From the NCBI GenBank assembly GCA_015061665.1, contig SUWC01000011.1, forward strand, positions 1 to 56,592: a stretch of 56,592 bases of DNA, given 5' to 3'. This document shows positions 1 through 56,592 of the stretch, in pieces. Source of the stretch: Lentisphaerota bacterium. Its GTDB lineage: Bacteria; Verrucomicrobiota; Kiritimatiellia; RFP12; UBA1067. The notes beneath the pieces were generated by a model. That model was given only the letters and a program-made list of their open reading frames with translations, did not search any database and was not told the origin of the DNA. Positions within the stretch are counted from its first letter, which is position 1, and each line of letters begins with the position of its first letter. Position numbers and translations under genes: made by a program.

Positions 1-127
1 GCTCCCCTGCGACGAGTTGTTGCCGAACATGTAGCCGAACGTTGCCTCGTAGCCGCTGTTGCCGCGCCGCGTCCCCACGAACGGTATCGTCAGCGACTCC
101 ATCGACGCGCAGCCGCCGAACGCACCG
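1..127 (-). repeat. Intragenic exact direct repeat, copy 2 (of LRR gene)
   Basis: Positions 1-127 are identical to 661-787, with a period of 660 bp (220 codons). The repeat may extend beyond the left edge. It encodes the LRR segment ending in FGNNSSQGS. Confidence 0.95.
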
Positions 128-1161
128 CTGCCGATGTAGAGAACGTTGTCGGGAACCGTCAGCGACGTGATGCTGCGACAGTTAAGAAAAGCGTTTTGCC
201 CAATGTTCGTCACCGTCGAGGATATCGTCACGTTCGTCACGTTGTAGCAGTTCTCGAAAGCGTAATCGCCGATTACCTCCATCCCTTCAGGAATGACGAT
301 CTCACCCAAGGCCGTCTCGCATCCGCTGAACGCCGCATAGCCGATCGTCTTCAGGCTCGACGGGAACGACGCAAGCGTCTCGGACGAAAGGCTCTTGCAT
401 CCCTTGAATGCGTACGAGCCAACACTTGACAGGGTCTCTGGAAGCGAGACATCCTCCAGCCGAGTGCAGAAATAGAAGGCATGGGCGTCAACCGCCGTCA
501 CGCCGTCCTCGATGGTCACGCTCCGCAGGTCTTCGCACCCAAAGAACGCGCCGTAGCCGATCCTCGTCTCGTCCGTCACAACCACGCTCACGAGGTTGGA
601 GGGAATGTAGTAGGTCGCGTAGTTGTACGAACCACTTCCGTAGGTCTGCCGGATTTGCCTGCTCCCCTGCGACGAGTTGTTGCCGAACATGTAGCCGAAC
701 GTTGCCTCGTAGCCGCTGTTGCCGCGCCGCGTCCCCACGAACGGTATCGTCAGCGACTCCATCGACGCGCAGCCGCCGAACGCACCGTAACCTATGTACT
801 GCGTACCCTTGGCAATAACGATGTTTGTCACGCCTGAACAATTCTGAAACGCACAATTTCCGATATTTGTCACGCTATTGGGAACAGTCAGGTCCTTGAT
901 CCCTGTTTTGCCGTTGAACGCATAGCTCGCAATGGCGACAACCGGCGTCTCTCCCAAGAAGGAAGGAATCTCGACCTTGCCAGAGGGATTGCTAGCAATC
1001 GCTGGAGCAGACGAACTTCCTCCGCCGAGTGTCACTTTGCCGTCAGCGAGGGAGTAAACCCATTTTATGCCATTCACCTCGTTGGTATATAACGTAGCGG
1101 CGAACATGTTCGGCACAATCACTGACAGCAGCAATGCAATCATCACCCTTTTCATGCTCAT
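1..1161 (-). CDS. BspA-like leucine-rich repeat surface protein, C-terminus off window
   Basis: An open frame runs from an ATG at 1161 to the left edge (387 codons, no stop), so the protein is incomplete here. It starts MSMKRVMIALLLSVIV, a typical signal peptide, and then carries repeated blocks of the LRR_5/BspA type (motifs such as YAFNGKTGIKDLTVPNSVTN and AFENCYNVTNVTISSTVTN). BspA-like proteins are secreted or surface-anchored and bind host or matrix proteins; the substrate here is unknown. AAGGAAACGGAAG lies just before the start; a second ATG at 1155 is possible. It lies 55 bp downstream of the 3,360-aa gene on the same strand, so the two are probably co-transcribed. A 127-bp segment is repeated exactly inside the gene. 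Confidence 0.85.
   Translation of the reverse strand, partial: MSMKRVMIALLLSVIVPNMFAATLYTNEVNGIKWVYSLADGKVTLGGGSSSAPAIASNPSGKVEIPSFLGETPVVAIASYAFNGKTGIKDLTVPNSVTNIGNCAFQNCSGVTNIVIAKGTQYIGYGAFGGCASMESLTIPFVGTRRGNSGYEATFGYMFGNNSSQGSRQIRQTYGSGSYNYATYYIPSNLVSVVVTDETRIGYGAFFGCEDLRSVTIEDGVTAVDAHAFYFCTRLEDVSLPETLSSVGSYAFKGCKSLSSETLASFPSSLKTIGYAAFSGCETALGEIVIPEGMEVIGDYAFENCYNVTNVTISSTVTNIGQNAFLNCRSITSLTVPDNVLYIGSGAFGGCASMESLTIPFVGTRRGNSGYEATFGYMFGNNSSQGS
661..787 (-). repeat. Intragenic exact direct repeat, copy 1 (of LRR gene)
   Basis: Identical to 1-127 over 127 bp; the sequences diverge at 788. Nucleotide identity without silent changes indicates a recent duplication or gene conversion inside the LRR gene. 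Confidence 0.95.
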
Positions 1162-1216
1162 CTTCCGTTTCCTTTCAGTTGGACAAATCGTTTCTTTTCT
1201 CCTCTCCCCAACCGCC

Positions 1217-4200
1217 CTATTCCTGGGTCGGAACCGGGACGTCGCGCCCTGAGAATGGGAACTCGATTTGGGCGAAGTAGCCAGTCGCAGGGAAGAACAC
1301 GACCGCACCAGCCTTGAACGCGTCCACGCCGGCTTCAGGCGCAGTCAGCGGAATCAGCGTCGTCGTGCAGGTGTACGTCGCATACTGCGGCTTCTTCGTC
1401 TTCGCGTCGAACGTCCCCTTGAAGTGCTTCAGCGTCGCAGTAACCGCGCCTACGGTCGTCACCTTCATCGAGAGCGTGTCGTATTCGCCAAGGCCTTCCG
1501 CCGCAACGCTGGACCATTCCCTGTATAGCTTCTTCGCGCTTGTGTAGAAGAGCGCCTCGCCTATCGCCTTGTACTTCGACCCCCACAGGTTCTGCCACGC
1601 GACGATGTCGACGGGTTCGGGACATTCCTCCGGCACGATCTCCTCCAAAAGCGCATGCCCAAGCACCGCCGAATCGGCATTGTCCTCGTCGATGGCAAGC
1701 TGGTCGACGTGCAGCGCGAACGGACGCGTCGCCTTCTTCGTCGTCTTGCCTGATTTCCAGCTGTACGACGCGACGAGGTTGGAGCACACGAAGACATCGC
1801 CTTCAATGCCAGTGTAGCTCGCGGCGGAGAAGGTCCAGTTGGTCCCGTTGTCCTGGAACTTGCCGCTGATTGCGCCGGTGGAGCCGACGGAAACCGCCGC
1901 AAGTCCGACGACGTAGTAGTTGTCCACTGTCGCCGCACCCGTGAACGAGCCCTTCGCGTAAGCTGGAAGCGCGGAGACGGCAAGCGCCTGCTTGTAGGTC
2001 CACGTCTTCTTCGCGTTCGTGGAAAGCGCCGCAGTGACAGTCACCGTGAACTTGCCAGCCTTCGTCGGCACGCCGCTTATCTTTCCGCCCTTCCACGCGA
2101 GTCCTGTCGGAAGTCCAGTCACCTTGGAGATGGACGCCTTCGCCTCGCCTTCGACGGAGAGCGCGGCGGAATACGCGACGCCGACCGTCAGGTTCGTTTC
2201 TGTGACGTCAGGCCAGGCTTCGCCGCCCCACGAAAGGACGGGCTTCGCGAGTTCGCTCTCCTTCTTGAACTTCGCGACGAGGAAGACGTCGCTTCCGTCC
2301 ATCTTGACTCTGTACGTCAGGGCCTGTCCCAGCAGTTCGTCGTCCGCAGAGTACCAGCCGAGTAGCGCATATCCCTTGGCGAGCTTCGCCGTCGCCTTGA
2401 CGGCCTTGCCCGCGGCGGCCTGTCCGAGCGCCACGGAGAGCGACACGCTTCCGCCCGAGGTCGCGCCGCCCTTCGTGACGCGAACGCCCGCGTTGCGGCG
2501 GAACTCGACGGCGCCGGGTTCGGACACCACGACCGGCGGATCGCCTTCGAAGACCGTCGCGCCGAAGTATCCGCCTTCGGTGACGGACGCCAGCTCGCTC
2601 GTCTCGGGATCCGCGACAAGCGCGAAGCCGAACGGAAGCTTGACCGTCTTCGTGGCATATTTCTTCGTCTTCTTGTCGTACACCTTCCAGGTCCCAGTCG
2701 CATTCATCGCGGCCGAGAAGCGCACGACCTCGCCCGTCACGACGGAGTCCTTCGCGAACGACGACGCGCTGAACGTCCAGTTCGTCCCGCCGAGCGTGAA
2801 CTTGCCGCTGATCTTGCCGTTGGAGGCGACGGACATCGTGGCGGACGCGGCAGCGTCCGCATCAGGCGGCGTAATTGTTCCCGTGAAGTTCCCGCGCGCC
2901 CACTCGGGAAGCGCAGCGACCGTGAACGGAACCTTGGCGGTCCAAGTCTTCTTCTTGTTGGAGGCAAGCGTCACTGTAACGGACGCGGTGAACTTGCCGG
3001 CCTTCGTCGGCACGCCCGATATCTTGCCGCCCTTGTAGGTCAGCCCTGTCGGAAGTCCGGTCACCTTCGCTATGGAGACCTTCGACTCCGCCGCGACGGA
3101 AAGCGTCGCAGGATACGACACGCCGACGGAGAGCGTGCGGTCGTTGCCGCTTGCCGTGTCGGAGGACGTTGAACCCGTGGAGTCTGCGAGCGTAACGACA
3201 GGCCTTGCCAGCTCGGACTCCTTCTTGAACGACGCGACAACAGTCGAGCCGTCGTCGCCAACCGTGTACTTGTAGGTCGTCGCAAGCGACAGCACCCCAT
3301 TCCCCGTTTCCGATTCCCCATTCCCCGTTCTCCAACCAGTGAACGCATAGCCCTTCTTCGGCGTGGCCGTCAAGGAAACGGTCTTGCCAACTGCGTACAT
3401 GCCCTGACCCTTGACGGTGCCAGTCGCGGGGTCTTCGACGAGCGCGCGCATATACGCGGAAGGAGCGAAGAGAGGATGCACCTTCTTCGACTTGCGGAGC
3501 TTGTCCGTTATCGTGGCCTTTGTAGAGTATGTATTGCCGTTTGCATTGTAGACCCACGCGACGAACACGAATCCAGGCATCGCCTTCGCAGTGACATTGC
3601 CCTTCTTGTCCCCCTTCGTGAAGTAGCCTACAAGCAGCTGCGTCTCGCCGTCCTCCGCTGTCTGGTACACGGGCGTCGCGCCCGCAGGGAGGAACCCGGC
3701 GGGATCCTCGCCTTCCTGCGCGTCCTTGATGGTGACGGTGCAGATGGTGTTCTCGCCCATCTCCTGCCCTGTTGCTCCGACGAGCTGTAGCGTCAGCATC
3801 TCGTCGCCCTCGTAGAGCGCATCGGCCTTTACGGGTATAGAGATGACCTTCTCCCCTATCTCGCCCGCTGCCCACTTGAGCGTAATCGGGAACTTGATAC
3901 CGCTGCCGATTGCCGTCGACTGCTCTAGATTGCCGTCGACAACCGAAGCCGCCTTGAGGTCGACATCTGCGGCGGAAGCCGTCTGATAAGTCAAATACAC
4001 CTTCACGCTGGAATTCGTGTATGCGTCACCGCCTGCTACGCGCACGACCAAGTTGCTGCCTTCGTCGATATCGAGCATGTCTTCGGCAAATTTCACTTCG
4101 CCAACATCTGGCGCGACCGTGTTCCACCAAGCGGGGTCGGTGACAATCGGCTCGTTGTAGTCGAAGACTATGGTGGCGCTGTTGGTGATCACTACGTTCG

Positions 4201-7200
4201 CCGGGGCATCGTCGCGCACCTTGATGCGGTAGGTGAGGTGTCCTTCGCCGCGGAGCGTCTCGTCGTTTGGCGGGAGGAAGCCAGCAAGGACATCAGTCGG
4301 CCAGCCAGTTTCGGTGGTCGGGTCGACAATGCGGAGATACCAGTGAGCAACACCGGCCTTCGCGATTGAACCGCTCCCGTCGTTTCCGCCACCAAGCGCA
4401 GTCCTAACGATGTAGTCCGTGCCTTTCATCGTCGCCTCGCACGTTCCGCCGTTCTTGCCGCTCAGCCCGAGGTCGATCTGATTGCCGAACGCAACATCGC
4501 CCATCTCGAACGTGCTCCAGTCGAGCCATTCGCTCAGCGGATTCGTGACATATACCTCCTGTGCCGCCGCCGTCGCATTCGACACATTCTCGAAGTAGAC
4601 CGTGTACGTCATCCACTCGCCTGGCTTCACAAACCGCTCCGTCTCCGGATCGCCAAGGCCAACGGGCCCTGACATCTCGTTAGGGTCGATGGCCTGCGCA
4701 ATGATAGGGACTGTATTTGTTGTTGGCGGTTCATACGGAGGGTCGGGGTAGTGTTTATTGCAACAAAGAGGATAAGGCCCTGCATCTGCGACAGCGTTCT
4801 CACACGATATTATTGACTGCATGAAGCCTGACATTGCATCTGACAACGCCTTCTTAGCTTTTAGCATGGCTAATTCATGCTTAAAAACACTATTGTATCG
4901 CTTGAATTGCTCGAAGATTGTAGCGATAGTACCCAAACCGACCCCACCCCTATAAACCTTGTTATCAACTATATCCAAGCCCACGTCACGAAACATCCCT
5001 CTCATATCTTCTGGTGTAATCTCTCCAGAACCAACAGCTTCACACCATGATTGGAACAATGAGACCCCTATTCCGTACTGTGAAGCTATCACACTAGCTG
5101 TCAGGCCAAAAAATGATGAATTACGAGCCGCAATATACACCCCGAACAAATAACGGTATCTATCAACTAAAGATCTAAATTTGATTATTTCTTGGGATAA
5201 GCGATTTTTTGCATCAACCGCTTTTTGATATCTATCAACATTGTGCTTGCATCTTCTATCTTCAGGAATTGGTTCTATTGGTCTTGCCATAACCTCGTTT
5301 GCCCATGAACCAAGAAACTGGTAATCACTGACAAAAGAATCAGGATCAGGACCAATGCTGTCACCCAATAACTGATTGCCCCTTATTATTGATTGTCCTT
5401 TTTTAACATCAATTAACGGTGAAACAACAGCTCCATCATCTAACAGTTCTATATCCTCCATTAATTCAGATGATTGGGACAACAAATCAACAATCACAAC
5501 AGAATACCTACCGTACGGCAATTTAATCTCAATATCTTGTGACGGTTCAAAGCCTGCATATTCTCCCAAAAAAGCTGTTTCGTGAGACATGACAAAGCAA
5601 ACAATATTTGTACTATAAGTCCTTTCAGGTAACTTAATAGTAAGCTCCGACACACCAATGAGTTTTTCATCAAAGCGTAATTCGGTGAACTTCCCAGAAA
5701 ACGATAACGCAGTCATAGCACACACTTCATCCCCATTTTTGACTTCTACATCATAATCTCCCGTCGGAAGATTATAAAATTCAAAACAATTACCATCATC
5801 ATTTGCAAATGCGGGATATTCAGAACCACCATCAATTGAATGTGCAGTTACATGCAAATCCTTCGGTGTGTCACGCGAAACACAAACCGCAACGCTTCGC
5901 TTTAAATCAGCCGTAATATTTGCTATTAAATCCTCGTGCTTACCATTGACAACCACTGATTCGACTGGCATTTCGAGTCCATCTATCGTCAAGGCATATG
6001 TTCCTGGCAATATGTTTTCAATAATGTAATGTCCGTCATGAACAACGCCATAATATGAGTTTGATGTCGTATTATCAAAAGCTATCACAGACATTGAATC
6101 AGTATTGCCTCGAAAACCCTGTAGTCTAACAATTCCACTTATTGAACTTGAACACTTATTCGTTGCCATGTCATATGCAAGGTCCCTACACGCATAATAA
6201 TCCTGTGGACTTCTACCTTGTACTGCAAGACGCGAAGCTGCTTTGGATAGAGCTAACAGATAGGCGTCATGTGTGTTCCATTCATCTGGGGCATACGCCT
6301 GTTTCTCTGATGTGTGAAGACTAAGAGCATTGTCTTCCCCTGCGATAAACGTAAACATTATCCTATACGAAGATCCAGGGCGAAGAATTCCAACGGAACC
6401 ATAATCACCTGAAGCGAAAAACTGAATGATATCAAACTCAGCGGTTCCAAACAGATACTGCAATGTTCCTTCACCCTTGATTGAGACCTGCAAAACTTGT
6501 GCTGATATGTCGGCGTTTCCATCGTTACCATATTCTACATAACATGACATCTTGCGCCCTTTACGTACAGCATCTGGTACAACAAGCCGCGCCCAGAAAT
6601 GGCCCTTGCCTTCAGCCTTCGTTACCGTCACTGCGCCAGGGAGCGTCGCCTCGCTCTCGCCGCTCGTCACAACGAGGTCATAGTTTTTGCCTGCCTTAAG
6701 CGCTGCGCAGTCGACTCCAACCGACAGCTGTCCGCCTTTGACAGCCTTCGACTGCACTCGATAGCTGTCGCCGCCATTCGCCAGCGTCACTTCGCAATCT
6801 TCGCCGAACCCCGCGCCCGTAATGGTGAGCGTGGTCGTGCCGCTCGAAGGCAACGTCGCGGGCGTCACGCTGGTGATGGTCATATGCGTCGATTCGGTCG
6901 AGAGGTTGTAGGTCGTTGTCGTATCGCTCTCAAGGACCACGTACACGTCGGTGGCGCCGTCGGGGACGCGGAACATCACTCCGTCGCTGGTGGCGGTCAT
7001 GAAACCGGATGCGGTCGCGACGGAGCGCGACCCTCCCGGCATGAAGCCGAAGCCCCAGGTTGCCTTCACTCCAGCCGGGACGTCGAAATTCACCATGCGG
7101 TTGTCATCGTTCTCACCGAACGCGAGCTTCAGCACGGTCAGCGTGCCGCCGTTGATCACGCCTTCGCGCGATATTGAGGGATCAAGCGCTTCAAGACCCA

Positions 7201-10200
7201 CGGACACCGCCCGTTCACCCGTCAGCGCGTTGTTTGACGAGAGCGACCCTTCGAAGATGTCGTGGTAGCTGTTCACGTTCACCTTCGGATACCAAGTGCC
7301 TTCTGCAATCGCGGGGACCGTAAAGTAGCCAGAGCAGAACACGCTTCCGCCGACGCCGATTCGGCTTGATGTCGTCTTGTCGCCAAGAACAACTTCGCGC
7401 CCGTTCTCCGAGACGAGCGACACCGTGTCGCGCCAGGCGGACTCCACTTCGCGTCCTCCGGTGTTCGCGACCTCCCACTTGACGAAGAGAAGCTGCCCGG
7501 GAACTGCATTCGTCGTCGTGCGCACGTTTTGCGGCACTAGGTCGATGTCGCTTACCACATCACGCGGCATCACTTCGCAGATGCCGATGTCGGCAAGCTG
7601 CCCAACAAGTTCGTCGCCGTGATCTGTTATCGTGATGCGCGGCTGGCCGTAGTAGTCGTATTCGGGAGCCGCTGCGCTGTCTGCCGCATCGACGCAGGGC
7701 GACCCCTCCATCACGCGGAAGTCGCCGTTCGCAGGATCGACGAAGAGCGGATCGCCCCAGATGTTGCTAGTCGTATCATCGAACGCGATCGACTGCGGAC
7801 GATCGCTGTCGACATTCCAGAAGACGCAGTTCAAAGCCGCGCCACCGCTGATGAAGGTGTCGCACTCCCACAGGACGGAGTTGCCGAGCGTGGCTCCGTT
7901 GGCGCCGGTGTTGCAATTAGCGATAACGCAGTTCACCAACGTCGATGCTCCGTCTACGCCCCAGCGACCATCTTCAAGCACGCAGTTTTCCATGGTCACT
8001 GTGCCGCCCGTTCTCCCGACGAGCCTGAGGTTTGAATGACGAACCACGCAGCAATGCATTTTTGTCGTTCCTGACGCCGTGCGGATGATCGCGTCGCCCT
8101 GGTTGGAATACTGTCCATAGCCACCGTACAGTGCCGTCACGTTGGCAAGGTTCATCGTGCCGCCGTTGTTCTTTATCTCCTCCCAATCGCCCGGCTGCGG
8201 AATCGTAGCGCCGCCGTCGCCATTCGTATCGCCCGAGTAGTCGTCATCCTTGATCGACGTTATCACAATCGGCGACGCGCGAGTGCCGATTGCGTTCAGC
8301 GTCGCGCCGCTGGTGACGACTATGCTCGCCCCTGCCTCCATCTTCAGAACAGTTCCAGCAGGAATCGTGAGCGAGCCCCCGCTCGCGATTGTAAGCGTAC
8401 CCGAAACGCGGTATGTACTGCCGCGCGAGAGCGTCTTCTGCGTGGCGATCGTACCCGTCAGCGCGTTGTTCTGCGTTATACCGCGAAGCTCCGTATCGTC
8501 GCCGAACGTGAATGCGCCGGCGAGGTAGTATGCATCCATCGGAGGCGCAACAGTAAAGCCGTCGGAAAGCGTATCGCCTCCTACGGTATCGTCGTTGATG
8601 TGCGTGAACACAATCCTGTTCGCGAAGAACGCGCCGCCCTGTGAGATGTCAATGCCAGTGCCCGTCATGAACTTGACGATGGCACCCGGCTCTATGAAGA
8701 TCGTGTAGATGGAAGGAACGACAACAGTTTCATAGACGACATGCACCTTGTCCGCGGACCACACCTCGTTCTGTTTCAGCGTACCGCCATGAAGCTCCAC
8801 GTCTTCTTCGTCGGCGATGCTGAAAGTCTTCTGCATCGTCGCAAGCGTCTCGCCAAGGTCGTTGATGACTTCGTGTTTCAGCGTGTAGTAGCCCACTGGG
8901 TATTGCTTCAGGTCAAGGTCGAATGCGCCAGTCTCGGATGGCGCGACCTCCTTAAGCACCGTCGTGCCGTTGTCCGTTTCGAGGGTCACGCGCAGCACCG
9001 CCGCCTCGTTTTCGTCATAAGGCTGCCACTTGCCGCTATACTGGACAGTCTCGACGTCGTTGAGGAAAAGAGGTTGGGTCTTGATGCCGCCGTTGACGGC
9101 AAATTCATTCGACTGCGTGTCGCTTTCCGCCAACGCGACCTGTCCTTTGACGTTGTAGTCCGGCTCCAGAACCGTCAGCACGGACGTGCCGACCGAGATG
9201 TTGCATCCTCTCGCCGCCGTTATGTTGATGGCATGGTTCGTTGTTCCACCGACCAGCTCGGAATCGACAGGAATTTCGATCCACTTCGTTCCGTCGGAAC
9301 TTGAAGACCATGTCAACGTGCCAGTATCGCCCTTGTCGGTTGACCAATCGACATTGAACGACTGATTGCGCGAGCTCCCGCTCAACGAAAAAGCAATCCA
9401 CATCTTCCCCGCTTCGCGATAGGTCGTGGCCTCATGGACCGTGATGTACGGATAAGCGGGATACGGCCTATCCGTGTACTGTACGTACATGTTGTCCGTG
9501 TAGGTTCCGTTCGGCATCTTGACGATGCCGACGTAGTTCGTGACGCCCGCAGCCCCGCGAATGATCACGTCATGTCCATTCGCGCCGACGATGTTCAACG
9601 TGCCGCCATCCTCTATCTTGATGCGCGTACCCTCATAGAACTCCACGACCGCATCCGCTGCAAGCGTCAGCGTCACGCCGCTCGGAATATAGACATCGCT
9701 CGCGATCTTGTGCGTCCCCTCCCATGTCGCATTGGCGGCAAGCCTGCCGCCCTCCCCTTCAAGGTCTGCGGCCCATTCGCGCGACTCGAAGGCGATGTAA
9801 TCGGCCATGGATTCGTGCGAGGCGATATCGGAGACGATGAAGTCCGATATCTTGATGCTGCATATATTCGGCGACGTCTTGCAGGCGCGATCTACAGCGG
9901 CCCGCAGCGTGAAATTCGTGTAGCCGTCAAGCTCCGCGCCATAGTTTATGGAGATGTTTTTCGTCCCTTCTGAGACGCCGTTCCACTTCAGCGTCCCAGT
10001 CTTGTAAGGCACCCCGTTCGTCTCGACCACCCAGTCGATCGAGAAAGCCGTCGAACGCGAACCGGAAACCGTCACAGGAATCAGGGCCAAACCCGAAGAA
10101 CGGAATGTCGAAGAATCGTGGAGCGCAACATTTGCAAGCGTACCATACGTAAAACCTTCAAGGCGGAAATAGCTGTTGTCGGTGAATGTTCCGTTCGGCA

Positions 10201-11299
10201 TCTTCACGATGCCGCCGAAATTCACAACGCCCTCCGCGCCGCGCAAGATGACATCATGCCCATCCGCGCCGACAATATCCAGCTTGCCGCCGTCCTCGAT
10301 CTTGATGCGCGTCCCCTCGCAGAACTCGACCACCGTATCCGCCGCAAGCGTGAGCGTCACGCCTGACGGAATGTACACGTCGCTGACAATGGTGTGCTTC
10401 CCACTCCATGTCGCATTTGTGGCGAGGCGTCCGCCTTCGCCCTCCATGCCGGCCGCCCATTCGCGTGATTCAAAGGCAATGTAATCGGCCATCGCCTCAT
10501 GGCTGAAGATGTCGGTCGTAATGAACTCGCTGAGCGTCACCTCGCTTTCGCCCCTGCCAGCGTAGCAACATCTGAGCGTTACAATGCGCACCACGAAGTT
10601 GCTGCAGCCGGGCAATCCGTCGGGATACGGAACCGTAATGTTCTTCCGTCCTTCGGAAACGCTGTTCCACGACATCGTCCCGCTTGCGAACGTCACGCCG
10701 TTCGTCTCGGCGACCCAGTCGAACGAAAAGGCCGTTTCGCGCGAACCGGAAACGTCGACCGGCACAAGCGCCTGCCCACCGCCCAGAAAGGCCGTCGTGT
10801 TGTTCAGGCTCACCATGGCATATCGACCGAAGTTGAACCCGCGCACGATCACGAAACTGTTGTCGGAGTAACTAGCGTTGCTCGACTGCAGAACGATTCC
10901 CGTAAACACGGTCTCATCGTCATACCCTTCGAGGGCTACCTCATTTCCACTCGCGCCGTTGATGACGAGGCTGCCGCCGTCCTCGACCTTGATTCGCGTT
11001 CCTTCGCGGAACTTGACGACGGTTCCCGCGTTGATCGTCAGCGTCACGCCGCTTGGAATGTAGATGTCGCTAACGATGACATGCTCGTCGCCGGACCAAA
11101 CGGTATTCCGCTCCAATCGACCGCCCTCCCCGACGGCATCGGCGGCCCAACTTCGGGATTCGAAGCGGGTATAGTCCGCCATCGCCTCATGCGAGGCGAT
11201 ATCAAAGGTCAGATAGTCGCCCCGCGCAGGGAGGATCGCGCTTGTCGCGATCGCACTCGCGGCGATTATTAACCTTAATGTTGTCCAGGCCCGCTTCAT
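1217..11299 (-). CDS. Giant (3,360 aa) secreted multi-domain surface protein
   Basis: Signal peptide at residues 1-27 (LIIAASAIATSAILPARG). Residues ~28-745 are three tandem ~228-aa modules, each starting with a SHE(A/S)MADY motif and containing an IPSGVTLT...G..VKF/VEF...EGTRIK(V/I)EDGG beta-helix-like core. Then follow a parallel beta-helix region (~900-1150), a CARDB-like segment, an IPT/TIG-like domain (~1430-1510), carboxypeptidase-regulatory-like beta domains (~1650-1900), a segment with DPNEMSGPVGLGDPE and YTVYFENVSNATAAAQEV typical of DUF7619, a Calx-beta-like domain, Listeria-Bacteroides-type repeats (GYAFTGW, GYALLGW) and two putative-Ig modules with GLPTGL.(Y/W)KGGKISGVPTKAGKFT. 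No LPXTG or PEP-CTERM tail is visible. SD CAGGAG precedes the ATG; the start lies 18 bp after the SUMF1-like gene, implying an operon. The AT-rich core (4740-6560) differs from the GC-rich ends. Role unknown; adhesion or matrix function is inference. Confidence 0.9.
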   Translation of the reverse strand: MKRAWTTLRLIIAASAIATSAILPARGDYLTFDIASHEAMADYTRFESRSWAADAVGEGGRLERNTVWSGDEHVIVSDIYIPSGVTLTINAGTVVKFREGTRIKVEDGGSLVINGASGNEVALEGYDDETVFTGIVLQSSNASYSDNSFVIVRGFNFGRYAMVSLNNTTAFLGGGQALVPVDVSGSRETAFSFDWVAETNGVTFASGTMSWNSVSEGRKNITVPYPDGLPGCSNFVVRIVTLRCCYAGRGESEVTLSEFITTDIFSHEAMADYIAFESREWAAGMEGEGGRLATNATWSGKHTIVSDVYIPSGVTLTLAADTVVEFCEGTRIKIEDGGKLDIVGADGHDVILRGAEGVVNFGGIVKMPNGTFTDNSYFRLEGFTYGTLANVALHDSSTFRSSGLALIPVTVSGSRSTAFSIDWVVETNGVPYKTGTLKWNGVSEGTKNISINYGAELDGYTNFTLRAAVDRACKTSPNICSIKISDFIVSDIASHESMADYIAFESREWAADLEGEGGRLAANATWEGTHKIASDVYIPSGVTLTLAADAVVEFYEGTRIKIEDGGTLNIVGANGHDVIIRGAAGVTNYVGIVKMPNGTYTDNMYVQYTDRPYPAYPYITVHEATTYREAGKMWIAFSLSGSSRNQSFNVDWSTDKGDTGTLTWSSSSDGTKWIEIPVDSELVGGTTNHAINITAARGCNISVGTSVLTVLEPDYNVKGQVALAESDTQSNEFAVNGGIKTQPLFLNDVETVQYSGKWQPYDENEAAVLRVTLETDNGTTVLKEVAPSETGAFDLDLKQYPVGYYTLKHEVINDLGETLATMQKTFSIADEEDVELHGGTLKQNEVWSADKVHVVYETVVVPSIYTIFIEPGAIVKFMTGTGIDISQGGAFFANRIVFTHINDDTVGGDTLSDGFTVAPPMDAYYLAGAFTFGDDTELRGITQNNALTGTIATQKTLSRGSTYRVSGTLTIASGGSLTIPAGTVLKMEAGASIVVTSGATLNAIGTRASPIVITSIKDDDYSGDTNGDGGATIPQPGDWEEIKNNGGTMNLANVTALYGGYGQYSNQGDAIIRTASGTTKMHCCVVRHSNLRLVGRTGGTVTMENCVLEDGRWGVDGASTLVNCVIANCNTGANGATLGNSVLWECDTFISGGAALNCVFWNVDSDRPQSIAFDDTTSNIWGDPLFVDPANGDFRVMEGSPCVDAADSAAAPEYDYYGQPRITITDHGDELVGQLADIGICEVMPRDVVSDIDLVPQNVRTTTNAVPGQLLFVKWEVANTGGREVESAWRDTVSLVSENGREVVLGDKTTSSRIGVGGSVFCSGYFTVPAIAEGTWYPKVNVNSYHDIFEGSLSSNNALTGERAVSVGLEALDPSISREGVINGGTLTVLKLAFGENDDNRMVNFDVPAGVKATWGFGFMPGGSRSVATASGFMTATSDGVMFRVPDGATDVYVVLESDTTTTYNLSTESTHMTITSVTPATLPSSGTTTLTITGAGFGEDCEVTLANGGDSYRVQSKAVKGGQLSVGVDCAALKAGKNYDLVVTSGESEATLPGAVTVTKAEGKGHFWARLVVPDAVRKGRKMSCYVEYGNDGNADISAQVLQVSIKGEGTLQYLFGTAEFDIIQFFASGDYGSVGILRPGSSYRIMFTFIAGEDNALSLHTSEKQAYAPDEWNTHDAYLLALSKAASRLAVQGRSPQDYYACRDLAYDMATNKCSSSISGIVRLQGFRGNTDSMSVIAFDNTTSNSYYGVVHDGHYIIENILPGTYALTIDGLEMPVESVVVNGKHEDLIANITADLKRSVAVCVSRDTPKDLHVTAHSIDGGSEYPAFANDDGNCFEFYNLPTGDYDVEVKNGDEVCAMTALSFSGKFTELRFDEKLIGVSELTIKLPERTYSTNIVCFVMSHETAFLGEYAGFEPSQDIEIKLPYGRYSVVIVDLLSQSSELMEDIELLDDGAVVSPLIDVKKGQSIIRGNQLLGDSIGPDPDSFVSDYQFLGSWANEVMARPIEPIPEDRRCKHNVDRYQKAVDAKNRLSQEIIKFRSLVDRYRYLFGVYIAARNSSFFGLTASVIASQYGIGVSLFQSWCEAVGSGEITPEDMRGMFRDVGLDIVDNKVYRGGVGLGTIATIFEQFKRYNSVFKHELAMLKAKKALSDAMSGFMQSIISCENAVADAGPYPLCCNKHYPDPPYEPPTTNTVPIIAQAIDPNEMSGPVGLGDPETERFVKPGEWMTYTVYFENVSNATAAAQEVYVTNPLSEWLDWSTFEMGDVAFGNQIDLGLSGKNGGTCEATMKGTDYIVRTALGGGNDGSGSIAKAGVAHWYLRIVDPTTETGWPTDVLAGFLPPNDETLRGEGHLTYRIKVRDDAPANVVITNSATIVFDYNEPIVTDPAWWNTVAPDVGEVKFAEDMLDIDEGSNLVVRVAGGDAYTNSSVKVYLTYQTASAADVDLKAASVVDGNLEQSTAIGSGIKFPITLKWAAGEIGEKVISIPVKADALYEGDEMLTLQLVGATGQEMGENTICTVTIKDAQEGEDPAGFLPAGATPVYQTAEDGETQLLVGYFTKGDKKGNVTAKAMPGFVFVAWVYNANGNTYSTKATITDKLRKSKKVHPLFAPSAYMRALVEDPATGTVKGQGMYAVGKTVSLTATPKKGYAFTGWRTGNGESETGNGVLSLATTYKYTVGDDGSTVVASFKKESELARPVVTLADSTGSTSSDTASGNDRTLSVGVSYPATLSVAAESKVSIAKVTGLPTGLTYKGGKISGVPTKAGKFTASVTVTLASNKKKTWTAKVPFTVAALPEWARGNFTGTITPPDADAAASATMSVASNGKISGKFTLGGTNWTFSASSFAKDSVVTGEVVRFSAAMNATGTWKVYDKKTKKYATKTVKLPFGFALVADPETSELASVTEGGYFGATVFEGDPPVVVSEPGAVEFRRNAGVRVTKGGATSGGSVSLSVALGQAAAGKAVKATAKLAKGYALLGWYSADDELLGQALTYRVKMDGSDVFLVAKFKKESELAKPVLSWGGEAWPDVTETNLTVGVAYSAALSVEGEAKASISKVTGLPTGLAWKGGKISGVPTKAGKFTVTVTAALSTNAKKTWTYKQALAVSALPAYAKGSFTGAATVDNYYVVGLAAVSVGSTGAISGKFQDNGTNWTFSAASYTGIEGDVFVCSNLVASYSWKSGKTTKKATRPFALHVDQLAIDEDNADSAVLGHALLEEIVPEECPEPVDIVAWQNLWGSKYKAIGEALFYTSAKKLYREWSSVAAEGLGEYDTLSMKVTTVGAVTATLKHFKGTFDAKTKKPQYATYTCTTTLIPLTAPEAGVDAFKAGAVVFFPATGYFAQIEFPFSGRDVPVPTQE
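3294..3333. repeat. Heptamer-type tandem repeat inside the giant gene
   Basis: Imperfect tandem units CCCATTC / CCCGTTC occur in this 40-bp stretch, the same words as in the intergenic array at 49651-49713. On the minus strand they are translated as the low-complexity piece TGNGESETGNG between a GW motif and the next beta strand, so the frame is preserved. Confidence 0.8.
4740..6560. other. AT-rich segment inside the giant gene
   Basis: This part of the 3,360-aa gene (about residues 1580-2186) is clearly richer in A and T than the flanks, with many AAT, ATT and AAA codons. It encodes carboxypeptidase-regulatory-like beta domains and a helical segment ending in a Cys/Pro-rich stretch. The composition break suggests that the gene was assembled from pieces of different origin. 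Confidence 0.7.
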
Positions 11300-11317
11300 G
11301 GGGTCACTCCTGAGAAA

Positions 11318-12994
11318 TCATTCCGCTACCGGCGAACAGAATACGCGGAAACCGACACCTGCATCCTGAATGCCTGGGTCTTGGTAAGAATCTCGAAAGG
11401 CCGAACGAATTGCACTGCCATCTCCTGCCCAACCGCCACGACGACTGCGACTTCTGTTTGCTCCCCAATAGCCAGTAGAAGCCCCCTTTGGATCAATCAC
11501 TCCAGCCGAACCGAGACCTCCATTAAAGAAATCTCGGCACAACTCCCAAATGTTTCCATGCATATCGTATAGTCCCCACATATTTTCACGATAGGACCCA
11601 ACTTTTGTTGTATAATCTGTGTACCCTCCCTTTCCATCAGATCTATTGCCATTCCACCGTGCTACCTCATTGCAGTTATTTCCGCCATCATAACTTTTAC
11701 CGCTATTAAGTGCAGCCGTTGTACCCGCACGACAAGCATACTCCCATTGCGCTTCGGTCGGGAGATCAAAAAGCATATTCACCTTACTACGAAGACGCCC
11801 CATAAATGAATTGGCGTCAACCTGGTTATGCGTTGGCCATCCGGCACCATTTACTGAACCTCGAATATTATTGTATGACACTTGCTCCACAGGACGCATA
11901 TCTCCCTTTCGTGAAGAAGGATTAGCCCCCATCACCAACTGATACTGCTTCTGCGTAACTTCAAACACACCTATATAAAACGGCTTCGTCAAAACGACTC
12001 CGTGTAAGTCTTCATAACTGCTACGTCCGCTTTCATCGCTCGGGCTGCCCATCATGAAACTCCCCGGCGGAATAAGGCGCAGAACGAGCTTCGTCGTCTT
12101 GTATTCATCGCTCCAGCCGCCTTCGGGAACGGACGAAAGATAGCTCACCGGATATGAAATCGCATCAACGCCGCCGGAGAGATCGACAACCATGTAAGGG
12201 GCCGCGCCGACAAGCGCGATCATCTTGACCGTAAACGCCGTCGAATGGAAGTCGGGATAGTCCTCCGTCACCGTCCATGTCATGCGATGCGTGCCGGCCT
12301 TCACAGGCGCATTCACGCCATCGCCCGTCAGCGCGCGCGGCGCCATGCTCGTGTTCGAGTCCTTGTCATAGCCAATCGGATACACCCACACATCGGCATC
12401 GGGATCATCGCTCGTCACCGTATAGTCGATATCCACCATCCCGTTCCACGGATACCGCTGCTGGCATTTGATGTTTTCAACGTTAACCTTGCTTGTTGGT
12501 GCCATTACTGGGCAAACGGTCAATCCATCAATCCAAACACAATCTGACCCTCTTACACCACTGCCATCCTTGCGGTAGATCCACGATATCGTGTGCGATC
12601 CAGGGAGCAATACCAATGTGTATTTATTCCAACCTCTTTCGCCACCTAAAGAAAGCTGTGTTATGCCATCCGCACTCACGACTAATGGATCACAATCAGC
12701 TTCGGTTGACGTCTTGTACCAAAACTCGCACTTAAATACAACATCGTTTGTGACACTCAAAGAAAGGGTAGCCGTTGATTGTGAATGTCCAATCACGCCG
12801 CTCCTCAATGAAGACACTCCCTCTTTATGCACACCAGAATCAACTACCCATTGTACCCCATCGCCACAACTGATACCCACACCTTCGATAGCAAACGACT
12901 CATCCAGTGCGTTCGCAATCTCCTCCGAGGTGATGGCGTGGGTTGTTCCACTCATGGCCAAGGCCGCAAGTGCGATCATCATCTTCATGTTCAT
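11318..12994 (-). CDS. Secreted SUMF1/formylglycine-generating-enzyme-like protein
   Basis: 558 aa. Residues 1-20 are a signal peptide (ALAALAMSGTTHA). About 30-155 looks like a jelly-roll module (GERGWNKYTLVLLPGSHTISW, DCVWIDGLTVCP), about 165-290 is a second beta domain, and 300-555 is an FGE-sulfatase domain with FMMGSPSDE, FEVTQKQYQLVMGANPS, FDLPTEAQWEYACRAGT, GLYDMHGNIWEL and VGFRVFC. True FGEs oxidise a sulfatase cysteine to formylglycine; there is no sulfatase in the window, and many secreted paralogues are only structural, so catalysis is not claimed. SD AAAGGAA precedes ATG 12994. First gene of the operon with the giant protein. The FGE part (11380-12000) is richer in AT than the middle of the gene. 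Confidence 0.88.
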   Translation of the reverse strand: MNMKMMIALAALAMSGTTHAITSEEIANALDESFAIEGVGISCGDGVQWVVDSGVHKEGVSSLRSGVIGHSQSTATLSLSVTNDVVFKCEFWYKTSTEADCDPLVVSADGITQLSLGGERGWNKYTLVLLPGSHTISWIYRKDGSGVRGSDCVWIDGLTVCPVMAPTSKVNVENIKCQQRYPWNGMVDIDYTVTSDDPDADVWVYPIGYDKDSNTSMAPRALTGDGVNAPVKAGTHRMTWTVTEDYPDFHSTAFTVKMIALVGAAPYMVVDLSGGVDAISYPVSYLSSVPEGGWSDEYKTTKLVLRLIPPGSFMMGSPSDESGRSSYEDLHGVVLTKPFYIGVFEVTQKQYQLVMGANPSSRKGDMRPVEQVSYNNIRGSVNGAGWPTHNQVDANSFMGRLRSKVNMLFDLPTEAQWEYACRAGTTAALNSGKSYDGGNNCNEVARWNGNRSDGKGGYTDYTTKVGSYRENMWGLYDMHGNIWELCRDFFNGGLGSAGVIDPKGASTGYWGANRSRSRRGGWAGDGSAIRSAFRDSYQDPGIQDAGVGFRVFCSPVAE

Positions 12995-13115
12995 CGCGTC
13001 ATTCCTTTCAATGGCGTTATTAAATTGCTCTTACCTCCAGCACGTCGCTAAACGCGCCTCTGAAATTGCGCCGATGCAGCGGCATAGCATTGCCATGCCG
13101 CCGCCGGACGCTTAT

Positions 13116-13145
13116 ATTATATCAGAAACAACGACAAATGCGCAA
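13116..13145 (-). promoter_or_regulatory. Promoter of the SUMF1-giant protein-LRR operon
   Basis: On the minus strand TTGCGC (13145-13140), an 18-bp spacer and TATAAT (13121-13116), about 120 nt ahead of the ATG at 12994. The same -35 word and spacer occur before infC. Confidence 0.55.
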
Positions 13146-13374
13146 GTTGGCCGAGAGAAATTGTCAGGCGGTCGCACGCTCCCGACTTTGCCACTTCAGT
13201 AAAGCTGAAAATGAATTTCGACCAATGTTTATCGATGGCAAACTGATGTTCTCATCGTAATTATACCTGTGCTGCGTAGTCACATGCCAAATTGTGGACA
13301 ATATCTGTTCTCGGGCGCTGACGCGCGACCACGAAACGCGGCGCGCACATCGCCGCCATCCTTTGGCATTTCTT

Positions 13375-13397
13375 GTTGCGTCGCGGAGCGACGCAAC
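13375..13397. repeat. Perfect GC-rich hairpin
   Basis: 10-bp arms GTTGCGTCGC and GCGACGCAAC around the triloop GGA. A partial copy lies near 13728-13748. REP-like palindrome of unknown role. Confidence 0.75.
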
Positions 13398-13543
13398 CCC
13401 CTAAAACTCCAACCCGCTCTACACGGCTAAACCTCTCTGCGCTCTCGGCCTCTCTCGGCACTCGCTTCGCTCGGCTTGGTCGCTTCCCTATGGGTCGCGC
13501 TCACCCTCAAGGGGCGGTTACGCGCCTCTGCGTGAGGTATCTT

Positions 13544-13564
13544 GAAGCGGCGAGACGCCGCTTC
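13544..13564. repeat. Perfect GC-rich hairpin
   Basis: 9-bp arms GAAGCGGCG and CGCCGCTTC around AGA. Same architecture (arm-triloop-arm) as 13375-13397 but a different sequence. Confidence 0.7.
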
Positions 13565-13593
13565 CCCCAGTCAAACGGCCACTCTCCAACCCC

Positions 13594-13620
13594 TTCTACA
13601 CGTTCTACATGTTCTACACG
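13594..13620. repeat. 9-bp tandem repeat, three units
   Basis: TTCTACACG, TTCTACATG, TTCTACACG. Nearly the same array is embedded in frame in the glycosyltransferase gene at 54971-54997. Confidence 0.8.
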
Positions 13621-13835
13621 GCTCCCACTCCATTCGCAGCGCTCGCGCAGAATCAGATAAATCGGGAGCGCGCGAGGGAAGGCGAATAGGAGTGACTTGG
13701 AAGTCGACTGCGACACGACCGGTCTTGTTGCGTCGCGGAGCGACGGACCCCTGCAAGTTTAGCCGTTCATCCGACTGCTACATGCCCTTATTGCAGCATG
13801 ACCGCAAAGGCTGGGGAATGGGGAAGAGGCGACAG

Positions 13836-13873
13836 TTTCACCTGCCTCGCGGCAAACTGCGAAGCAGGTGAAA
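13836..13873. terminator. Stem-loop downstream of Listeria-Bacteroides repeat gene
   Basis: Arms TTTCACCTGC and GCAGGTGAAA with an 18-nt loop, 60 bp beyond the stop of the minus-strand gene at 13934. There is no T-run, so a terminator role is tentative. Confidence 0.4.
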
Positions 13874-13933
13874 GCTTCGCCTGAGGCGCGTCAAATCGGA
13901 CGGTTTCGGGCGCATCTGACGTCGCGCACTCCT

Positions 13934-14722
13934 CTAGTACTCGTCTTTGTAGAACACCGCGACGTACGTAGCGCCGCCAAGCGGCACTTTCGTGGACCAA
14001 GACTTGCTGTTGCTCTTCCACGTAAGCTCGCCGTCCTTCTGAAGATGCCATCCCGCGAAGAGGTACCCCTTGGACGGCTTGGCCTTCAGCGTTATCTTCG
14101 ACTTGTAGGCTTTCTTCCCTCCGCCGCTCACAGTTCCCTTCCCTTTCTTACTGACCTTCACCGTATATTTCTTGGGGGTCCACTGCGCGTAGAACGTGGC
14201 CCTTTTCGTCGCCTTTGTCTTTGTGCTGACCTTGGTGCCGCCGCTCTTCTTCGTGTACCAACCCTTGAACGTGTAGCCGGAACGGACAGGCTTCGGAAGC
14301 GAGCCAATGGCCTTGCCCCTCAGGACGTAGCGCGTGCGTGTTGTGCCAATGGAGCAGCAGTCGATGTTGCCGCCGTTTGCGTTGAATATGATGCGCCACG
14401 CAGGGAGAAAGCGGGCATAGAAAGTGACATCGCGCGTTATTATCGTGCTGGGCGTAACCTTAGTGCCGCCGACCTTCTTCGTATACCACCCCACGCACTT
14501 CCAGTCATGACGGTCATCGCAGGAGCACTCGACAGACGGAAGCGACGGAAGTTCGCCAATTGCGGAACCCTTGTCCACCTCTTCTCTGGGGGAAAAGCAG
14601 CAATCGGTCGACCATATCACGTAGCAAATGTCGCTTCCGTAGTCGCAACAATTGTCGTCAATGATTGTAGCCGAAGCGGCAAACGTCGCTAAAGCGGCGA
14701 ATAAACAGGTAGTGAACTTCAT
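13934..14722 (-). CDS. Secreted Listeria-Bacteroides repeat (InlB B-repeat-like) protein
   Basis: 262 aa. Signal peptide MKFTTCLFAALATFAASA, followed by a Cys-rich stretch (DDNCCDYGSD). At least two repeats show the family pattern, e.g. SGYTFKGWYTKKSGGTKVS and FYARFLPAWRIIFNANGG; a C-terminal KGKGTVSGGGK...GYLFAGW unit is related to modules in the giant protein. Such repeats are extracellular beta-grasp-like modules, often in adhesins. SD AAAGGGGG precedes ATG 14722, and a good promoter sits at 14770-14798. Stands alone; a role on the cell surface is inferred. Confidence 0.85.
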   Translation of the reverse strand: MKFTTCLFAALATFAASATIIDDNCCDYGSDICYVIWSTDCCFSPREEVDKGSAIGELPSLPSVECSCDDRHDWKCVGWYTKKVGGTKVTPSTIITRDVTFYARFLPAWRIIFNANGGNIDCCSIGTTRTRYVLRGKAIGSLPKPVRSGYTFKGWYTKKSGGTKVSTKTKATKRATFYAQWTPKKYTVKVSKKGKGTVSGGGKKAYKSKITLKAKPSKGYLFAGWHLQKDGELTWKSNSKSWSTKVPLGGATYVAVFYKDEY

Positions 14723-14769
14723 TTGCTTCCCCCTTTCAGGTGGTCCTCTTCCACTTGAGTTTCGACCTA

Positions 14770-14798
14770 ATTATCGCATAATACCTTCCGCTTGTCAA
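14770..14798 (-). promoter_or_regulatory. Promoter of the Listeria-Bacteroides repeat protein
   Basis: Minus strand TTGACA (14798-14793), 17-bp spacer, GATAAT (14775-14770), 47 nt upstream of the start codon. It overlaps the 3' end of the upstream pseudouridine synthase gene, so this gene can be expressed on its own. Confidence 0.65.
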
Positions 14799-15520
14799 GC
14801 GAGCATGGCGAGTTCGCCAGGTGTGAGGTCGCGCCATTCGCCTGGCTTGAGGGACGGATCGAGCGCAACCTTGCCGACGGCAACGCGCTTCAGCGAAATG
14901 ACGACAAGGTGCGCTGCGGAGCACATGTAGCGGATCTGCCGCTTGCGCCCTTCCCCAAGCTTGAACTCGAGCGTCGTGACGTTGTTGCGAGCCGGTTCTA
15001 TGACCCGCACCGGGGCAGGCCGCGTTACATAGCCGTCGGGCATCGTCACGGGCCCCTGAAGTATCTTGAGCTTGTCGTCGCTCCAGCGCCCTGCCGCACG
15101 GACAACATACGTCTTCTCGTGGCTGTAGCGAGGATGCGTGAGCTTCAGCGTGAGGTTGCCGTCGTTGGAAAGAAGCAGCATGCCCTCGGAATCCTTGTCC
15201 AGCCGCCCGACGGGCACAAGCCGTTCGGAAACCTGGCCGCGAATGAGGTCCGCAACCGTCCTGCCTCCAAACGGATCGCTCATCGAGCTGAGCACGCCGA
15301 CAGGCTTGTACAACATGATCGTGCGGTGCGGTTCGGTCGCGCCGACGGGCTTGCCGTCGACCAATATCCTTATCCCGCTCGCCGGGTCGAACCTTGCGCC
15401 AGGCTCGCGAACAATCACTCCGTCCACCGTGACGCGTCCAGCCTCGACAAGCGACGCCGCGGCACGCCGTGACGCGACGCCCGCATGGGACAATATGTTT
15501 TGAAGCCTCTCCTCAGCCAT
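14795..15520 (-). CDS. Pseudouridine synthase, RsuA/RluB/E/F family
   Basis: 241 aa when started at ATG 15520 (SD GGAGGAAAGTCG); longer readings run into thiD. N-terminal S4 RNA-binding domain (RLQNILSHAGVASRRAAASL, residues 5-24), then the catalytic domain with GRLDKDSEG around Asp108 and LGEGRKRQIRYM near the C-terminus. The family isomerises specific uridines in 16S or 23S rRNA. It cannot be decided from sequence alone whether this is RsuA, RluB, RluE or RluF type. Its start overlaps the end of thiD by 8 bp, so translation is probably coupled. Confidence 0.9.
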   Translation of the reverse strand: MAEERLQNILSHAGVASRRAAASLVEAGRVTVDGVIVREPGARFDPASGIRILVDGKPVGATEPHRTIMLYKPVGVLSSMSDPFGGRTVADLIRGQVSERLVPVGRLDKDSEGMLLLSNDGNLTLKLTHPRYSHEKTYVVRAAGRWSDDKLKILQGPVTMPDGYVTRPAPVRVIEPARNNVTTLEFKLGEGRKRQIRYMCSAAHLVVISLKRVAVGKVALDPSLKPGEWRDLTPGELAMLA

Positions 15521-16358
15521 CGACTTTCCTCCGCGCAAAATCAAGGACTCCGCAGCCAGGTCCGACAAGATATGAATTCTCCACCGCGTCGTGGACGAAC
15601 GCCTTCGCCCCAGCAACGGCGTCGGGCAGCGCTCGACCGAGCGCAAGCTCGGCCGCAAGCGCGGCAGACAGCGAACATCCTGTGCCGTGGGTGGAAATTG
15701 GGTCCGTAATCCACGGAAGCGAGAACTCGCGCATCTCACTTCCGTCGAACAAAACATCAACTGCAGTCGACTCTGAGCCGTGTCCACCCTTGACGAGGAC
15801 GGCGCATCCGTACAAATCGTGAATCCGCCGCGCCAGATCCGCCGCGTCCGCGGCGGTTTTGCCGCGCTCGGCGTTCGGGTCGGAGACTTCGCGCCCGCAG
15901 AGGATCTCCGCCTCCGGCAGATTCGGCGTCACAAGCGTCGCAATGGGGAGAATCGCGCGCTTGATGGAACGGACGGCATCCTCGGAGACAAGGCGGACGC
16001 CGCTTGTCGCAACCATTACGGGATCGACGACCTTGTATATGGAAGGATTGCGCGAAAGCCTGTCCGCAATCACCTCGATGGACTGCGGATCGGAAAGCAT
16101 GCCCGTCTTGAGCGCGCGGATATCGTAAGTCCCCAGCACGGCGTCAAGCTGCGCAGCGACGAATTGCGGGGGCACCTGGTGAACGGCCGAGACGGAGCGC
16201 GGATTCTGCGCGGTCAGCGCGGCGAAGACAGTGCAGCCGTGGAGGCCGTAGGCGTGGAATGCGCGCAGGTCCGCCTGAACACCGGCGTTGCCCCCCGAGT
16301 CGCTTCCGGCGATCGTCAGGCAGCAGGGATGAATTTCGTCTTTTCGCATTGCCGTCAC
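15513..16358 (-). CDS. thiD: Hydroxymethylpyrimidine/phosphomethylpyrimidine kinase
   Basis: 281 aa, ribokinase-like fold. LTIAGSDSGGNAGVQADL near the N-terminus is the HMP-P kinase signature, followed by GCTVFAALTAQNP and LKTGMLSD; VLVKGGHGSES and STHGTGCSLSAALAAELALG hold the anion-hole/catalytic region (GTGC). The enzyme phosphorylates HMP and HMP-P for thiamine synthesis in the cytoplasm. A GTG at 16358 overlaps the ugd stop by 4 bp (GTGA); ATG at 16349 is an alternative that keeps the whole domain. No TPP riboswitch was seen, as expected for an internal operon gene. Confidence 0.92.
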   Translation of the reverse strand: MTAMRKDEIHPCCLTIAGSDSGGNAGVQADLRAFHAYGLHGCTVFAALTAQNPRSVSAVHQVPPQFVAAQLDAVLGTYDIRALKTGMLSDPQSIEVIADRLSRNPSIYKVVDPVMVATSGVRLVSEDAVRSIKRAILPIATLVTPNLPEAEILCGREVSDPNAERGKTAADAADLARRIHDLYGCAVLVKGGHGSESTAVDVLFDGSEMREFSLPWITDPISTHGTGCSLSAALAAELALGRALPDAVAGAKAFVHDAVENSYLVGPGCGVLDFARRKVDG

Positions 16359-17761
16359 TTGCCGACGTTCAGGACCTTGAAGCCGATTGTGCGGAGCTTT
16401 TCGTCGTCGAGGCAGTTGCGCGTATCGAAGACAAGCGCAGGCTTGCGCATGGATGCGAAGATGCGAGCCCAGTCAAGGTTCGGATAGAGTTTCCAGTCGG
16501 TCATCAGAAGAACCGCATCGGCGTCCCTGGCCGCTTCGTACGGGTCGTCGACAAAGAGCGGTGCAGGCGCGGCAAGCCCTTCGCGGCAGATGTCCGCAAG
16601 GTCGCGCTTCGCGTTTGAAAGCGCCTTGGGGTCGGTGATAGAAATTCGGACATGCTCTTCGTTGAGAAGGCGGACGACGCGTCCCGCAGGGGTTTCGCGA
16701 GTGTCGCCCGTGTCGGCCTTGAACGCAAAGCCGAACACTGCGATCTTCTTGTTGGCGAGCGTGTTGAACATCTCCTTGAAGAGACGCGTGACGATTCGCT
16801 CCTGCTGGTGGTCGTTCATCTTGACGACGCCGTACCAGTATTCCGCAGCTGTGTGGAGTCCGAAGGTCTCGCACAGGTAGACGAGATTAAGAACGTCCTT
16901 CTTGAAGCAGCTCCCGCCGAATCCAGGGCCCGCCTTGAGGAACTTCGCGCCGATGCGATGGTCCGCGCCCATGACGCGCGCGACTTCGTCAACGTCGGCG
17001 CCGGTCGCCTCGCAGAGTCCGGCGATTGCGTTGATCGAGCTTACGCGCTGAGCGAGCATGGCGTTAGCGGCGAGCTTCGTGAGCTCGGCTGACCAGACGT
17101 TAGTCGTGAGGATGCGTTCACGCGGCACCCAGCAGCCGTCCTTTCCGGCGTAGACGGACGCTATTTCGGCAACTGCCGCTTCGCCTTCGGGCGTCTGCGG
17201 TCCGCCGATGAGAACGCGGTCAGGCTTCAAGAGATCGTTGATGGCAGTGCCTTCGGCGAGAAACTCGGGGTTGGAAAGAACCGTGAAGCGAGGTCCGTCG
17301 GACGCCTCCCCCGGCATGGCGGGGCAGTTGAGGATCGAGCTCATGGCCGCGGCGGTGCGCACGGGGAGCGTCGACTTTTCCACGACAATCTTGTCGCTTT
17401 TTGAAATCGCCTTGATGTTGCGCGCCGTCGCCTCCCAGTACTGGAGGTCGCTCGCGCGCCCTGCACCGCGGCCAAACATCTTCGTCGGCGTGTTTACGCC
17501 AACGAAGACGATGTCGCACTCGAGGATGGCGGAGTCTATGTCCGTAGAGAAGAAGAGGTTGCGACCGCGCACTTCGCGGACAACCTCTTCCAGGCCCGGC
17601 TCATAGATCGGGAGCTCAAAATCAGGCGAGTTCCAGGCTGCAATCCTGTCGGCGTTGATGTCCACAACCATAACCTTGCGGTCGGGGTTCATCTTCGCAA
17701 TTACGGCCATCGTCGGTCCGCCGATATATCCGGCGCCAATGCAGACTATGTTCTTGTTCAT
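16355..17761 (-). CDS. ugd: UDP-glucose 6-dehydrogenase (eukaryote-like type)
   Basis: 468 aa. N-terminal Rossmann motif GAGYIGGPTMAVIA (residues 9-22), SNPEFLAEGTA around 165, and the catalytic-cysteine motif GPGFGGSCFKKD with Cys285; bacterial-type enzymes usually read GYGFGGSCFPKD, so this resembles the animal/Bacteroidetes class. It oxidises UDP-glucose to UDP-glucuronate, a precursor of acidic surface polysaccharides and a logical partner of the glycosyltransferases at the right end. No SD is seen; TATAAT ends only 6 nt before the ATG, suggesting a leaderless message. thiD and the pseudouridine synthase follow with overlaps. Confidence 0.94.
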   Translation of the reverse strand: MNKNIVCIGAGYIGGPTMAVIAKMNPDRKVMVVDINADRIAAWNSPDFELPIYEPGLEEVVREVRGRNLFFSTDIDSAILECDIVFVGVNTPTKMFGRGAGRASDLQYWEATARNIKAISKSDKIVVEKSTLPVRTAAAMSSILNCPAMPGEASDGPRFTVLSNPEFLAEGTAINDLLKPDRVLIGGPQTPEGEAAVAEIASVYAGKDGCWVPRERILTTNVWSAELTKLAANAMLAQRVSSINAIAGLCEATGADVDEVARVMGADHRIGAKFLKAGPGFGGSCFKKDVLNLVYLCETFGLHTAAEYWYGVVKMNDHQQERIVTRLFKEMFNTLANKKIAVFGFAFKADTGDTRETPAGRVVRLLNEEHVRISITDPKALSNAKRDLADICREGLAAPAPLFVDDPYEAARDADAVLLMTDWKLYPNLDWARIFASMRKPALVFDTRNCLDDEKLRTIGFKVLNVGK

Positions 17762-17767
17762 GCAAAT

Positions 17768-17773
17768 ATTATA
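17768..17773 (-). promoter_or_regulatory. -10 box of ugd, predicted leaderless
   Basis: TATAAT on the minus strand with exactly 6 nt between it and the ugd ATG, which places the transcription start at or next to the start codon. Confidence 0.55.
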
Positions 17774-17830
17774 TCACACTTTCGCATTAACAATCAGTCT
17801 TCCGCCGACGAATTGCATGCCTGAGGGGGC

Positions 17831-19018
17831 TTAGAGGCCCTTCTTCGCGTACTTGAGGCCGATTTCAAGTCCGCGGAGCTCGGCGAGTCCGATGAGGCGA
17901 CCGCCGTAGCTGTAGCCGCAGTAGCACTTCTTGCCCTTCAGCTTTGCGAGCTCGTTGTCGATCTCCATGAGGCGTCCGTGGTCGGGGCGCACGACGATCT
18001 TGCTGCCGCGGCGCTTCTCCTCCTTCAGGAACTCCTCGAAGAGCTTGGGGATGTTCGTCTGGCCGCAGAGGTGGCACTGGGACTCGTGGAACACCTTGTC
18101 GTCGGTGTACTCCAGGTTGCGGAAGTGGCAGAAGAACACGCGCTTGCCGAACTTCTTCATGATCTCGACGGCGTCGTTCTTCGGATCGCCTCCGAGCGAG
18201 CCCGTGCAGAGCGTGAGGCCGACGTGCGGCGAGGGGCATTCCTTGTACATCTGGGCGATGTCCTTCGCGGTCGAGAGGATGCGGGGGAGCCCGAAAATCG
18301 GGTGCGGCGGATCGTCCGGGTGGATGCACATGTCGACGCCGGTCTCGTCGAGGACAGGCGATATCTCGTTGAGGAAGTCGTACATGTTGCGCCTGAGCTG
18401 CGCGTCGTCGATTCCCTCGTAAGTCTTCAGCTGCGCGAGGAACTCCTCGGGGGTCAGGTCGTCGACAGTGCCGGGGAGACCGCAGAGCACCGCGTCCGCA
18501 ACGCGCTTCCTTTCCTTCGCCGAAAGCTTCTTCCAGACCTTCGCGGCGCGGTCGCGCGTCTTTTTGTCGTACTCCTTCTCTGCGCCAGGGCGCTTGAGGT
18601 AGAACATGTCGAAACCGGCGAGCTCGTACTCGTTGTACTCAAGGCACGTGGAGCCGTCTGGCAGCGCGTACTCGAGGTTCGAGCGCGTCCAGTCGAGGAC
18701 AGGCATGAAGTTGTAGCATACGGTCTTGATGCCGCACTTGGCGAGGTTGCGGAGCGTCTTCTTGTAGTTCTCGATGTACTTCCTGTAGTTACCAGTGCGC
18801 TTCTTGATGTCTTCGTGGATCGGAACGGACTCCACCACGCTCCACGTCATGCCGGCGTCGGCAACCTTCTTCTGGCGAGCCTTGATCTCCGCCACGGGCC
18901 AAACCTCACCGGGCTTGCGCTCGTAAAGAGCGGCAACGATGTCGGTCACTCCGGCCTGACGAATCTCCTTCAGGGTGATCGCATCCGCGTCACCGTACCA
19001 ACGCCATCCTTGCTTCAT
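17831..19018 (-). CDS. uxuA: Mannonate dehydratase
   Basis: 395 aa from ATG 19018, chosen because AAGGAG lies 9 bp ahead; the longer reading from 19048 would place the SD inside the gene. Starts MKQGWRWYGDADAITLKEIR as in UxuA, with ALYERKPGEVWPVAEIKARQ, CYNFMPVLDWTRS, a metal-site region GVDMCIHPDDPPHPIFGLPR, VGLTLCTGSLGGDPKND and KIVVRPDHGRLM. UxuA dehydrates D-mannonate to 2-keto-3-deoxygluconate in glucuronate breakdown. It is divergent from a sugar-type regulator and fits with the xylan operon at 32.6 kb, since glucuronoxylan side chains release glucuronate. Confidence 0.95.
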   Translation of the reverse strand: MKQGWRWYGDADAITLKEIRQAGVTDIVAALYERKPGEVWPVAEIKARQKKVADAGMTWSVVESVPIHEDIKKRTGNYRKYIENYKKTLRNLAKCGIKTVCYNFMPVLDWTRSNLEYALPDGSTCLEYNEYELAGFDMFYLKRPGAEKEYDKKTRDRAAKVWKKLSAKERKRVADAVLCGLPGTVDDLTPEEFLAQLKTYEGIDDAQLRRNMYDFLNEISPVLDETGVDMCIHPDDPPHPIFGLPRILSTAKDIAQMYKECPSPHVGLTLCTGSLGGDPKNDAVEIMKKFGKRVFFCHFRNLEYTDDKVFHESQCHLCGQTNIPKLFEEFLKEEKRRGSKIVVRPDHGRLMEIDNELAKLKGKKCYCGYSYGGRLIGLAELRGLEIGLKYAKKGL

Positions 19019-19084
19019 ATGTCTCACTCCTTGTGTTTTTGCAGTCAAGACGCGATGCCTTATCGGTCTTCAGACTACGGCACT

Positions 19085-19090
19085 ATTCTA
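19085..19090 (-). promoter_or_regulatory. Possible -10 box of uxuA
   Basis: TAGAAT within TGCTAGAAT on the minus strand, 66 nt upstream of the uxuA ATG. A small palindrome GTCT-TC-AGAC lies just downstream, near 19067-19076, and could be an operator; both are weak calls. Confidence 0.35.
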
Positions 19091-19163
19091 GCACAACGGG
19101 CGGTGAAAGAATATAGCAAAAGACAAATATAAGATAGCACTTTTCAATCGCCGCCGATTATGG

Positions 19164-19169
19164 TATCAT
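19164..19169 (+). promoter_or_regulatory. -10 box of the XylR-like regulator, predicted leaderless
   Basis: TATCAT preceded by GG, ending 6 nt before ATG 19176. No SD is present. Same spacing as ugd and the xylanase gene. Confidence 0.5.
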
Positions 19170-19175
19170 ACAAAT

Positions 19176-20336
19176 ATGAAAAATCATGAAGTCCTTGTGC
19201 TGATCAGCACCGATCCGCCGCAGCGCTTCCAGGGAATAGCGCGCCTTGCCGGCGAATGCGACTGGCATATTCGCGCCGAAAAGCGCGCAATGCCGCCGAA
19301 GGAATGGATTGGCGACGGCGTTCTTGTAATGCTGGATGGCTCCGCCGAGCTGATGGAGTTCGCCAAGAAAATCCAAAGGCGCGGCATTCCCCTCGTGGAC
19401 CTTATGGAAGAGTGCCCTTCCTTCGACGCTGTCCGCGTTACAGGGGACGACCCGGAAATCGGACGGCTTGCCGCAAGCCACTTCAACGAGCATGGGTTCC
19501 GTCATGCCGCATTCTTCTCGGTCCAGCACAACCACACCCACGACCTGCGACTTGGCGGCTTCAGCGAAGTCTGGGGAGGAGCGCCGGCTGAATCCTGGAT
19601 CTGGCCCGACGCGACGGGAGGGGCGAGGGACGACTGGCGCGGGATGGACGACTGGCTTGTCGCAAAGCTAAGGGACTCGCCCAAGCCTCTTGCGGTTTTC
19701 GCCTGGAACGACTACGACGCGACGCACGTCCTCAACGCCTGCCGACTCGCAGAACTCAGGGTCCCAGACGAGGTGGCTATCCTCGGGGTGGACAACAACC
19801 CCGTCATCTGCGAGCACCAGTCCGTGAACCTGTCGTCCATCGCCCACGACCACCAGCGCATCGGCTACACCGCCGCCGCGACGCTCGAGCGGATGATGTC
19901 AGGGGGCGAGCCAACTCGCCGCGTTACTCGAATAAAGCCCAGCGGCGTCGTTGTGCGCGAGTCCACCGAGACCTTCGCCGTGTACGACAAGGAACTGGTG
20001 CCCGCGATTGAATTCATACAGGGGAACATCGCGCATCCAATGGGCGCGGCGCAGGTCGCGGCGGCGCTCAAGATTCCACGGATACGCCTAGACCGCATGT
20101 TCGCAGCGAAACTGGGGCACAGCGCAGGGGCGGAGATAGCCCGCAGGCGCATCGCCGAGGCGAAGCGGCTTCTTTCGCGGACCGACCTCACCCTCTCGGA
20201 CATCGCCGCGCGGTGCGGCTACTGCCATGCATCCTTCTTCATAAGGTGCTTCAAGAAGACGACGGGGGTCACTCCGCAGATCTGGCGAAAGCGCGAGAAT
20301 TCCGCATCCGCATCCCGCTCTCCCTTTATGGTATAA
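19176..20336 (+). CDS. XylR-like transcriptional regulator (LacI-type sensor, AraC-type HTH)
   Basis: 386 aa. Residues ~1-270 resemble the periplasmic-binding/LacI sensor fold (GIPLVDLMEECPSFDAVRVT, GRLAASHFNEHGFRHAAFFS, AWNDYDATHVLNACRLAEL, VDNNPVICEH), and ~285-380 are an AraC HTH (RIAEAKRLLSRTDLTLSDIA, CGYCHASFFIRCFKKTTGV TP). This order is that of E. coli XylR, which activates xylose genes. Divergent arrangement with uxuA over 157 bp suggests control of uxuA, with a pentose or uronate as likely ligand (inference). The 3' end overlaps the -10 box of the next operon. Confidence 0.9.
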   Translation: MKNHEVLVLISTDPPQRFQGIARLAGECDWHIRAEKRAMPPKEWIGDGVLVMLDGSAELMEFAKKIQRRGIPLVDLMEECPSFDAVRVTGDDPEIGRLAASHFNEHGFRHAAFFSVQHNHTHDLRLGGFSEVWGGAPAESWIWPDATGGARDDWRGMDDWLVAKLRDSPKPLAVFAWNDYDATHVLNACRLAELRVPDEVAILGVDNNPVICEHQSVNLSSIAHDHQRIGYTAAATLERMMSGGEPTRRVTRIKPSGVVVRESTETFAVYDKELVPAIEFIQGNIAHPMGAAQVAAALKIPRIRLDRMFAAKLGHSAGAEIARRRIAEAKRLLSRTDLTLSDIAARCGYCHASFFIRCFKKTTGVTPQIWRKRENSASASRSPFMV

Positions 20337-20337
20337 T
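20332..20337 (+). promoter_or_regulatory. -10 box of the ABC-aroCB operon
   Basis: Extended -10 GGTATAAT overlapping the stop codon of the regulator gene, 28 nt before ATG 20366. No clear -35. Confidence 0.5.
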
Positions 20338-20365
20338 ATACAAAAGAGAAGAAACTACATCATAA

Positions 20366-21076
20366 ATGTTTGAAGTCCGTAACATATCATTCGCCTACGC
20401 CAGACGCCCCGTCCTGCGCGGCGTCTCCTTTGTCGTCTCGCCTGGCGAAACCGTCGCCATAGTCGGCGCAAACGGCTCTGGGAAGACAACCCTTCTCAAG
20501 ATACTGGCGACCCTTGCCCAGCCCGAGGGCGGCAGCGTGCTCGTTGACGGGCAGGACGCGCTTGCGATGCCGATAAGGTACCGCCGGCTCATGGGCTACA
20601 TGCCGGAATCGCCTGCGCTGTACGAGGACATGACCGTCAAGGGCTATCTCCGCTTCCGCGCACAGCTCAAGGGCGAACCAGAAAAGCGCATCCGCAGGCG
20701 CGTCGGCGAATCCGTCGAGATGTGCCAGCTCGCGCCATACCTGCGCCATCCGATCCGCTCGCTTTCCGCAGGGCTCAAGAAGCGCGTCGCGCTGGCGGAC
20801 GCCATGCTGCTTCGCCCGCGCGTCCTGCTGCTCGACGACTTCCTTTCCGGGCTCGACCGCGACCTGCGCGTGTCGTCCGAAAGCATAATCACCAACATCG
20901 CCGCGTTCGCAGGCGTCGTGGTCACAGGGCACGAGATCGCCGACATGTCAAAGTGGACTACCCGCTTTCTTGTCCTTCGCGACGGCAAGATTACCCATAC
21001 CGTCAGCTCCGCTGGAATCGACCGCGAATCGCTTGTCGCAAAGGTCGACGCCGCGCTTTCGGGAGGTGCGCAATGA
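20366..21076 (+). CDS. ABC transporter ATP-binding protein (GldA-like)
   Basis: 236 aa. Walker A GANGSGKTT (residues 34-42), signature LSAGLKKR, Walker B RVLLLDDF, and an H-loop region VVVTGHEIADMS. The family drives export or, in gliding Bacteroidetes, forms GldAFG. Its stop overlaps the start of the permease/GldG fusion (ATGA), so both are made together. The substrate is unknown; the same three-part cluster (ATPase, ABC-2/GldG, DUF4340) is widespread in non-gliding bacteria, so motility is not implied. Confidence 0.92.
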   Translation: MFEVRNISFAYARRPVLRGVSFVVSPGETVAIVGANGSGKTTLLKILATLAQPEGGSVLVDGQDALAMPIRYRRLMGYMPESPALYEDMTVKGYLRFRAQLKGEPEKRIRRRVGESVEMCQLAPYLRHPIRSLSAGLKKRVALADAMLLRPRVLLLDDFLSGLDRDLRVSSESIITNIAAFAGVVVTGHEIADMSKWTTRFLVLRDGKITHTVSSAGIDRESLVAKVDAALSGGAQ

Positions 21077-23148
21077 CGAGCGCAATGAAGATCATGTGGG
21101 CGCGCACGCTCGGCATATTGCGCTCCTCGTACACCACTGCCTTCGCCTACGCCGGGTTCCTCGCCGGGGCGGGAGCGCTCTTCGCGTTCGCGCTTGAGGC
21201 GGCCGAGGGCGGAACGGAGTCGCTGGCGGTAGTCTGGACCTCTTCTGCCGCGCCCGTGGTGCCTCTGCTTGCGGCGGTGCTTTCGATGGACCTCTGGAGC
21301 GAGGAGCTCCGCACGGGCAGGATTTCGATGCTGCTCTCTACCCCTGTCCGCGAACGCGAACTCGTCATCGGGAAATTCATGGGCGCATGGACGGCTACCG
21401 TGTTCGGACTAGTCATCTTCCTCGCGACGTCCATCGGCTTCATGGCCGCTTTTGCCCCTGCTCTGCTCTCCCGCGTTTCCGTCCTTGGATTCGTCCCAGG
21501 CCTGCTCGCGCTCGCCCTTCAGTCCGCCCTCTGGTGCGCCGTCTCGCTCGCCGCAAGCGCGGCTACAAAGAGCGTCGCGGTCTCGGGCCTGCTCTCCGTG
21601 TCGCTTACCACGCTTCTCCCGCGCGGAATCTGGCTCGCCATCCTGGCGTGGAGCCCTACGGGGCGCCAGGAGCTGGGCGCGATGCCAATCGATGCGAACG
21701 CAACGGACATGGCCTGCGGCCTTGTTTCCTCTGCGACAGTCCTGACTTACCTCGGGCTCACGCTCTTCGCGCTCTTCGTAAACTCAAAGCTCGTAGCATG
21801 CGCGCGTCTCGTCGGACGCGGCGCGCGCCAGCTCAGGATGTCGACGGCATTCACGATTGTCGCAGCCGCAGTCCTGGCAGCATCGTCCATCACGCTTGTC
21901 CACCGACTTGACGCGAAACTCGACATCCCAGTCGGCGGAACCGAGCGCAAGACCTTCTCGGCGCGCACACGCAACATCCTTTCAGAGGTCAGGGGCGAAC
22001 TCGTGATCTCAGCCTTCATGTCCCGCAAGGACCCGCACTTCCGCCAGACGGCCCACCTCCTGAGGTCGCTCTCGCGCGAAGCGGAGTCGGTCGGCGGCGT
22101 TAGGATCCAGGTCCGATATGTCGACCCTGTATGGGACATTGGGTCTGCGGAGCGCCTCGTCCGTGAGGGCGCTTCGCGCGACTCGCTTGTGTTCGAACGC
22201 GGGCGCCTCAAGGCATACCTTCCGCTCTCCGAGGGAATCGACGAGCGCAAGTGCACCTCCGCAATCGTCCGTCTCTGCATGCCGCCCCAGCGCCGCACAG
22301 TCTACTGGACACACGGGCACGGCGAATCGTCCTTCGACGAATACGGCGACTTCGGCATGAGCGACATCGCGCGCGAACTCGTCGGCGACGGGTACAGGAA
22401 CCTTCCGATCGACCTTTCGGACAAGGACCAGATTCCCTCCGACTGCGCTCTCATCGTCATGGCCGGCGCGACGCACGACTTCTCGCGCGCCGAACTCGGA
22501 CGGCTCGACTCCTACCTCAAGACAGGCGGACGCCTTCTGCTGCTCATGGGTTCGTCGGAGTCAGGCGGAATGACATCGCTGCTCTCGACATGGGGCATAA
22601 AGCCGTCGCCTTTGCCGATTTCGGACGGACCGACCATCACCGGAACCGACATCGTCATCTCGGACTTCGCCGAACATCCTGTCTCCGCCCCGCTGCGCGG
22701 ATCGCAGGTAATATTGGAGCGTCCGATCACCTTCACCCCTTCGGCCGCAGCGTCCGAATCGGGAACCGCAGTCGACCGAATCGGCTACAGCGAGCTCGCG
22801 CTGTCGCAGGGGCGCTGCGTCGCGGCCGTTGCAGAGCGCGGAGCAGGCACCGGCGAGGACGTCGCGCTCCGTCCGACGAGAATCATAACCGTCGGCGACG
22901 ACACGTTTGTCGCGAACGCGCAGCTCGAGTCGCGCGCCAACGCGAACCGCGACTTCTTCCTCAACTGCGTTGCGTACCTTTCTGGTTCCGCCGCCGTTGC
23001 CGAAGACGGCACGAGGACGGACCGTCTCGTAACGGGGCTCGACCGCGACGGACGCGGAAGGCTGCTTGTATTTTCGTCCGCGATCCTGCCTGCTGCGGTA
23101 TTCGTGCTTCTGGCTCTTTTAATCGCCTCGGGAAGGAGGAATCCATGA
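21073..23148 (+). CDS. ABC-2 permease fused to GldG-like auxiliary domain
   Basis: 691 aa from ATG 21073 (ATGA overlap with the ATPase; upstream reading is out-of-frame shadow). Residues ~1-255 are an ABC-2 permease with about six membrane segments and LWSEELRTGRISMLLSTPVR. A seventh segment (~262-282) leads into an extracytoplasmic GldG/ABC_transp_aux domain with FSARTRNILSEVRGELVISA, RYVDPVWD, TVYWTHGHGESSFDEYGDFG and a final membrane helix (ILPAAVFVLLALLIA). GldF and GldG are separate proteins in gliding Bacteroidetes; here they form one polypeptide. The next gene again overlaps by 4 bp. Confidence 0.9.
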   Translation: MTSAMKIMWARTLGILRSSYTTAFAYAGFLAGAGALFAFALEAAEGGTESLAVVWTSSAAPVVPLLAAVLSMDLWSEELRTGRISMLLSTPVRERELVIGKFMGAWTATVFGLVIFLATSIGFMAAFAPALLSRVSVLGFVPGLLALALQSALWCAVSLAASAATKSVAVSGLLSVSLTTLLPRGIWLAILAWSPTGRQELGAMPIDANATDMACGLVSSATVLTYLGLTLFALFVNSKLVACARLVGRGARQLRMSTAFTIVAAAVLAASSITLVHRLDAKLDIPVGGTERKTFSARTRNILSEVRGELVISAFMSRKDPHFRQTAHLLRSLSREAESVGGVRIQVRYVDPVWDIGSAERLVREGASRDSLVFERGRLKAYLPLSEGIDERKCTSAIVRLCMPPQRRTVYWTHGHGESSFDEYGDFGMSDIARELVGDGYRNLPIDLSDKDQIPSDCALIVMAGATHDFSRAELGRLDSYLKTGGRLLLLMGSSESGGMTSLLSTWGIKPSPLPISDGPTITGTDIVISDFAEHPVSAPLRGSQVILERPITFTPSAAASESGTAVDRIGYSELALSQGRCVAAVAERGAGTGEDVALRPTRIITVGDDTFVANAQLESRANANRDFFLNCVAYLSGSAAVAEDGTRTDRLVTGLDRDGRGRLLVFSSAILPAAVFVLLALLIASGRRNP

Positions 23149-24863
23149 AAAACAGAAAAGCGATTTCGTGGATATTCATCGCGATTGTCCTGACGATCGC
23201 GGCGCACCTCTTCCTGTCGTACAAGGGCGACGTCGCGGCATCGCTCGTCCAGCGCTCCGCCCTTCTCGACGAACCGTTCGTACAGCCCGACAGGCTGTCC
23301 GTCGAGGTGCGCGGCAAATCCGCCGCTGTCATCGAAAAGCAGGGCGCGAACTGGCGCATGGTCTCGCCTTATGCGGCGCTTGCGGACGAACGGGCCGTCA
23401 TGAGGCTGCTGGACCTTCTTTCCGTCACCATGATCGAAGACACGCTTGGCGACCAGGAACTTCTGAAGCTCGGCCGCACCCGTGAGGACTTCGGACTTGA
23501 AGAGCCCGAGGCGAAGATCCGCGTCAACGACGGGAAATCCCTCACGGAAATCTCCTTCGGATGCCTGACGCCCGCCGGCAGGGGCGTATACGCGACGGTC
23601 AACGACGAGAAAGCCGTCTACGTAGTCTCGACCAACGTCTTCTCCGCGGCGAATCTGCCGCCGGACGGCTTCCGCAACCGCAGGCTCTTCCCAGAACTAG
23701 GAGGGGCAGTATCGTCGTTCGACCTCAAGCGCGGCACCGGGTCGTTCATGCGCTTCATGAGAATGGGCGATGCATGGATGATGAACGAGCCCGAGCAGTC
23801 CGCGGCAAGCGCGACAAAGGTCAAGGACCTCCTTGCCGCAGCGAATTCGGCGACTGCCGTGGAGTTCGTCTGGCCCGTCGGCGCTCAGGGTGAAGTGGCA
23901 ACGGCAAGCGCCTCGCTTCTCGCAGGGTACGGACTAGACCCCGAAAGCGCCGTGACGCTGACAATCCGCTGTTCGGACGGCGTCGACAGCCAGGTATCGT
24001 TCGGCAAGGAGGCGAAGGACGGACTTGTCTACGCGCTTGTGCAGGGCGCTGGCGCGATCGCGACGGTCGACGCAAAGCTGAAGGACCTTGCGCTGGCGGG
24101 AGCCCACGACTTCACCGACACGCGCCTCTTCCCGCTCGACGCGCGCACGGCGACGCGCATCTCGGTTTCGGACGGAGGCGTGAACTACCTGCTCGCCAAG
24201 GACGACAGCGGAGAATGGAGGCTAGACGCGCCGGTCGTCGCGAAGACGGACAACGCGAGCGTCGACAAGTTCCTGAAGCGCCTCTTCGAGCTCAAGTCTA
24301 CCGACCTCGACGCGAACGGAATAACCGTCATCGCCGTGACATCCGCTCCGCCCTGCGTCGTTTCGCGCAGAGCCCTACTCGGCGACTTGCGCCTCGAGGA
24401 TCTGCGCAGCCGAGAGATCATCAACGTCGCCCCCGCGGCCGTAAGACGGCTCGTCACGACGCCACGCGGCGAAAAGCCGACAGCCGTCGTATACGACAAA
24501 GACAGGCGCGCGTGGAACATCGAGGACACGCCCGTCCCTGGCAGCGTTTCAACAGAGGGGATAGAAACTGTCCTAGCCGCTCTGAGCCCTGTCAAGGCAG
24601 AGACTATCGTCAAGCTCAAGGTGTCCGCCGCCGAGCTGCGCGAATACGGGCTCGAAACGCCGCGCGTCTCCGTTGCAGTTGACAGCGACAACGTTGACTT
24701 GATAAGACGCAACCTTCTGATAGGCGACAAGGCCGAAGCAGGAGGATTCTACGCGACGCTCGGGGCGACAGACGCCGTTTTCGTGATTTCAGAGGAAACC
24801 GTGCGCAAACTCATGTCCAGCCTTGTCAAGGCGGACGGAAGCGAAAAAAAGGACGCAAAGTGA
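23145..24863 (+). CDS. DUF4340 domain-containing membrane-anchored protein
   Basis: 572 aa from ATG 23145 (SD GGAAGGAGG, ATGA overlap). N-terminal membrane anchor (ISWIFIAIVLTIAAHLFL), then repeated beta-rich units typical of DUF4340 (WRMVSPYAALADERAVMRLL, LGLEEPEAKIRV-like blocks, GRGVYATVNDEKAVYVVS, ARTATRISVSDGGVNYLLAK, LREYGLETPRVSVAV). The family sits beside GldG-type permeases and is thought to be an envelope partner; its biochemical role is unknown. The stop overlaps the GTG start of aroCB. Confidence 0.88.
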   Translation: MKNRKAISWIFIAIVLTIAAHLFLSYKGDVAASLVQRSALLDEPFVQPDRLSVEVRGKSAAVIEKQGANWRMVSPYAALADERAVMRLLDLLSVTMIEDTLGDQELLKLGRTREDFGLEEPEAKIRVNDGKSLTEISFGCLTPAGRGVYATVNDEKAVYVVSTNVFSAANLPPDGFRNRRLFPELGGAVSSFDLKRGTGSFMRFMRMGDAWMMNEPEQSAASATKVKDLLAAANSATAVEFVWPVGAQGEVATASASLLAGYGLDPESAVTLTIRCSDGVDSQVSFGKEAKDGLVYALVQGAGAIATVDAKLKDLALAGAHDFTDTRLFPLDARTATRISVSDGGVNYLLAKDDSGEWRLDAPVVAKTDNASVDKFLKRLFELKSTDLDANGITVIAVTSAPPCVVSRRALLGDLRLEDLRSREIINVAPAAVRRLVTTPRGEKPTAVVYDKDRRAWNIEDTPVPGSVSTEGIETVLAALSPVKAETIVKLKVSAAELREYGLETPRVSVAVDSDNVDLIRRNLLIGDKAEAGGFYATLGATDAVFVISEETVRKLMSSLVKADGSEKKDAK

Positions 24864-26725
24864 AGATCGGCAACTGCATCAAGCTTGAGACATACGGAGA
24901 ATCCCACGCCCCTTTCATCGGCATGCGGATGGAGGGATTCCCCGAAGGCGAAAAGGTCGACATCGACAAACTCCAGGCTTTCATGGAAAGGCGCGCGCCA
25001 GGGCGCGACGCGATGTCCACCCCCAGGTTCGAGGCCGACAAGCCAGAGTTCAAGTCAGGAATAGCCGACGGCGTTACTACAGGCTCTCCGATCGAGGCTA
25101 TAATCCTCAATACGAACACGCGCTCGGGCGACTACGAAAAAACCGTCCCGCGGCCTGGCCATGCGGACTTCCCCAACTACGTCAAGACGGGGCGCATCCC
25201 CGCAGGCGGCGGAGCGAACTCCGGGCGCCTCACAGCGGCGATGTGCATTGCGGGCGGACTGTGCCTCCAGGCGCTGGAAAGGCGCGGCATATCCGTTTCG
25301 GCGCGCATCGAAACGGTCGGCGACATAATGTCCGCAAAGGAAGAAGGAGATTCCGTCGGCGGAACGATATGCGCGACGGTGACGGGCGTTCCCGTCGGTC
25401 TCGGCGGCGCGATGTTCGACGGCATTGACGGCGCGCTCGCGCAGGCGCTGTTCGGCATCCCTGGACTTCGCGCGTTCGAGATCGGCAACGGTTTCGCGTG
25501 CGCATCGCTCAAGGGCTCCGAGAACAACGACGCATTCGCGATTCGCGACGGCAAGGTCGTGACGCTGACGAATCGTCACGGCGGCGTCTTGGGTGGAATG
25601 ACAACGGGCATGCCGATCGAGCTGCGCGTGGCGATGAAGCCCACTCCGTCGATCTACAAGGAGCAGAAGAGCGTCGACCTCAAGACGATGACGGAGACGA
25701 CGCTTGTTGTCCGCGGCAGGCACGATCCCTGCATCGCGCGGCGCGCCCTTCCTGTCGTAGAGGCGCTTGTCGCGTTCACGGTCTTTGACGCAGTGGTTGC
25801 AGAGGAAGGCAATGTGGCCTACGGTCCGCTGAGCGATCCCAAGAACGTCGTCATCGACGGAAACGTCGCGAAGCTCTACCCCGAACTGGCAAAGAACGCA
25901 ATCTACGTCATTCCGTCGGGAGAGGAGAACAAGACGATCGCGACCGTCGCAGCGCTCTGGAGCGCGTTTGCGAAGGCGGGGCTTGGACGAAAGGACTGCG
26001 TCACCGCGATCGGCGGAGGCGTTACGTGCGACCTCACCGGATTCGCCGCCGCAACGTTCATGCGAGGAATAGACTGGATCAACTGTCCGACCACCCTTCT
26101 CGCGATGGTCGACGCATCCTACGGCGGAAAGACTGCCTGCGACCTGCCCGAGGGGAAGAACCTTGCAGGGGCGTTTCATCCGCCGCGGAAGGTCTGCATC
26201 GACACGCGGTTCCTGAAGACCCTTCCGCTGAAGATCCTTGCGGACGGCAAAGCCGAGATGATAAAGCACGAGGTGATCGGCGGACTTGAGCACGAACACG
26301 ACGTCTCCGGAATTCCGACGGCAGAGGAGCTTCGCAGAAACCTCGGGGTGAAGATAGGAATAGTGCGACGCGATCCGAACGAGAAGACAGGCGAGAGGAT
26401 CAAGCTGAACGCCGGGCACACCGTTGCGCATGCGATCGAGAAGGCGTCTTCCTACAGCATATCGCACGGCGAGGCGGTTGCAATCGGATGCGTCGAGGAG
26501 GCGCGCCTTGCGGAGCGCATGGGACTCGCCGCAGAAGGATGGTCCGATGAGCTAGCGGCGCGGTTCAGGTGTGCAGGGCTCCCCACCGAACTTCCGGACG
26601 GCATGACCTTCGACTCGCTTCGTCCGCTTATGAAAGGCGACAAGAAGCGCGAAGGCAACACCATCGTCTTCGCGCTCCCGTGCGGCTGGGGCGACGTCCG
26701 CCCAACCACAATCACCCTAGGCTAA
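24860..26725 (+). CDS. Fused chorismate synthase / 3-dehydroquinate synthase
   Basis: 621 aa in one open frame from GTG 24860 (GTGA overlap with the DUF4340 gene). Residues ~1-316 are chorismate synthase: ETYGESHAPFIG, RRAPGRDAMSTPRFEADKPE, PRPGHADF, EGDSVGG, RHDPCIARRALPVVEAL. Residues ~325-621 are 3-dehydroquinate synthase: PSGEENKT, GGGVTCDLTGFAAATFMRG, PTTLLAMVDASYGGKT, GKNLAGAF, AEMIKHE, GHTVAHAIE and SHGEAVAIG, so the metal ligands (Glu, His, His) and the Lys of GGKT are kept. These are shikimate steps 7 and 2. Both halves are shorter than the free enzymes: AroC lacks some 25-40 residues in its middle and AroB most of the first ~50. A fusion of the first (AroB) and last (AroC) enzymes differs from the AROM order. 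Domain calls are firm; activity of both is inferred. Confidence 0.93.
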   Translation: MKIGNCIKLETYGESHAPFIGMRMEGFPEGEKVDIDKLQAFMERRAPGRDAMSTPRFEADKPEFKSGIADGVTTGSPIEAIILNTNTRSGDYEKTVPRPGHADFPNYVKTGRIPAGGGANSGRLTAAMCIAGGLCLQALERRGISVSARIETVGDIMSAKEEGDSVGGTICATVTGVPVGLGGAMFDGIDGALAQALFGIPGLRAFEIGNGFACASLKGSENNDAFAIRDGKVVTLTNRHGGVLGGMTTGMPIELRVAMKPTPSIYKEQKSVDLKTMTETTLVVRGRHDPCIARRALPVVEALVAFTVFDAVVAEEGNVAYGPLSDPKNVVIDGNVAKLYPELAKNAIYVIPSGEENKTIATVAALWSAFAKAGLGRKDCVTAIGGGVTCDLTGFAAATFMRGIDWINCPTTLLAMVDASYGGKTACDLPEGKNLAGAFHPPRKVCIDTRFLKTLPLKILADGKAEMIKHEVIGGLEHEHDVSGIPTAEELRRNLGVKIGIVRRDPNEKTGERIKLNAGHTVAHAIEKASSYSISHGEAVAIGCVEEARLAERMGLAAEGWSDELAARFRCAGLPTELPDGMTFDSLRPLMKGDKKREGNTIVFALPCGWGDVRPTTITLG

Positions 26726-26736
26726 ACATCTGTCAG

Positions 26737-27222
26737 TCAGAACGTGCGGCGGAGGCCTAGGGAAAAAGAGTAGGCCATCCAGGCGCCGTTGCCGACGACG
26801 AGGGTTGCGTCGGACTGGAACCGAAGCGACCAGCGGTCGTCAATGTTCCAGAACGCGCCGGCGCCTGCGTATGGACCTGCGCCGCAGTCGTCAAGCCACC
26901 CTTTCGCGCCGTAGACGAAAAAAGGATCAAGCCGCTCGTAGCCCCACCAGTGCCAGAGAAAACCGGCGGATAGTCCGGCATATCTCTCGATCCACGAGAC
27001 GGACGCCTCGAAAGTCCACATTTCGGAAATGTAGTACCCGGCCGTCACCTCTGCGCCCACGGCGTGGCGCATGGGCGAGCCGCCCTGCGGAAGCACGGTG
27101 CAGACCCCGGATCCTACATGCCAGCGGTCGAACTCATACTCTTCGGACTCGTCAGCACGCGCGACCGTCGCGATCGCAAGGGCAAAAGACGAAGCCAGCA
27201 AAGACAATTTCAGCAAGCGCAT
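26737..27222 (-). CDS. Small outer-membrane beta-barrel-like protein
   Basis: 161 aa with a signal peptide (LLASSFALAIATVARA). The rest is alternating aromatic/polar beta strands (VGAEVTAGYYISEMWTFEAS, LSAGFLWHWWGYERLDPFFV, YAGAGAFWNIDDRWSLRFQS) and ends with a terminal Phe (GLRRTF), the hallmark recognised by the outer-membrane assembly machinery. SD GTGAGGGAAC. Last gene of the glyS-pilin-M24 run, 11 bp after the peptidase gene; convergent with aroCB. Function unknown. Confidence 0.75.
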   Translation of the reverse strand: MRLLKLSLLASSFALAIATVARADESEEYEFDRWHVGSGVCTVLPQGGSPMRHAVGAEVTAGYYISEMWTFEASVSWIERYAGLSAGFLWHWWGYERLDPFFVYGAKGWLDDCGAGPYAGAGAFWNIDDRWSLRFQSDATLVVGNGAWMAYSFSLGLRRTF

Positions 27223-27232
27223 CGCCGTTCCC

Positions 27233-28270
27233 TCACTTCGCGCTATGCGAAATCACTTCGCAGCCGGTCTCTGTGATAAGGACAAGATCCTCTATGCGGA
27301 CTCCAAGTTCGCCTGGAATATAGATGCCTGGCTCAATCGTGAGCGACATGCCCGCCTTGAGGACAACCTCCGACTTCTTGTGCGCGCCTGGCGCCTCGTG
27401 AATTTCAATGCCGACGCCGTGTCCCAGGGAATGGCCGAATTCCTTTTCGAAACCAGCCTTTTTGAGGAATCTGCGAACCTTGCGGTCGAGCGCACCGGCT
27501 GTAATGCCGGCCTTTGCGGACTCGATGCCGAGCATGTTGGCAGCAAGGACGAGGTCATAAATCTTCTTGTACTTGCGGGACGGCTTCGCGGGGACAATAT
27601 TGCGCGTCATATCCGAGCAGTATCCGTCAAGCTTTACGCCCATGTCGACAAGAATAGGCTCCTTGCCGTCCCAAACCGTGTCGTCCGGCACATGGTGGCA
27701 CTCAGCGGCGTTAGCGCCGACGCAGACGATCGTCGAGAACGCCTCGCCTTCGCCCTTTTCAATCATCATGTGGCGGATGATCCTGGCCATCTCGAGCTCG
27801 GTCATGCCCTTCCTGAACGACTTGCGGGCCTCATTCCATATTTCGTCGTTGAGCTTCTCCGCAGCGCGGAGGCGATCCAGCTCCTCAGGGGTCTTGACCG
27901 CGCGCAGCTCCGAAAGCACGTCGCCGACGTTGACAAAACGCGCGCCCTTGAACGTCTTCTTGAAGTTCTCCAGCTTCGCAACCGAAATTGCGTTCTCGAA
28001 TCCGAGCTTCGTGGCCTTGACGGACGAAAGCTTCTTGAGGTCCCTGACTTTGATCCACGGCGCAACGCGCTCCACCATAGGAATGTAACGGAAGTCCGTA
28101 TGAAACACGGCCGATCCGTCCGCGCCTACTAGAACGACGGCGTTGTCGCAGTCGACTCCGGTAAGGCCCTTGACATTTGGCTCCGTGCAGACAAGAGCCG
28201 CGTCGAGCTTCTTTGCGGCTATGGCCTTTGCGAACTGGGCGAGTCTTTCCCCGAACGGGTTCTTCTTCAT
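27233..28270 (-). CDS. M24 family Xaa-Pro aminopeptidase
   Basis: 345 aa. Creatinase-like N-terminal domain (~1-125), then the pita-bread domain with the five metal ligands in order: DMGVKLDGYCSDMTR (Asp, Asp), FGHSLGHGVGIEIHEAP (His), MSLTIEPGIYIPGELGVRIED (Glu, Glu). Removes N-terminal residues next to proline in the cytoplasm. The ATG at 28270 overlaps the stop of the TadE-like gene by 4 bp, tying it to the pilin-like genes, though a functional link is not evident. Confidence 0.92.
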   Translation of the reverse strand: MKKNPFGERLAQFAKAIAAKKLDAALVCTEPNVKGLTGVDCDNAVVLVGADGSAVFHTDFRYIPMVERVAPWIKVRDLKKLSSVKATKLGFENAISVAKLENFKKTFKGARFVNVGDVLSELRAVKTPEELDRLRAAEKLNDEIWNEARKSFRKGMTELEMARIIRHMMIEKGEGEAFSTIVCVGANAAECHHVPDDTVWDGKEPILVDMGVKLDGYCSDMTRNIVPAKPSRKYKKIYDLVLAANMLGIESAKAGITAGALDRKVRRFLKKAGFEKEFGHSLGHGVGIEIHEAPGAHKKSEVVLKAGMSLTIEPGIYIPGELGVRIEDLVLITETGCEVISHSAK

Positions 28271-28587
28271 GGCAACTGTAGCTCCTTCATTGTTGGTATG
28301 TGGACCGATTCTTCAACCTTGATCGTATCCTCGGGCAGCAGCCAATCTGCCGCAAAAGGCTCGACAGGGACCTCGAGATTCGAGGAGGCGCTGCAGTACG
28401 TCTCGTCTACGCCTGACGAAACAAGAGCCGTTGAACCCGCGCGGGAACGCAGGTCGCGCTGTTCGTCGAGTGACTGGACGATATAGGCGGAAAAGGTGAA
28501 AAGCGCGGCGAGAACGAGTGCAAGCGCAAACATCCCGGCCGCAAGCTCGACCATGGCCTGGCCTCTATGCATGCGCCTAGTGTCCAT
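28267..28587 (-). CDS. TadE-like pseudopilin
   Basis: 106 aa. RGQAMVELAAGMFALALVL near the N-terminus is a class IV prepilin-type motif (cleavage after Gly, Glu at +5) followed by a hydrophobic helix, as in TadE proteins; the C-terminal part is short and polar. An ATG at 28587 overlaps the TadG-like gene by 11 bp; an internal ATG at 28572 is also possible. Likely a minor pilin or envelope protein processed by a prepilin peptidase not found in this window. Confidence 0.75.
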   Translation of the reverse strand: MDTRRMHRGQAMVELAAGMFALALVLAALFTFSAYIVQSLDEQRDLRSRAGSTALVSSGVDETYCSASSNLEVPVEPFAADWLLPEDTIKVEESVHIPTMKELQLP

Positions 28588-29989
28588 GGCTTGTGCCTCC
28601 GCTTGCCCTGCCTCCGCCAGTTGGCCTTACGCACGTGCCGGAGTTGAACCGCAGCCAGACAACGCCGCGTTCATGGAACGACTTCTGCTCCCACGTCTCG
28701 AGCTGGTTGCAGTAGTAGCACAGCGGGTTGTGGTACGGTCCATGCGCCATATATGTCGGCAGATGGTTGCGAACATGGTCCACCCATTCGAAATCAGCAG
28801 ACCCGAGGTCTGCGCCTGCAACGGCGTCAAGCGCGACAAGGCGGACGTCGGTGAATGCGGGAACGACGAAGAACGAATGCGCGGTCACGGTCGAGACACC
28901 CCCAGGGAGATCGAGCACGCCAAACGGCTTCGCCGCGGCGCTCCACGTCAGGTCGACGGATGTGTCGTTGGAGAAGGAATCGGCGCTTCTGACTGCACGG
29001 CAAACAGCCGCGCAACCGCGGACGTTATACTCCGGCTTGACCTCGCCGACTATGGGGAAGTCTCCGTCTACGTCTTCGCCTGCGAGGTGGAGTCCGTCAA
29101 ACCACTGTCCCCATTCATTGCTTTCGTAGAAGAACCACACCTGGTCCCTGTTCGTGATGACATAAGATTCAAGAATATCGTCCTCCGTAAGCTGGAGGCG
29201 TCCATAGCGGCTAGCCAGATCGATGATCTCCTGGGTAGTGAAGACGTCAGTCAGCGCACACTTTACGGCCTGAACGTGAAGCGAAAAGATTTCGCTGTTC
29301 ACCATGGATTCGCGCGGGGGCGGCGGAAGCGGGGCCCAGTCGTGGAAGGAACTATAGTCCTGAAGGAGTCCGTAGCAGTTGAAGAAGAACCAGCACCAGT
29401 CTGTTCCGCCGATTGCATAGTAGAAATGGCGGTTGAGAAGCATGTGCCCTGCGTGGGCGTCGTAGAACTCCATGTTGTCGGGTCCGATCGCCAGTCCGCT
29501 CGAAATGACCGTCTCGATCGCGGTCGCGTAGTCTGTCCAAGCGCCTGGATAAGACTCGGCATAGGGATCGCCGTCATCGCCTCCGCCGGCATAGACCAAA
29601 CGGACATCCTGGATGTGCTGGCGCAGTATCTTTGAAAACTCGTCGCGGACGGGAAGCCCGTTCTTCTTCGCAGCCTTGTTCGCGAGATCTAGCGCCTCGA
29701 CGGGCTGAAGGAGCGCTATCCTGCGCTGGATAAGCTGTATTTCGTCGCAGAGATTAACGTCGTTGTCGATGGCCGCGGCGATATGCTCGAAATTGAGTCG
29801 GCCGATCTCGTTAAGGGCCGAGCCCTGCTTGCGCGCCGCAGCGAGGGCAGCGGCGTCCCCCCCGTTCTGCAGGCGGTTGCGGGTGCGCACCGCAAGGAAA
29901 GTATCGACATTTAGGAGAACAAGAAGAAAGATGGCGACGATCGTCATCAGGAGATAAAGCGCGACCTGTCCACTCTCGAAACGTTTCAT
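28577..29989 (-). CDS. TadG-like protein (Flp pilus-assembly N-terminal domain)
   Basis: 470 aa. MKRFESGQVALYLLMTIVAI begins a TadG-like N-terminus with one membrane helix (residues ~10-30) followed by RLQNGGDAAALAAARKQGS, the conserved N-terminal Tad pattern. The long remainder is predicted extracytoplasmic and is not recognised. Starts 3 bp after the preceding TadE-like gene. Again the helix is preceded by Gly-Gln. Confidence 0.78.
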   Translation of the reverse strand: MKRFESGQVALYLLMTIVAIFLLVLLNVDTFLAVRTRNRLQNGGDAAALAAARKQGSALNEIGRLNFEHIAAAIDNDVNLCDEIQLIQRRIALLQPVEALDLANKAAKKNGLPVRDEFSKILRQHIQDVRLVYAGGGDDGDPYAESYPGAWTDYATAIETVISSGLAIGPDNMEFYDAHAGHMLLNRHFYYAIGGTDWCWFFFNCYGLLQDYSSFHDWAPLPPPPRESMVNSEIFSLHVQAVKCALTDVFTTQEIIDLASRYGRLQLTEDDILESYVITNRDQVWFFYESNEWGQWFDGLHLAGEDVDGDFPIVGEVKPEYNVRGCAAVCRAVRSADSFSNDTSVDLTWSAAAKPFGVLDLPGGVSTVTAHSFFVVPAFTDVRLVALDAVAGADLGSADFEWVDHVRNHLPTYMAHGPYHNPLCYYCNQLETWEQKSFHERGVVWLRFNSGTCVRPTGGGRASGGTSHGH

Positions 29990-29992
29990 CGG

Positions 29993-30472
29993 TCAAAGCC
30001 CCTGGTCGTTCATGTAAAGCGGGAAGTGCGACTCGACTTCTGCGGAACCGTCCATGCTCCATTCCTCCGTGTCCATGAGAATCTCGGAGCGCACGACGGG
30101 GGAGAGACCGGCTCCGGACGTCAGGTCCACATCCATTGTGCGCCAGCGGTCGTACTCAAGGATGCCGCGCGCCCTTCCCTCGCCTTCGGCGGCGAGGTAG
30201 ATGGGCACGCGCGAAACCTCGTCTATGTCCTCCTCGGGCCAGACGCGCTTTCCCGCGACGGGGATCATCGCGACTCTGGCCGACTTGAGGCACATATAGT
30301 CGTTGAAGCCAACGGACTTCGCGCGCGCGGCCCTGGCCGCGGCGTGGTCGAGGAGAATCCGCGACGTCAGCATGTTCATCAGCTGAAATAGAAACAACAG
30401 GAGGAACGTGATGAAAATCGCCGCAAGAAGGGTCTCGACCATCGCCTGGCCTTTTCGCAGGCGGAGGGTCAA
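29993..30472 (-). CDS. TadE-like pseudopilin, probable TTG start
   Basis: 159 aa if started at TTG 30472, which overlaps the Flp stop by 4 bp (TTGA); ATG 30442 is the next option. KGQAMVETLLAAIFITFLLL carries the Gly-Gln prepilin motif and hydrophobic helix. Then LDHAAARAARAKSVGFNDYM and a beta-rich tail with SEILMDTEEW. Readings that begin further upstream run through the Flp gene and are artefacts. Member of the same five-gene pilin-like run. Confidence 0.72.
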   Translation of the reverse strand: MTLRLRKGQAMVETLLAAIFITFLLLFLFQLMNMLTSRILLDHAAARAARAKSVGFNDYMCLKSARVAMIPVAGKRVWPEEDIDEVSRVPIYLAAEGEGRARGILEYDRWRTMDVDLTSGAGLSPVVRSEILMDTEEWSMDGSAEVESHFPLYMNDQGL

Positions 30473-30687
30473 TCCTCTCCCAGGCTCTTTATCGTATCCT
30501 CGGTGATGTTCTCGACGGCCTGCTTCGCGCTCTCGCCTTCCTGGTCGGAAAGCGCACCCGCGACGCCCGCGCCCTTGCGTCCGATGGCGCGGCTGACAAA
30601 AGTGAACACTCCGATGAGTGAAATGGCAATGAGAGCGACGATGATGATGTATTCGACCATCGTCTGTCCTTTTTTCATCTTCTTCAT
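30469..30687 (-). CDS. Flp-type pilin
   Basis: 72 aa from ATG 30687 (SD AAAGGAGC). MKKMKKGQTMVEYIIIVALI has the Flp signature G|QTMVEY (Glu+5, Tyr+6) and a single hydrophobic helix; the mature chain ends in an acidic, helical tail. Flp pilins polymerise into thin adhesive pili exported by the Tad machinery; no Tad ATPase, platform or secretin gene is present here. Confidence 0.85.
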   Translation of the reverse strand: MKKMKKGQTMVEYIIIVALIAISLIGVFTFVSRAIGRKGAGVAGALSDQEGESAKQAVENITEDTIKSLGED

Positions 30688-30716
30688 GATTGCTCCTTTG
30701 TTTTGTTTCAAGTCGT

Positions 30717-30866
30717 TTACGGATAATCGGACCGCACAAGGCGCTCTGTTCGCGCCGTCGAATGCTTCGCCGCGGCGATGACGTGCCACATGACTGCGAC
30801 GACGACGAGCATGGCCGCAAGGGTCAGGACATATTCGACCATTGTCTGTCCGCGCCTCGCCGTCAT
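30717..30866 (-). CDS. Second small Flp-like pilin (49 aa)
   Basis: Short gene from ATG 30866, 12 bp after glyS, with SD GAGGAGG. It reads MTARRGQTMVEYVLTLAAML, then VVVAVMWHV and a basic tail ending VRSDYP. It shares the GQTMVEY cleavage signature with the next gene. Thirty bp separate it from the Flp pilin start. Length is near the lower limit of Flp pilins. Confidence 0.75.
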   Translation of the reverse strand: MTARRGQTMVEYVLTLAAMLVVVAVMWHVIAAAKHSTARTERLVRSDYP

Positions 30867-30878
30867 CGCCTAGCCTCC

Positions 30879-32522
30879 TCAGAACTCAAGCGCCTCGTAC
30901 ATCATTGCGAGGAACTCGGGGTACGCCATGCGCTTCTGCTCCATGGAGTCGCGCTCACGGACGGTGAACGTTCCATCCTGGACGGTCTGCGCGTCTACGG
31001 TGATGCACCACGGCGTTCCAGCCTCGTCCTGCCTGCGGTAGCGGCGGCCGATCGCACCCGAGACGTCCCACATCACGTTGACCTTCTTCTGAAGCTTCGT
31101 GAAGATTTCGCGCGCAATGCGGTCCTGGTCGGGATCCTTCTTGATCAGCGGGAAGATGGCGACCTTGATCGGGGCGACCTTGGGCGAGAAGTGGAGAACC
31201 GTGCGAATGTCCTCCTTGCCCTTCTCGTCCGTCAGCTTCTGCTCCTCGTACGCCTCGCAGAGGAGCGCGAGCATCAGGCGGTCCACGCCTGCGGAAGGCT
31301 CGATCACGTGAGGGACGTACTTGCCGTCGAAGAGGTTCTCGCAGAACACCTTCGCCTTGGCGGAAATATCCGCCTTCTCCTCGTCTGTGAACGATATCTC
31401 TTTGCCGGCCTTGGCGGACGCGGCCTTCTGCTTGCGGTCGATCCATTCAGCCTGGGTCTTCGCGATGAAGGCGGACTTCTGCTCGTCCGTCAGCTTCTTG
31501 CACGCCTGCTTGAGCGGATCGTCGAACACTGTCTGCGGCACCTTTGAGTGGATCTGGTGCTGCGTGAGGTCAAAGTCGCTGCGGGCCGCAATGCCCTCGA
31601 GCTCCTGGCGCCCGAACGGGAAGTCGTACTCGATGTCGACGCAGGCGCGTGCGTAGTGCGCGAGTTCGTCCGGCTTCTGCCAGTACTCGACGAACTTCTC
31701 GGTCGGAAGTCCGACTGCGTTGAGGAACTTCTTGCGCTGCTCGACCCAGTACTTGTGCCAGACCTCCCAGCCCCAGTCGTCCTGCACGGGTCCGTTCAAG
31801 TCAGGATTGTCGGCAAGCGTCACGACATGGCCGTACTGAAGCTCGACGGCCTCGTCGGGACGGATGAAGAACTCAAGCTCCATCTGCTCGAACTCGCGCG
31901 AGCGGAACGTGTAGTTGCGGGGAGTTACCTCGTTGCGGAAGCTCTTGCCCATCTGCGCGATGCCGTACGGGACGGTCATGCGCGAGGTCGCAGTCACGTT
32001 GAGGAACTGCGCGAAGATCGCCTGCGCCGTCTCAGGACGGAGATAGGCGACGTTCGAGGGATCGTCGATCGGTCCGACGACCGTCTTGAACATGAGGTTG
32101 AACGGCTTGGGCTCCGTCAGCTCGCCGCCGCAGTACGGACAGAAGAACTCCGCCCCCGCCACCTTGGGCTGGGGCTTCTTCTTCTGGTCAGCGTAGATAT
32201 CCTTGACCTGGTCGGCCCGCATGAGCTTCTTGCAGTCCTTGCACATCGTCATCGGGTCGGCGAAAGTGTCGAGATGGCCCGACGCCTTCCAGATCTTCGG
32301 GTGCATGATGATCGTCGCGTCAAGGCCCGCGACGTCTTCGCGTCCGCGGACTGTGAACTGCCACCACGCCTGCTTGACGTTCTGCTTGAGCTCGCAGCCC
32401 AACGGACCGTAATCCCAGAACCCCGGCATGCCGCCGTAGATCTCGGAGGAATGATAAATGAAACCACGGCGCTTGCACAAAGCGCTCAGTGCGTCCAGAG
32501 ATGACTTGTTTTCTTCTGCCAT
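30879..32522 (-). CDS. glyS: Glycyl-tRNA synthetase, class II (homodimeric type)
   Basis: 547 aa. N-terminal RGFIYHSSEIYGGMPGFWDY, zinc-like CKDCKKL and FFCPYCGGEL, class II motif 2 with FRNEVTPRNYTFRSREFEQM, motif 3 region EPSAGVDRLMLALL, and a C-terminal anticodon domain (VAPIKVAIFPLIKKDPDQDR). Charges tRNA-Gly. The ATG lies 9 nt after TATAAT and has no SD, so the mRNA is probably leaderless. It heads the run that contains the pilin-like genes. Confidence 0.95.
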   Translation of the reverse strand: MAEENKSSLDALSALCKRRGFIYHSSEIYGGMPGFWDYGPLGCELKQNVKQAWWQFTVRGREDVAGLDATIIMHPKIWKASGHLDTFADPMTMCKDCKKLMRADQVKDIYADQKKKPQPKVAGAEFFCPYCGGELTEPKPFNLMFKTVVGPIDDPSNVAYLRPETAQAIFAQFLNVTATSRMTVPYGIAQMGKSFRNEVTPRNYTFRSREFEQMELEFFIRPDEAVELQYGHVVTLADNPDLNGPVQDDWGWEVWHKYWVEQRKKFLNAVGLPTEKFVEYWQKPDELAHYARACVDIEYDFPFGRQELEGIAARSDFDLTQHQIHSKVPQTVFDDPLKQACKKLTDEQKSAFIAKTQAEWIDRKQKAASAKAGKEISFTDEEKADISAKAKVFCENLFDGKYVPHVIEPSAGVDRLMLALLCEAYEEQKLTDEKGKEDIRTVLHFSPKVAPIKVAIFPLIKKDPDQDRIAREIFTKLQKKVNVMWDVSGAIGRRYRRQDEAGTPWCITVDAQTVQDGTFTVRERDSMEQKRMAYPEFLAMMYEALEF

Positions 32523-32531
32523 AGTTCTAAT

Positions 32532-32537
32532 ATTATA
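32532..32537 (-). promoter_or_regulatory. -10 box of glyS
   Basis: TATAAT on the minus strand, 9 nt from the ATG at 32522; no SD in between. Confidence 0.5.
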
Positions 32538-32556
32538 TCAAAAATCATTGTCGAAT

Positions 32557-32586
32557 GGGTAACCTCAATCTTACCCGTTCGGGTAA
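32557..32586. promoter_or_regulatory. Palindromic operator-like site ahead of the xylan operon
   Basis: A perfect inverted repeat TTACCCG-TT-CGGGTAA (32571-32586) ends directly before the -35 box of the xylanase gene, and a third half-site GGGTAA lies at 32557-32562. The position suits an activator or a repressor of the xylan operon, and it could also act on divergent glyS. Confidence 0.6.
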
Positions 32587-32615
32587 TTGTCGTGACGGGA
32601 AAATAATGGTAAAGT
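32587..32615 (+). promoter_or_regulatory. Promoter of the xylan operon
   Basis: TTGTCG (32587-32592), 17-bp spacer, TAAAGT (32610-32615), then 6 nt to ATG 32622. A leaderless message is predicted. Confidence 0.5.
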
Positions 32616-32621
32616 ATAGGC

Positions 32622-33728
32622 ATGAACAAAAAACAATCCATTTCAACGCTTACGGCGCTCGCCGTCGCAACGACCATGGCGTTCGGCGCGAACTCGACGG
32701 GGCTCAAGGACAACATGCCCTTCAAGCTAGGCGTCGCGGTAAGCAACGCCCAGATCAACGACATCGCGAACGGACGCAAGACGCAGGCGCTCGATCTCAT
32801 CAAGCGCAACTTCAACCAGGTCGTCGCCGAAAACGCGATGAAGGACCAGCCCCTGCAGCCGATTGAGGGGCACTTCGACTTCGACGCGGCGGACGCATTC
32901 GTGGACTGGTCGAACAAAAACGGCATGAAGACAATGGGACATGTCCTTCTGTGGCACTCCCAGCTGCCAGGTTGGTTCACGCGCGGCGACAACGGCGAGC
33001 TCTGCTCGCGCGAGAAGCTTCTTGACCGAATGGAGAATCACATCAAGACCGTCGTCACTCATTTCAAGGGACGCGTCGCCGGTTGGGACGTCGTCAACGA
33101 GGCCGTCGAAGGCGACGGCAGCTACAGAAGGTCGGATTTCTACAAGATCCTCGGCGAGGAGTTCATCGACTACGCCTTCAAGTTCGCGCACGAAGCCGAC
33201 CCCGACTGCGAGCTCTGGTACAACGACTACGGCAACGAATCCGCAAAGAAGAACGAAACAATCGCATCGATCGTCCGCCGCCTCAAGTCAAAGGGGATGC
33301 GCATCGACGGCGTCGGACTCCAGACCCACATCCGCATCGACTCCCCTTCAATCGAATCATACGAAAACGCCATCAACCTCTTTGTGGCCGAAGGCGTCAA
33401 AGTCGCAATCACCGAAATGGACATCAGCGTACTTCCCAGCGCATGGGGGCTGACTGCCGAGGTCTCGACAAAAGTCGAATACAGGGAGAAGCTGAACCCG
33501 TGGCCAGACGGCAACCTCCCGCCGGAAGTCGACAAGCAGCTCGGCGAACGATATGCCGAGTGGTTCAGGATGTTCCGCAGGCACGCTGCGTCAATCGACC
33601 GCGTCACGGTATGGGGCCTGTCGGACTCAAGCAGCTGGCTCAACGACTTCCCCGTGCCAGGAAGGACAGACTATCCTCTTCTTGTCACGCGCGACATGAA
33701 GCTTAAGCCCTGGACCAAGTCCCTTTGA
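32622..33728 (+). CDS. Secreted endo-1,4-beta-xylanase, GH10
   Basis: 368 aa with signal peptide (TALAVATTMAFGA). Single GH10 catalytic domain: FNQVVAENAMKDQPLQP, GHVLLWHSQLPGWF, catalytic acid/base Glu160 in WDVVNEA, ELWYNDYGNE, VGLQTHIRID and nucleophile Glu265 in VAITEMDISV. Cuts xylan backbone outside the cytoplasm. No carbohydrate-binding module. First gene of an operon with a sugar symporter and GH43 enzyme. Confidence 0.95.
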   Translation: MNKKQSISTLTALAVATTMAFGANSTGLKDNMPFKLGVAVSNAQINDIANGRKTQALDLIKRNFNQVVAENAMKDQPLQPIEGHFDFDAADAFVDWSNKNGMKTMGHVLLWHSQLPGWFTRGDNGELCSREKLLDRMENHIKTVVTHFKGRVAGWDVVNEAVEGDGSYRRSDFYKILGEEFIDYAFKFAHEADPDCELWYNDYGNESAKKNETIASIVRRLKSKGMRIDGVGLQTHIRIDSPSIESYENAINLFVAEGVKVAITEMDISVLPSAWGLTAEVSTKVEYREKLNPWPDGNLPPEVDKQLGERYAEWFRMFRRHAASIDRVTVWGLSDSSSWLNDFPVPGRTDYPLLVTRDMKLKPWTKSL

Positions 33729-33768
33729 TCAAAAGAAAGCACCAAGCCCACAGAGGAGCAAATCGAAA

Positions 33769-35145
33769 ATGAAAGTCCCGTTTTTTGAAAAGGTAGGCTA
33801 CAGCCTTGGAGACGGCGCGGCAAACCTCGTCTTCCAGCTGATGATGATGTTCCAGCTGTACTTCTACACGGACGTGCTGGGAATCGGCGCGGGCGCCGCA
33901 GGTGCGATTCTGCTCGGCTCGCGCGTGCTGGACGCATTCATCGACCCGCTCGCAGGAGTTCTCAGCGACCGGACCAAGACAAGGTGGGGCAAATTCCGTC
34001 CGTGGGTTGCGGGAACGGCGATCCCCTTCGCCGCGCTCTTCGCACTTTCCTTCCTCTCGCCCGATTGGGGCGAGCGAGCGAAAATCGCATGGGCTGCGGG
34101 AACGTACTCGCTGCTGATGGCGCTCTACAGCTTCAACAACACGCCGTATTCATCGCTCGGCGGCGTGATGACGGACGACGGCAGGGAACGCACGAGCGTC
34201 GCGACTGTCCGCTTCGTCGCGGCGACGATCGCTACGATCGTCGTCCAGGCCTGCACGCTCCCCCTGGTCCAGCTCCTAGGCAAAGGCGACGCCAAGCTTG
34301 GCTGGGCGCTCACCGTCGGCATCTACGCCGTGGCAGCGGCGATAATGCTCGTCGTCTCCGCATTCAGCGCGAAGGAGCGCATTTCGCCGCCTCCCGCGCA
34401 GAAGCCTGACTTCGTGCGCGACCTGCGCGATGTCTTCGCGGACGTTCCGTGGCGCGCCATGTTCACGCTGACGTTCTTCCTCTTCATCACGCTGGCCCTG
34501 TGGGGTTCGGCGATGAGCTACTACTTCCAGTACATGGTCCCGAAGGAGCCATGGATATCGACAACAGTCTTCGGACGCCAGATCAGCCTCGACCCCTTCT
34601 CGACCTTCAACGCCATAGGACAGGCCATCACGTTCGTCGCAGTCGTCACGCTACCAGGCATCCTTTCGGACAAGTTCGGCAAGAAGGCGACGTTCATAGT
34701 GTGTCTCGCGCTAACGGCGGTTTTCACGGCTGGGTTCTACTTCGTGGATGCGTCGAGCAAGGGCGGGCTCCTGGCTCTCTGCGCGCTCAAGTCGCTCGCA
34801 TACGCGCCGACGATCCCGCTTCTCTGGGCGATGATGGGCGACGTCGCGGACCACAGCGAATGGATCTCGGGGCATCGCGCGACAGGCTTCGTGTTTGCGG
34901 GCATTGTCTTTGCGCTAAAGGCAGGACTCGGACTCGGCGGGGCGATGTGCGGCTGGATCCTTTCCGCCTTCGGATTCGTGCCTCACGCCGAGCAGACGGC
35001 ATCGGCGATATCCGGCATAAGGCTGGCAGTGTCGTTCATTCCCGCGCTCGGCTTCACGATCGGAGTGATCGCGCTGTTCTTCTACCCGATAACAAAGGCA
35101 ACCGCAAAGCAGATGCAGCTTGAACTCGACATGAGGAGGAAATAA
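33769..35145 (+). CDS. GPH-family sugar:cation symporter
   Basis: 458 aa, about 12 membrane segments. KVGYSLGDGAANLVFQLMMM and DPLAGVLSDRTKTRWGKFRP are the GPH (MelB/XynB/YicJ) signatures; PYSSLGGVMTDDGRERTSVA follows. Placed between xylanase and GH43, it most likely imports xylo-oligosaccharides. SD AGAGGAG. Confidence 0.92.
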   Translation: MKVPFFEKVGYSLGDGAANLVFQLMMMFQLYFYTDVLGIGAGAAGAILLGSRVLDAFIDPLAGVLSDRTKTRWGKFRPWVAGTAIPFAALFALSFLSPDWGERAKIAWAAGTYSLLMALYSFNNTPYSSLGGVMTDDGRERTSVATVRFVAATIATIVVQACTLPLVQLLGKGDAKLGWALTVGIYAVAAAIMLVVSAFSAKERISPPPAQKPDFVRDLRDVFADVPWRAMFTLTFFLFITLALWGSAMSYYFQYMVPKEPWISTTVFGRQISLDPFSTFNAIGQAITFVAVVTLPGILSDKFGKKATFIVCLALTAVFTAGFYFVDASSKGGLLALCALKSLAYAPTIPLLWAMMGDVADHSEWISGHRATGFVFAGIVFALKAGLGLGGAMCGWILSAFGFVPHAEQTASAISGIRLAVSFIPALGFTIGVIALFFYPITKATAKQMQLELDMRRK

Positions 35146-35148
35146 CAA

Positions 35149-36111
35149 ATGGAAGCAAGATATCTCATCCCAGACGACTACGCGGCCGATCCTGCGGTCC
35201 ACGTCTTCAACGGCAAAACCTGGATATACCCAAGCCACGACCGCGACGCAGGCATACCCGAACAGGACGACGGCTCGCATTTCGACATGGTCGACTACCA
35301 TGCATACTCTATCGACGGCGATCCGATGACGGGTAAAGTCACAGACCACGGTGTCATTCTCGATGTAAAGGACGTTCCTTGGGCCGAAAGGCAGATGTGG
35401 GACTCCGACGTCGCCGAGAAGAACGGGAAATACTTCCTTTTCTTCTCCGCAAAGGCGTACGACGGCACGTTCCACATCGGCGTCGCCGTTTCCGACAGGC
35501 CGGATGGTCCGTTCAAGGCAATGCCGGAGCCGATCGCCGGCAGCTACTCCATCGACCCGTGCGTCTTCAAGGGGCCCGACGGAGCTTACTACATCGCATT
35601 CGGCGGACTGTGGGGCGGACAGCTCCAGCGCTACCGCGGCAACAAGGCGGTCTACACTGCCGCGGAAGACACGCTCCCCGACGGATACCGCTGCGCCCTC
35701 GAACCTGCCGAGGACGAACCGGCGCTCTGCGCAAAGATAGCGCGCCTTTCTGACGACATGACATCGTTCGCGGAAGCGCCGCGCGACATCCTCATAGTCG
35801 ACGAGAACGGCGATCCTCTCAAGGCGAAGGACCACAACCGCCGTTTCTTCGAGGCGAGCTGGCTGTCGTACAGGGACGGAAAGTTCCGCTTCTCGTATTC
35901 CACGGGCGACACGCACCTAATCTGCGAGGCGGTTTCCGACGGCGTGTACGGTCCGTACAAGTTCGACAAGGTCCTGCTTCAGCCGCAGATCGGATGGACG
36001 ACCCACCACTGCATCACTGAAATCGACGGGAAGTGGTATCTCTTCCACCACGACTCTGCGCCGTCGGGCGGCAAGACGTGGCTGCGCTCGCTCAAGGTCA
36101 AGCCTCTGTAG
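35149..36111 (+). CDS. GH43 family glycoside hydrolase (cytoplasmic)
   Basis: 320 aa, no signal peptide. Five-bladed propeller hydrolase with the three carboxylates in expected places: general base Asp14 (AADPAVHVF), pKa modulator Asp136 (SIDPCVF) and acid Glu235 (FFEASWL). Such enzymes are beta-xylosidases or alpha-L-arabinofuranosidases; which one cannot be read from sequence. Cytoplasmic location and coupling to the symporter (3-bp gap, SD GAGGAGG) imply cleavage of imported xylo-oligosaccharides. Confidence 0.9.
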   Translation: MEARYLIPDDYAADPAVHVFNGKTWIYPSHDRDAGIPEQDDGSHFDMVDYHAYSIDGDPMTGKVTDHGVILDVKDVPWAERQMWDSDVAEKNGKYFLFFSAKAYDGTFHIGVAVSDRPDGPFKAMPEPIAGSYSIDPCVFKGPDGAYYIAFGGLWGGQLQRYRGNKAVYTAAEDTLPDGYRCALEPAEDEPALCAKIARLSDDMTSFAEAPRDILIVDENGDPLKAKDHNRRFFEASWLSYRDGKFRFSYSTGDTHLICEAVSDGVYGPYKFDKVLLQPQIGWTTHHCITEIDGKWYLFHHDSAPSGGKTWLRSLKVKPL

Positions 36112-36124
36112 GCGGCTTGACCTG

Positions 36125-37063
36125 TCAGAAACCGGGGAGGTTCATCTGTCCCGAAACGCACACCTTCCGACCTTTAGCCAGCGAACGGTCGGAAGTGTCG
36201 TATACAACGAACTTGATACCGTCGAAGCGCTTGGAAAGCTCGGCGCGGATGTAGTTCGAAACGCTCTTCACGTTGCCCTTGTCGTCGTCGGAGAATCCGA
36301 TTGCGACGGAGCGGGTGAGTCCGCCCTTCCTGCGCAGCATGTGGAAAACATGTTCGACGAAATCCCTGATCGCGAATTCCTTTGCGAGCTCTGGACGCGA
36401 GGCCGTTGTCGCGACGGCAAGCTTCTCCTTGTAGATCGGATCGTTCGCCATGCGCTCCTTGAAGCCGCCGTACGTCACGGCTGAATAACGGCACATTCCG
36501 AGATAATAGTCGAGTTCCTCTTCGTCTGTTCCGAAATCCTCAACCTTGTCGAGCCATCGGCGATAACCGCGTAGATTCGACATCATGATCTGCCGCTCAA
36601 GAGGGGAAAGTGCATTTTCGATGAAGAGCCTTACCGCCCTCTCGATAGTCGAGGGGGCATGACCGCGCGCCGTCACAATTGCGAAAAGCCTTCCTTCGAC
36701 AAGAGTCTTCTTGAAAGTGTTGTAGCTTGGCGACGGCTTGACGCCAGAAGACACCTCGGCCAGCGCGTCCATCGTGTCCTCTATGAACCTGTTCGGCTCA
36801 TCGTCGCGCTTGGGGTCCGCAAAATCGCGAAACGCAGCCTCCCAGCCACCTTCAGTAGGCGGACGGTAGTGCTCGACGTCTGCCCGCACAAGTGCGAATG
36901 TGGAAGTAGAAAGCTCCACGGGCTCCCAAACGCCGTCAAAGCGCTTGTGCTCCATGTGGATTTTTGTTGGCATGTGGAGGATGTTGTCGTCCCAGTCGAA
37001 GATGTAGTACTTGAAGTCGCGCTTCTCTACTTCCTCGTTTACGAATGGGATGTTGCGCGTCAT
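36125..37063 (-). CDS. HAD-superfamily-like protein of unknown role
   Basis: 312 aa. KYYIFDWDDNILHMPTKIHM near the N-terminus matches HAD motif I (DxD with an extra Asp), LFAIVTARGHAPSTIERAV matches motif II, and AIGFSDDDKGNVKSVSNYI the acidic motif III/IV region. A long insert lies between. Phosphatase activity is possible but the substrate is unknown. Last gene of the parB-M28-HAD run; convergent with GH43. Confidence 0.7.
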   Translation of the reverse strand: MTRNIPFVNEEVEKRDFKYYIFDWDDNILHMPTKIHMEHKRFDGVWEPVELSTSTFALVRADVEHYRPPTEGGWEAAFRDFADPKRDDEPNRFIEDTMDALAEVSSGVKPSPSYNTFKKTLVEGRLFAIVTARGHAPSTIERAVRLFIENALSPLERQIMMSNLRGYRRWLDKVEDFGTDEEELDYYLGMCRYSAVTYGGFKERMANDPIYKEKLAVATTASRPELAKEFAIRDFVEHVFHMLRRKGGLTRSVAIGFSDDDKGNVKSVSNYIRAELSKRFDGIKFVVYDTSDRSLAKGRKVCVSGQMNLPGF

Positions 37064-37076
37064 GGCACCTCCTCAG

Positions 37077-37934
37077 TCAGCGCGAAAGGATGTTGATCAT
37101 CTCGCAGACGATCTGTCCTGAAACAAGAAGCGATCGCTCCGATATCTTGTCAATCGTATCCTCGTCCGTATGCCAGTAGTCGTTCAGGCCTGGCGCACTG
37201 CCGTAGTAGAAGTCGATAAGATCAATTGCACGGAAGCCGACATCGAGAAACGGCATATGGTCGTCCTTGACAAGTTCCTCCATCAAATAGATCTTGTCCG
37301 CATTGCCTGTGGAAGTCGCGGCATTGAGCGCTGCCTTGCTGAGTTCGGGCGTTGAATTGCGGGGAATGCCGATCCTGAGGTCGCGGTCGCCAAGCATGTC
37401 TACGCAGATTACGGCGGCAACATTCCTGCCGGAGGCCTTGAGCGACGCGGCTGCGTGCTTGGATCCCTGGAATCCGTCGCCCTCGAGATATGCGTGGACG
37501 CACTCCTCGGCGTCAAGCCACAGAAGCATGACGTTGCAGCGCGGGTCACGCCAGTCCGTGAGGGCGTTGGAGAGACCGACTAGGAGCCCCGACGTAGATG
37601 CGCCGTCGTTCGCGCCTGGGCAAGGCACTCCGTGCTTCGTGTCGTAATGGGAAATGACGACAACCCACTTCGAGGTGGGATTAACGACCCACTCCGCTGT
37701 TACGTTCGTAAAATAGCGGCTTCCAAGTGGCGACTGAGCGACAAAGGAATCGAGCTTCGCGTCCGCTCCCACGGAGCTTGCCGTGTCAAGGATATAATTG
37801 GCGGCAGCACGACCTCGCAATGTCCCCGCGTCGCGCGGAGTGTGGTTGGAGACAAGCCCATCTGCAGCCCTGTAGGCTATATTGGCGTCCGCCTCCGTAA
37901 ATGCGAGCGCGGACGCAATGAGAAGGGAAAGCAT
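37077..37934 (-). CDS. M28 family peptidase / glutaminyl cyclase-like, secreted
   Basis: 285 aa. Short signal peptide (LSLLIASALA). Metal-site motifs of the M28 fold in order: VISHYDTKHG (His, Asp), CPGANDGASTSGLLVGL (Asp), LWLDAEECVH (Glu pair), CVDMLGDRD (Asp), and DYWHTDEDTIDK (His). Could be an aminopeptidase or a glutaminyl-peptide cyclotransferase; both share these residues. One base separates it from the parB stop. Confidence 0.85.
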   Translation of the reverse strand: MLSLLIASALAFTEADANIAYRAADGLVSNHTPRDAGTLRGRAAANYILDTASSVGADAKLDSFVAQSPLGSRYFTNVTAEWVVNPTSKWVVVISHYDTKHGVPCPGANDGASTSGLLVGLSNALTDWRDPRCNVMLLWLDAEECVHAYLEGDGFQGSKHAAASLKASGRNVAAVICVDMLGDRDLRIGIPRNSTPELSKAALNAATSTGNADKIYLMEELVKDDHMPFLDVGFRAIDLIDFYYGSAPGLNDYWHTDEDTIDKISERSLLVSGQIVCEMINILSR

Positions 37935-37935
37935 T

Positions 37936-38997
37936 TTACTCGACCTTTACGCCTATCATGCGTATGATGCGATCAAGCTCGTCGTTGTCGAAGAAGTCAA
38001 TTTCAAGAACGCCCTTGACGTGGCGTCCGTTGGCGTGCGTGGCGCCGCTCGTAAGGCGAACAGCGCAGCCAAAGAAGCGCTTAAGGGTATCCTGGAGATT
38101 GCGGACGTATGCATCCGTCATGTCAGGTGTCGCGCGCGCCTTCTCTACGACAGGCTCCTTCAGCTTCGCAATCTTCTTCTCGAGGGCGCGAACGGTGAGC
38201 TGGTCGTTCACGCAGTCGCGGGCAAAGAGGATGCGCGTCTTCTCGTCGTCTACGGAAAGGAGGACCTTCGCGTGGCCGACGGAGAGGAGACCGTTCTGGA
38301 CAAGAGCCTTGACCTCGTCGGGGAGCTCAAGGAGACGAACGGAGTTGGCGACTGTTGCGCGCCCTTTTCCGACCTTCTCCGCAACTTCCGCCTGGGTGAG
38401 GTTGAAGGTATCCTGAAGAGTCTTGTACGAAACCGCCTCCTCGATGGGGTTGAGGTCTTCGCGCTGGATGTTCTCGGTTGTTGTCATCGACGCGGCGGTA
38501 AGATCGTCGGCTTCGATGAGGTTGACCGTAATCTTCGACCATCCAGCGCGCTGGGCGGCGCGAAGGCGGCGTTCGCCGGCGATCAGCTCGTAGCGTCCCG
38601 CAGAGTTGCGACGAACGGTCGGAGGCTGCACAAGACCACTGTTCTTAAGCGAATCGGCAAGTTCGTTTATCTGGTCTTCGTTGAAATCGCGGCGCGGCTG
38701 GAACGGACTGCGCTCGATGTCAAGAATGTTCAGCTCGACTAGGCCCGTCTTCCCAACCTGCGCAGATGCAGTGCTCCCCGCCTTTTCAACGGCGGGGGGC
38801 TGAGCGGGCGCAGGAGCCTCCTGTACGCGCGGCGCCTCCTGGTGGAGCGCTGCGCGCGGGTCAATCTGACTAGGCTTTGCGGGCTTCGTCAAAAGACCGT
38901 CCAGGCCTCGGCCAAGGCCGTGCTTTTTATCCGAGCGGACGGGAACCTTTGCAGTTCCCGTCGCCTTCTTGAGGAATGGGTTGTTTTTCTGGGCCAT
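37936..38997 (-). CDS. parB: Chromosome partitioning protein ParB
   Basis: 353 aa. N-terminal HGLGRGLDGLL, then ParB/Srx CTPase domain LDIERSPFQPRRDFNEDQI with GERRLRAAQRAGW, TTENIQREDLNPIEEA, and HTH region LTQAEVAEKVGKGRATVANS. C-terminal dimer domain after a charged linker. Loads on parS as a sliding clamp and works with ParA in origin segregation. No parA gene is next to it and no canonical parS palindrome was seen. Co-directional with M28 and HAD genes. Confidence 0.94.
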   Translation of the reverse strand: MAQKNNPFLKKATGTAKVPVRSDKKHGLGRGLDGLLTKPAKPSQIDPRAALHQEAPRVQEAPAPAQPPAVEKAGSTASAQVGKTGLVELNILDIERSPFQPRRDFNEDQINELADSLKNSGLVQPPTVRRNSAGRYELIAGERRLRAAQRAGWSKITVNLIEADDLTAASMTTTENIQREDLNPIEEAVSYKTLQDTFNLTQAEVAEKVGKGRATVANSVRLLELPDEVKALVQNGLLSVGHAKVLLSVDDEKTRILFARDCVNDQLTVRALEKKIAKLKEPVVEKARATPDMTDAYVRNLQDTLKRFFGCAVRLTSGATHANGRHVKGVLEIDFFDNDELDRIIRMIGVKVE

Positions 38998-39022
38998 TGC
39001 CTGACCTGATTAAACTTCGTTA

Positions 39023-39733
39023 TCAGAAGTACCCGTTGACGAACGGAAGGACCTTGACCTTGTTGGACATTATGATGTTCACGAGGCCGATCTGGAATCC
39101 ATTCGGGCAGTAGTCGGCGTAGTTGACAAGACCAATCTGCGCGCCGTGGAGCTCGTCAGTCATGTTGTAGATGAGCGCGAGCTGGAGGCCGTAGGAAATA
39201 CGGGCGAGGTTGGTGATGCCAGCGATCGTGCAGCCGTAGCTCTGGGTTTCGGTGACGTTGGCCAGGCCGGAGACCTGCAGACCGGTGATGTTGTGCTGCG
39301 CCGCGCCGAGGAAGTGGACGTCGAAGCCGCAGATGTCGTCGCTGAACGAGATGAGGCCTGCGCTCATGCCATACACGGACCTACGGGCGAGGTTGAGGCC
39401 GAGGGTGGCGCGAAGGCCATAGGCGTTCTCGCCGTTGAAGTTGAAGAGACCGCCGACCTGAATGCCCATCATCTCCTGACGGACGACGGTGGCGAGACCG
39501 CCAACGTCGATGCCGGCCACGTTCGGGGCGTCGGAGTAGAAGAGGTTCACGTCAATGCCGTAGACATCCCAGCGGTTAAGGCCCCATGGCAGTTGGACAG
39601 GCGTGGCAAGACCGATTGCCACAGGCGTCCAGCCCACGGGCTCGGAAGGATTGGTTTCAGACTGCTGAGCGTTCGCAGGGGCGAGTGCTGCAAGGGCGAG
39701 TGCCGCAAGGGCAAACTTGAATGTTTGGTTCAT
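39023..39733 (-). CDS. Secreted protein with GLQVxGLxN-type repeats
   Basis: 236 aa. Signal peptide (ALAALALAALAPANAQ) and then a chain of ~20-residue repeats, e.g. GIDVGGLATVVRQEMMGIQV, GLQVSGLANVTETQSYG and GAQIGLVNYADYCPNGFQIG, ending in Phe. This pattern resembles the LA_2272-type surface repeat proteins found in several phyla. Function unknown; an outer-membrane location is likely. Between pssA and parB with short gaps. Confidence 0.7.
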   Translation of the reverse strand: MNQTFKFALAALALAALAPANAQQSETNPSEPVGWTPVAIGLATPVQLPWGLNRWDVYGIDVNLFYSDAPNVAGIDVGGLATVVRQEMMGIQVGGLFNFNGENAYGLRATLGLNLARRSVYGMSAGLISFSDDICGFDVHFLGAAQHNITGLQVSGLANVTETQSYGCTIAGITNLARISYGLQLALIYNMTDELHGAQIGLVNYADYCPNGFQIGLVNIIMSNKVKVLPFVNGYF

Positions 39734-39768
39734 TGATTCTCCTAGTTTTTTGATATTCGGCTAATATT

Positions 39769-40638
39769 TTACGATTTATTGAGGGTTGAAGTCAACCCCC
39801 TTTCGTGCTTTGAACGCAAATTGAGGAATATTGCGCATGTAACCGGAACAGTCAGCACGTAGGCCATGCCGAGAACGCCTACGGCGAGCCACTGATACGC
39901 CACAAGCAGTCCGATGAGCAGAAGAGCGCCAGCCATGAAGAACGGCATAGCAGGCTTGCTGATGTGGAGGGCCTTGAGCGATATCGTGGGAAGTCGCGAG
40001 GCCATAAGCATCCCGACGAAGAGAAGCGAGGCCATGCCAAACCAGGGATTGCGCAGAAGCGTCTGCAGGGCCATGCACTTGTTTTCGGCAAGCGACATGG
40101 AAAGCAGAGCAGGCGTCAGCACCATCCAGCACCCGCCCGGAGCCGGCACCCCTGTGAAGAAGTGCTTCCAGTACGGAGCGGTCTCCTGCTCGAGCATCGT
40201 GTTGAAGCGAGCCAGCCTGAAGCAGTCGCACATAGCGTAGAAGAGAGACGCACCAAGGACCATGCGGATGACGAGCTGGCTTACCGGCGCGCCGTCTATG
40301 ATGTGCGCAGGGCCGCCTGTATGCCAGAAATAGAGGAACATCGCCGGCGCAACGCCGAAGTTGACGAAGTCCGCGAGGGAGTCCAGCTCCGCGCCCAGCT
40401 TCGAACTGGCCTTCAGCAGCCTGGCGATGCGACCGTCTATGCCGTCGCATACGCATGCAACCAGCAGCGCCCAGATTGCCTCCTTGAAGCGACCCTCGCT
40501 CGATAGAGAAATGGACGTTATGCCCGCGCATGCGGCGATTGAAGTGACAAGGTTGGGTACAAGCGCCCTAACCGGAACGCGAGCGGCGCTCCCCTCGCGG
40601 GCGCGTCGCTTTCTGCCCCTTAACCTAAACTTTCCCAT
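39769..40638 (-). CDS. pssA: CDP-diacylglycerol-serine O-phosphatidyltransferase
   Basis: 289 aa from ATG 40638 (SD GGGGG); TTG 40644 is also possible. Membrane protein with the CDP-alcohol phosphotransferase motif D-G-x-D-G-x2-A-R-x8-G-x3-D-x3-D (reads DGIDGRIAR...GAELDSLAD). About seven further hydrophobic helices. Makes phosphatidylserine for phosphatidylethanolamine. Directly follows infC. Confidence 0.92.
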   Translation of the reverse strand: MGKFRLRGRKRRAREGSAARVPVRALVPNLVTSIAACAGITSISLSSEGRFKEAIWALLVACVCDGIDGRIARLLKASSKLGAELDSLADFVNFGVAPAMFLYFWHTGGPAHIIDGAPVSQLVIRMVLGASLFYAMCDCFRLARFNTMLEQETAPYWKHFFTGVPAPGGCWMVLTPALLSMSLAENKCMALQTLLRNPWFGMASLLFVGMLMASRLPTISLKALHISKPAMPFFMAGALLLIGLLVAYQWLAVGVLGMAYVLTVPVTCAIFLNLRSKHERGLTSTLNKS

Positions 40639-40655
40639 TTTCAAAACCCCCGAGA

Positions 40656-41207
40656 TCAGCTCGCGGCTGGCTTGGGCTGCTGAGGCTTAGGCGCATTCTT
40701 GCGGGGCGGGCCGATAAGCGCGCCGAGGATTCGTCCCAGCGTCTTGGGGGCCTGTTCGACAAAGCACTCATCACGCAGCTCTTCAAGCACGCGATTGATG
40801 ACATCTTCGCCAAGTTCGCGGTGCGCGTTCTCGCGGCCACGGTACTGCAGCGTCAGCTTGACCTTGCAGCCGTCCTCGATGAACCCGCGGATCTGGTTGA
40901 TCTTGTAGTTGAAGTCATTCGTGTCGGTTCCAGGATGGAACTTGACCTCCTTGACCTTTTGCACCTTCTGGGCCTTGCGCTGCTGCTTGGCCTTGATGGA
41001 CTCTTCGTACTTGAACTTTCCGTAGTCCATAATCTTGCAGACGGGAGGAACGGCGTTAGGCGTGATTTCGACAAGGTCGAGACCACGATCCTCCGCCATC
41101 CTCAGCGCATCGCGCGTCGCCATGACGCCGAGCATTGCACCTGCAGAATCAAGAACGCGAACCTGGGGAACGCGAATCTTGTAGTTTACACGCGTGAACT
41201 GTGCGAT
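40656..41207 (-). CDS. infC: Translation initiation factor IF-3, predicted AUC start
   Basis: 183 aa if begun at ATC 41207. The first ATG (41135) would cut off the conserved N-terminus, because VNYKIRVPQVRVLDSAGAML precedes it in frame and is clearly IF-3. The only stop upstream is TGA at 41213-41211, and between it and the conserved part no ATG, GTG or TTG exists; ATC has a strong SD (GAGGTG) at proper spacing. infC commonly uses AUU or AUC, allowing IF-3 to control its own synthesis. DLVEITPNAVPPVCKIMDYG and PKTLGRILGALIGPPRK are family hallmarks. Confidence 0.93.
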   Translation of the reverse strand: MAQFTRVNYKIRVPQVRVLDSAGAMLGVMATRDALRMAEDRGLDLVEITPNAVPPVCKIMDYGKFKYEESIKAKQQRKAQKVQKVKEVKFHPGTDTNDFNYKINQIRGFIEDGCKVKLTLQYRGRENAHRELGEDVINRVLEELRDECFVEQAPKTLGRILGALIGPPRKNAPKPQQPKPAAS

Positions 41208-41244
41208 AAGTCACCTCATTCGTTTTATTGTTTGTGATACCCCT

Positions 41245-41274
41245 ATTGTAGCATAAAGAAGGGTCGGCGCGCAA
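41245..41274 (-). promoter_or_regulatory. Promoter of infC-pssA
   Basis: Minus strand TTGCGC (41274-41269), 18-bp spacer, TACAAT (41250-41245), 38 nt before the predicted start. Same -35 and spacing as the promoter at 13116-13145. Confidence 0.5.
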
Positions 41275-41277
41275 GTG

Positions 41278-42513
41278 CTACGCCGATGGCGCGACGAACT
41301 TCGCGGCCTCGGGAGCAAGCGAGATTATGTCGCCGGCGCCAAGTATAAGCGTTACGTCGCCCTTCCGCATCGCGCGGCTCGCATGGCGCCACGCCTCTTC
41401 GCATGACTGCGCGAGGACGAGCGACTGACGCGGAAAATCAAGCTGCGCAGCGCATTCGGCGTAGAGATCCTCGGAGCTTCCCCCTTCAACGGGCTCCTCG
41501 AAGGCGGCGTATGTAGGACACAGAACCACCTCGTCCGCAAGCGCGAAGGCGGACGGAAAGTCCTTGATAAGCGCCTTCGTGCGGGAGTAGCGGTGCGGCT
41601 GGAAGAGGACGCGCAGCCGCCCTTCGCAGACCTCGCGCGCCATGGCGACTGCACACTTCATCTCGGTGGGATGATGCGCATAGTCCGTGTAGACGCCTTC
41701 GGCAAGCTTCTGGAATCTCCTGTCGGGCAGTTCCGAAACGACGCGCGACAAAACCGCCGCGATCGCATCGCGGGAGTGTCCGCGCATCAGGGCGACCTCG
41801 ATCGCCGTTCGCGCATTGCGGAAGTTGTGCTCGCCGACAACGGGTATATCCCATCCGTCGGGCGCAAGCGACAGTGATTCAATGACCGTCCCTGCGTTTG
41901 CGCGCGCGGCGTCATAGCACGCGAAATAGTCCGCAGGAGTCTTAAAGTGGTCCGGATGGTCGTATTCGCAGTTCGTGACGACAAGAACGGACGCATGGTA
42001 GAGCGCGAGCGTGCCGTCCGACTCGTCCGCCTCTACTACAAGCGGACCCTTGCCTGCGCGCGCGACGGGAAAGCTTCCCGTTTCGCCTCCGATTGCCCAC
42101 GCTACGTCTTCCCCAAGCGCCAGCAGAAGCTTTGCGATGAACGTTGCGGTCGTAGTCTTGCCGTGGCTGCCGCAGACGGCAATCGTCTCGCGGGAGGATG
42201 CGATTTCGGCGAGGACCTCGCCCCTGTAGCGAAGCTTTCCTGATTCGACGGCAGCGGCGATTTCGGGATTCGAGCGCGAGACGGCAGGCGTGGCGATGAC
42301 GACGTCCGCTTCGCCGACATGCTCGGACGAGTGGCCTTCGGCAAACCGGATTCCGTTCTCCTCGAGCCAGCGCGTGCGCGGACCCGCATGCAGGTCACAG
42401 CCGGAGACGTCGTTTCCGAGCGACTTTTCCAGCAATGCCAGGCCTGCCATGCCGACCCCGCCTATGCCCACAAAATGGATGCGCATCAATTTATCGCGTT
42501 CATTTCTTTCCAT
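41278..42513 (-). CDS. murC: UDP-N-acetylmuramate-L-alanine ligase
   Basis: 411 aa. HFVGIGGVGMAGLALLEKS at the N-terminus, P-loop GSHGKTTT, EADESDGT, NCEYDHPDHF and DYAHHPTEM are MurC motifs. Adds L-alanine to UDP-MurNAc in peptidoglycan synthesis. The ATG at 42513 lies 11 nt from TATAAT; an internal ATG at 42486 also keeps the fold. Isolated from other mur genes. Confidence 0.95.
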   Translation of the reverse strand: MERNERDKLMRIHFVGIGGVGMAGLALLEKSLGNDVSGCDLHAGPRTRWLEENGIRFAEGHSSEHVGEADVVIATPAVSRSNPEIAAAVESGKLRYRGEVLAEIASSRETIAVCGSHGKTTTATFIAKLLLALGEDVAWAIGGETGSFPVARAGKGPLVVEADESDGTLALYHASVLVVTNCEYDHPDHFKTPADYFACYDAARANAGTVIESLSLAPDGWDIPVVGEHNFRNARTAIEVALMRGHSRDAIAAVLSRVVSELPDRRFQKLAEGVYTDYAHHPTEMKCAVAMAREVCEGRLRVLFQPHRYSRTKALIKDFPSAFALADEVVLCPTYAAFEEPVEGGSSEDLYAECAAQLDFPRQSLVLAQSCEEAWRHASRAMRKGDVTLILGAGDIISLAPEAAKFVAPSA

Positions 42514-42524
42514 GTCGGGCGAGT

Positions 42525-42554
42525 ATTATACTTCAACCAAAGTCGCGATGTCAA
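42525..42554 (-). promoter_or_regulatory. Promoter of murC
   Basis: Consensus TTGACA (42554-42549), 18-bp spacer, TATAAT (42530-42525) on the minus strand; the ATG follows after 11 nt. Confidence 0.7.
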
Positions 42555-42605
42555 CTGCATGCAGCCGGTCGTAAATCGCACGGCCAACAGCAGACTGATT
42601 TGTGG

Positions 42606-42611
42606 TATAAT
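42606..42611 (+). promoter_or_regulatory. -10 box of the second SUMF1 gene
   Basis: Extended -10 GGTATAAT, 26 nt before ATG 42638. Divergent from murC within 125 bp. Confidence 0.5.
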
Positions 42612-42637
42612 ATTCATAGTAAAGGCAAGGTATTTAT

Positions 42638-43909
42638 ATGAAATCAAAGATCGCATTCGCAACAACGTTCCTTGCGCTGTCGTGCATGGCCGCAAACCAG
42701 GCCGTACCGCCTGATTCCATTGTCGCGCCCGCCAACGTCATAGTCCGCAATCCGACGACGAAGATCTGCGTCGACTTCGGCGACGTCAGCCACATATCGC
42801 CATGGCAGATAAAGCGGCGCCATCCTCGCACCGGCGGCGAAAAAGGCGGGCAGCTCGTAACTGTTCGTGACGCCCTTCTCGCGCTGAACAAGCTCATCGC
42901 GACTGACGTAGAGATGCCGGAGAACACATTCACCTTTGACGCGGACGGAAGGCTCGTCTCGATATGCGATGTCCCGCTAGGCGACGGCCACGCCGGCAAG
43001 GCCGCCGGAATGCGCTTTGTCGGACACGAGGAGGCGATCTTCTTCCAGCCACTGGACGGCGACATGCTGGAGAAGCCCGTCCGCGACTTCTCCCTCATCG
43101 CTTGCGTGCTGTCGGACATGGTGCAGCCCGCGCCAGAGGCAGCCGCCAAGGTGCAGCCGAGCGCGCAACCAAAGTCCGCTGACGCAAAGGAAGCGCATCC
43201 GGCGAGGAAGTCCGGCGACGTCAAGTTCATCACCCTCCCCGGCGGAGAGAAGATGGAGATGATCTGGTGCGAGCCAGGCTCCTTCATGATGGGAAGCCCC
43301 AAGGACGAGGAAGGCCGATTCGAAGACGAGCACATGCACCGAGTGACCTTGACCAAGGGCTTCTGGCTCGGCAAATACGAGGTCACCCAGGCGCAGTGGA
43401 ACAGCGTGATGGGACGCGGACGCCCCCGCTTCACCGGCAAGGACAAGCCGATGGACAACATTTCGTGGGACGACTGCCAGAGCTTCCTGCGCGCCGTCAA
43501 CGCGACGCTCGGCGGTTCCGCGCGCTTCCCTACAGAAGCCGAATGGGAATACGCATGCCGGGCAGGGAGCTCCGCACCAATCTCCGGAAGCGGACGGCTT
43601 GACCAAATGGCGTGGTACGACGCCAACAGCGACAACAGCACCCACAAGGTCGGCGAGAAGACACCGAACGCTTGGGGCTTCTGCGACATGCACGGCAATG
43701 TGCTCGAATGGTGCTCCGACTGGTTCGCCGACAGCGAGGGACACGCCGTAGACCCCAAGGGCCCCTCCGCAGGATCGTTCCGGCTGCTGCGCGGCGGATG
43801 CTGGTTCTTCCTTGAGCGAGACTGCCGCAGCGCCTACCGCCTGAAGCGCGACCCTGGCATCCGCAACAGCATATTCGGCTTCCGCATGGCCTGCTCGGAG
43901 GAGAACTGA
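42638..43909 (+). CDS. Secreted SUMF1/FGE-like protein
   Basis: 423 aa. Signal peptide (AFATTFLALSCMAANQA), a ~170-residue N-terminal part of unknown fold, an Ala/Pro/Lys linker, and an FGE-sulfatase domain (~200-420): MIWCEPGSFMMGSPKDEEGR, GKYEVTQAQWNSVMGRGRP, RFPTEAEWEYACRAGS, NAWGFCDMHGNVLEW, RLLRGGCWF and GFRMACS. No sulfatase is near; role probably in the envelope. Next gene starts 1 bp after its stop. Confidence 0.88.
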   Translation: MKSKIAFATTFLALSCMAANQAVPPDSIVAPANVIVRNPTTKICVDFGDVSHISPWQIKRRHPRTGGEKGGQLVTVRDALLALNKLIATDVEMPENTFTFDADGRLVSICDVPLGDGHAGKAAGMRFVGHEEAIFFQPLDGDMLEKPVRDFSLIACVLSDMVQPAPEAAAKVQPSAQPKSADAKEAHPARKSGDVKFITLPGGEKMEMIWCEPGSFMMGSPKDEEGRFEDEHMHRVTLTKGFWLGKYEVTQAQWNSVMGRGRPRFTGKDKPMDNISWDDCQSFLRAVNATLGGSARFPTEAEWEYACRAGSSAPISGSGRLDQMAWYDANSDNSTHKVGEKTPNAWGFCDMHGNVLEWCSDWFADSEGHAVDPKGPSAGSFRLLRGGCWFFLERDCRSAYRLKRDPGIRNSIFGFRMACSEEN

Positions 43910-43910
43910 C

Positions 43911-44477
43911 GTGAAGTCCAAATCCCTTGCAAGACTTGCTTCCGCGACCCTCCTCGCCGCCATTGCGTCTGGGTGCTTTTCGGTTTCCCCATACTACTAT
44001 TCCGAAAACTGGCTCATCCGAGAGGACCCCGTGCGCCCCTTTACGATTCCGGCGGACGTCTTCTACGTCCAGAGTACACTTTACGAGAGCGTGTCCCTTG
44101 TTCCGATGATGGACTCCTACGCCAAGGCGGAGGTTGGCAAGAAACGCTTCGCCGGGCTGGCGCGCGTCTTCAGTCCCCTCGTCGCAACGCAGGAAGACCT
44201 GGACAAGGCAGTTGACTGGTACTTCGACAACGACCACACCTGGGGGCGTCCTGTCGTATTCATCGGCGAGGGCGAAGGCGGCAAGCTACTTAGGCATTAC
44301 GAGGAGGACCATGACTACTGGCTTAAGAAACGCGGCCTTGTCGCAAGTTTCTACACAGAGGAGGCGCACAAGGGCTTTGTGACGTCGGAAATGGTCGACC
44401 AGATCCGCGAAGCGGTAGCGCGAGCGCGGTACCAAGACGTCTGGGGTCGCGAAATGCCGGACCAGATGCTGAAATAG
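43911..44477 (+). CDS. Putative lipoprotein
   Basis: 188 aa from GTG 43911 (SD GGAGGAG). Lipobox LLAAIASGC with Cys22 predicts lipid attachment. The remainder (YYYSENWLIREDPVRPFTIP, DVFYVQSTLYESVSLVPMMD) is not recognised. Likely co-expressed with the SUMF1-like protein; convergent with the sigma factor gene. Confidence 0.72.
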   Translation: MKSKSLARLASATLLAAIASGCFSVSPYYYSENWLIREDPVRPFTIPADVFYVQSTLYESVSLVPMMDSYAKAEVGKKRFAGLARVFSPLVATQEDLDKAVDWYFDNDHTWGRPVVFIGEGEGGKLLRHYEEDHDYWLKKRGLVASFYTEEAHKGFVTSEMVDQIREAVARARYQDVWGREMPDQMLK

Positions 44478-44486
44478 CCTCGTGCG

Positions 44487-45077
44487 CTAGCCTTCCAGGC
44501 AGAGACGCGAGACGATCTGTCCGAGCCTGTCAACTAGGCGCTTCTTGATCTGGTCCACGTTGTTGCGCGTTATCCCGAAGCGGTCCGCAACGGCAACAGG
44601 ATCTTCATGCATCAAGGCGACGTGCCTGAACACCTCGCGCGTACGCGGGCTGATCGAATCGTCGGACATCAGCTGCGAAATAGCGACCTCCAGAGCGGCC
44701 TTGCGGAAAGAGACATCCATCTGCTCGTCCTGCTCCCTGACCGCGTCGTCGACGTTCTGCGCCAGCTTCTGCCGCACCGACGACTCGTGCGCGCGGCGTG
44801 AGAGCTCGTCCATCGCCTTGTGCTTCACGATTCCCATCAAATAGCTGCTGAAGTGCCCCTTGTCCTCCGGACGGTATACGTATCCGGCAAGGCACTTTGC
44901 AAGCGCGAGCATCGTCTCCTGCAGCACATCGTCGGGGTCGAGCGAGGGAAAGCGCGACATGACAAAGGCGCGCATAGATGGAGTGTACTTCTCGTAGAAC
45001 TCCGTCCAGCGGCGGCTTTCAGCCCCTTGCGAAAGGGACTTTAGAAGCGAGACGGAAGTCTCTGGCACGTCTCTCAT
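44487..45077 (-). CDS. RNA polymerase sigma factor, sigma-70 family
   Basis: 196 aa from ATG 45077, which overlaps the antiporter stop (ATGA). Region 2: FYEKYTPSMRAFVMSRF, DPDDVLQETMLALAKCL; region 4 HTH: SPRTREVFRHVALMHEDP, VADRFGITRNNVDQIKKRL. Short, ECF-like alternative sigma. No anti-sigma factor is adjacent, and coupling to an ion antiporter is unusual. Longer upstream readings are shadows of the antiporter. Confidence 0.88.
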   Translation of the reverse strand: MRDVPETSVSLLKSLSQGAESRRWTEFYEKYTPSMRAFVMSRFPSLDPDDVLQETMLALAKCLAGYVYRPEDKGHFSSYLMGIVKHKAMDELSRRAHESSVRQKLAQNVDDAVREQDEQMDVSFRKAALEVAISQLMSDDSISPRTREVFRHVALMHEDPVAVADRFGITRNNVDQIKKRLVDRLGQIVSRLCLEG

Positions 45078-47110
45078 TTCGTGACTCCAAGAAGGTCCTT
45101 GAGCGCGACAATCTGTCCGTGGTCGCCGTAGGCAATCACGAGGTCGTGCGGCGCGAAGGCCCATGTCGGACCTGGGTTGCGGTAGAGCTTGCCGTTCCTC
45201 ACTACGCGGAACACGCTCGCGCCCGTTTTCGCGCGTATGTTGAGCTGCGCTATTGTCGAACCGATCGCAGGCGACGTCTCCGGAACCGTGACGCGGTGGA
45301 TAAGCTCGGCAGGCTCGGTCAGCACAAACGGGTTCTGCGGCAGGTCGGGGCGCTCGTGGCGAAGGTGTTCGTCGGCGGTGATCGCCTCCTTGATGCGGCG
45401 CGATGCGGCCGCGAACGAGCGCGAGAAGAGCCGCCAGCCGAAGGCGACGGACGCGACGAGCACGGCGAACAGCGCAATCTGCACGCGCGGATCGCGAGGC
45501 ACGAGGTTGATGTTGACCATCGTCATCTCGGCGAACCACAGTACGATGACGGCGACAAAAACGGCGAGGCGTATCGCACTTCTAAGCGCAGGCTGCCAGT
45601 TGGCCTCGCCCTTCCCCGTGACAGTGGAGCCAAGTGCATTCCCTAGCGTGCGCGCCGTCTTGATGATGGGGACGATGATCGCCGCCATAAACACATTGAA
45701 CAGTATCGCGAAGAAGAAGCGCTTGTGTCCCTCGAAGAACCGTGCCCCCCAGGTGCGCTCCGCAAGAAGCGAGCAGCAGATCGCGACCGTAAAGGCGAAG
45801 GAGTAGAGAGTCCCGAGTATCATCAGCGAGGAATGTATCCCGCGCCGCTCGGCAGACCGCGCCGCGCCCGACTCGCGGTAGCGGTCGAGGATCCGTCGGT
45901 AGCCGTCAAGGGCAGTGGAAATGCGCGCGGGGCAATGTTCTTCGGCCCATGTGCCGAATGGCTCGGAAAGACGAAGGAGAAAAGGATTGAGGAGAGTCGT
46001 GATGATGGAGACTGCCACGACGATCTGGTACATGCAGCTCGCAGTGTCGCGCGTAAGCACGGCATAGAGCAGCGCGACCATGAACGCGAACTCGCCTATC
46101 TGCGCAAGGCCGAGCCCGAGCTGGACGGAAGTCTTGATCCCCTTCCCGCATAGTATGGCGCCAAGGGTGCAGTTGAGAAACTTCCCCAGAACAACGACAA
46201 GTACGAGAAGAAGAATCTTTGGCGTCTGCATGAAGCACGTAACTGGATCGACGAGAAGTCCGATGGAGACGAAGAATACTGCGGCGAACATCGCCTTGAG
46301 CGGTTCGGCAAGGCGCGTGAGGCGATAGCGCACATCGCTCGTCGAGCCAACGACGCCGACAAGGAACGCCCCCATCGCAAGCGAGAACTCGAACTTCCAG
46401 GCTATGTAGGAGACGAAGAAGCAGCATCCAAGTGCGGTAAGGATGAGAGCCTCGTCATCGCCGCGCTTTGCGACGGACTTCAGAAGGCGAGGCACCAGCA
46501 CGAAGCCCACGAGGAGGGTCGCAAGGAAGAAAAGCCCCAGCCCGCCCATGGACAGGGCGACCTTGCCGACGGAGAGCCCTCGCCCGTTGGCCACTCCCGT
46601 AATGAGGGCGATCATGCCGACGCACAGGATGTCCTCGCACACGGACGTGCCCATGACGTACTTTACGAACGGTCGGTCACCCCACCTGAGCTCGCCTATC
46701 ATCTTGGCGAGAAGCGTCGTCGCGGAGTCACAGATCGCGGCTCCAAGAAAAAGACTGGGGACCATGCCCCATCCGAAGATGCGCGTCCCCACGGTATATC
46801 CTATCCACGTCATCAAAATAACGTCGATGACCGCTACCGGAAGCACAACCGCCCTTACACGGCGCAAGTCGCTGGTAGAGAAGCCGAGCCCCATGGAGAA
46901 CATCAGGAAGACGATGCCGAGCTGTCCGATCGTCTGCACGGAATCCTCGTCCGCCAGGAACGAGCCACCCCAAGTGTGGCGGCTCAAGAGGATTCCGGCA
47001 AAGATGTAGCCGAGAACCTTCGGCCACTTTAAACGATCGAAGGCGATCGCGACGAGACCCGCGACCGCCATCAGCATGGCGAGATCCTGAAAGAACGCGC
47101 CTTCGCTCAT
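45074..47110 (-). CDS. CPA2-family monovalent cation:proton antiporter (KefB-like)
   Basis: 678 aa. About 12 membrane segments with KVLGYIFAGILLSRHTWGG, GIVFLMFSMGLGFS and FSLAMGAFLVGVVGS, then two more helices and a C-terminal TrkA_C (RCK_C) domain (VTVPETSPAIGSTIAQLNIR, LVIAYGDHGQIVALKDLL) that could bind a regulatory ligand. No RCK_N (NAD-binding) domain is seen. Likely exchanges K+ or Na+ for protons. Sits between ilvC and the sigma gene. Confidence 0.88.
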   Translation of the reverse strand: MSEGAFFQDLAMLMAVAGLVAIAFDRLKWPKVLGYIFAGILLSRHTWGGSFLADEDSVQTIGQLGIVFLMFSMGLGFSTSDLRRVRAVVLPVAVIDVILMTWIGYTVGTRIFGWGMVPSLFLGAAICDSATTLLAKMIGELRWGDRPFVKYVMGTSVCEDILCVGMIALITGVANGRGLSVGKVALSMGGLGLFFLATLLVGFVLVPRLLKSVAKRGDDEALILTALGCCFFVSYIAWKFEFSLAMGAFLVGVVGSTSDVRYRLTRLAEPLKAMFAAVFFVSIGLLVDPVTCFMQTPKILLLVLVVVLGKFLNCTLGAILCGKGIKTSVQLGLGLAQIGEFAFMVALLYAVLTRDTASCMYQIVVAVSIITTLLNPFLLRLSEPFGTWAEEHCPARISTALDGYRRILDRYRESGAARSAERRGIHSSLMILGTLYSFAFTVAICCSLLAERTWGARFFEGHKRFFFAILFNVFMAAIIVPIIKTARTLGNALGSTVTGKGEANWQPALRSAIRLAVFVAVIVLWFAEMTMVNINLVPRDPRVQIALFAVLVASVAFGWRLFSRSFAAASRRIKEAITADEHLRHERPDLPQNPFVLTEPAELIHRVTVPETSPAIGSTIAQLNIRAKTGASVFRVVRNGKLYRNPGPTWAFAPHDLVIAYGDHGQIVALKDLLGVTK

Positions 47111-47122
47111 AGTCTAGGACTA

Positions 47123-48232
47123 TTACTTGACGATCTTGCGACCGCCCCAGCCTGCGGAAGCCGCATTGCCCTTCGCCGCCTCGTGCGGACGGAGCGAGCG
47201 GACGGCCGCGCCGGCCTGCCACATTTCGCTGTCATGCATATCCTGGAGCTTGGCAGCCATCTTCTCCTTGTAGTCGGCGCATCCAGTGTCGCGAATGACC
47301 TCCTTGGCTTCCTTCATCGTCTTGACGCTCTTGTAGAGCTTCTTGAAGACGGGCTCGGTAGCCTTGCGGAAGAGAGGACGCCACTTGAGCGCGCCGTGCT
47401 GCGCGGTCTGCGAGCAGTTGCCGTACATCCAGTCCATTCCATTCTCGTCAACGAGGCGGATAAGGGACTGCGTGAGCTCCTCGCACGTTTCGTTGAAGGC
47501 CTCGGACGGGCTGTGGCCGTTGGCGCGGAGGGTGTAGAACTGAGCCTCCATCACGCCGGCAAGCGCGCCCATGAGGATGCCGCGTTCGCCGACGAGGTCG
47601 CTCGTGACTTCGTTCTCGAACGTCGTCGGGAAGAGATAGCCGGAGCCGACCGCGATGCCGATGGCCTTCGTGACGGCCTCGACTTCCTTCTTGGGCATTC
47701 CGTTCGGGATGAACGCGAAGGAGCTGTTGATGCCTGCGCCGGAGAGGAAGTTGCGGCGGACGGACGTGCCAGAGCCCTTCGGGGCGACCATGACGATGCC
47801 GACGCCCTTCCTGGGCTTGATGCCAGTAAGCTTGTTGTAGACGTAGCCGAAGCCGTGCGAGAAGTAGAGGTACTTGCCGGGGGTGACGAACTTCTCGATC
47901 CTCTTCCAGACCTGTCCGACAGAGCCATCGGAGACGAGCATCATGATGATGTCGCCCTTCTCGGCGGCCTCCTCAAGCGAGAAGAGAGTCTTGCCCTCGA
48001 CCCAGCCATCCTTGATCGCGCGCTTCCACGAGCTGTTCGCCTTCGCGCTCTTGCGCTGGCCGACGATGACCTTGATTCCGTTGTCGCGCATGTTGAGCGC
48101 CTGGCCAGGGCCCTGGATGCCATATCCAAGAACCGCAACGGTCTTGCCCTTGAGAACCTGCTGAGCCTTCTTGAGAGGGAACTCCTTGCGGGTAGTTATC
48201 TCTTCAGCGACTTTGCCGAACTTAATCTTCAT
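47123..48232 (-). CDS. ilvC: Ketol-acid reductoisomerase
   Basis: 369 aa from ATG 48232 (SD AAGGAA). Rossmann motif VLGYGIQGPGQALNMRDNGI, metal-site part APKGSGTS and VGERGILMGALAGVMEAQF, C-terminal EELTQSLIRLVDENGMDWMY. Isomerises and reduces acetolactate in valine, leucine and isoleucine synthesis. GPGQALNMRDNG is closer to the eukaryotic/Bacteroidetes branch than to the common short class. Upstream frame extension to 49078 is not coding. Confidence 0.94.
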   Translation of the reverse strand: MKIKFGKVAEEITTRKEFPLKKAQQVLKGKTVAVLGYGIQGPGQALNMRDNGIKVIVGQRKSAKANSSWKRAIKDGWVEGKTLFSLEEAAEKGDIIMMLVSDGSVGQVWKRIEKFVTPGKYLYFSHGFGYVYNKLTGIKPRKGVGIVMVAPKGSGTSVRRNFLSGAGINSSFAFIPNGMPKKEVEAVTKAIGIAVGSGYLFPTTFENEVTSDLVGERGILMGALAGVMEAQFYTLRANGHSPSEAFNETCEELTQSLIRLVDENGMDWMYGNCSQTAQHGALKWRPLFRKATEPVFKKLYKSVKTMKEAKEVIRDTGCADYKEKMAAKLQDMHDSEMWQAGAAVRSLRPHEAAKGNAASAGWGGRKIVK

Positions 48233-48268
48233 TGTCTTTTGTTCCTTGTTTTGAAAACAATATTGTGT

Positions 48269-48274
48269 ATTATA
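48269..48274 (-). promoter_or_regulatory. -10 box of ilvC
   Basis: TATAAT (in GCTATAAT) on the minus strand, 36 nt before the ATG. The leader holds the small palindrome ACAATATTGT. Confidence 0.45.
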
Positions 48275-48363
48275 GCACAAAACGGACGGCGCGTGCGCGA
48301 AAAATACGGCTTGAGGCAAGATTATGTGATCCGGTCGCGAGGGCAAAGCGTCATGGCCTAACC

Positions 48364-49482
48364 TCAGACTTTCAGGTACACTCCCCGGCGATGGAGGAAA
48401 TACAGGAAGAGCCAGCAGACGGCGATGTATCCGAGCTGGAGCACGACAGCGCCCCACGATTCGGGGAACAGCGACGAGAGGCCGCCGAACAGGAAGTCGC
48501 GCGCCACGCGGAACCCGATGACGCGCTGCGCCATGTAGATGGTGATCGAGTTCATTCCGATAACCGTGAAGAAGAACGTCCAGCGACGCCACCCGAGCAC
48601 GTCGACGATCCAGTAGAATGCGGCAAACACAAGAAACGAAATACCGCCCGCTACAAGTGTGAAGCTCGGCGACCAAAGCGCCTTGTTGACCGGAAAGACC
48701 AGCGAAAGAGCAACGCCTCCAGCAAGGCACGCGCAGCCCGTTCCGGCAAGTGCGAGCGCCTTGTCTGCTGTCGCGGCAGATCCGCCGCGCCGGACGATTT
48801 CGCCAGCGAACATGCCAAGCATGGCGGTCACTATGGACGGAAGGAACCCTGCGAAGCCCTCGGGGTCGAAGAGCGGCCTGTACGTGTGCCCCGCCGTGAG
48901 GGTGCGGTCGAGCCAGCATCCGAAGTTGCCCTCCGCGGAGAACGGATCGACCGGAGCGATCGCGCCAGGCGCGGTTATGAGGATCGTTCCAACCGTGACA
49001 ATCGCAAGCGTCGCTACGGCAATCGCTATGCGTGTTTTGACGCCGCAGCAAAGATATATCCACGACGCGACCATCCACGCGACGCCGATGCGACCAAGGA
49101 CGCTCCAGACGCGCAGACTCGCGAAATCAAGTTTCAGCAGCCCGCCGCAGCACAGTCCAAGAAAGACGAGGACAAGGCCTCGCTTCAGGGATTTTAGCGC
49201 GATGCGTCCGTCCCCCATCCCGCGCTGCCGGCTCTTTGCGCACGAGAACGGAAAGCTCACTCCCGCCATGAACAAAAAGAGCGGGAACACAATGTCCATG
49301 AAGTGGAGTCCGTGCCACTCCGCATGCCCGAAGGCGGCGGCAAACCCTGTGAATCCTAGAGCGGATGCAATCGCGCAGAGGAGTCCCTCCCCGCCCATTA
49401 TGAAGAGCATGTCGAATCCACGCAGTGCGTCAAGTGACGCAAGACGCGCATTTTTCGCAGCAGCGCCGTCATTCGCCTTCAT
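48364..49482 (-). CDS. DUF5009/heparan-glucosaminide acetyltransferase-like membrane protein
   Basis: 372 aa from ATG 49482 (AAGGAG 9 bp ahead). Ten or so membrane helices. RLASLDALRGFDMLFIMGGE and HFMDIVFPLFLFMAGVSFPF are typical of bacterial proteins related to HGSNAT, and FTVIGMNSITIYMAQRVI occurs near the C-terminus. Could O- or N-acetylate sugars at the membrane. Monocistronic, with TATAAT at 49553-49558. Confidence 0.82.
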   Translation of the reverse strand: MKANDGAAAKNARLASLDALRGFDMLFIMGGEGLLCAIASALGFTGFAAAFGHAEWHGLHFMDIVFPLFLFMAGVSFPFSCAKSRQRGMGDGRIALKSLKRGLVLVFLGLCCGGLLKLDFASLRVWSVLGRIGVAWMVASWIYLCCGVKTRIAIAVATLAIVTVGTILITAPGAIAPVDPFSAEGNFGCWLDRTLTAGHTYRPLFDPEGFAGFLPSIVTAMLGMFAGEIVRRGGSAATADKALALAGTGCACLAGGVALSLVFPVNKALWSPSFTLVAGGISFLVFAAFYWIVDVLGWRRWTFFFTVIGMNSITIYMAQRVIGFRVARDFLFGGLSSLFPESWGAVVLQLGYIAVCWLFLYFLHRRGVYLKV

Positions 49483-49650
49483 CGTCACGATCTCCTTTCT
49501 TTCTGTCGGACATTCGTGTTAGCGTTCTGTTCTTCATCATTGAAACAGTGCTATTATAGCATTTTCACAGTCAGCCTTCCGCCCGAAATTCAAGTTTTTA
49601 AGCCGCGTTATATCGAGTTATATCGGCGACCGAGCGTCTCCAAACTACCC

Positions 49651-49713
49651 CCCTCTTCCCCATTCCCCGTTCCCCGTTCCCCGTTCCCCGCTCCCCATTC
49701 CCCATTCCCCGGG
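49651..49713. repeat. Heptamer tandem repeat (STRR-like)
   Basis: About eight 7-bp units of the type CCCATTC / CCCGTTC / CCCGCTC. The same words occur inside the giant gene at 3294-3333. Similar heptamer arrays (STRR) are known from heterocystous cyanobacteria. Confidence 0.85.
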
Positions 49714-49716
49714 AAC

Positions 49717-49744
49717 AAAAAAGCCGCCTCCCGAAGGAAGCGGC
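49717..49744 (-). terminator. Rho-independent terminator of the HTH-array operon
   Basis: On the minus strand a 9-bp GC-rich stem (GCCGCTTCC / GGAGGCGGC, one G-U pair) with a TTCG loop, followed by six T. Lies 40 bp after the stop at 49784. Confidence 0.85.
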
Positions 49745-49783
49745 CTTGTTGCATGTATGACGGAATTACTCTATTTTTGCAGT

Positions 49784-50332
49784 CTATTTGCCCTGGCTGG
49801 CGGAGGTGTCGTTGCGCTTATGGCGGCGGTTTTTAGCGAAAAGCAGCTCCTCGGGGAAGCCTTTTCTGATGCGGACGCAGAACTGGCACAGCGAGACGCC
49901 CAGACGATCCGCCCACTCGCGCGTGGTCAGCGTCTCGCCCTTGTAGGTCAGCTTGCGACAGCGCCAGCTGTTGTCGAACTCAATGGGCTCGAGCCCGAGG
50001 CACTGTCCGACCGAATAGCCCTTCCGCAACCGCTTGTCTATCGTGATGCGGGGAACGCCCAGCTTCTTCGACCATTCGGCCACAGTCCTGTGCTCACCCT
50101 TGTACTCCAGCACCTTCGCCTTGGTTCGCTCCCTGTTCTCCGCCTTGCGCGCCTCAAACGCCTCGGATGCCGCGGCTCGCTCGGACTCGTCAACGGGAGT
50201 CTCGAACGCGCGCTGGACCGTCCAGCCCTTCGCCAGGCGCAGGCGCAGTACGTCATGGTCGATCCCCAGGCGCGCCGCCCAGCCTATGAGCGTCAGCCTG
50301 AACCCAAGATACTCGTATAACTTTCGTTTCAT
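49784..50332 (-). CDS. Protein of three HTH-like repeats (unrecognised family), protein 1
   Basis: 182 aa made of three degenerate repeats at about residues 5-44, 74-115 and 127-165. Each follows the pattern Y-x-G-x3-T-x3-W-(A/S)-x2-L-G-(I/V)-x4-(I/L/F)-x2-R-(L/I)-x2-G-(W/Y/F), e.g. LTYKGETLTTREWADRLGVS, with lengths and hydrophobic spacing of a helix-turn-helix. Such modules accompany phage or mobile-element proteins; here no nuclease or recombinase is attached. A charged linker (50-72) separates repeats 1 and 2. DNA or RNA binding is inferred. Follows protein 2 by 36 bp and ends at a strong terminator. Confidence 0.72.
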   Translation of the reverse strand: MKRKLYEYLGFRLTLIGWAARLGIDHDVLRLRLAKGWTVQRAFETPVDESERAAASEAFEARKAENRERTKAKVLEYKGEHRTVAEWSKKLGVPRITIDKRLRKGYSVGQCLGLEPIEFDNSWRCRKLTYKGETLTTREWADRLGVSLCQFCVRIRKGFPEELLFAKNRRHKRNDTSASQGK

Positions 50333-50368
50333 TTTGGCTCTTCATGCACTTGTTTTGCTCGATTTTCC

Positions 50369-50848
50369 TCAGTTTGCCCTGAACACATCTGCTACTCCCA
50401 TTCCACTATTCCAGCGCTGAAGGAACTCGTCGCACGTAATGCCAAGCCGCTCCGCCCATTCGCAGGCGCGAAGCGCGACGCCGTCGTACACAAAGGCCTG
50501 GTGACGCTTGAACGTGATGCACTTTCCGTCGCTGCACTTGAACGGACGGTTGTAGCGGACGCAGTAGTAGATGACGTGGTAGGCACACCCCAGCTCCTTT
50601 GCCCAGTCCTTGACAGTCATGAAGCGTCCGTCGCCTTCGAGAATGTAGCTTGTCCTCGGCGGCCGATACTTCACCTCCTGCGGGCGTGGACGCTCCCAAT
50701 CGGCGATAGGGGTTCCCAAGGTCTTTTCGATGCTCCAACCGCCGATCAGCCGGGCTTCAAGGGCAGACTCCGCCACGCCGAGCCTCTTCGCCCATCCGCG
50801 CAAAGGCAGCGTCACGCCATTGTATGTATATCTACGTAGTCGTCGCAT
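50369..50848 (-). CDS. Protein of three HTH-like repeats (unrecognised family), protein 2
   Basis: 159 aa with repeats at about 6-45, 67-105 and 117-157 (YTYNGVTLPLRGWAKRLGVA, RFMTVKDWAKELGC, FVYDGVALRACEWAERLGIT). Same module as protein 1, so the two are paralogues made by module duplication. The 5' 27 codons and the region upstream are repeated at 52819-52978, beyond the ATPase gene, where the copy is broken. Function unknown; a sequence-specific nucleic-acid binder is plausible. Confidence 0.72.
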   Translation of the reverse strand: MRRLRRYTYNGVTLPLRGWAKRLGVAESALEARLIGGWSIEKTLGTPIADWERPRPQEVKYRPPRTSYILEGDGRFMTVKDWAKELGCAYHVIYYCVRYNRPFKCSDGKCITFKRHQAFVYDGVALRACEWAERLGITCDEFLQRWNSGMGVADVFRAN

Positions 50849-50926
50849 AGTGGAGTCTAAAGTTGGAGTATTGAGTTGGAGTTGGAGAGCGGTAGTTTAG
50901 TTTTATTAGTGCGCTACGCGCAACCA
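50767..50926. repeat. Direct repeat 1, copy A
   Basis: 160 bp matching 52819-52978 with three mismatches. Spans the start of HTH-repeat protein 2 and its upstream region, including a TTGGAG hexamer run. Confidence 0.92.
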
Positions 50927-51055
50927 AGGAAAGGGCGCGAATCCGCATTTGGTTCCCCGCTCCTTGCTAAGATGAGGAAGAAAGAATGTAGCTTGCAAAG
51001 CCTTAAGTTCTCGAAAGCGTCAATGGTCAGAAAAGGAAAGTCTCATGTAAGCCTA

Positions 51056-51465
51056 CATCACGCGCGGGCTCGATGCCTGCGCGCCACAACAAGAATTACC
51101 GGGCGCGAGCAGATGTCCAGCGAGATTCAAGTCTCATTATAGTCTCCATAAGCGCCACGTCCACTCGACTTTTCTCTTATAAAAGGGAATCAAGTACCAT
51201 TGCAAAATGGGAAATGCGAAGCACGTCACGAAAGTTAGCAGAAATCAAAAGTCTAGCCGCGCAGCATCTACCTTTTGCGTAAGGGGCGAGAGCCGACCGT
51301 CGCACGAGAGGACGGACGCGAAGACGCCGCCTTTGAAAACACTGCCTGCAACCAGAGACCTTTGCTGAGGCATGACTGACTAAGCGAAGCTTGTTGTCTA
51401 CGCGCAAAAGGCGGCTAACTCGCGGACTCCGGGTCGGGCGAGCGGGTCGGGATCGCCCCTGTAGC
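51056..51465. repeat. Direct repeat 2, copy A (conserved non-coding block)
   Basis: 410 bp matching 53308-53717 at roughly 96% identity with no length change (constant offset of 2252 bp). Includes the 3' end of an XRE gene. Reading frames in either strand are interrupted in one copy, which argues for a structured RNA or a regulatory region rather than protein. Confidence 0.9.
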
Positions 51466-51498
51466 GCCCTTGGTCTTGGGCCTCAACATCGGGTAGAA
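51415..51498 (-). pseudogene. 3' remnant of an XRE regulator gene
   Basis: Matches the last ~28 codons and stop of the intact XRE gene at 53667-53972 (tail ATGAIPTRSPDPESAS), with a 28-bp segment missing. Upstream of this point the similarity stops where the ATPase segment begins. Confidence 0.75.
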
Positions 51499-51574
51499 AC
51501 TAATGCGTAGCAACTCGGGCCTAACTACTGGTGCGCCTTGTACAGTCTTTCCTGCTCTTTGCGCTGTTCATCCC

Positions 51575-51602
51575 GGCGGAAGCGAGCCAAACCACTTCCG
51601 CC
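51575..51602 (-). terminator. Stem-loop after the ATPase gene
   Basis: Arms GGCGGAAG and CTTCCGCC with a 12-nt loop, 14 bp downstream of the ATPase stop. No T-run. Confidence 0.45.
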
Positions 51603-51615
51603 AACGGCGGTAGGG

Positions 51616-52728
51616 TCACATCTTGCGGCGAATCCACTCCTTGAAAAACGGATTCACAAAACGATATTCGGCCCCATACAAGTATATCATGCGCTTTGCG
51701 ACAAGCCTCTTCAATGCAGTGCGCAACGCCCCTGTGCTTGTCGTGCCGACTTTCTTCATAAACTCCTCCGAAAATATCTTCAAACCGCCTATCCCCGCCA
51801 GCGCGCGTAGGACAGAGACCTGAAGTGGAGTCAACTGGCGGACATTCTCCCCATACAATTCCCCTTCTCGACTGAAGAGCAGGTCAAAAGCTGCATTCAT
51901 ATCCTGCAGTGTTATCGTCTGCCCTTCATCGGTCGAGTCCCAAATCAGCTGGCAAATCTGCTGAACGTCGCCGGACACCGAATCGGCATAATCGATAAGA
52001 CTGTTTGCCGTCTCCGTGTCGATCTTCCGCTTGCCCCTATTGAATCGGGAAACCACGAACTTAGAAAATTCGTCCTTGTCTATCGCTCCAACGGTAAACT
52101 GTATTGCCGACTTGAAGAACGGGCTCTCGCTGTCGTCGAATATCCTGGCCATTTCATTGCGGACGCTGCCGGAAAACAAATATGGCACGTCTGGCTGAAA
52201 CTGGATTGTCGATCGCATCTCGGCCAAGATGGAGTCGGCGTTTTCAAGATCGAGAATATCCTGAAACTCGTCGAACACGACACACATCTTCTCTTCACTT
52301 GCCAGCTTGCGTATCATTCCCATTGTTACGCCCAGCGAATCCGGTTCGTTGGCATTTGCCGCATCGATTTCAACTGTCGGCGCGCCTGTATTCGTATCGA
52401 ATGAAAGAACTGGGCGAAGCCGACCGACAAGGGACATGGCCTTTTTAAGGAACGGCATCTGCGCGCTCGCCTCCCCGACACCAGTCATCACCCTTCTGCA
52501 AAAATCTGAAATGGAGCGGATGCAGTACAAATCCACAAACAGAAGCTTGTAGCCGCGCATAGAGCCAACCGTAGCCTTGATGAGTGACGTTTTACCCATC
52601 CTCCTTGCGCCCAGTATGACAACATTCTGTCCAGATTCGATGTACGACGCAAGCTGCTTCTGCAACTGCGGCCTTGGACAGAAGTATTCTCCTTCTACTA
52701 CGCAACCATATTTGAATGGGTTTCTCAT
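51616..52728 (-). CDS. Archaeal-type AAA ATPase (ATPase_2 family)
   Basis: 370 aa. Starts MRNPFKYGCVVEGEYFCPRP, then Walker A GARRMGKTS, VVFDEFQDI as Walker B, an arginine-rich sensor region (FSGSVRNEMARIFDDSESPF) and a C-terminal winged-helix part (LTPLQVSVLRALAGIGGLKI, STGALRTALKRLV). Similar ATPases occur in archaea and in mobile regions of bacteria; function is mostly unknown. AGGAG lies ahead of the ATG. It is enclosed by long direct repeats, has its own promoter bracketed by an inverted repeat, and its AT content is higher than that of the neighbours, all of which suggests later arrival. Confidence 0.88.
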   Translation of the reverse strand: MRNPFKYGCVVEGEYFCPRPQLQKQLASYIESGQNVVILGARRMGKTSLIKATVGSMRGYKLLFVDLYCIRSISDFCRRVMTGVGEASAQMPFLKKAMSLVGRLRPVLSFDTNTGAPTVEIDAANANEPDSLGVTMGMIRKLASEEKMCVVFDEFQDILDLENADSILAEMRSTIQFQPDVPYLFSGSVRNEMARIFDDSESPFFKSAIQFTVGAIDKDEFSKFVVSRFNRGKRKIDTETANSLIDYADSVSGDVQQICQLIWDSTDEGQTITLQDMNAAFDLLFSREGELYGENVRQLTPLQVSVLRALAGIGGLKIFSEEFMKKVGTTSTGALRTALKRLVAKRMIYLYGAEYRFVNPFFKEWIRRKM

Positions 52729-52750
52729 TTTGCTCCTTTTAGCGCAAGAT

Positions 52751-52806
52751 TTTATGCCCTATATTGTACTATATTTTTTAGAGCAAATCAACTGCCAGGG
52801 CATAAA
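52751..52806. promoter_or_regulatory. ATPase promoter enclosed by an inverted repeat
   Basis: Minus strand TTGATT (52791-52786), 17-bp spacer, TACAAT (52768-52763). Perfect 10-bp arms TTTATGCCCT (52751-52760) and AGGGCATAAA (52797-52806) lie on both sides and could form an operator loop or mark an element end. Confidence 0.6.
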
Positions 52807-52900
52807 TTTCTTTATCGCACTCCGCCACGCCGAGCCTCTTCGCCCATCCACGCAAAGGCAGCGTCACGCCATTGTATGTATATCTACGTAGTCGTCGCAT
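52778..52900 (-). pseudogene. Truncated copy of HTH-repeat protein 2
   Basis: Keeps the first 27 codons (MRRLRRYTYNGVTLPLRGWA...) and then switches to unrelated sequence, ending after 40 codons. The break is the edge of direct repeat 1 and lies at the ATPase promoter. Confidence 0.8.
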
Positions 52901-52978
52901 AGTGGAGTCTAAAGTTTGAGTATTGAGTTGGAGTTGGAGAGCGGTAGTTTAGTTTTATTAGTGCGCTACGCGCGACCA
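52819..52978. repeat. Direct repeat 1, copy B
   Basis: 160 bp, three differences from 50767-50926 (constant offset 2052 bp). Confidence 0.92.
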
Positions 52979-53307
52979 CGAACCGCGGCGCATCTGACGC
53001 GCGGCTTCGCCGCTTGTGCCGCCGCGTCTACGCCGTGGCATGAAGGTCGCGTTCGCATCCCACCGATGTTTCGTTGTCTTTATATTTGCCGCGACCTTCG
53101 CCAGGCGTCTCCGCGCCGTCGCGACCGTTGGTCGCCGTCAGATGCCCGCGACACGAATCGGGCTTCGCCCGACACGATTATACACGAATGAAAGACATCC
53201 TTTAACTCCATTCCCATCAGCCGAATAGCCCTTATATCAGTAGCTGAACAAGTCTTCAGTTCTCATAAGCGTCAATACAAGTCAAACAAAAGACTCTTCA
53301 AAGTCTT

Positions 53308-53717
53308 CATCACGCGCGGGCTCGATGCCTGCGCGCAACAACAAAACTTATCGGGCGCGAGCAGATGTCCAGCGAGATTCAAGTCTCATTACAGTCTCCA
53401 TAAGCGCCACGTCCACTCGACTTTTCTCTTTTAAAAGGGAATCAAGTACCATTGCAAAATGGGAAACGCGGAGCACGTCACGAAAGTTAGCAGAAATCAA
53501 AAGTCTAGCCGCGCAGCATCTACCTTTTGCGTAAGGGGCGAGAGCCGACCGTCGCACGAGAGGACGGACGCGAAGACGCCGCCTTTGAAAACACTGTCTG
53601 CAACCCAAGACTTACACCGAGGCATGACTGACTAAGCGAAGCTTGTTGTCTACGCGCAAAAGGCGGCTAACTCGCGGACTCCGGGTCGGGCGAGCGGGTC
53701 GGGATCGCCCCTGTAGC
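53308..53717. repeat. Direct repeat 2, copy B (conserved non-coding block)
   Basis: Pair of 51056-51465. Continues into the intact XRE gene, so copy B has the original junction on the XRE side while copy A has it on the HTH-array side. Confidence 0.9.
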
Positions 53718-53972
53718 ACTCGCGGTCGGGTGAGCCCCTGTAGCACTCTTGGGCCTCAACATCGGGTAGAACTCCAGATCCAGCGCATCCGCCAACTGCC
53801 ACGCTCTCTCGAACGACAGCCCTACTACGCCTGATAGCACGCGGAAGACGCCGGTGTGCGACACATTCGCCTTCCGCGCCAACGCCGTGGCCGTCATCCC
53901 CTTCTCCTCCATGGCCTTGTTTATCCGCGTAATGAAATCCAGTTCAATTATGTCTTTCTCTTTCATCTTCAT
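53667..53972 (-). CDS. XRE-family HTH regulator
   Basis: 101 aa. FITRINKAMEEKGMTATALA, NVSHTGVFRVLSG and FERAWQLADALDLEFYPML form a Cro/C1-type HTH; the C-terminus is a short direct repeat (SATGA...SATGA) of the DNA word GCCCCTGTAGCACT. It starts inside the stop of the glycosyltransferase gene (ATGA overlap), so it is translated with it. Could be an antitoxin-like or repressor protein; its target may be the duplicated region downstream. Confidence 0.82.
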   Translation of the reverse strand: MKMKEKDIIELDFITRINKAMEEKGMTATALARKANVSHTGVFRVLSGVVGLSFERAWQLADALDLEFYPMLRPKSATGAHPTASATGAIPTRSPDPESAS

Positions 53973-54826
53973 TTTCTGCCCTTTCTAAGCACAAAACCCC
54001 ATATCTTGAAGAGGTACTTCAGGTAGATAAGCGGGAGGCACGACCAGATGCCGTGGGAGCGGAGCGCTCGCAGGTCTTCGCGGTTGATTTCCACGTTCGA
54101 GCGCCAACCAGCGGTGGATGCTCCACCCATGCGCATCACGACAACACACTCCGGCAGATACGCCGCCTTGAGCTTCGCGAGATACAAGTACCTGAGCTCC
54201 AGCTCAAAGTCAGCGCAGATGCGGTAGTCGAGCGAATATCCGCCCAGCCGCTCGAAACACTCTCGCCTCACATAGAACGACGGATGCGGCACCATCGCGG
54301 CAAACCTGAACATCCACGGCTTCCACTTCGCAGCCGAACAGTACCGCACTGTCTTGGCCGCTCTCAGCGCCTCGACCCAGGCCCCTTCCCTCACAAACCT
54401 AATGTCGGCATAAAGCGCATCAATTCGGCCTTCATCAGAAACATTGCAAAGAAGGTCAGACCTACATTGCAATGTTTCGCAGAAATGCTTTTCAAATTGT
54501 GCCGCAATATGCGCCAGCGTGTCATCAGTGGCCAACACGTCATCGGCATTCAGAATTCCGATGATATCCCCTGTCGCCATCTTAATCCCCTTATTGATGG
54601 CATCGTACATTCCGCGATCCCTCTCGCTGATCCACTTGAAGGTTAACCGTGCAGAACGTGCAGAGCGTGCAGAATACTCCTTGATGACATCCACCGTGCC
54701 GTCCTTCGATCCTCCGTCGACGACGATGTATTCGACCTCGACGCCCTTCTGCTCTAGGACGCTATCGATCGCGGTTCTGATCGTCCCCGCGCTGTTGTAG
54801 CAAGCAGTTATAAGTGAAATCTTCAT
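53969..54826 (-). CDS. Glycosyltransferase family 2
   Basis: 285 aa. GT-A fold: ISLITACYNSAGTIRTAIDS, VDGGSKDGTVDVIKEY, SERDRGMYDAINKGIKMATG, and the metal-binding LNADDV. C-terminal amphipathic/hydrophobic piece. Transfers sugars for surface polysaccharide. Residues ~52-60 (SARSARSAR) are encoded by a 9-bp tandem repeat (54649-54675), an in-frame insertion between beta strand and helix. Confidence 0.9.
   Translation of the reverse strand: MKISLITACYNSAGTIRTAIDSVLEQKGVEVEYIVVDGGSKDGTVDVIKEYSARSARSARLTFKWISERDRGMYDAINKGIKMATGDIIGILNADDVLATDDTLAHIAAQFEKHFCETLQCRSDLLCNVSDEGRIDALYADIRFVREGAWVEALRAAKTVRYCSAAKWKPWMFRFAAMVPHPSFYVRRECFERLGGYSLDYRICADFELELRYLYLAKLKAAYLPECVVVMRMGGASTAGWRSNVEINREDLRALRSHGIWSCLPLIYLKYLFKIWGFVLRKGRK
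54649..54675. repeat. 9-bp tandem repeat in glycosyltransferase gene
   Basis: GTGCAGAAC, GTGCAGAGC, GTGCAGAAT; translated on the minus strand as a Ser-Ala-Arg triplet repeat. Confidence 0.85.
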
Positions 54827-54836
54827 TTGAAATATC

Positions 54837-55751
54837 TCATTTGGACGTTAGACCGGAGACGAGGGACGATAGGGCATGCTTCAGTAGCAAGACGCGCTCT
54901 GTAGGGGTTCCATCCCGATATCCCTTCAGATATATCAGCCGCCCGCCATAGCCACTCCACAACTCCCCATCTACATAATCTACACGTTCTACACGGCTCA
55001 AGCCTTCCCCCCACGCGGGCGCTCCATCGGTGGTAATCACGCGCTTGCCACGCTCTAGCGCCTCTGCGATAACAAGGCCAAAGTTCTCGGACAGCGTCGG
55101 AAGAACGAGTACATCGCACCATTCCCAGACTTTCTCAAGCTCTTCGCCAAAGGCATTGCTGACGGCACGGAACTCAACGGAACACTTATTATAATATGTG
55201 GCAAGAGCTGATTCGAGGTAGGAGAGGCCTTTTAGGGGATGACGGCGCCCAAGATAGAGGAGATGTATGGGCCTGGACGATCTGGAAATGATAAAATGGG
55301 TCTGACCTGTTTTATCATTTTGATGGAGTCGGAAAAAGCGTTTGATGTCGGTAACCTCAACTGGCGGGCAATGCTTGCCAAGATACGACTGAATCCAGCC
55401 CTTCTCCGCTTCGCAAGTGGCAACAAGCGTCTTGCAGCGGCGAAGACTGAATCTCTCTATTGGCCCGACAAGCCACTTCTTCCAACCATGATAGTGCAAC
55501 CGTACTGGGTCATAGCAAGCCTCCGGCATCCATCTGACGTTCCGCCCCCAAAGCGCCGACCACCACAAACACGGCAACCATCCACAGTGAATCCACACTT
55601 CATCCGCCGCTCGCAGCGCGCGCACCTTCGCCCACGTCGCAAACGACACCTCATGCCCTTCGCGGCGCTGCTCGTCCATGATGAGCCGCGCAATGTTCGC
55701 CGCGCCATTCCACTTCTGCCATCCAGCGCAAATGTGGAGAATCGATTTCAT
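54837..55751 (-). CDS. Glycosyltransferase, GT4-like
   Basis: 304 aa from ATG 55751, which overlaps the upstream gene by 4 bp. GT-B fold: ILHICAGWQKWNGAANIARL near the N-terminus, LLYLGRRHPLKGLSYLESAL in the middle, and the E-x7-E motif SENFGLVIAEALERGKRVIT. Likely uses a nucleotide sugar in polysaccharide synthesis. SRVERVDYVDG is encoded by a 9-bp repeat (54971-54997) also found between genes at 13594. Confidence 0.88.
   Translation of the reverse strand: MKSILHICAGWQKWNGAANIARLIMDEQRREGHEVSFATWAKVRALRAADEVWIHCGWLPCLWWSALWGRNVRWMPEACYDPVRLHYHGWKKWLVGPIERFSLRRCKTLVATCEAEKGWIQSYLGKHCPPVEVTDIKRFFRLHQNDKTGQTHFIISRSSRPIHLLYLGRRHPLKGLSYLESALATYYNKCSVEFRAVSNAFGEELEKVWEWCDVLVLPTLSENFGLVIAEALERGKRVITTDGAPAWGEGLSRVERVDYVDGELWSGYGGRLIYLKGYRDGTPTERVLLLKHALSSLVSGLTSK
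54971..54997. repeat. 9-bp tandem repeat in GT4-like gene
   Basis: CTACATAAT, CTACACGTT, CTACACGGC; matches the array at 13594-13620 plus flanks (ACGGCTC) in the spacer. Confidence 0.85.
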
Positions 55752-56500
55752 GCAATCTCGCTCCAACGCCTACCACGGAACCGGGCTGAATCTATCTTGC
55801 GTTTGAGCCAAGAGCCGTCAAGAATGCTTGCAACACGAGTGATATTGCGCCAGAAGCCACGAGATGAAACGCCATACTTCTCATCTACTTGAGCCCACTC
55901 AGCCAATTGAGCAACACGGTTGCAGCCGCTACCTGTTAAGGAGCCATCATGTTCCCGGAACCCCCAGATATAATCATTAATGCTGGCAAACTTGACACCA
56001 GCCTGTGTCCATCTAGTCCACAAATCAATATCCATTACATACCTTAGGCCAACGTCAAAGCCGCCTAATCGTTCCCATAAACTGCGTTTAAAGAACGCAC
56101 TCGGGCCACCAGTCCAAACGCCCATTCTCTTCCCTAACCAAGGTCGCCACTTTGCGTCACAACGCGTCCCGATGACTTTATCCTCTTTGTCAATGTAGAT
56201 TGTATTCCCTGCAATCCAATTAATCCTGTCAATCTTGTTAATCCTGTCCAAAACTTTCTTCAGCGCCCCCGGCAGCAGAACATCGTCCGCGTTCAACCAA
56301 AACAGCCACTCGCTCTTCGCCTTCGCAAAGCCCTTGTTCAACGCATCGCTCTGTCCCGCATCTGGCTCGACATCTGCATCCTGCACAATGATCTCCAAGT
56401 TGTCTCCAAGCCCCTGCGCCTTAAGCGAGTCGATCGCCTCGCGAAAGAAAGGCCTCTCGCCCTTCACTGGCACCACGCAACTAAACAAAGGCTTGTTCAT
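55748..56500 (-). CDS. Glycosyltransferase family 2
   Basis: 250 aa from ATG 56500 (PLFSCVVPVKGERPFFREAI). GT-A motifs: IIVQDADVEPDAGQSDALNK, FWLNADDVLLPGALKK, GGPSAFFKRSLWERLGGF, MDIDLWTRW. A frame extension to 56587 is rejected because its codons are a 9-bp repeat. DRINKIDRIN (residues ~89-98) is also a translated 9-bp array (56222-56249). First of three overlapping glycosyltransferase genes. Confidence 0.88.
   Translation of the reverse strand: MNKPLFSCVVPVKGERPFFREAIDSLKAQGLGDNLEIIVQDADVEPDAGQSDALNKGFAKAKSEWLFWLNADDVLLPGALKKVLDRINKIDRINWIAGNTIYIDKEDKVIGTRCDAKWRPWLGKRMGVWTGGPSAFFKRSLWERLGGFDVGLRYVMDIDLWTRWTQAGVKFASINDYIWGFREHDGSLTGSGCNRVAQLAEWAQVDEKYGVSSRGFWRNITRVASILDGSWLKRKIDSARFRGRRWSEIA
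56222..56249. repeat. 9-bp tandem repeat in glycosyltransferase gene
   Basis: AATCCTGTC, AATCTTGTT, AATCCTGTC; translated as an Asp-Arg-Ile / Asn-Lys-Ile array on the minus strand. Confidence 0.85.
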
Positions 56501-56524
56501 TCTGCTGTATCTTCTGACATTTCC

Positions 56525-56549
56525 TTTGCGCTCTTTGCGTTCTTTGCGG
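56525..56549. repeat. 9-bp tandem repeat before glycosyltransferase gene
   Basis: TTTGCGCTC, TTTGCGTTC, TTTGCGG; lies in the gap just upstream of ATG 56500. Confidence 0.8.
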
Positions 56550-56561
56550 CTAAAACAACTC

Positions 56562-56592
56562 TCACCTAAACACCTTATACCCGACAATGCCG
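56562..56592 (-). CDS. Possible 3' end of an upstream CDS
   Basis: The minus strand reads GIVGYKVFR and a TGA at 56564-56562, an open frame from the right edge. It could be the end of a further polysaccharide gene. Too short to identify. Confidence 0.3.
   Translation of the reverse strand, partial: GIVGYKVFR

What the first reader, a model, noticed from the sequence alone, without database searches (positions are those of the whole stretch)
24860..26725. Fusion of chorismate synthase and 3-dehydroquinate synthase
One uninterrupted frame carries AroC motifs (PRPGHADF, RHDPCIARRALPV) followed by AroB motifs (GGGVTCDLTGFAAA, PTTLLAMVDASYGGKT, GHTVAHAIE). The last and the second shikimate enzymes are joined in the order AroC-AroB, unlike the AROM protein. 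Both halves are trimmed (AroC lacks a stretch before EGDSVGG, AroB most of its N-terminal strands), so the fusion seems adapted rather than accidental. It is translationally coupled to an ABC/DUF4340 module.
Basis: partly seen in the sequence, partly recalled or inferred. Interest (0 to 1): 0.8.

Follow-up and report, generated by a model that had tools for sequence, protein, structure and literature searches.

The report
Bacterial AroC-AroB shikimate fusion enzyme
A group of uncultured bacteria encodes the last and the second enzyme of the aromatic amino acid pathway as one protein, and its close relatives join the same pathway's enzymes in other combinations, which makes it a natural test of why such enzymes become fused.

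Summary
Window 24860-26725 (+) is one open frame of 621 aa: a chorismate synthase (AroC) half, then a 3-dehydroquinate synthase (AroB) half. It is no assembly artefact: single-frame AroC-AroB matches occur in 19 of the 61 genomes held for this genus and were seen in none of the other 100 genomes of the order. Both halves are monophyletic, which fits one origin, and 25 of 26 positions that I took for functional sites are invariant in the 17 fused proteins aligned. The own genome shows no other AroC and only a distant DHQS-like paralogue.

The larger find lies around it. 18 of the 19 fusion genomes also carry AroK-AroA, some AroK-AroA-AroE, and 17 of 18 given have type II dehydroquinase. Twenty-seven sister species instead carry AroC-AroD(-AroE), many beside AroK-AroB. 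The trees place the fused AroB, AroK and AroE beside or inside domains of those other fusions, so domains were exchanged between multi-enzyme chains.

The parts
24860..26725 (+). AroC-AroB fusion gene, 621 aa
24860..25798 (+). chorismate synthase half (residues 1-313)
   Evidence: PF01264 E 1.4e-97; PDB chorismate synthases 7rca, 1sq1, 1um0; H16, R44, R45, H101, R123, R287, H288, D289 invariant in 17 of 17 aligned fusions
25799..25855 (+). junction, residues 314-332, variable in sequence and length among fused orthologues
25856..26722 (+). 3-dehydroquinate synthase half (residues 333-621)
   Evidence: PF01761 and PF24621; PDB DHQ synthases 1ujn, 6lk2, 3okf; D391, K424, N434, E466, K469, K498, R513, N517, H520, H524, H536, K595 invariant in 17 of 17
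24850..24863 (+). AGGA Shine-Dalgarno-like sequence (24850-24853) and GTGA stop/start overlap (24860-24863)
   Evidence: sequence read
22251..24863 (+). upstream DUF4340 frame that overlaps the fusion start; its real start is probably further downstream than 22251 (inference: the frame overlaps the previous gene by about 900 bases)
   Evidence: PF14238 E 2.7e-53; no such neighbour in 21 related loci
20366..23148 (+). ABC ATPase (20366-21076) and ABC permease/GldG-like protein (20722-23148), upstream module

Best explanation
The gene encodes a bifunctional enzyme that catalyses step 2 (DAHP to 3-dehydroquinate, AroB half) and step 7 (EPSP to chorismate, AroC half) of the shikimate pathway and is the genome's main, probably only, source of both. 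The two steps are not consecutive, so direct hand-over of substrate between the two halves is not expected. The fusion more likely fixes co-expression, stoichiometry and co-assembly (AroC is known as a tetramer and AroB as a dimer; recalled). It arose once, by domain exchange in an operon of already fused shikimate enzymes. The AroB domain descends from an AroK-AroB fusion, and the AroK released in the exchange was joined to AroA; in several genomes the AroE of an AroC-AroD-AroE lineage was added, giving AroK-AroA-AroE. Type I dehydroquinase (AroD) was lost and type II (AroQ) does that step. Shown by computation: architecture, distribution, monophyly of the fused domains, invariant positions, co-occurrence with AroK-AroA and AroQ. 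Inferred: both activities, the assembly advantage, the direction of the exchange, and the exact route (tandem duplication of aroKB followed by complementary loss would turn C | K-B | A into C-B | K-A without changing the gene order).
For: Single-frame AroC-AroB in 19 of 61 genus genomes and seen in 0 of the other 100 of the order. Trees: 18 fused AroC form one group (98/95); 18 fused AroB form one group (98/91) and join 13 AroK-AroB rows at 100/100 inside a wider AroK-AroB lineage; AroK of 19 AroK-AroA chains form one group (100/99), joined to the same 13 AroK-AroB rows at 97/89; AroE of 8 AroK-AroA-AroE chains form one group (100/98) inside a 26-row clade (100/99) with the AroC-AroD-AroE rows. 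AroK-AroA in one frame in 18 of the 19 fusion genomes (G011 gave no match) and in G026, where no AroC-AroB was detected; no such match in the 27 AroC-AroD(-AroE) genomes. AroCB and AroKA(E) abut in the same order in 7 genomes. AroQ in 17 of 18, type I AroD in 0 of 18 fusion genomes given (G011 not given). Own genome: AroKA on C75, AroE on C101, AroQ on C151, one DAHP synthase on C51. 25 of 26 positions invariant in 17 of 17 aligned fusions; I chose them by recalled function but after seeing the list of invariant columns, so this is a description, not a blind test.
Against: No activity is measured and no structure could be predicted. The AroB half misses the NCBIfam aroB cut-off (278.1 against 305). 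Residue 390 of the GGGVTGD loop is Cys here (G in 15 of 17, N in 1). A distant DHQS-like paralogue (C143, 30% identity; best model PRK06203, 181 bits, cut-off 333) could in principle supply AroB activity. In the AroA tree AroK-AroA separates from free AroA only at 79/90, and G035 sits on an extreme branch. AroC-AroD(-AroE) is a single group only weakly (66/90), so the order of events is not resolved. The AroE tree carries long-branch warnings. The genomes are drafts, 56-93% complete in this genus.
Confidence: 0.87

Rival explanations
1. Assembly or sequencing artefact that joins two adjacent genes.
For: The window comes from a draft genome of 177 contigs, 92% complete; direct aroC-aroB adjacency in separate frames exists elsewhere, e.g. 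a Clostridiales contig (L055).
Against: Single-frame matches in 19 genomes, the 18 others at 66-77% identity to this one, with a variable junction and third-position substitutions in both halves.
Confidence: 0.01
2. Only one half works: the AroB half (or the AroC half) is a structural remnant and the DHQS-like paralogue on C143 does step 2.
For: Cys390 in the NAD-loop motif, sub-threshold TIGR01357 score, and a PRK06203-like paralogue in the genome.
Against: The other AroB positions checked are invariant in 17 of 17. Weak AroB-half matches of 27-29% identity also occur in genomes with a canonical AroK-AroB (G017, G030, G033), so such a paralogue is not tied to the fusion; I did not test that these are orthologues of the C143 gene.
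Confidence: 0.08
3. The trims and the fusion are a joint structural adaptation.
For: The stretch before the PxGE motif is about 15 residues shorter in most fusions than in close AroK-AroB proteins, and the AroC loop is 7-8 residues shorter in 16 of 18 fused rows than in g28 free AroC.
Against: The larger part of both trims is present in relatives without this fusion; four free AroC of the genus have a loop as short (34-37), and two fused rows keep 45.
Confidence: 0.07
4. The fusion came into this genus as a whole by horizontal transfer, not by local domain exchange.
For: An AroC-AroD-AroE plus AroK-AroB plus AroA operon occurs in a distant family of the phylum (G382, family f54), so such operons may move.
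Against: No AroC-AroB fusion was seen outside the genus among 161 genomes of the order, 387 of the phylum or 29 of family f54 (the match lists of 23 and 49 are cut or thresholded); the fused AroB and AroK group with those of the same family.
Confidence: 0.06

Closest known systems
AROM / Aro1 pentafunctional protein of fungi and other eukaryotes
   Same: Several shikimate-pathway enzymes on one chain, including AroB; genomes with AroK-AroA-AroE hold AroB, AroA, AroK and AroE on two chains.
   Different: AROM is AroB-AroA-AroK-AroD-AroE and excludes AroC (recalled; PMC3018139, passages, lists aroB, aroD, aroE, aroL, aroA). Here AroC is the N-terminal partner, the chain is bifunctional, and the AroB half groups with bacterial AroK-AroB.
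Bacterial AroK-AroB bifunctional enzymes (NCBIfam PRK14021, PRK13951)
   Same: An AroB domain fused behind another shikimate enzyme; the fused AroB here is nested in the AroK-AroB lineage of the order.
   Different: The N-terminal partner is AroC instead of AroK; PRK14021 and PRK13951 scores are far below cut-off.
AroD-AroE bifunctional enzymes (PRK09310; plants, recalled)
   Same: Fusion within the same pathway; sister species carry AroC-AroD-AroE.
   Different: No AroD or AroE domain in this protein.

Membership tests
Chorismate synthase (AroC) | Match to the curated family model | tested here: met
   TIGR00033 299.7 bits against cut-off 212.2; PF01264 326.8 bits against 27; PRK05382 narrowly missed, 316.7 against 321
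Chorismate synthase (AroC) | Conserved catalytic His and FMN/EPSP-binding Arg residues (assignment recalled) | tested here: met
   H16, R44, R45, H101, R123, R287, H288, D289 invariant in 17 of 17 aligned fusions (positions chosen)
3-dehydroquinate synthase (AroB) | Curated whole-protein score | tested here: inconclusive
   PF01761 and PF24621 above gathering scores; TIGR01357 278.1 bits against cut-off 305, start of the profile missing
3-dehydroquinate synthase (AroB) | Zn ligands (Glu, two His) and catalytic Lys/Arg/Asn residues (assignment recalled) | tested here: met
   E466, H520, H536, K424, K469, K498, R513, N517, H524, K595 invariant in 17 of 17 (positions chosen), aligned to PDB DHQ synthases
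AROM | AroB-AroA-AroK-AroD-AroE on one chain | tested here: not met
   Only AroC and AroB domains present
AroK-AroB bifunctional enzyme | Shikimate kinase domain N-terminal to AroB | tested here: not met
   No SKI domain in the protein; AroK lies in an AroK-AroA fusion on another contig
Bifunctional AroC-AroB enzyme | Both activities in one polypeptide | not testable with these tools
   Needs an assay or complementation

The most novel reading that the evidence does not exclude
Within one bacterial genus the shikimate enzymes behave as exchangeable modules: AroC, AroB, AroK, AroA, AroD and AroE have been regrouped into different multi-enzyme chains (C-D(-E) | K-B | A against C-B | K-A(-E)). 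The paired chains assemble into one shikimate multi-enzyme particle, an independent bacterial counterpart of AROM that also includes chorismate synthase, and the assembly, not the order of domains in a chain, is what selection keeps.
Probability: 0.2. Interest if true: 0.8.

Novelty: new variant of a known kind. Interest (0 to 1): 0.6.

Why it matters
Why cells fuse shikimate enzymes (as in AROM) is an old question: channelling, stoichiometry or assembly. This genus offers a natural permutation series in which the same domains are joined in different combinations, including non-consecutive steps (7 and 2), so these explanations can be tested against each other. A fusion of non-consecutive steps argues against substrate hand-over as the only reason. 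It also adds chorismate synthase to the enzymes found in shikimate fusions and points to exchange of domains between existing fusion chains as the route.

Tried and rejected
Artefact: rejected by 18 other genomes with a single-frame match. Trims as adaptation: the matched lengths depend on the length of the search queries, so I did not use them; I measured spacings instead. There the motif spacing could not be read in 2 of 49 AroC rows (G017, G068) nor in 8 of 51 AroB rows (G018, G017, G068, G099, G136, G117, G043 and the paralogue G000x), and two AroB readings (G072 319, G075 24) are clearly false matches of the pattern and were dropped. Separate AroC or AroB in the genome: only a distant DHQS-like protein on C143. 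Type I AroD: none in 18 fusion genomes. A second PF00793 protein in the own genome (C119) proved to be KDO-8-phosphate synthase, not a DAHP synthase. Fusion elsewhere: adjacent but separate aroC and aroB, or AroC next to AroK-AroB, in Clostridiales and Chloroflexi contigs (L055; L050, L052). The genome-contig scan used six peptide patterns of this protein; the phylum search scored at most 3 candidates per genome at E 1e-60; the match list is cut; distant fusions could have been missed. Promoter/terminator scan: nothing above chance. Literature: searches; I saw listings only (capped, e.g. 20 of 47 and 12 of 426 papers) and no title or abstract start reports AroC-AroB. PMC3018139, PMC11439500 and PMC9074039 were seen as passages; a term search of PMC9137983 for fusion words gave nothing; Richards et al. 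2006 (PMC1563581) is not held. Subscription papers and protein-domain databases outside these tools were not searched.
Full report
OBSERVATION. Window 24860-26725 (+) is a single frame of 621 aa. Pfam finds chorismate synthase (PF01264, E 1.4e-97) followed by 3-dehydroquinate synthase (PF01761 at 349-458, E 8.3e-41; PF24621 at 463-596, E 1.1e-25). The NCBIfam model TIGR00033 (aroC) passes its cut-off; TIGR01357 (aroB) stops short, 278.1 against 305 bits, with the first 47 profile positions unmatched. The GTG start has AGGA six bases upstream and overlaps the preceding DUF4340 stop by 4 nt; 13 of 17 aligned fusions have ATG or GTG at this place.

IT IS REAL. The window is contig C18 of a 3.44-Mb draft genome, 92% complete. 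A search of the order (161 genomes) gave single-frame AroC-AroB matches in 19 genomes, all among the 61 held for this genus; none was seen among the other 100 (the printed match list is cut at its weak end). In G011 the match is cut by a contig end, G082 has two copies, and in G001 the match counts one TAG although a 619-aa open frame spans both domains. In 387 genomes drawn from the phylum (overlapping set, E 1e-60, at most 3 candidates scored per genome) the fusion appeared in 4, all of this genus; in 29 genomes of a distant family in none. A scan of named genomes gave 13 fused loci, labelled Kiritimatiellae or Kiritimatiellia, Verrucomicrobia or Lentisphaerae, 4 of the 13 titles naming a ruminant gut site; several are the same contigs as by their length. 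Identity to the window protein is 66-76% over the 16 other fused proteins aligned (G001, G011 and the second G082 copy were not in that alignment). Against four of these, codon differences lie mainly at third positions in both halves, whereas residues 314-332 are variable.

BOTH HALVES LOOK INTACT. I counted 26 positions that I recall as binding substrate, FMN, NAD or zinc in AroC and AroB: 25 are invariant in 17 of 17 aligned fusions. I chose them after seeing the invariant columns, so this describes more than it tests. The 26th, residue 390 in the GGGVTGD motif, is Cys here, Gly in 15 and Asn in 1. Close PDB relatives by sequence are chorismate synthases 7rca, 1sq1 and 1um0 and DHQ synthases 1ujn, 6lk2 and 3okf. 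Against 1ujn, a 348-aa DHQ synthase, the AroB half aligns from chain residue 26 on.

THE TRIMS ARE MOSTLY NOT TIED TO THE FUSION. The AroC stretch between the S(A/G)RxTA and GDSVGG motifs is 36-37 residues in 16 of 18 fused rows and 45 in two, 44 in the free AroC of sister genus g28, 44-48 in the 10 AroC-AroD(-AroE) rows where it could be read, 34-37 in four free AroC of the same genus and 72 in five distant relatives. The AroB stretch from the end of the preceding domain match to the PxGE motif is 34-54 residues in 18 fused rows (15 of them 34-39), 50-53 in 10 close AroK-AroB rows and 70-90 in eight distant ones. So the AroB N-terminus was already short in the AroK-AroB relatives, and about 15 more residues went at the junction.

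THE REST OF THE PATHWAY. In the own genome AroK and AroA form a second fusion of 525 aa on C75. AroE is on C101 (below the NCBIfam cut-off, 191.1 against 200.2), type II dehydroquinase on C151 and a DAHP synthase on C51; a second PF00793 protein, on C119, is KDO-8-phosphate synthase. With the fusion this covers all seven steps. There is no second AroC, and only a distant DHQS-like protein (C143, 30% identity; best model PRK06203 below its cut-off). Weak AroB-half matches of 27-29% identity also occur in genomes with a canonical AroK-AroB (G017, G030, G033), so such a paralogue is not tied to the fusion.

ARCHITECTURES IN THE GENUS. Of 61 genomes: 19 have AroC-AroB; 27 have AroC and AroD in one frame, 18 of them with AroE in the same frame (G014, G021 and G076 are cut by contig ends); 6 have free AroC with AroE-AroK (G004, G018, G024, G067, G072, G077); 9 could not be assigned (G003, G009, G015, G026, G060, G064, G074, G078, G079), because AroC was missing, cut or in a separate frame. 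AroK-AroA in one frame occurs in 18 of the 19 AroC-AroB genomes and in G026; no such match was found in the 27 or the 6. Eight of these 19 chains continue into AroE as AroK-AroA-AroE (checked by Pfam for two). AroCB and AroKA(E) abut on one strand in 7 genomes (G006, G059, G065, G066, G073, G080, G081); in the own genome they lie on different contigs. Type II dehydroquinase is in 17 of 18 and type I in 0 of 18 fusion genomes given (G011 was not given).

HOW IT AROSE. In maximum-likelihood trees 18 fused AroC domains form one group (98/95) and so do 18 fused AroB domains (98/91); the fused AroB joins 13 AroK-AroB rows (100/100) inside the wider AroK-AroB lineage. AroK of the AroK-AroA chains forms one group (100/99) joined to the same AroK-AroB set (97/89). 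AroE of AroK-AroA-AroE forms one group (100/98) in a clade (100/99) with AroE of AroC-AroD-AroE chains (that tree has long-branch warnings). The AroA tree agrees only weakly (79/90) and holds one extreme branch, G035. AroC-AroD(-AroE) is a single group only at 66/90. The simplest reading is one episode of domain exchange in an operon C(-D-E) | K-B | A, for instance tandem duplication of aroKB followed by complementary loss, giving C-B | K-A and K-A-E. This route is inference. The own genome's AroE belongs to another AroE group, beside G061 and G020, which have AroC-AroD and a separate AroE (100/99).

MECHANISM. The protein most likely performs steps 2 and 7. Because these are not consecutive, hand-over between its two halves is not expected; fixed stoichiometry and co-assembly are the likelier benefits. 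[quoted passage not shown] Whether AroCB binds AroKA(E) is unknown.

KNOWN OR NEW. AROM, AroK-AroB and AroD-AroE fusions are known. AroC-AroB, AroK-AroA(-AroE) and AroC-AroD-AroE did not turn up in the listings of searches of an open-access library; subscription papers and domain databases were not searched. I rate it a new variant of a known kind, notable because the variants occur side by side in one genus.

Noticed in passing
G000:C75:11685-13259 (locus L077:373-1950, minus strand): Second fusion in the same genome: shikimate kinase and EPSP synthase (AroK-AroA, 525 aa); in eight related genomes it continues into AroE as a trifunctional protein.
   Followed up: yes
L057:2053-4470, L058:1587-3956, L060:4445-6817: Sister species carry a trifunctional AroC-AroD-AroE chain next to AroK-AroB.
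   Followed up: yes
L206 (G382:C16), distant family of the phylum: An AroC-AroD-AroE plus AroK-AroB plus AroA operon also occurs in a distant family, 58% and 61% identical to the AroC and AroB halves, which suggests lateral transfer.
   Followed up: partly
window 26027-26029 (residue 390): Cys at the position that is Gly in 15 of 17 fusions in the GGGVTGD NAD-loop motif of the AroB half (Asn in one other).
   Followed up: no
L076:3622-4728 (G000:C143, minus strand): DHQ-synthase-like paralogue (PRK06203-like, below cut-off) between an Omp85 gene and an SMC-like gene; similarly weak AroB-half matches are seen in many genomes of the genus, but were not shown to be orthologues.
   Followed up: partly
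G000:C101 AroE (L166:4150-5001): The own genome's AroE is not the lineage found in AroK-AroA-AroE but groups with the separate AroE of AroC-AroD genomes, a sign of gene replacement.
   Followed up: partly
window 19176-20336 (+): Regulator with a LacI-type sugar-binding domain fused to an AraC-type DNA-binding domain.
   Followed up: no
window 20366-24863 (+): GldA/GldF/GldG-like ABC module with a DUF4340 protein directly upstream of the fusion; its end overlaps the fusion start by 4 nt.
   Followed up: partly
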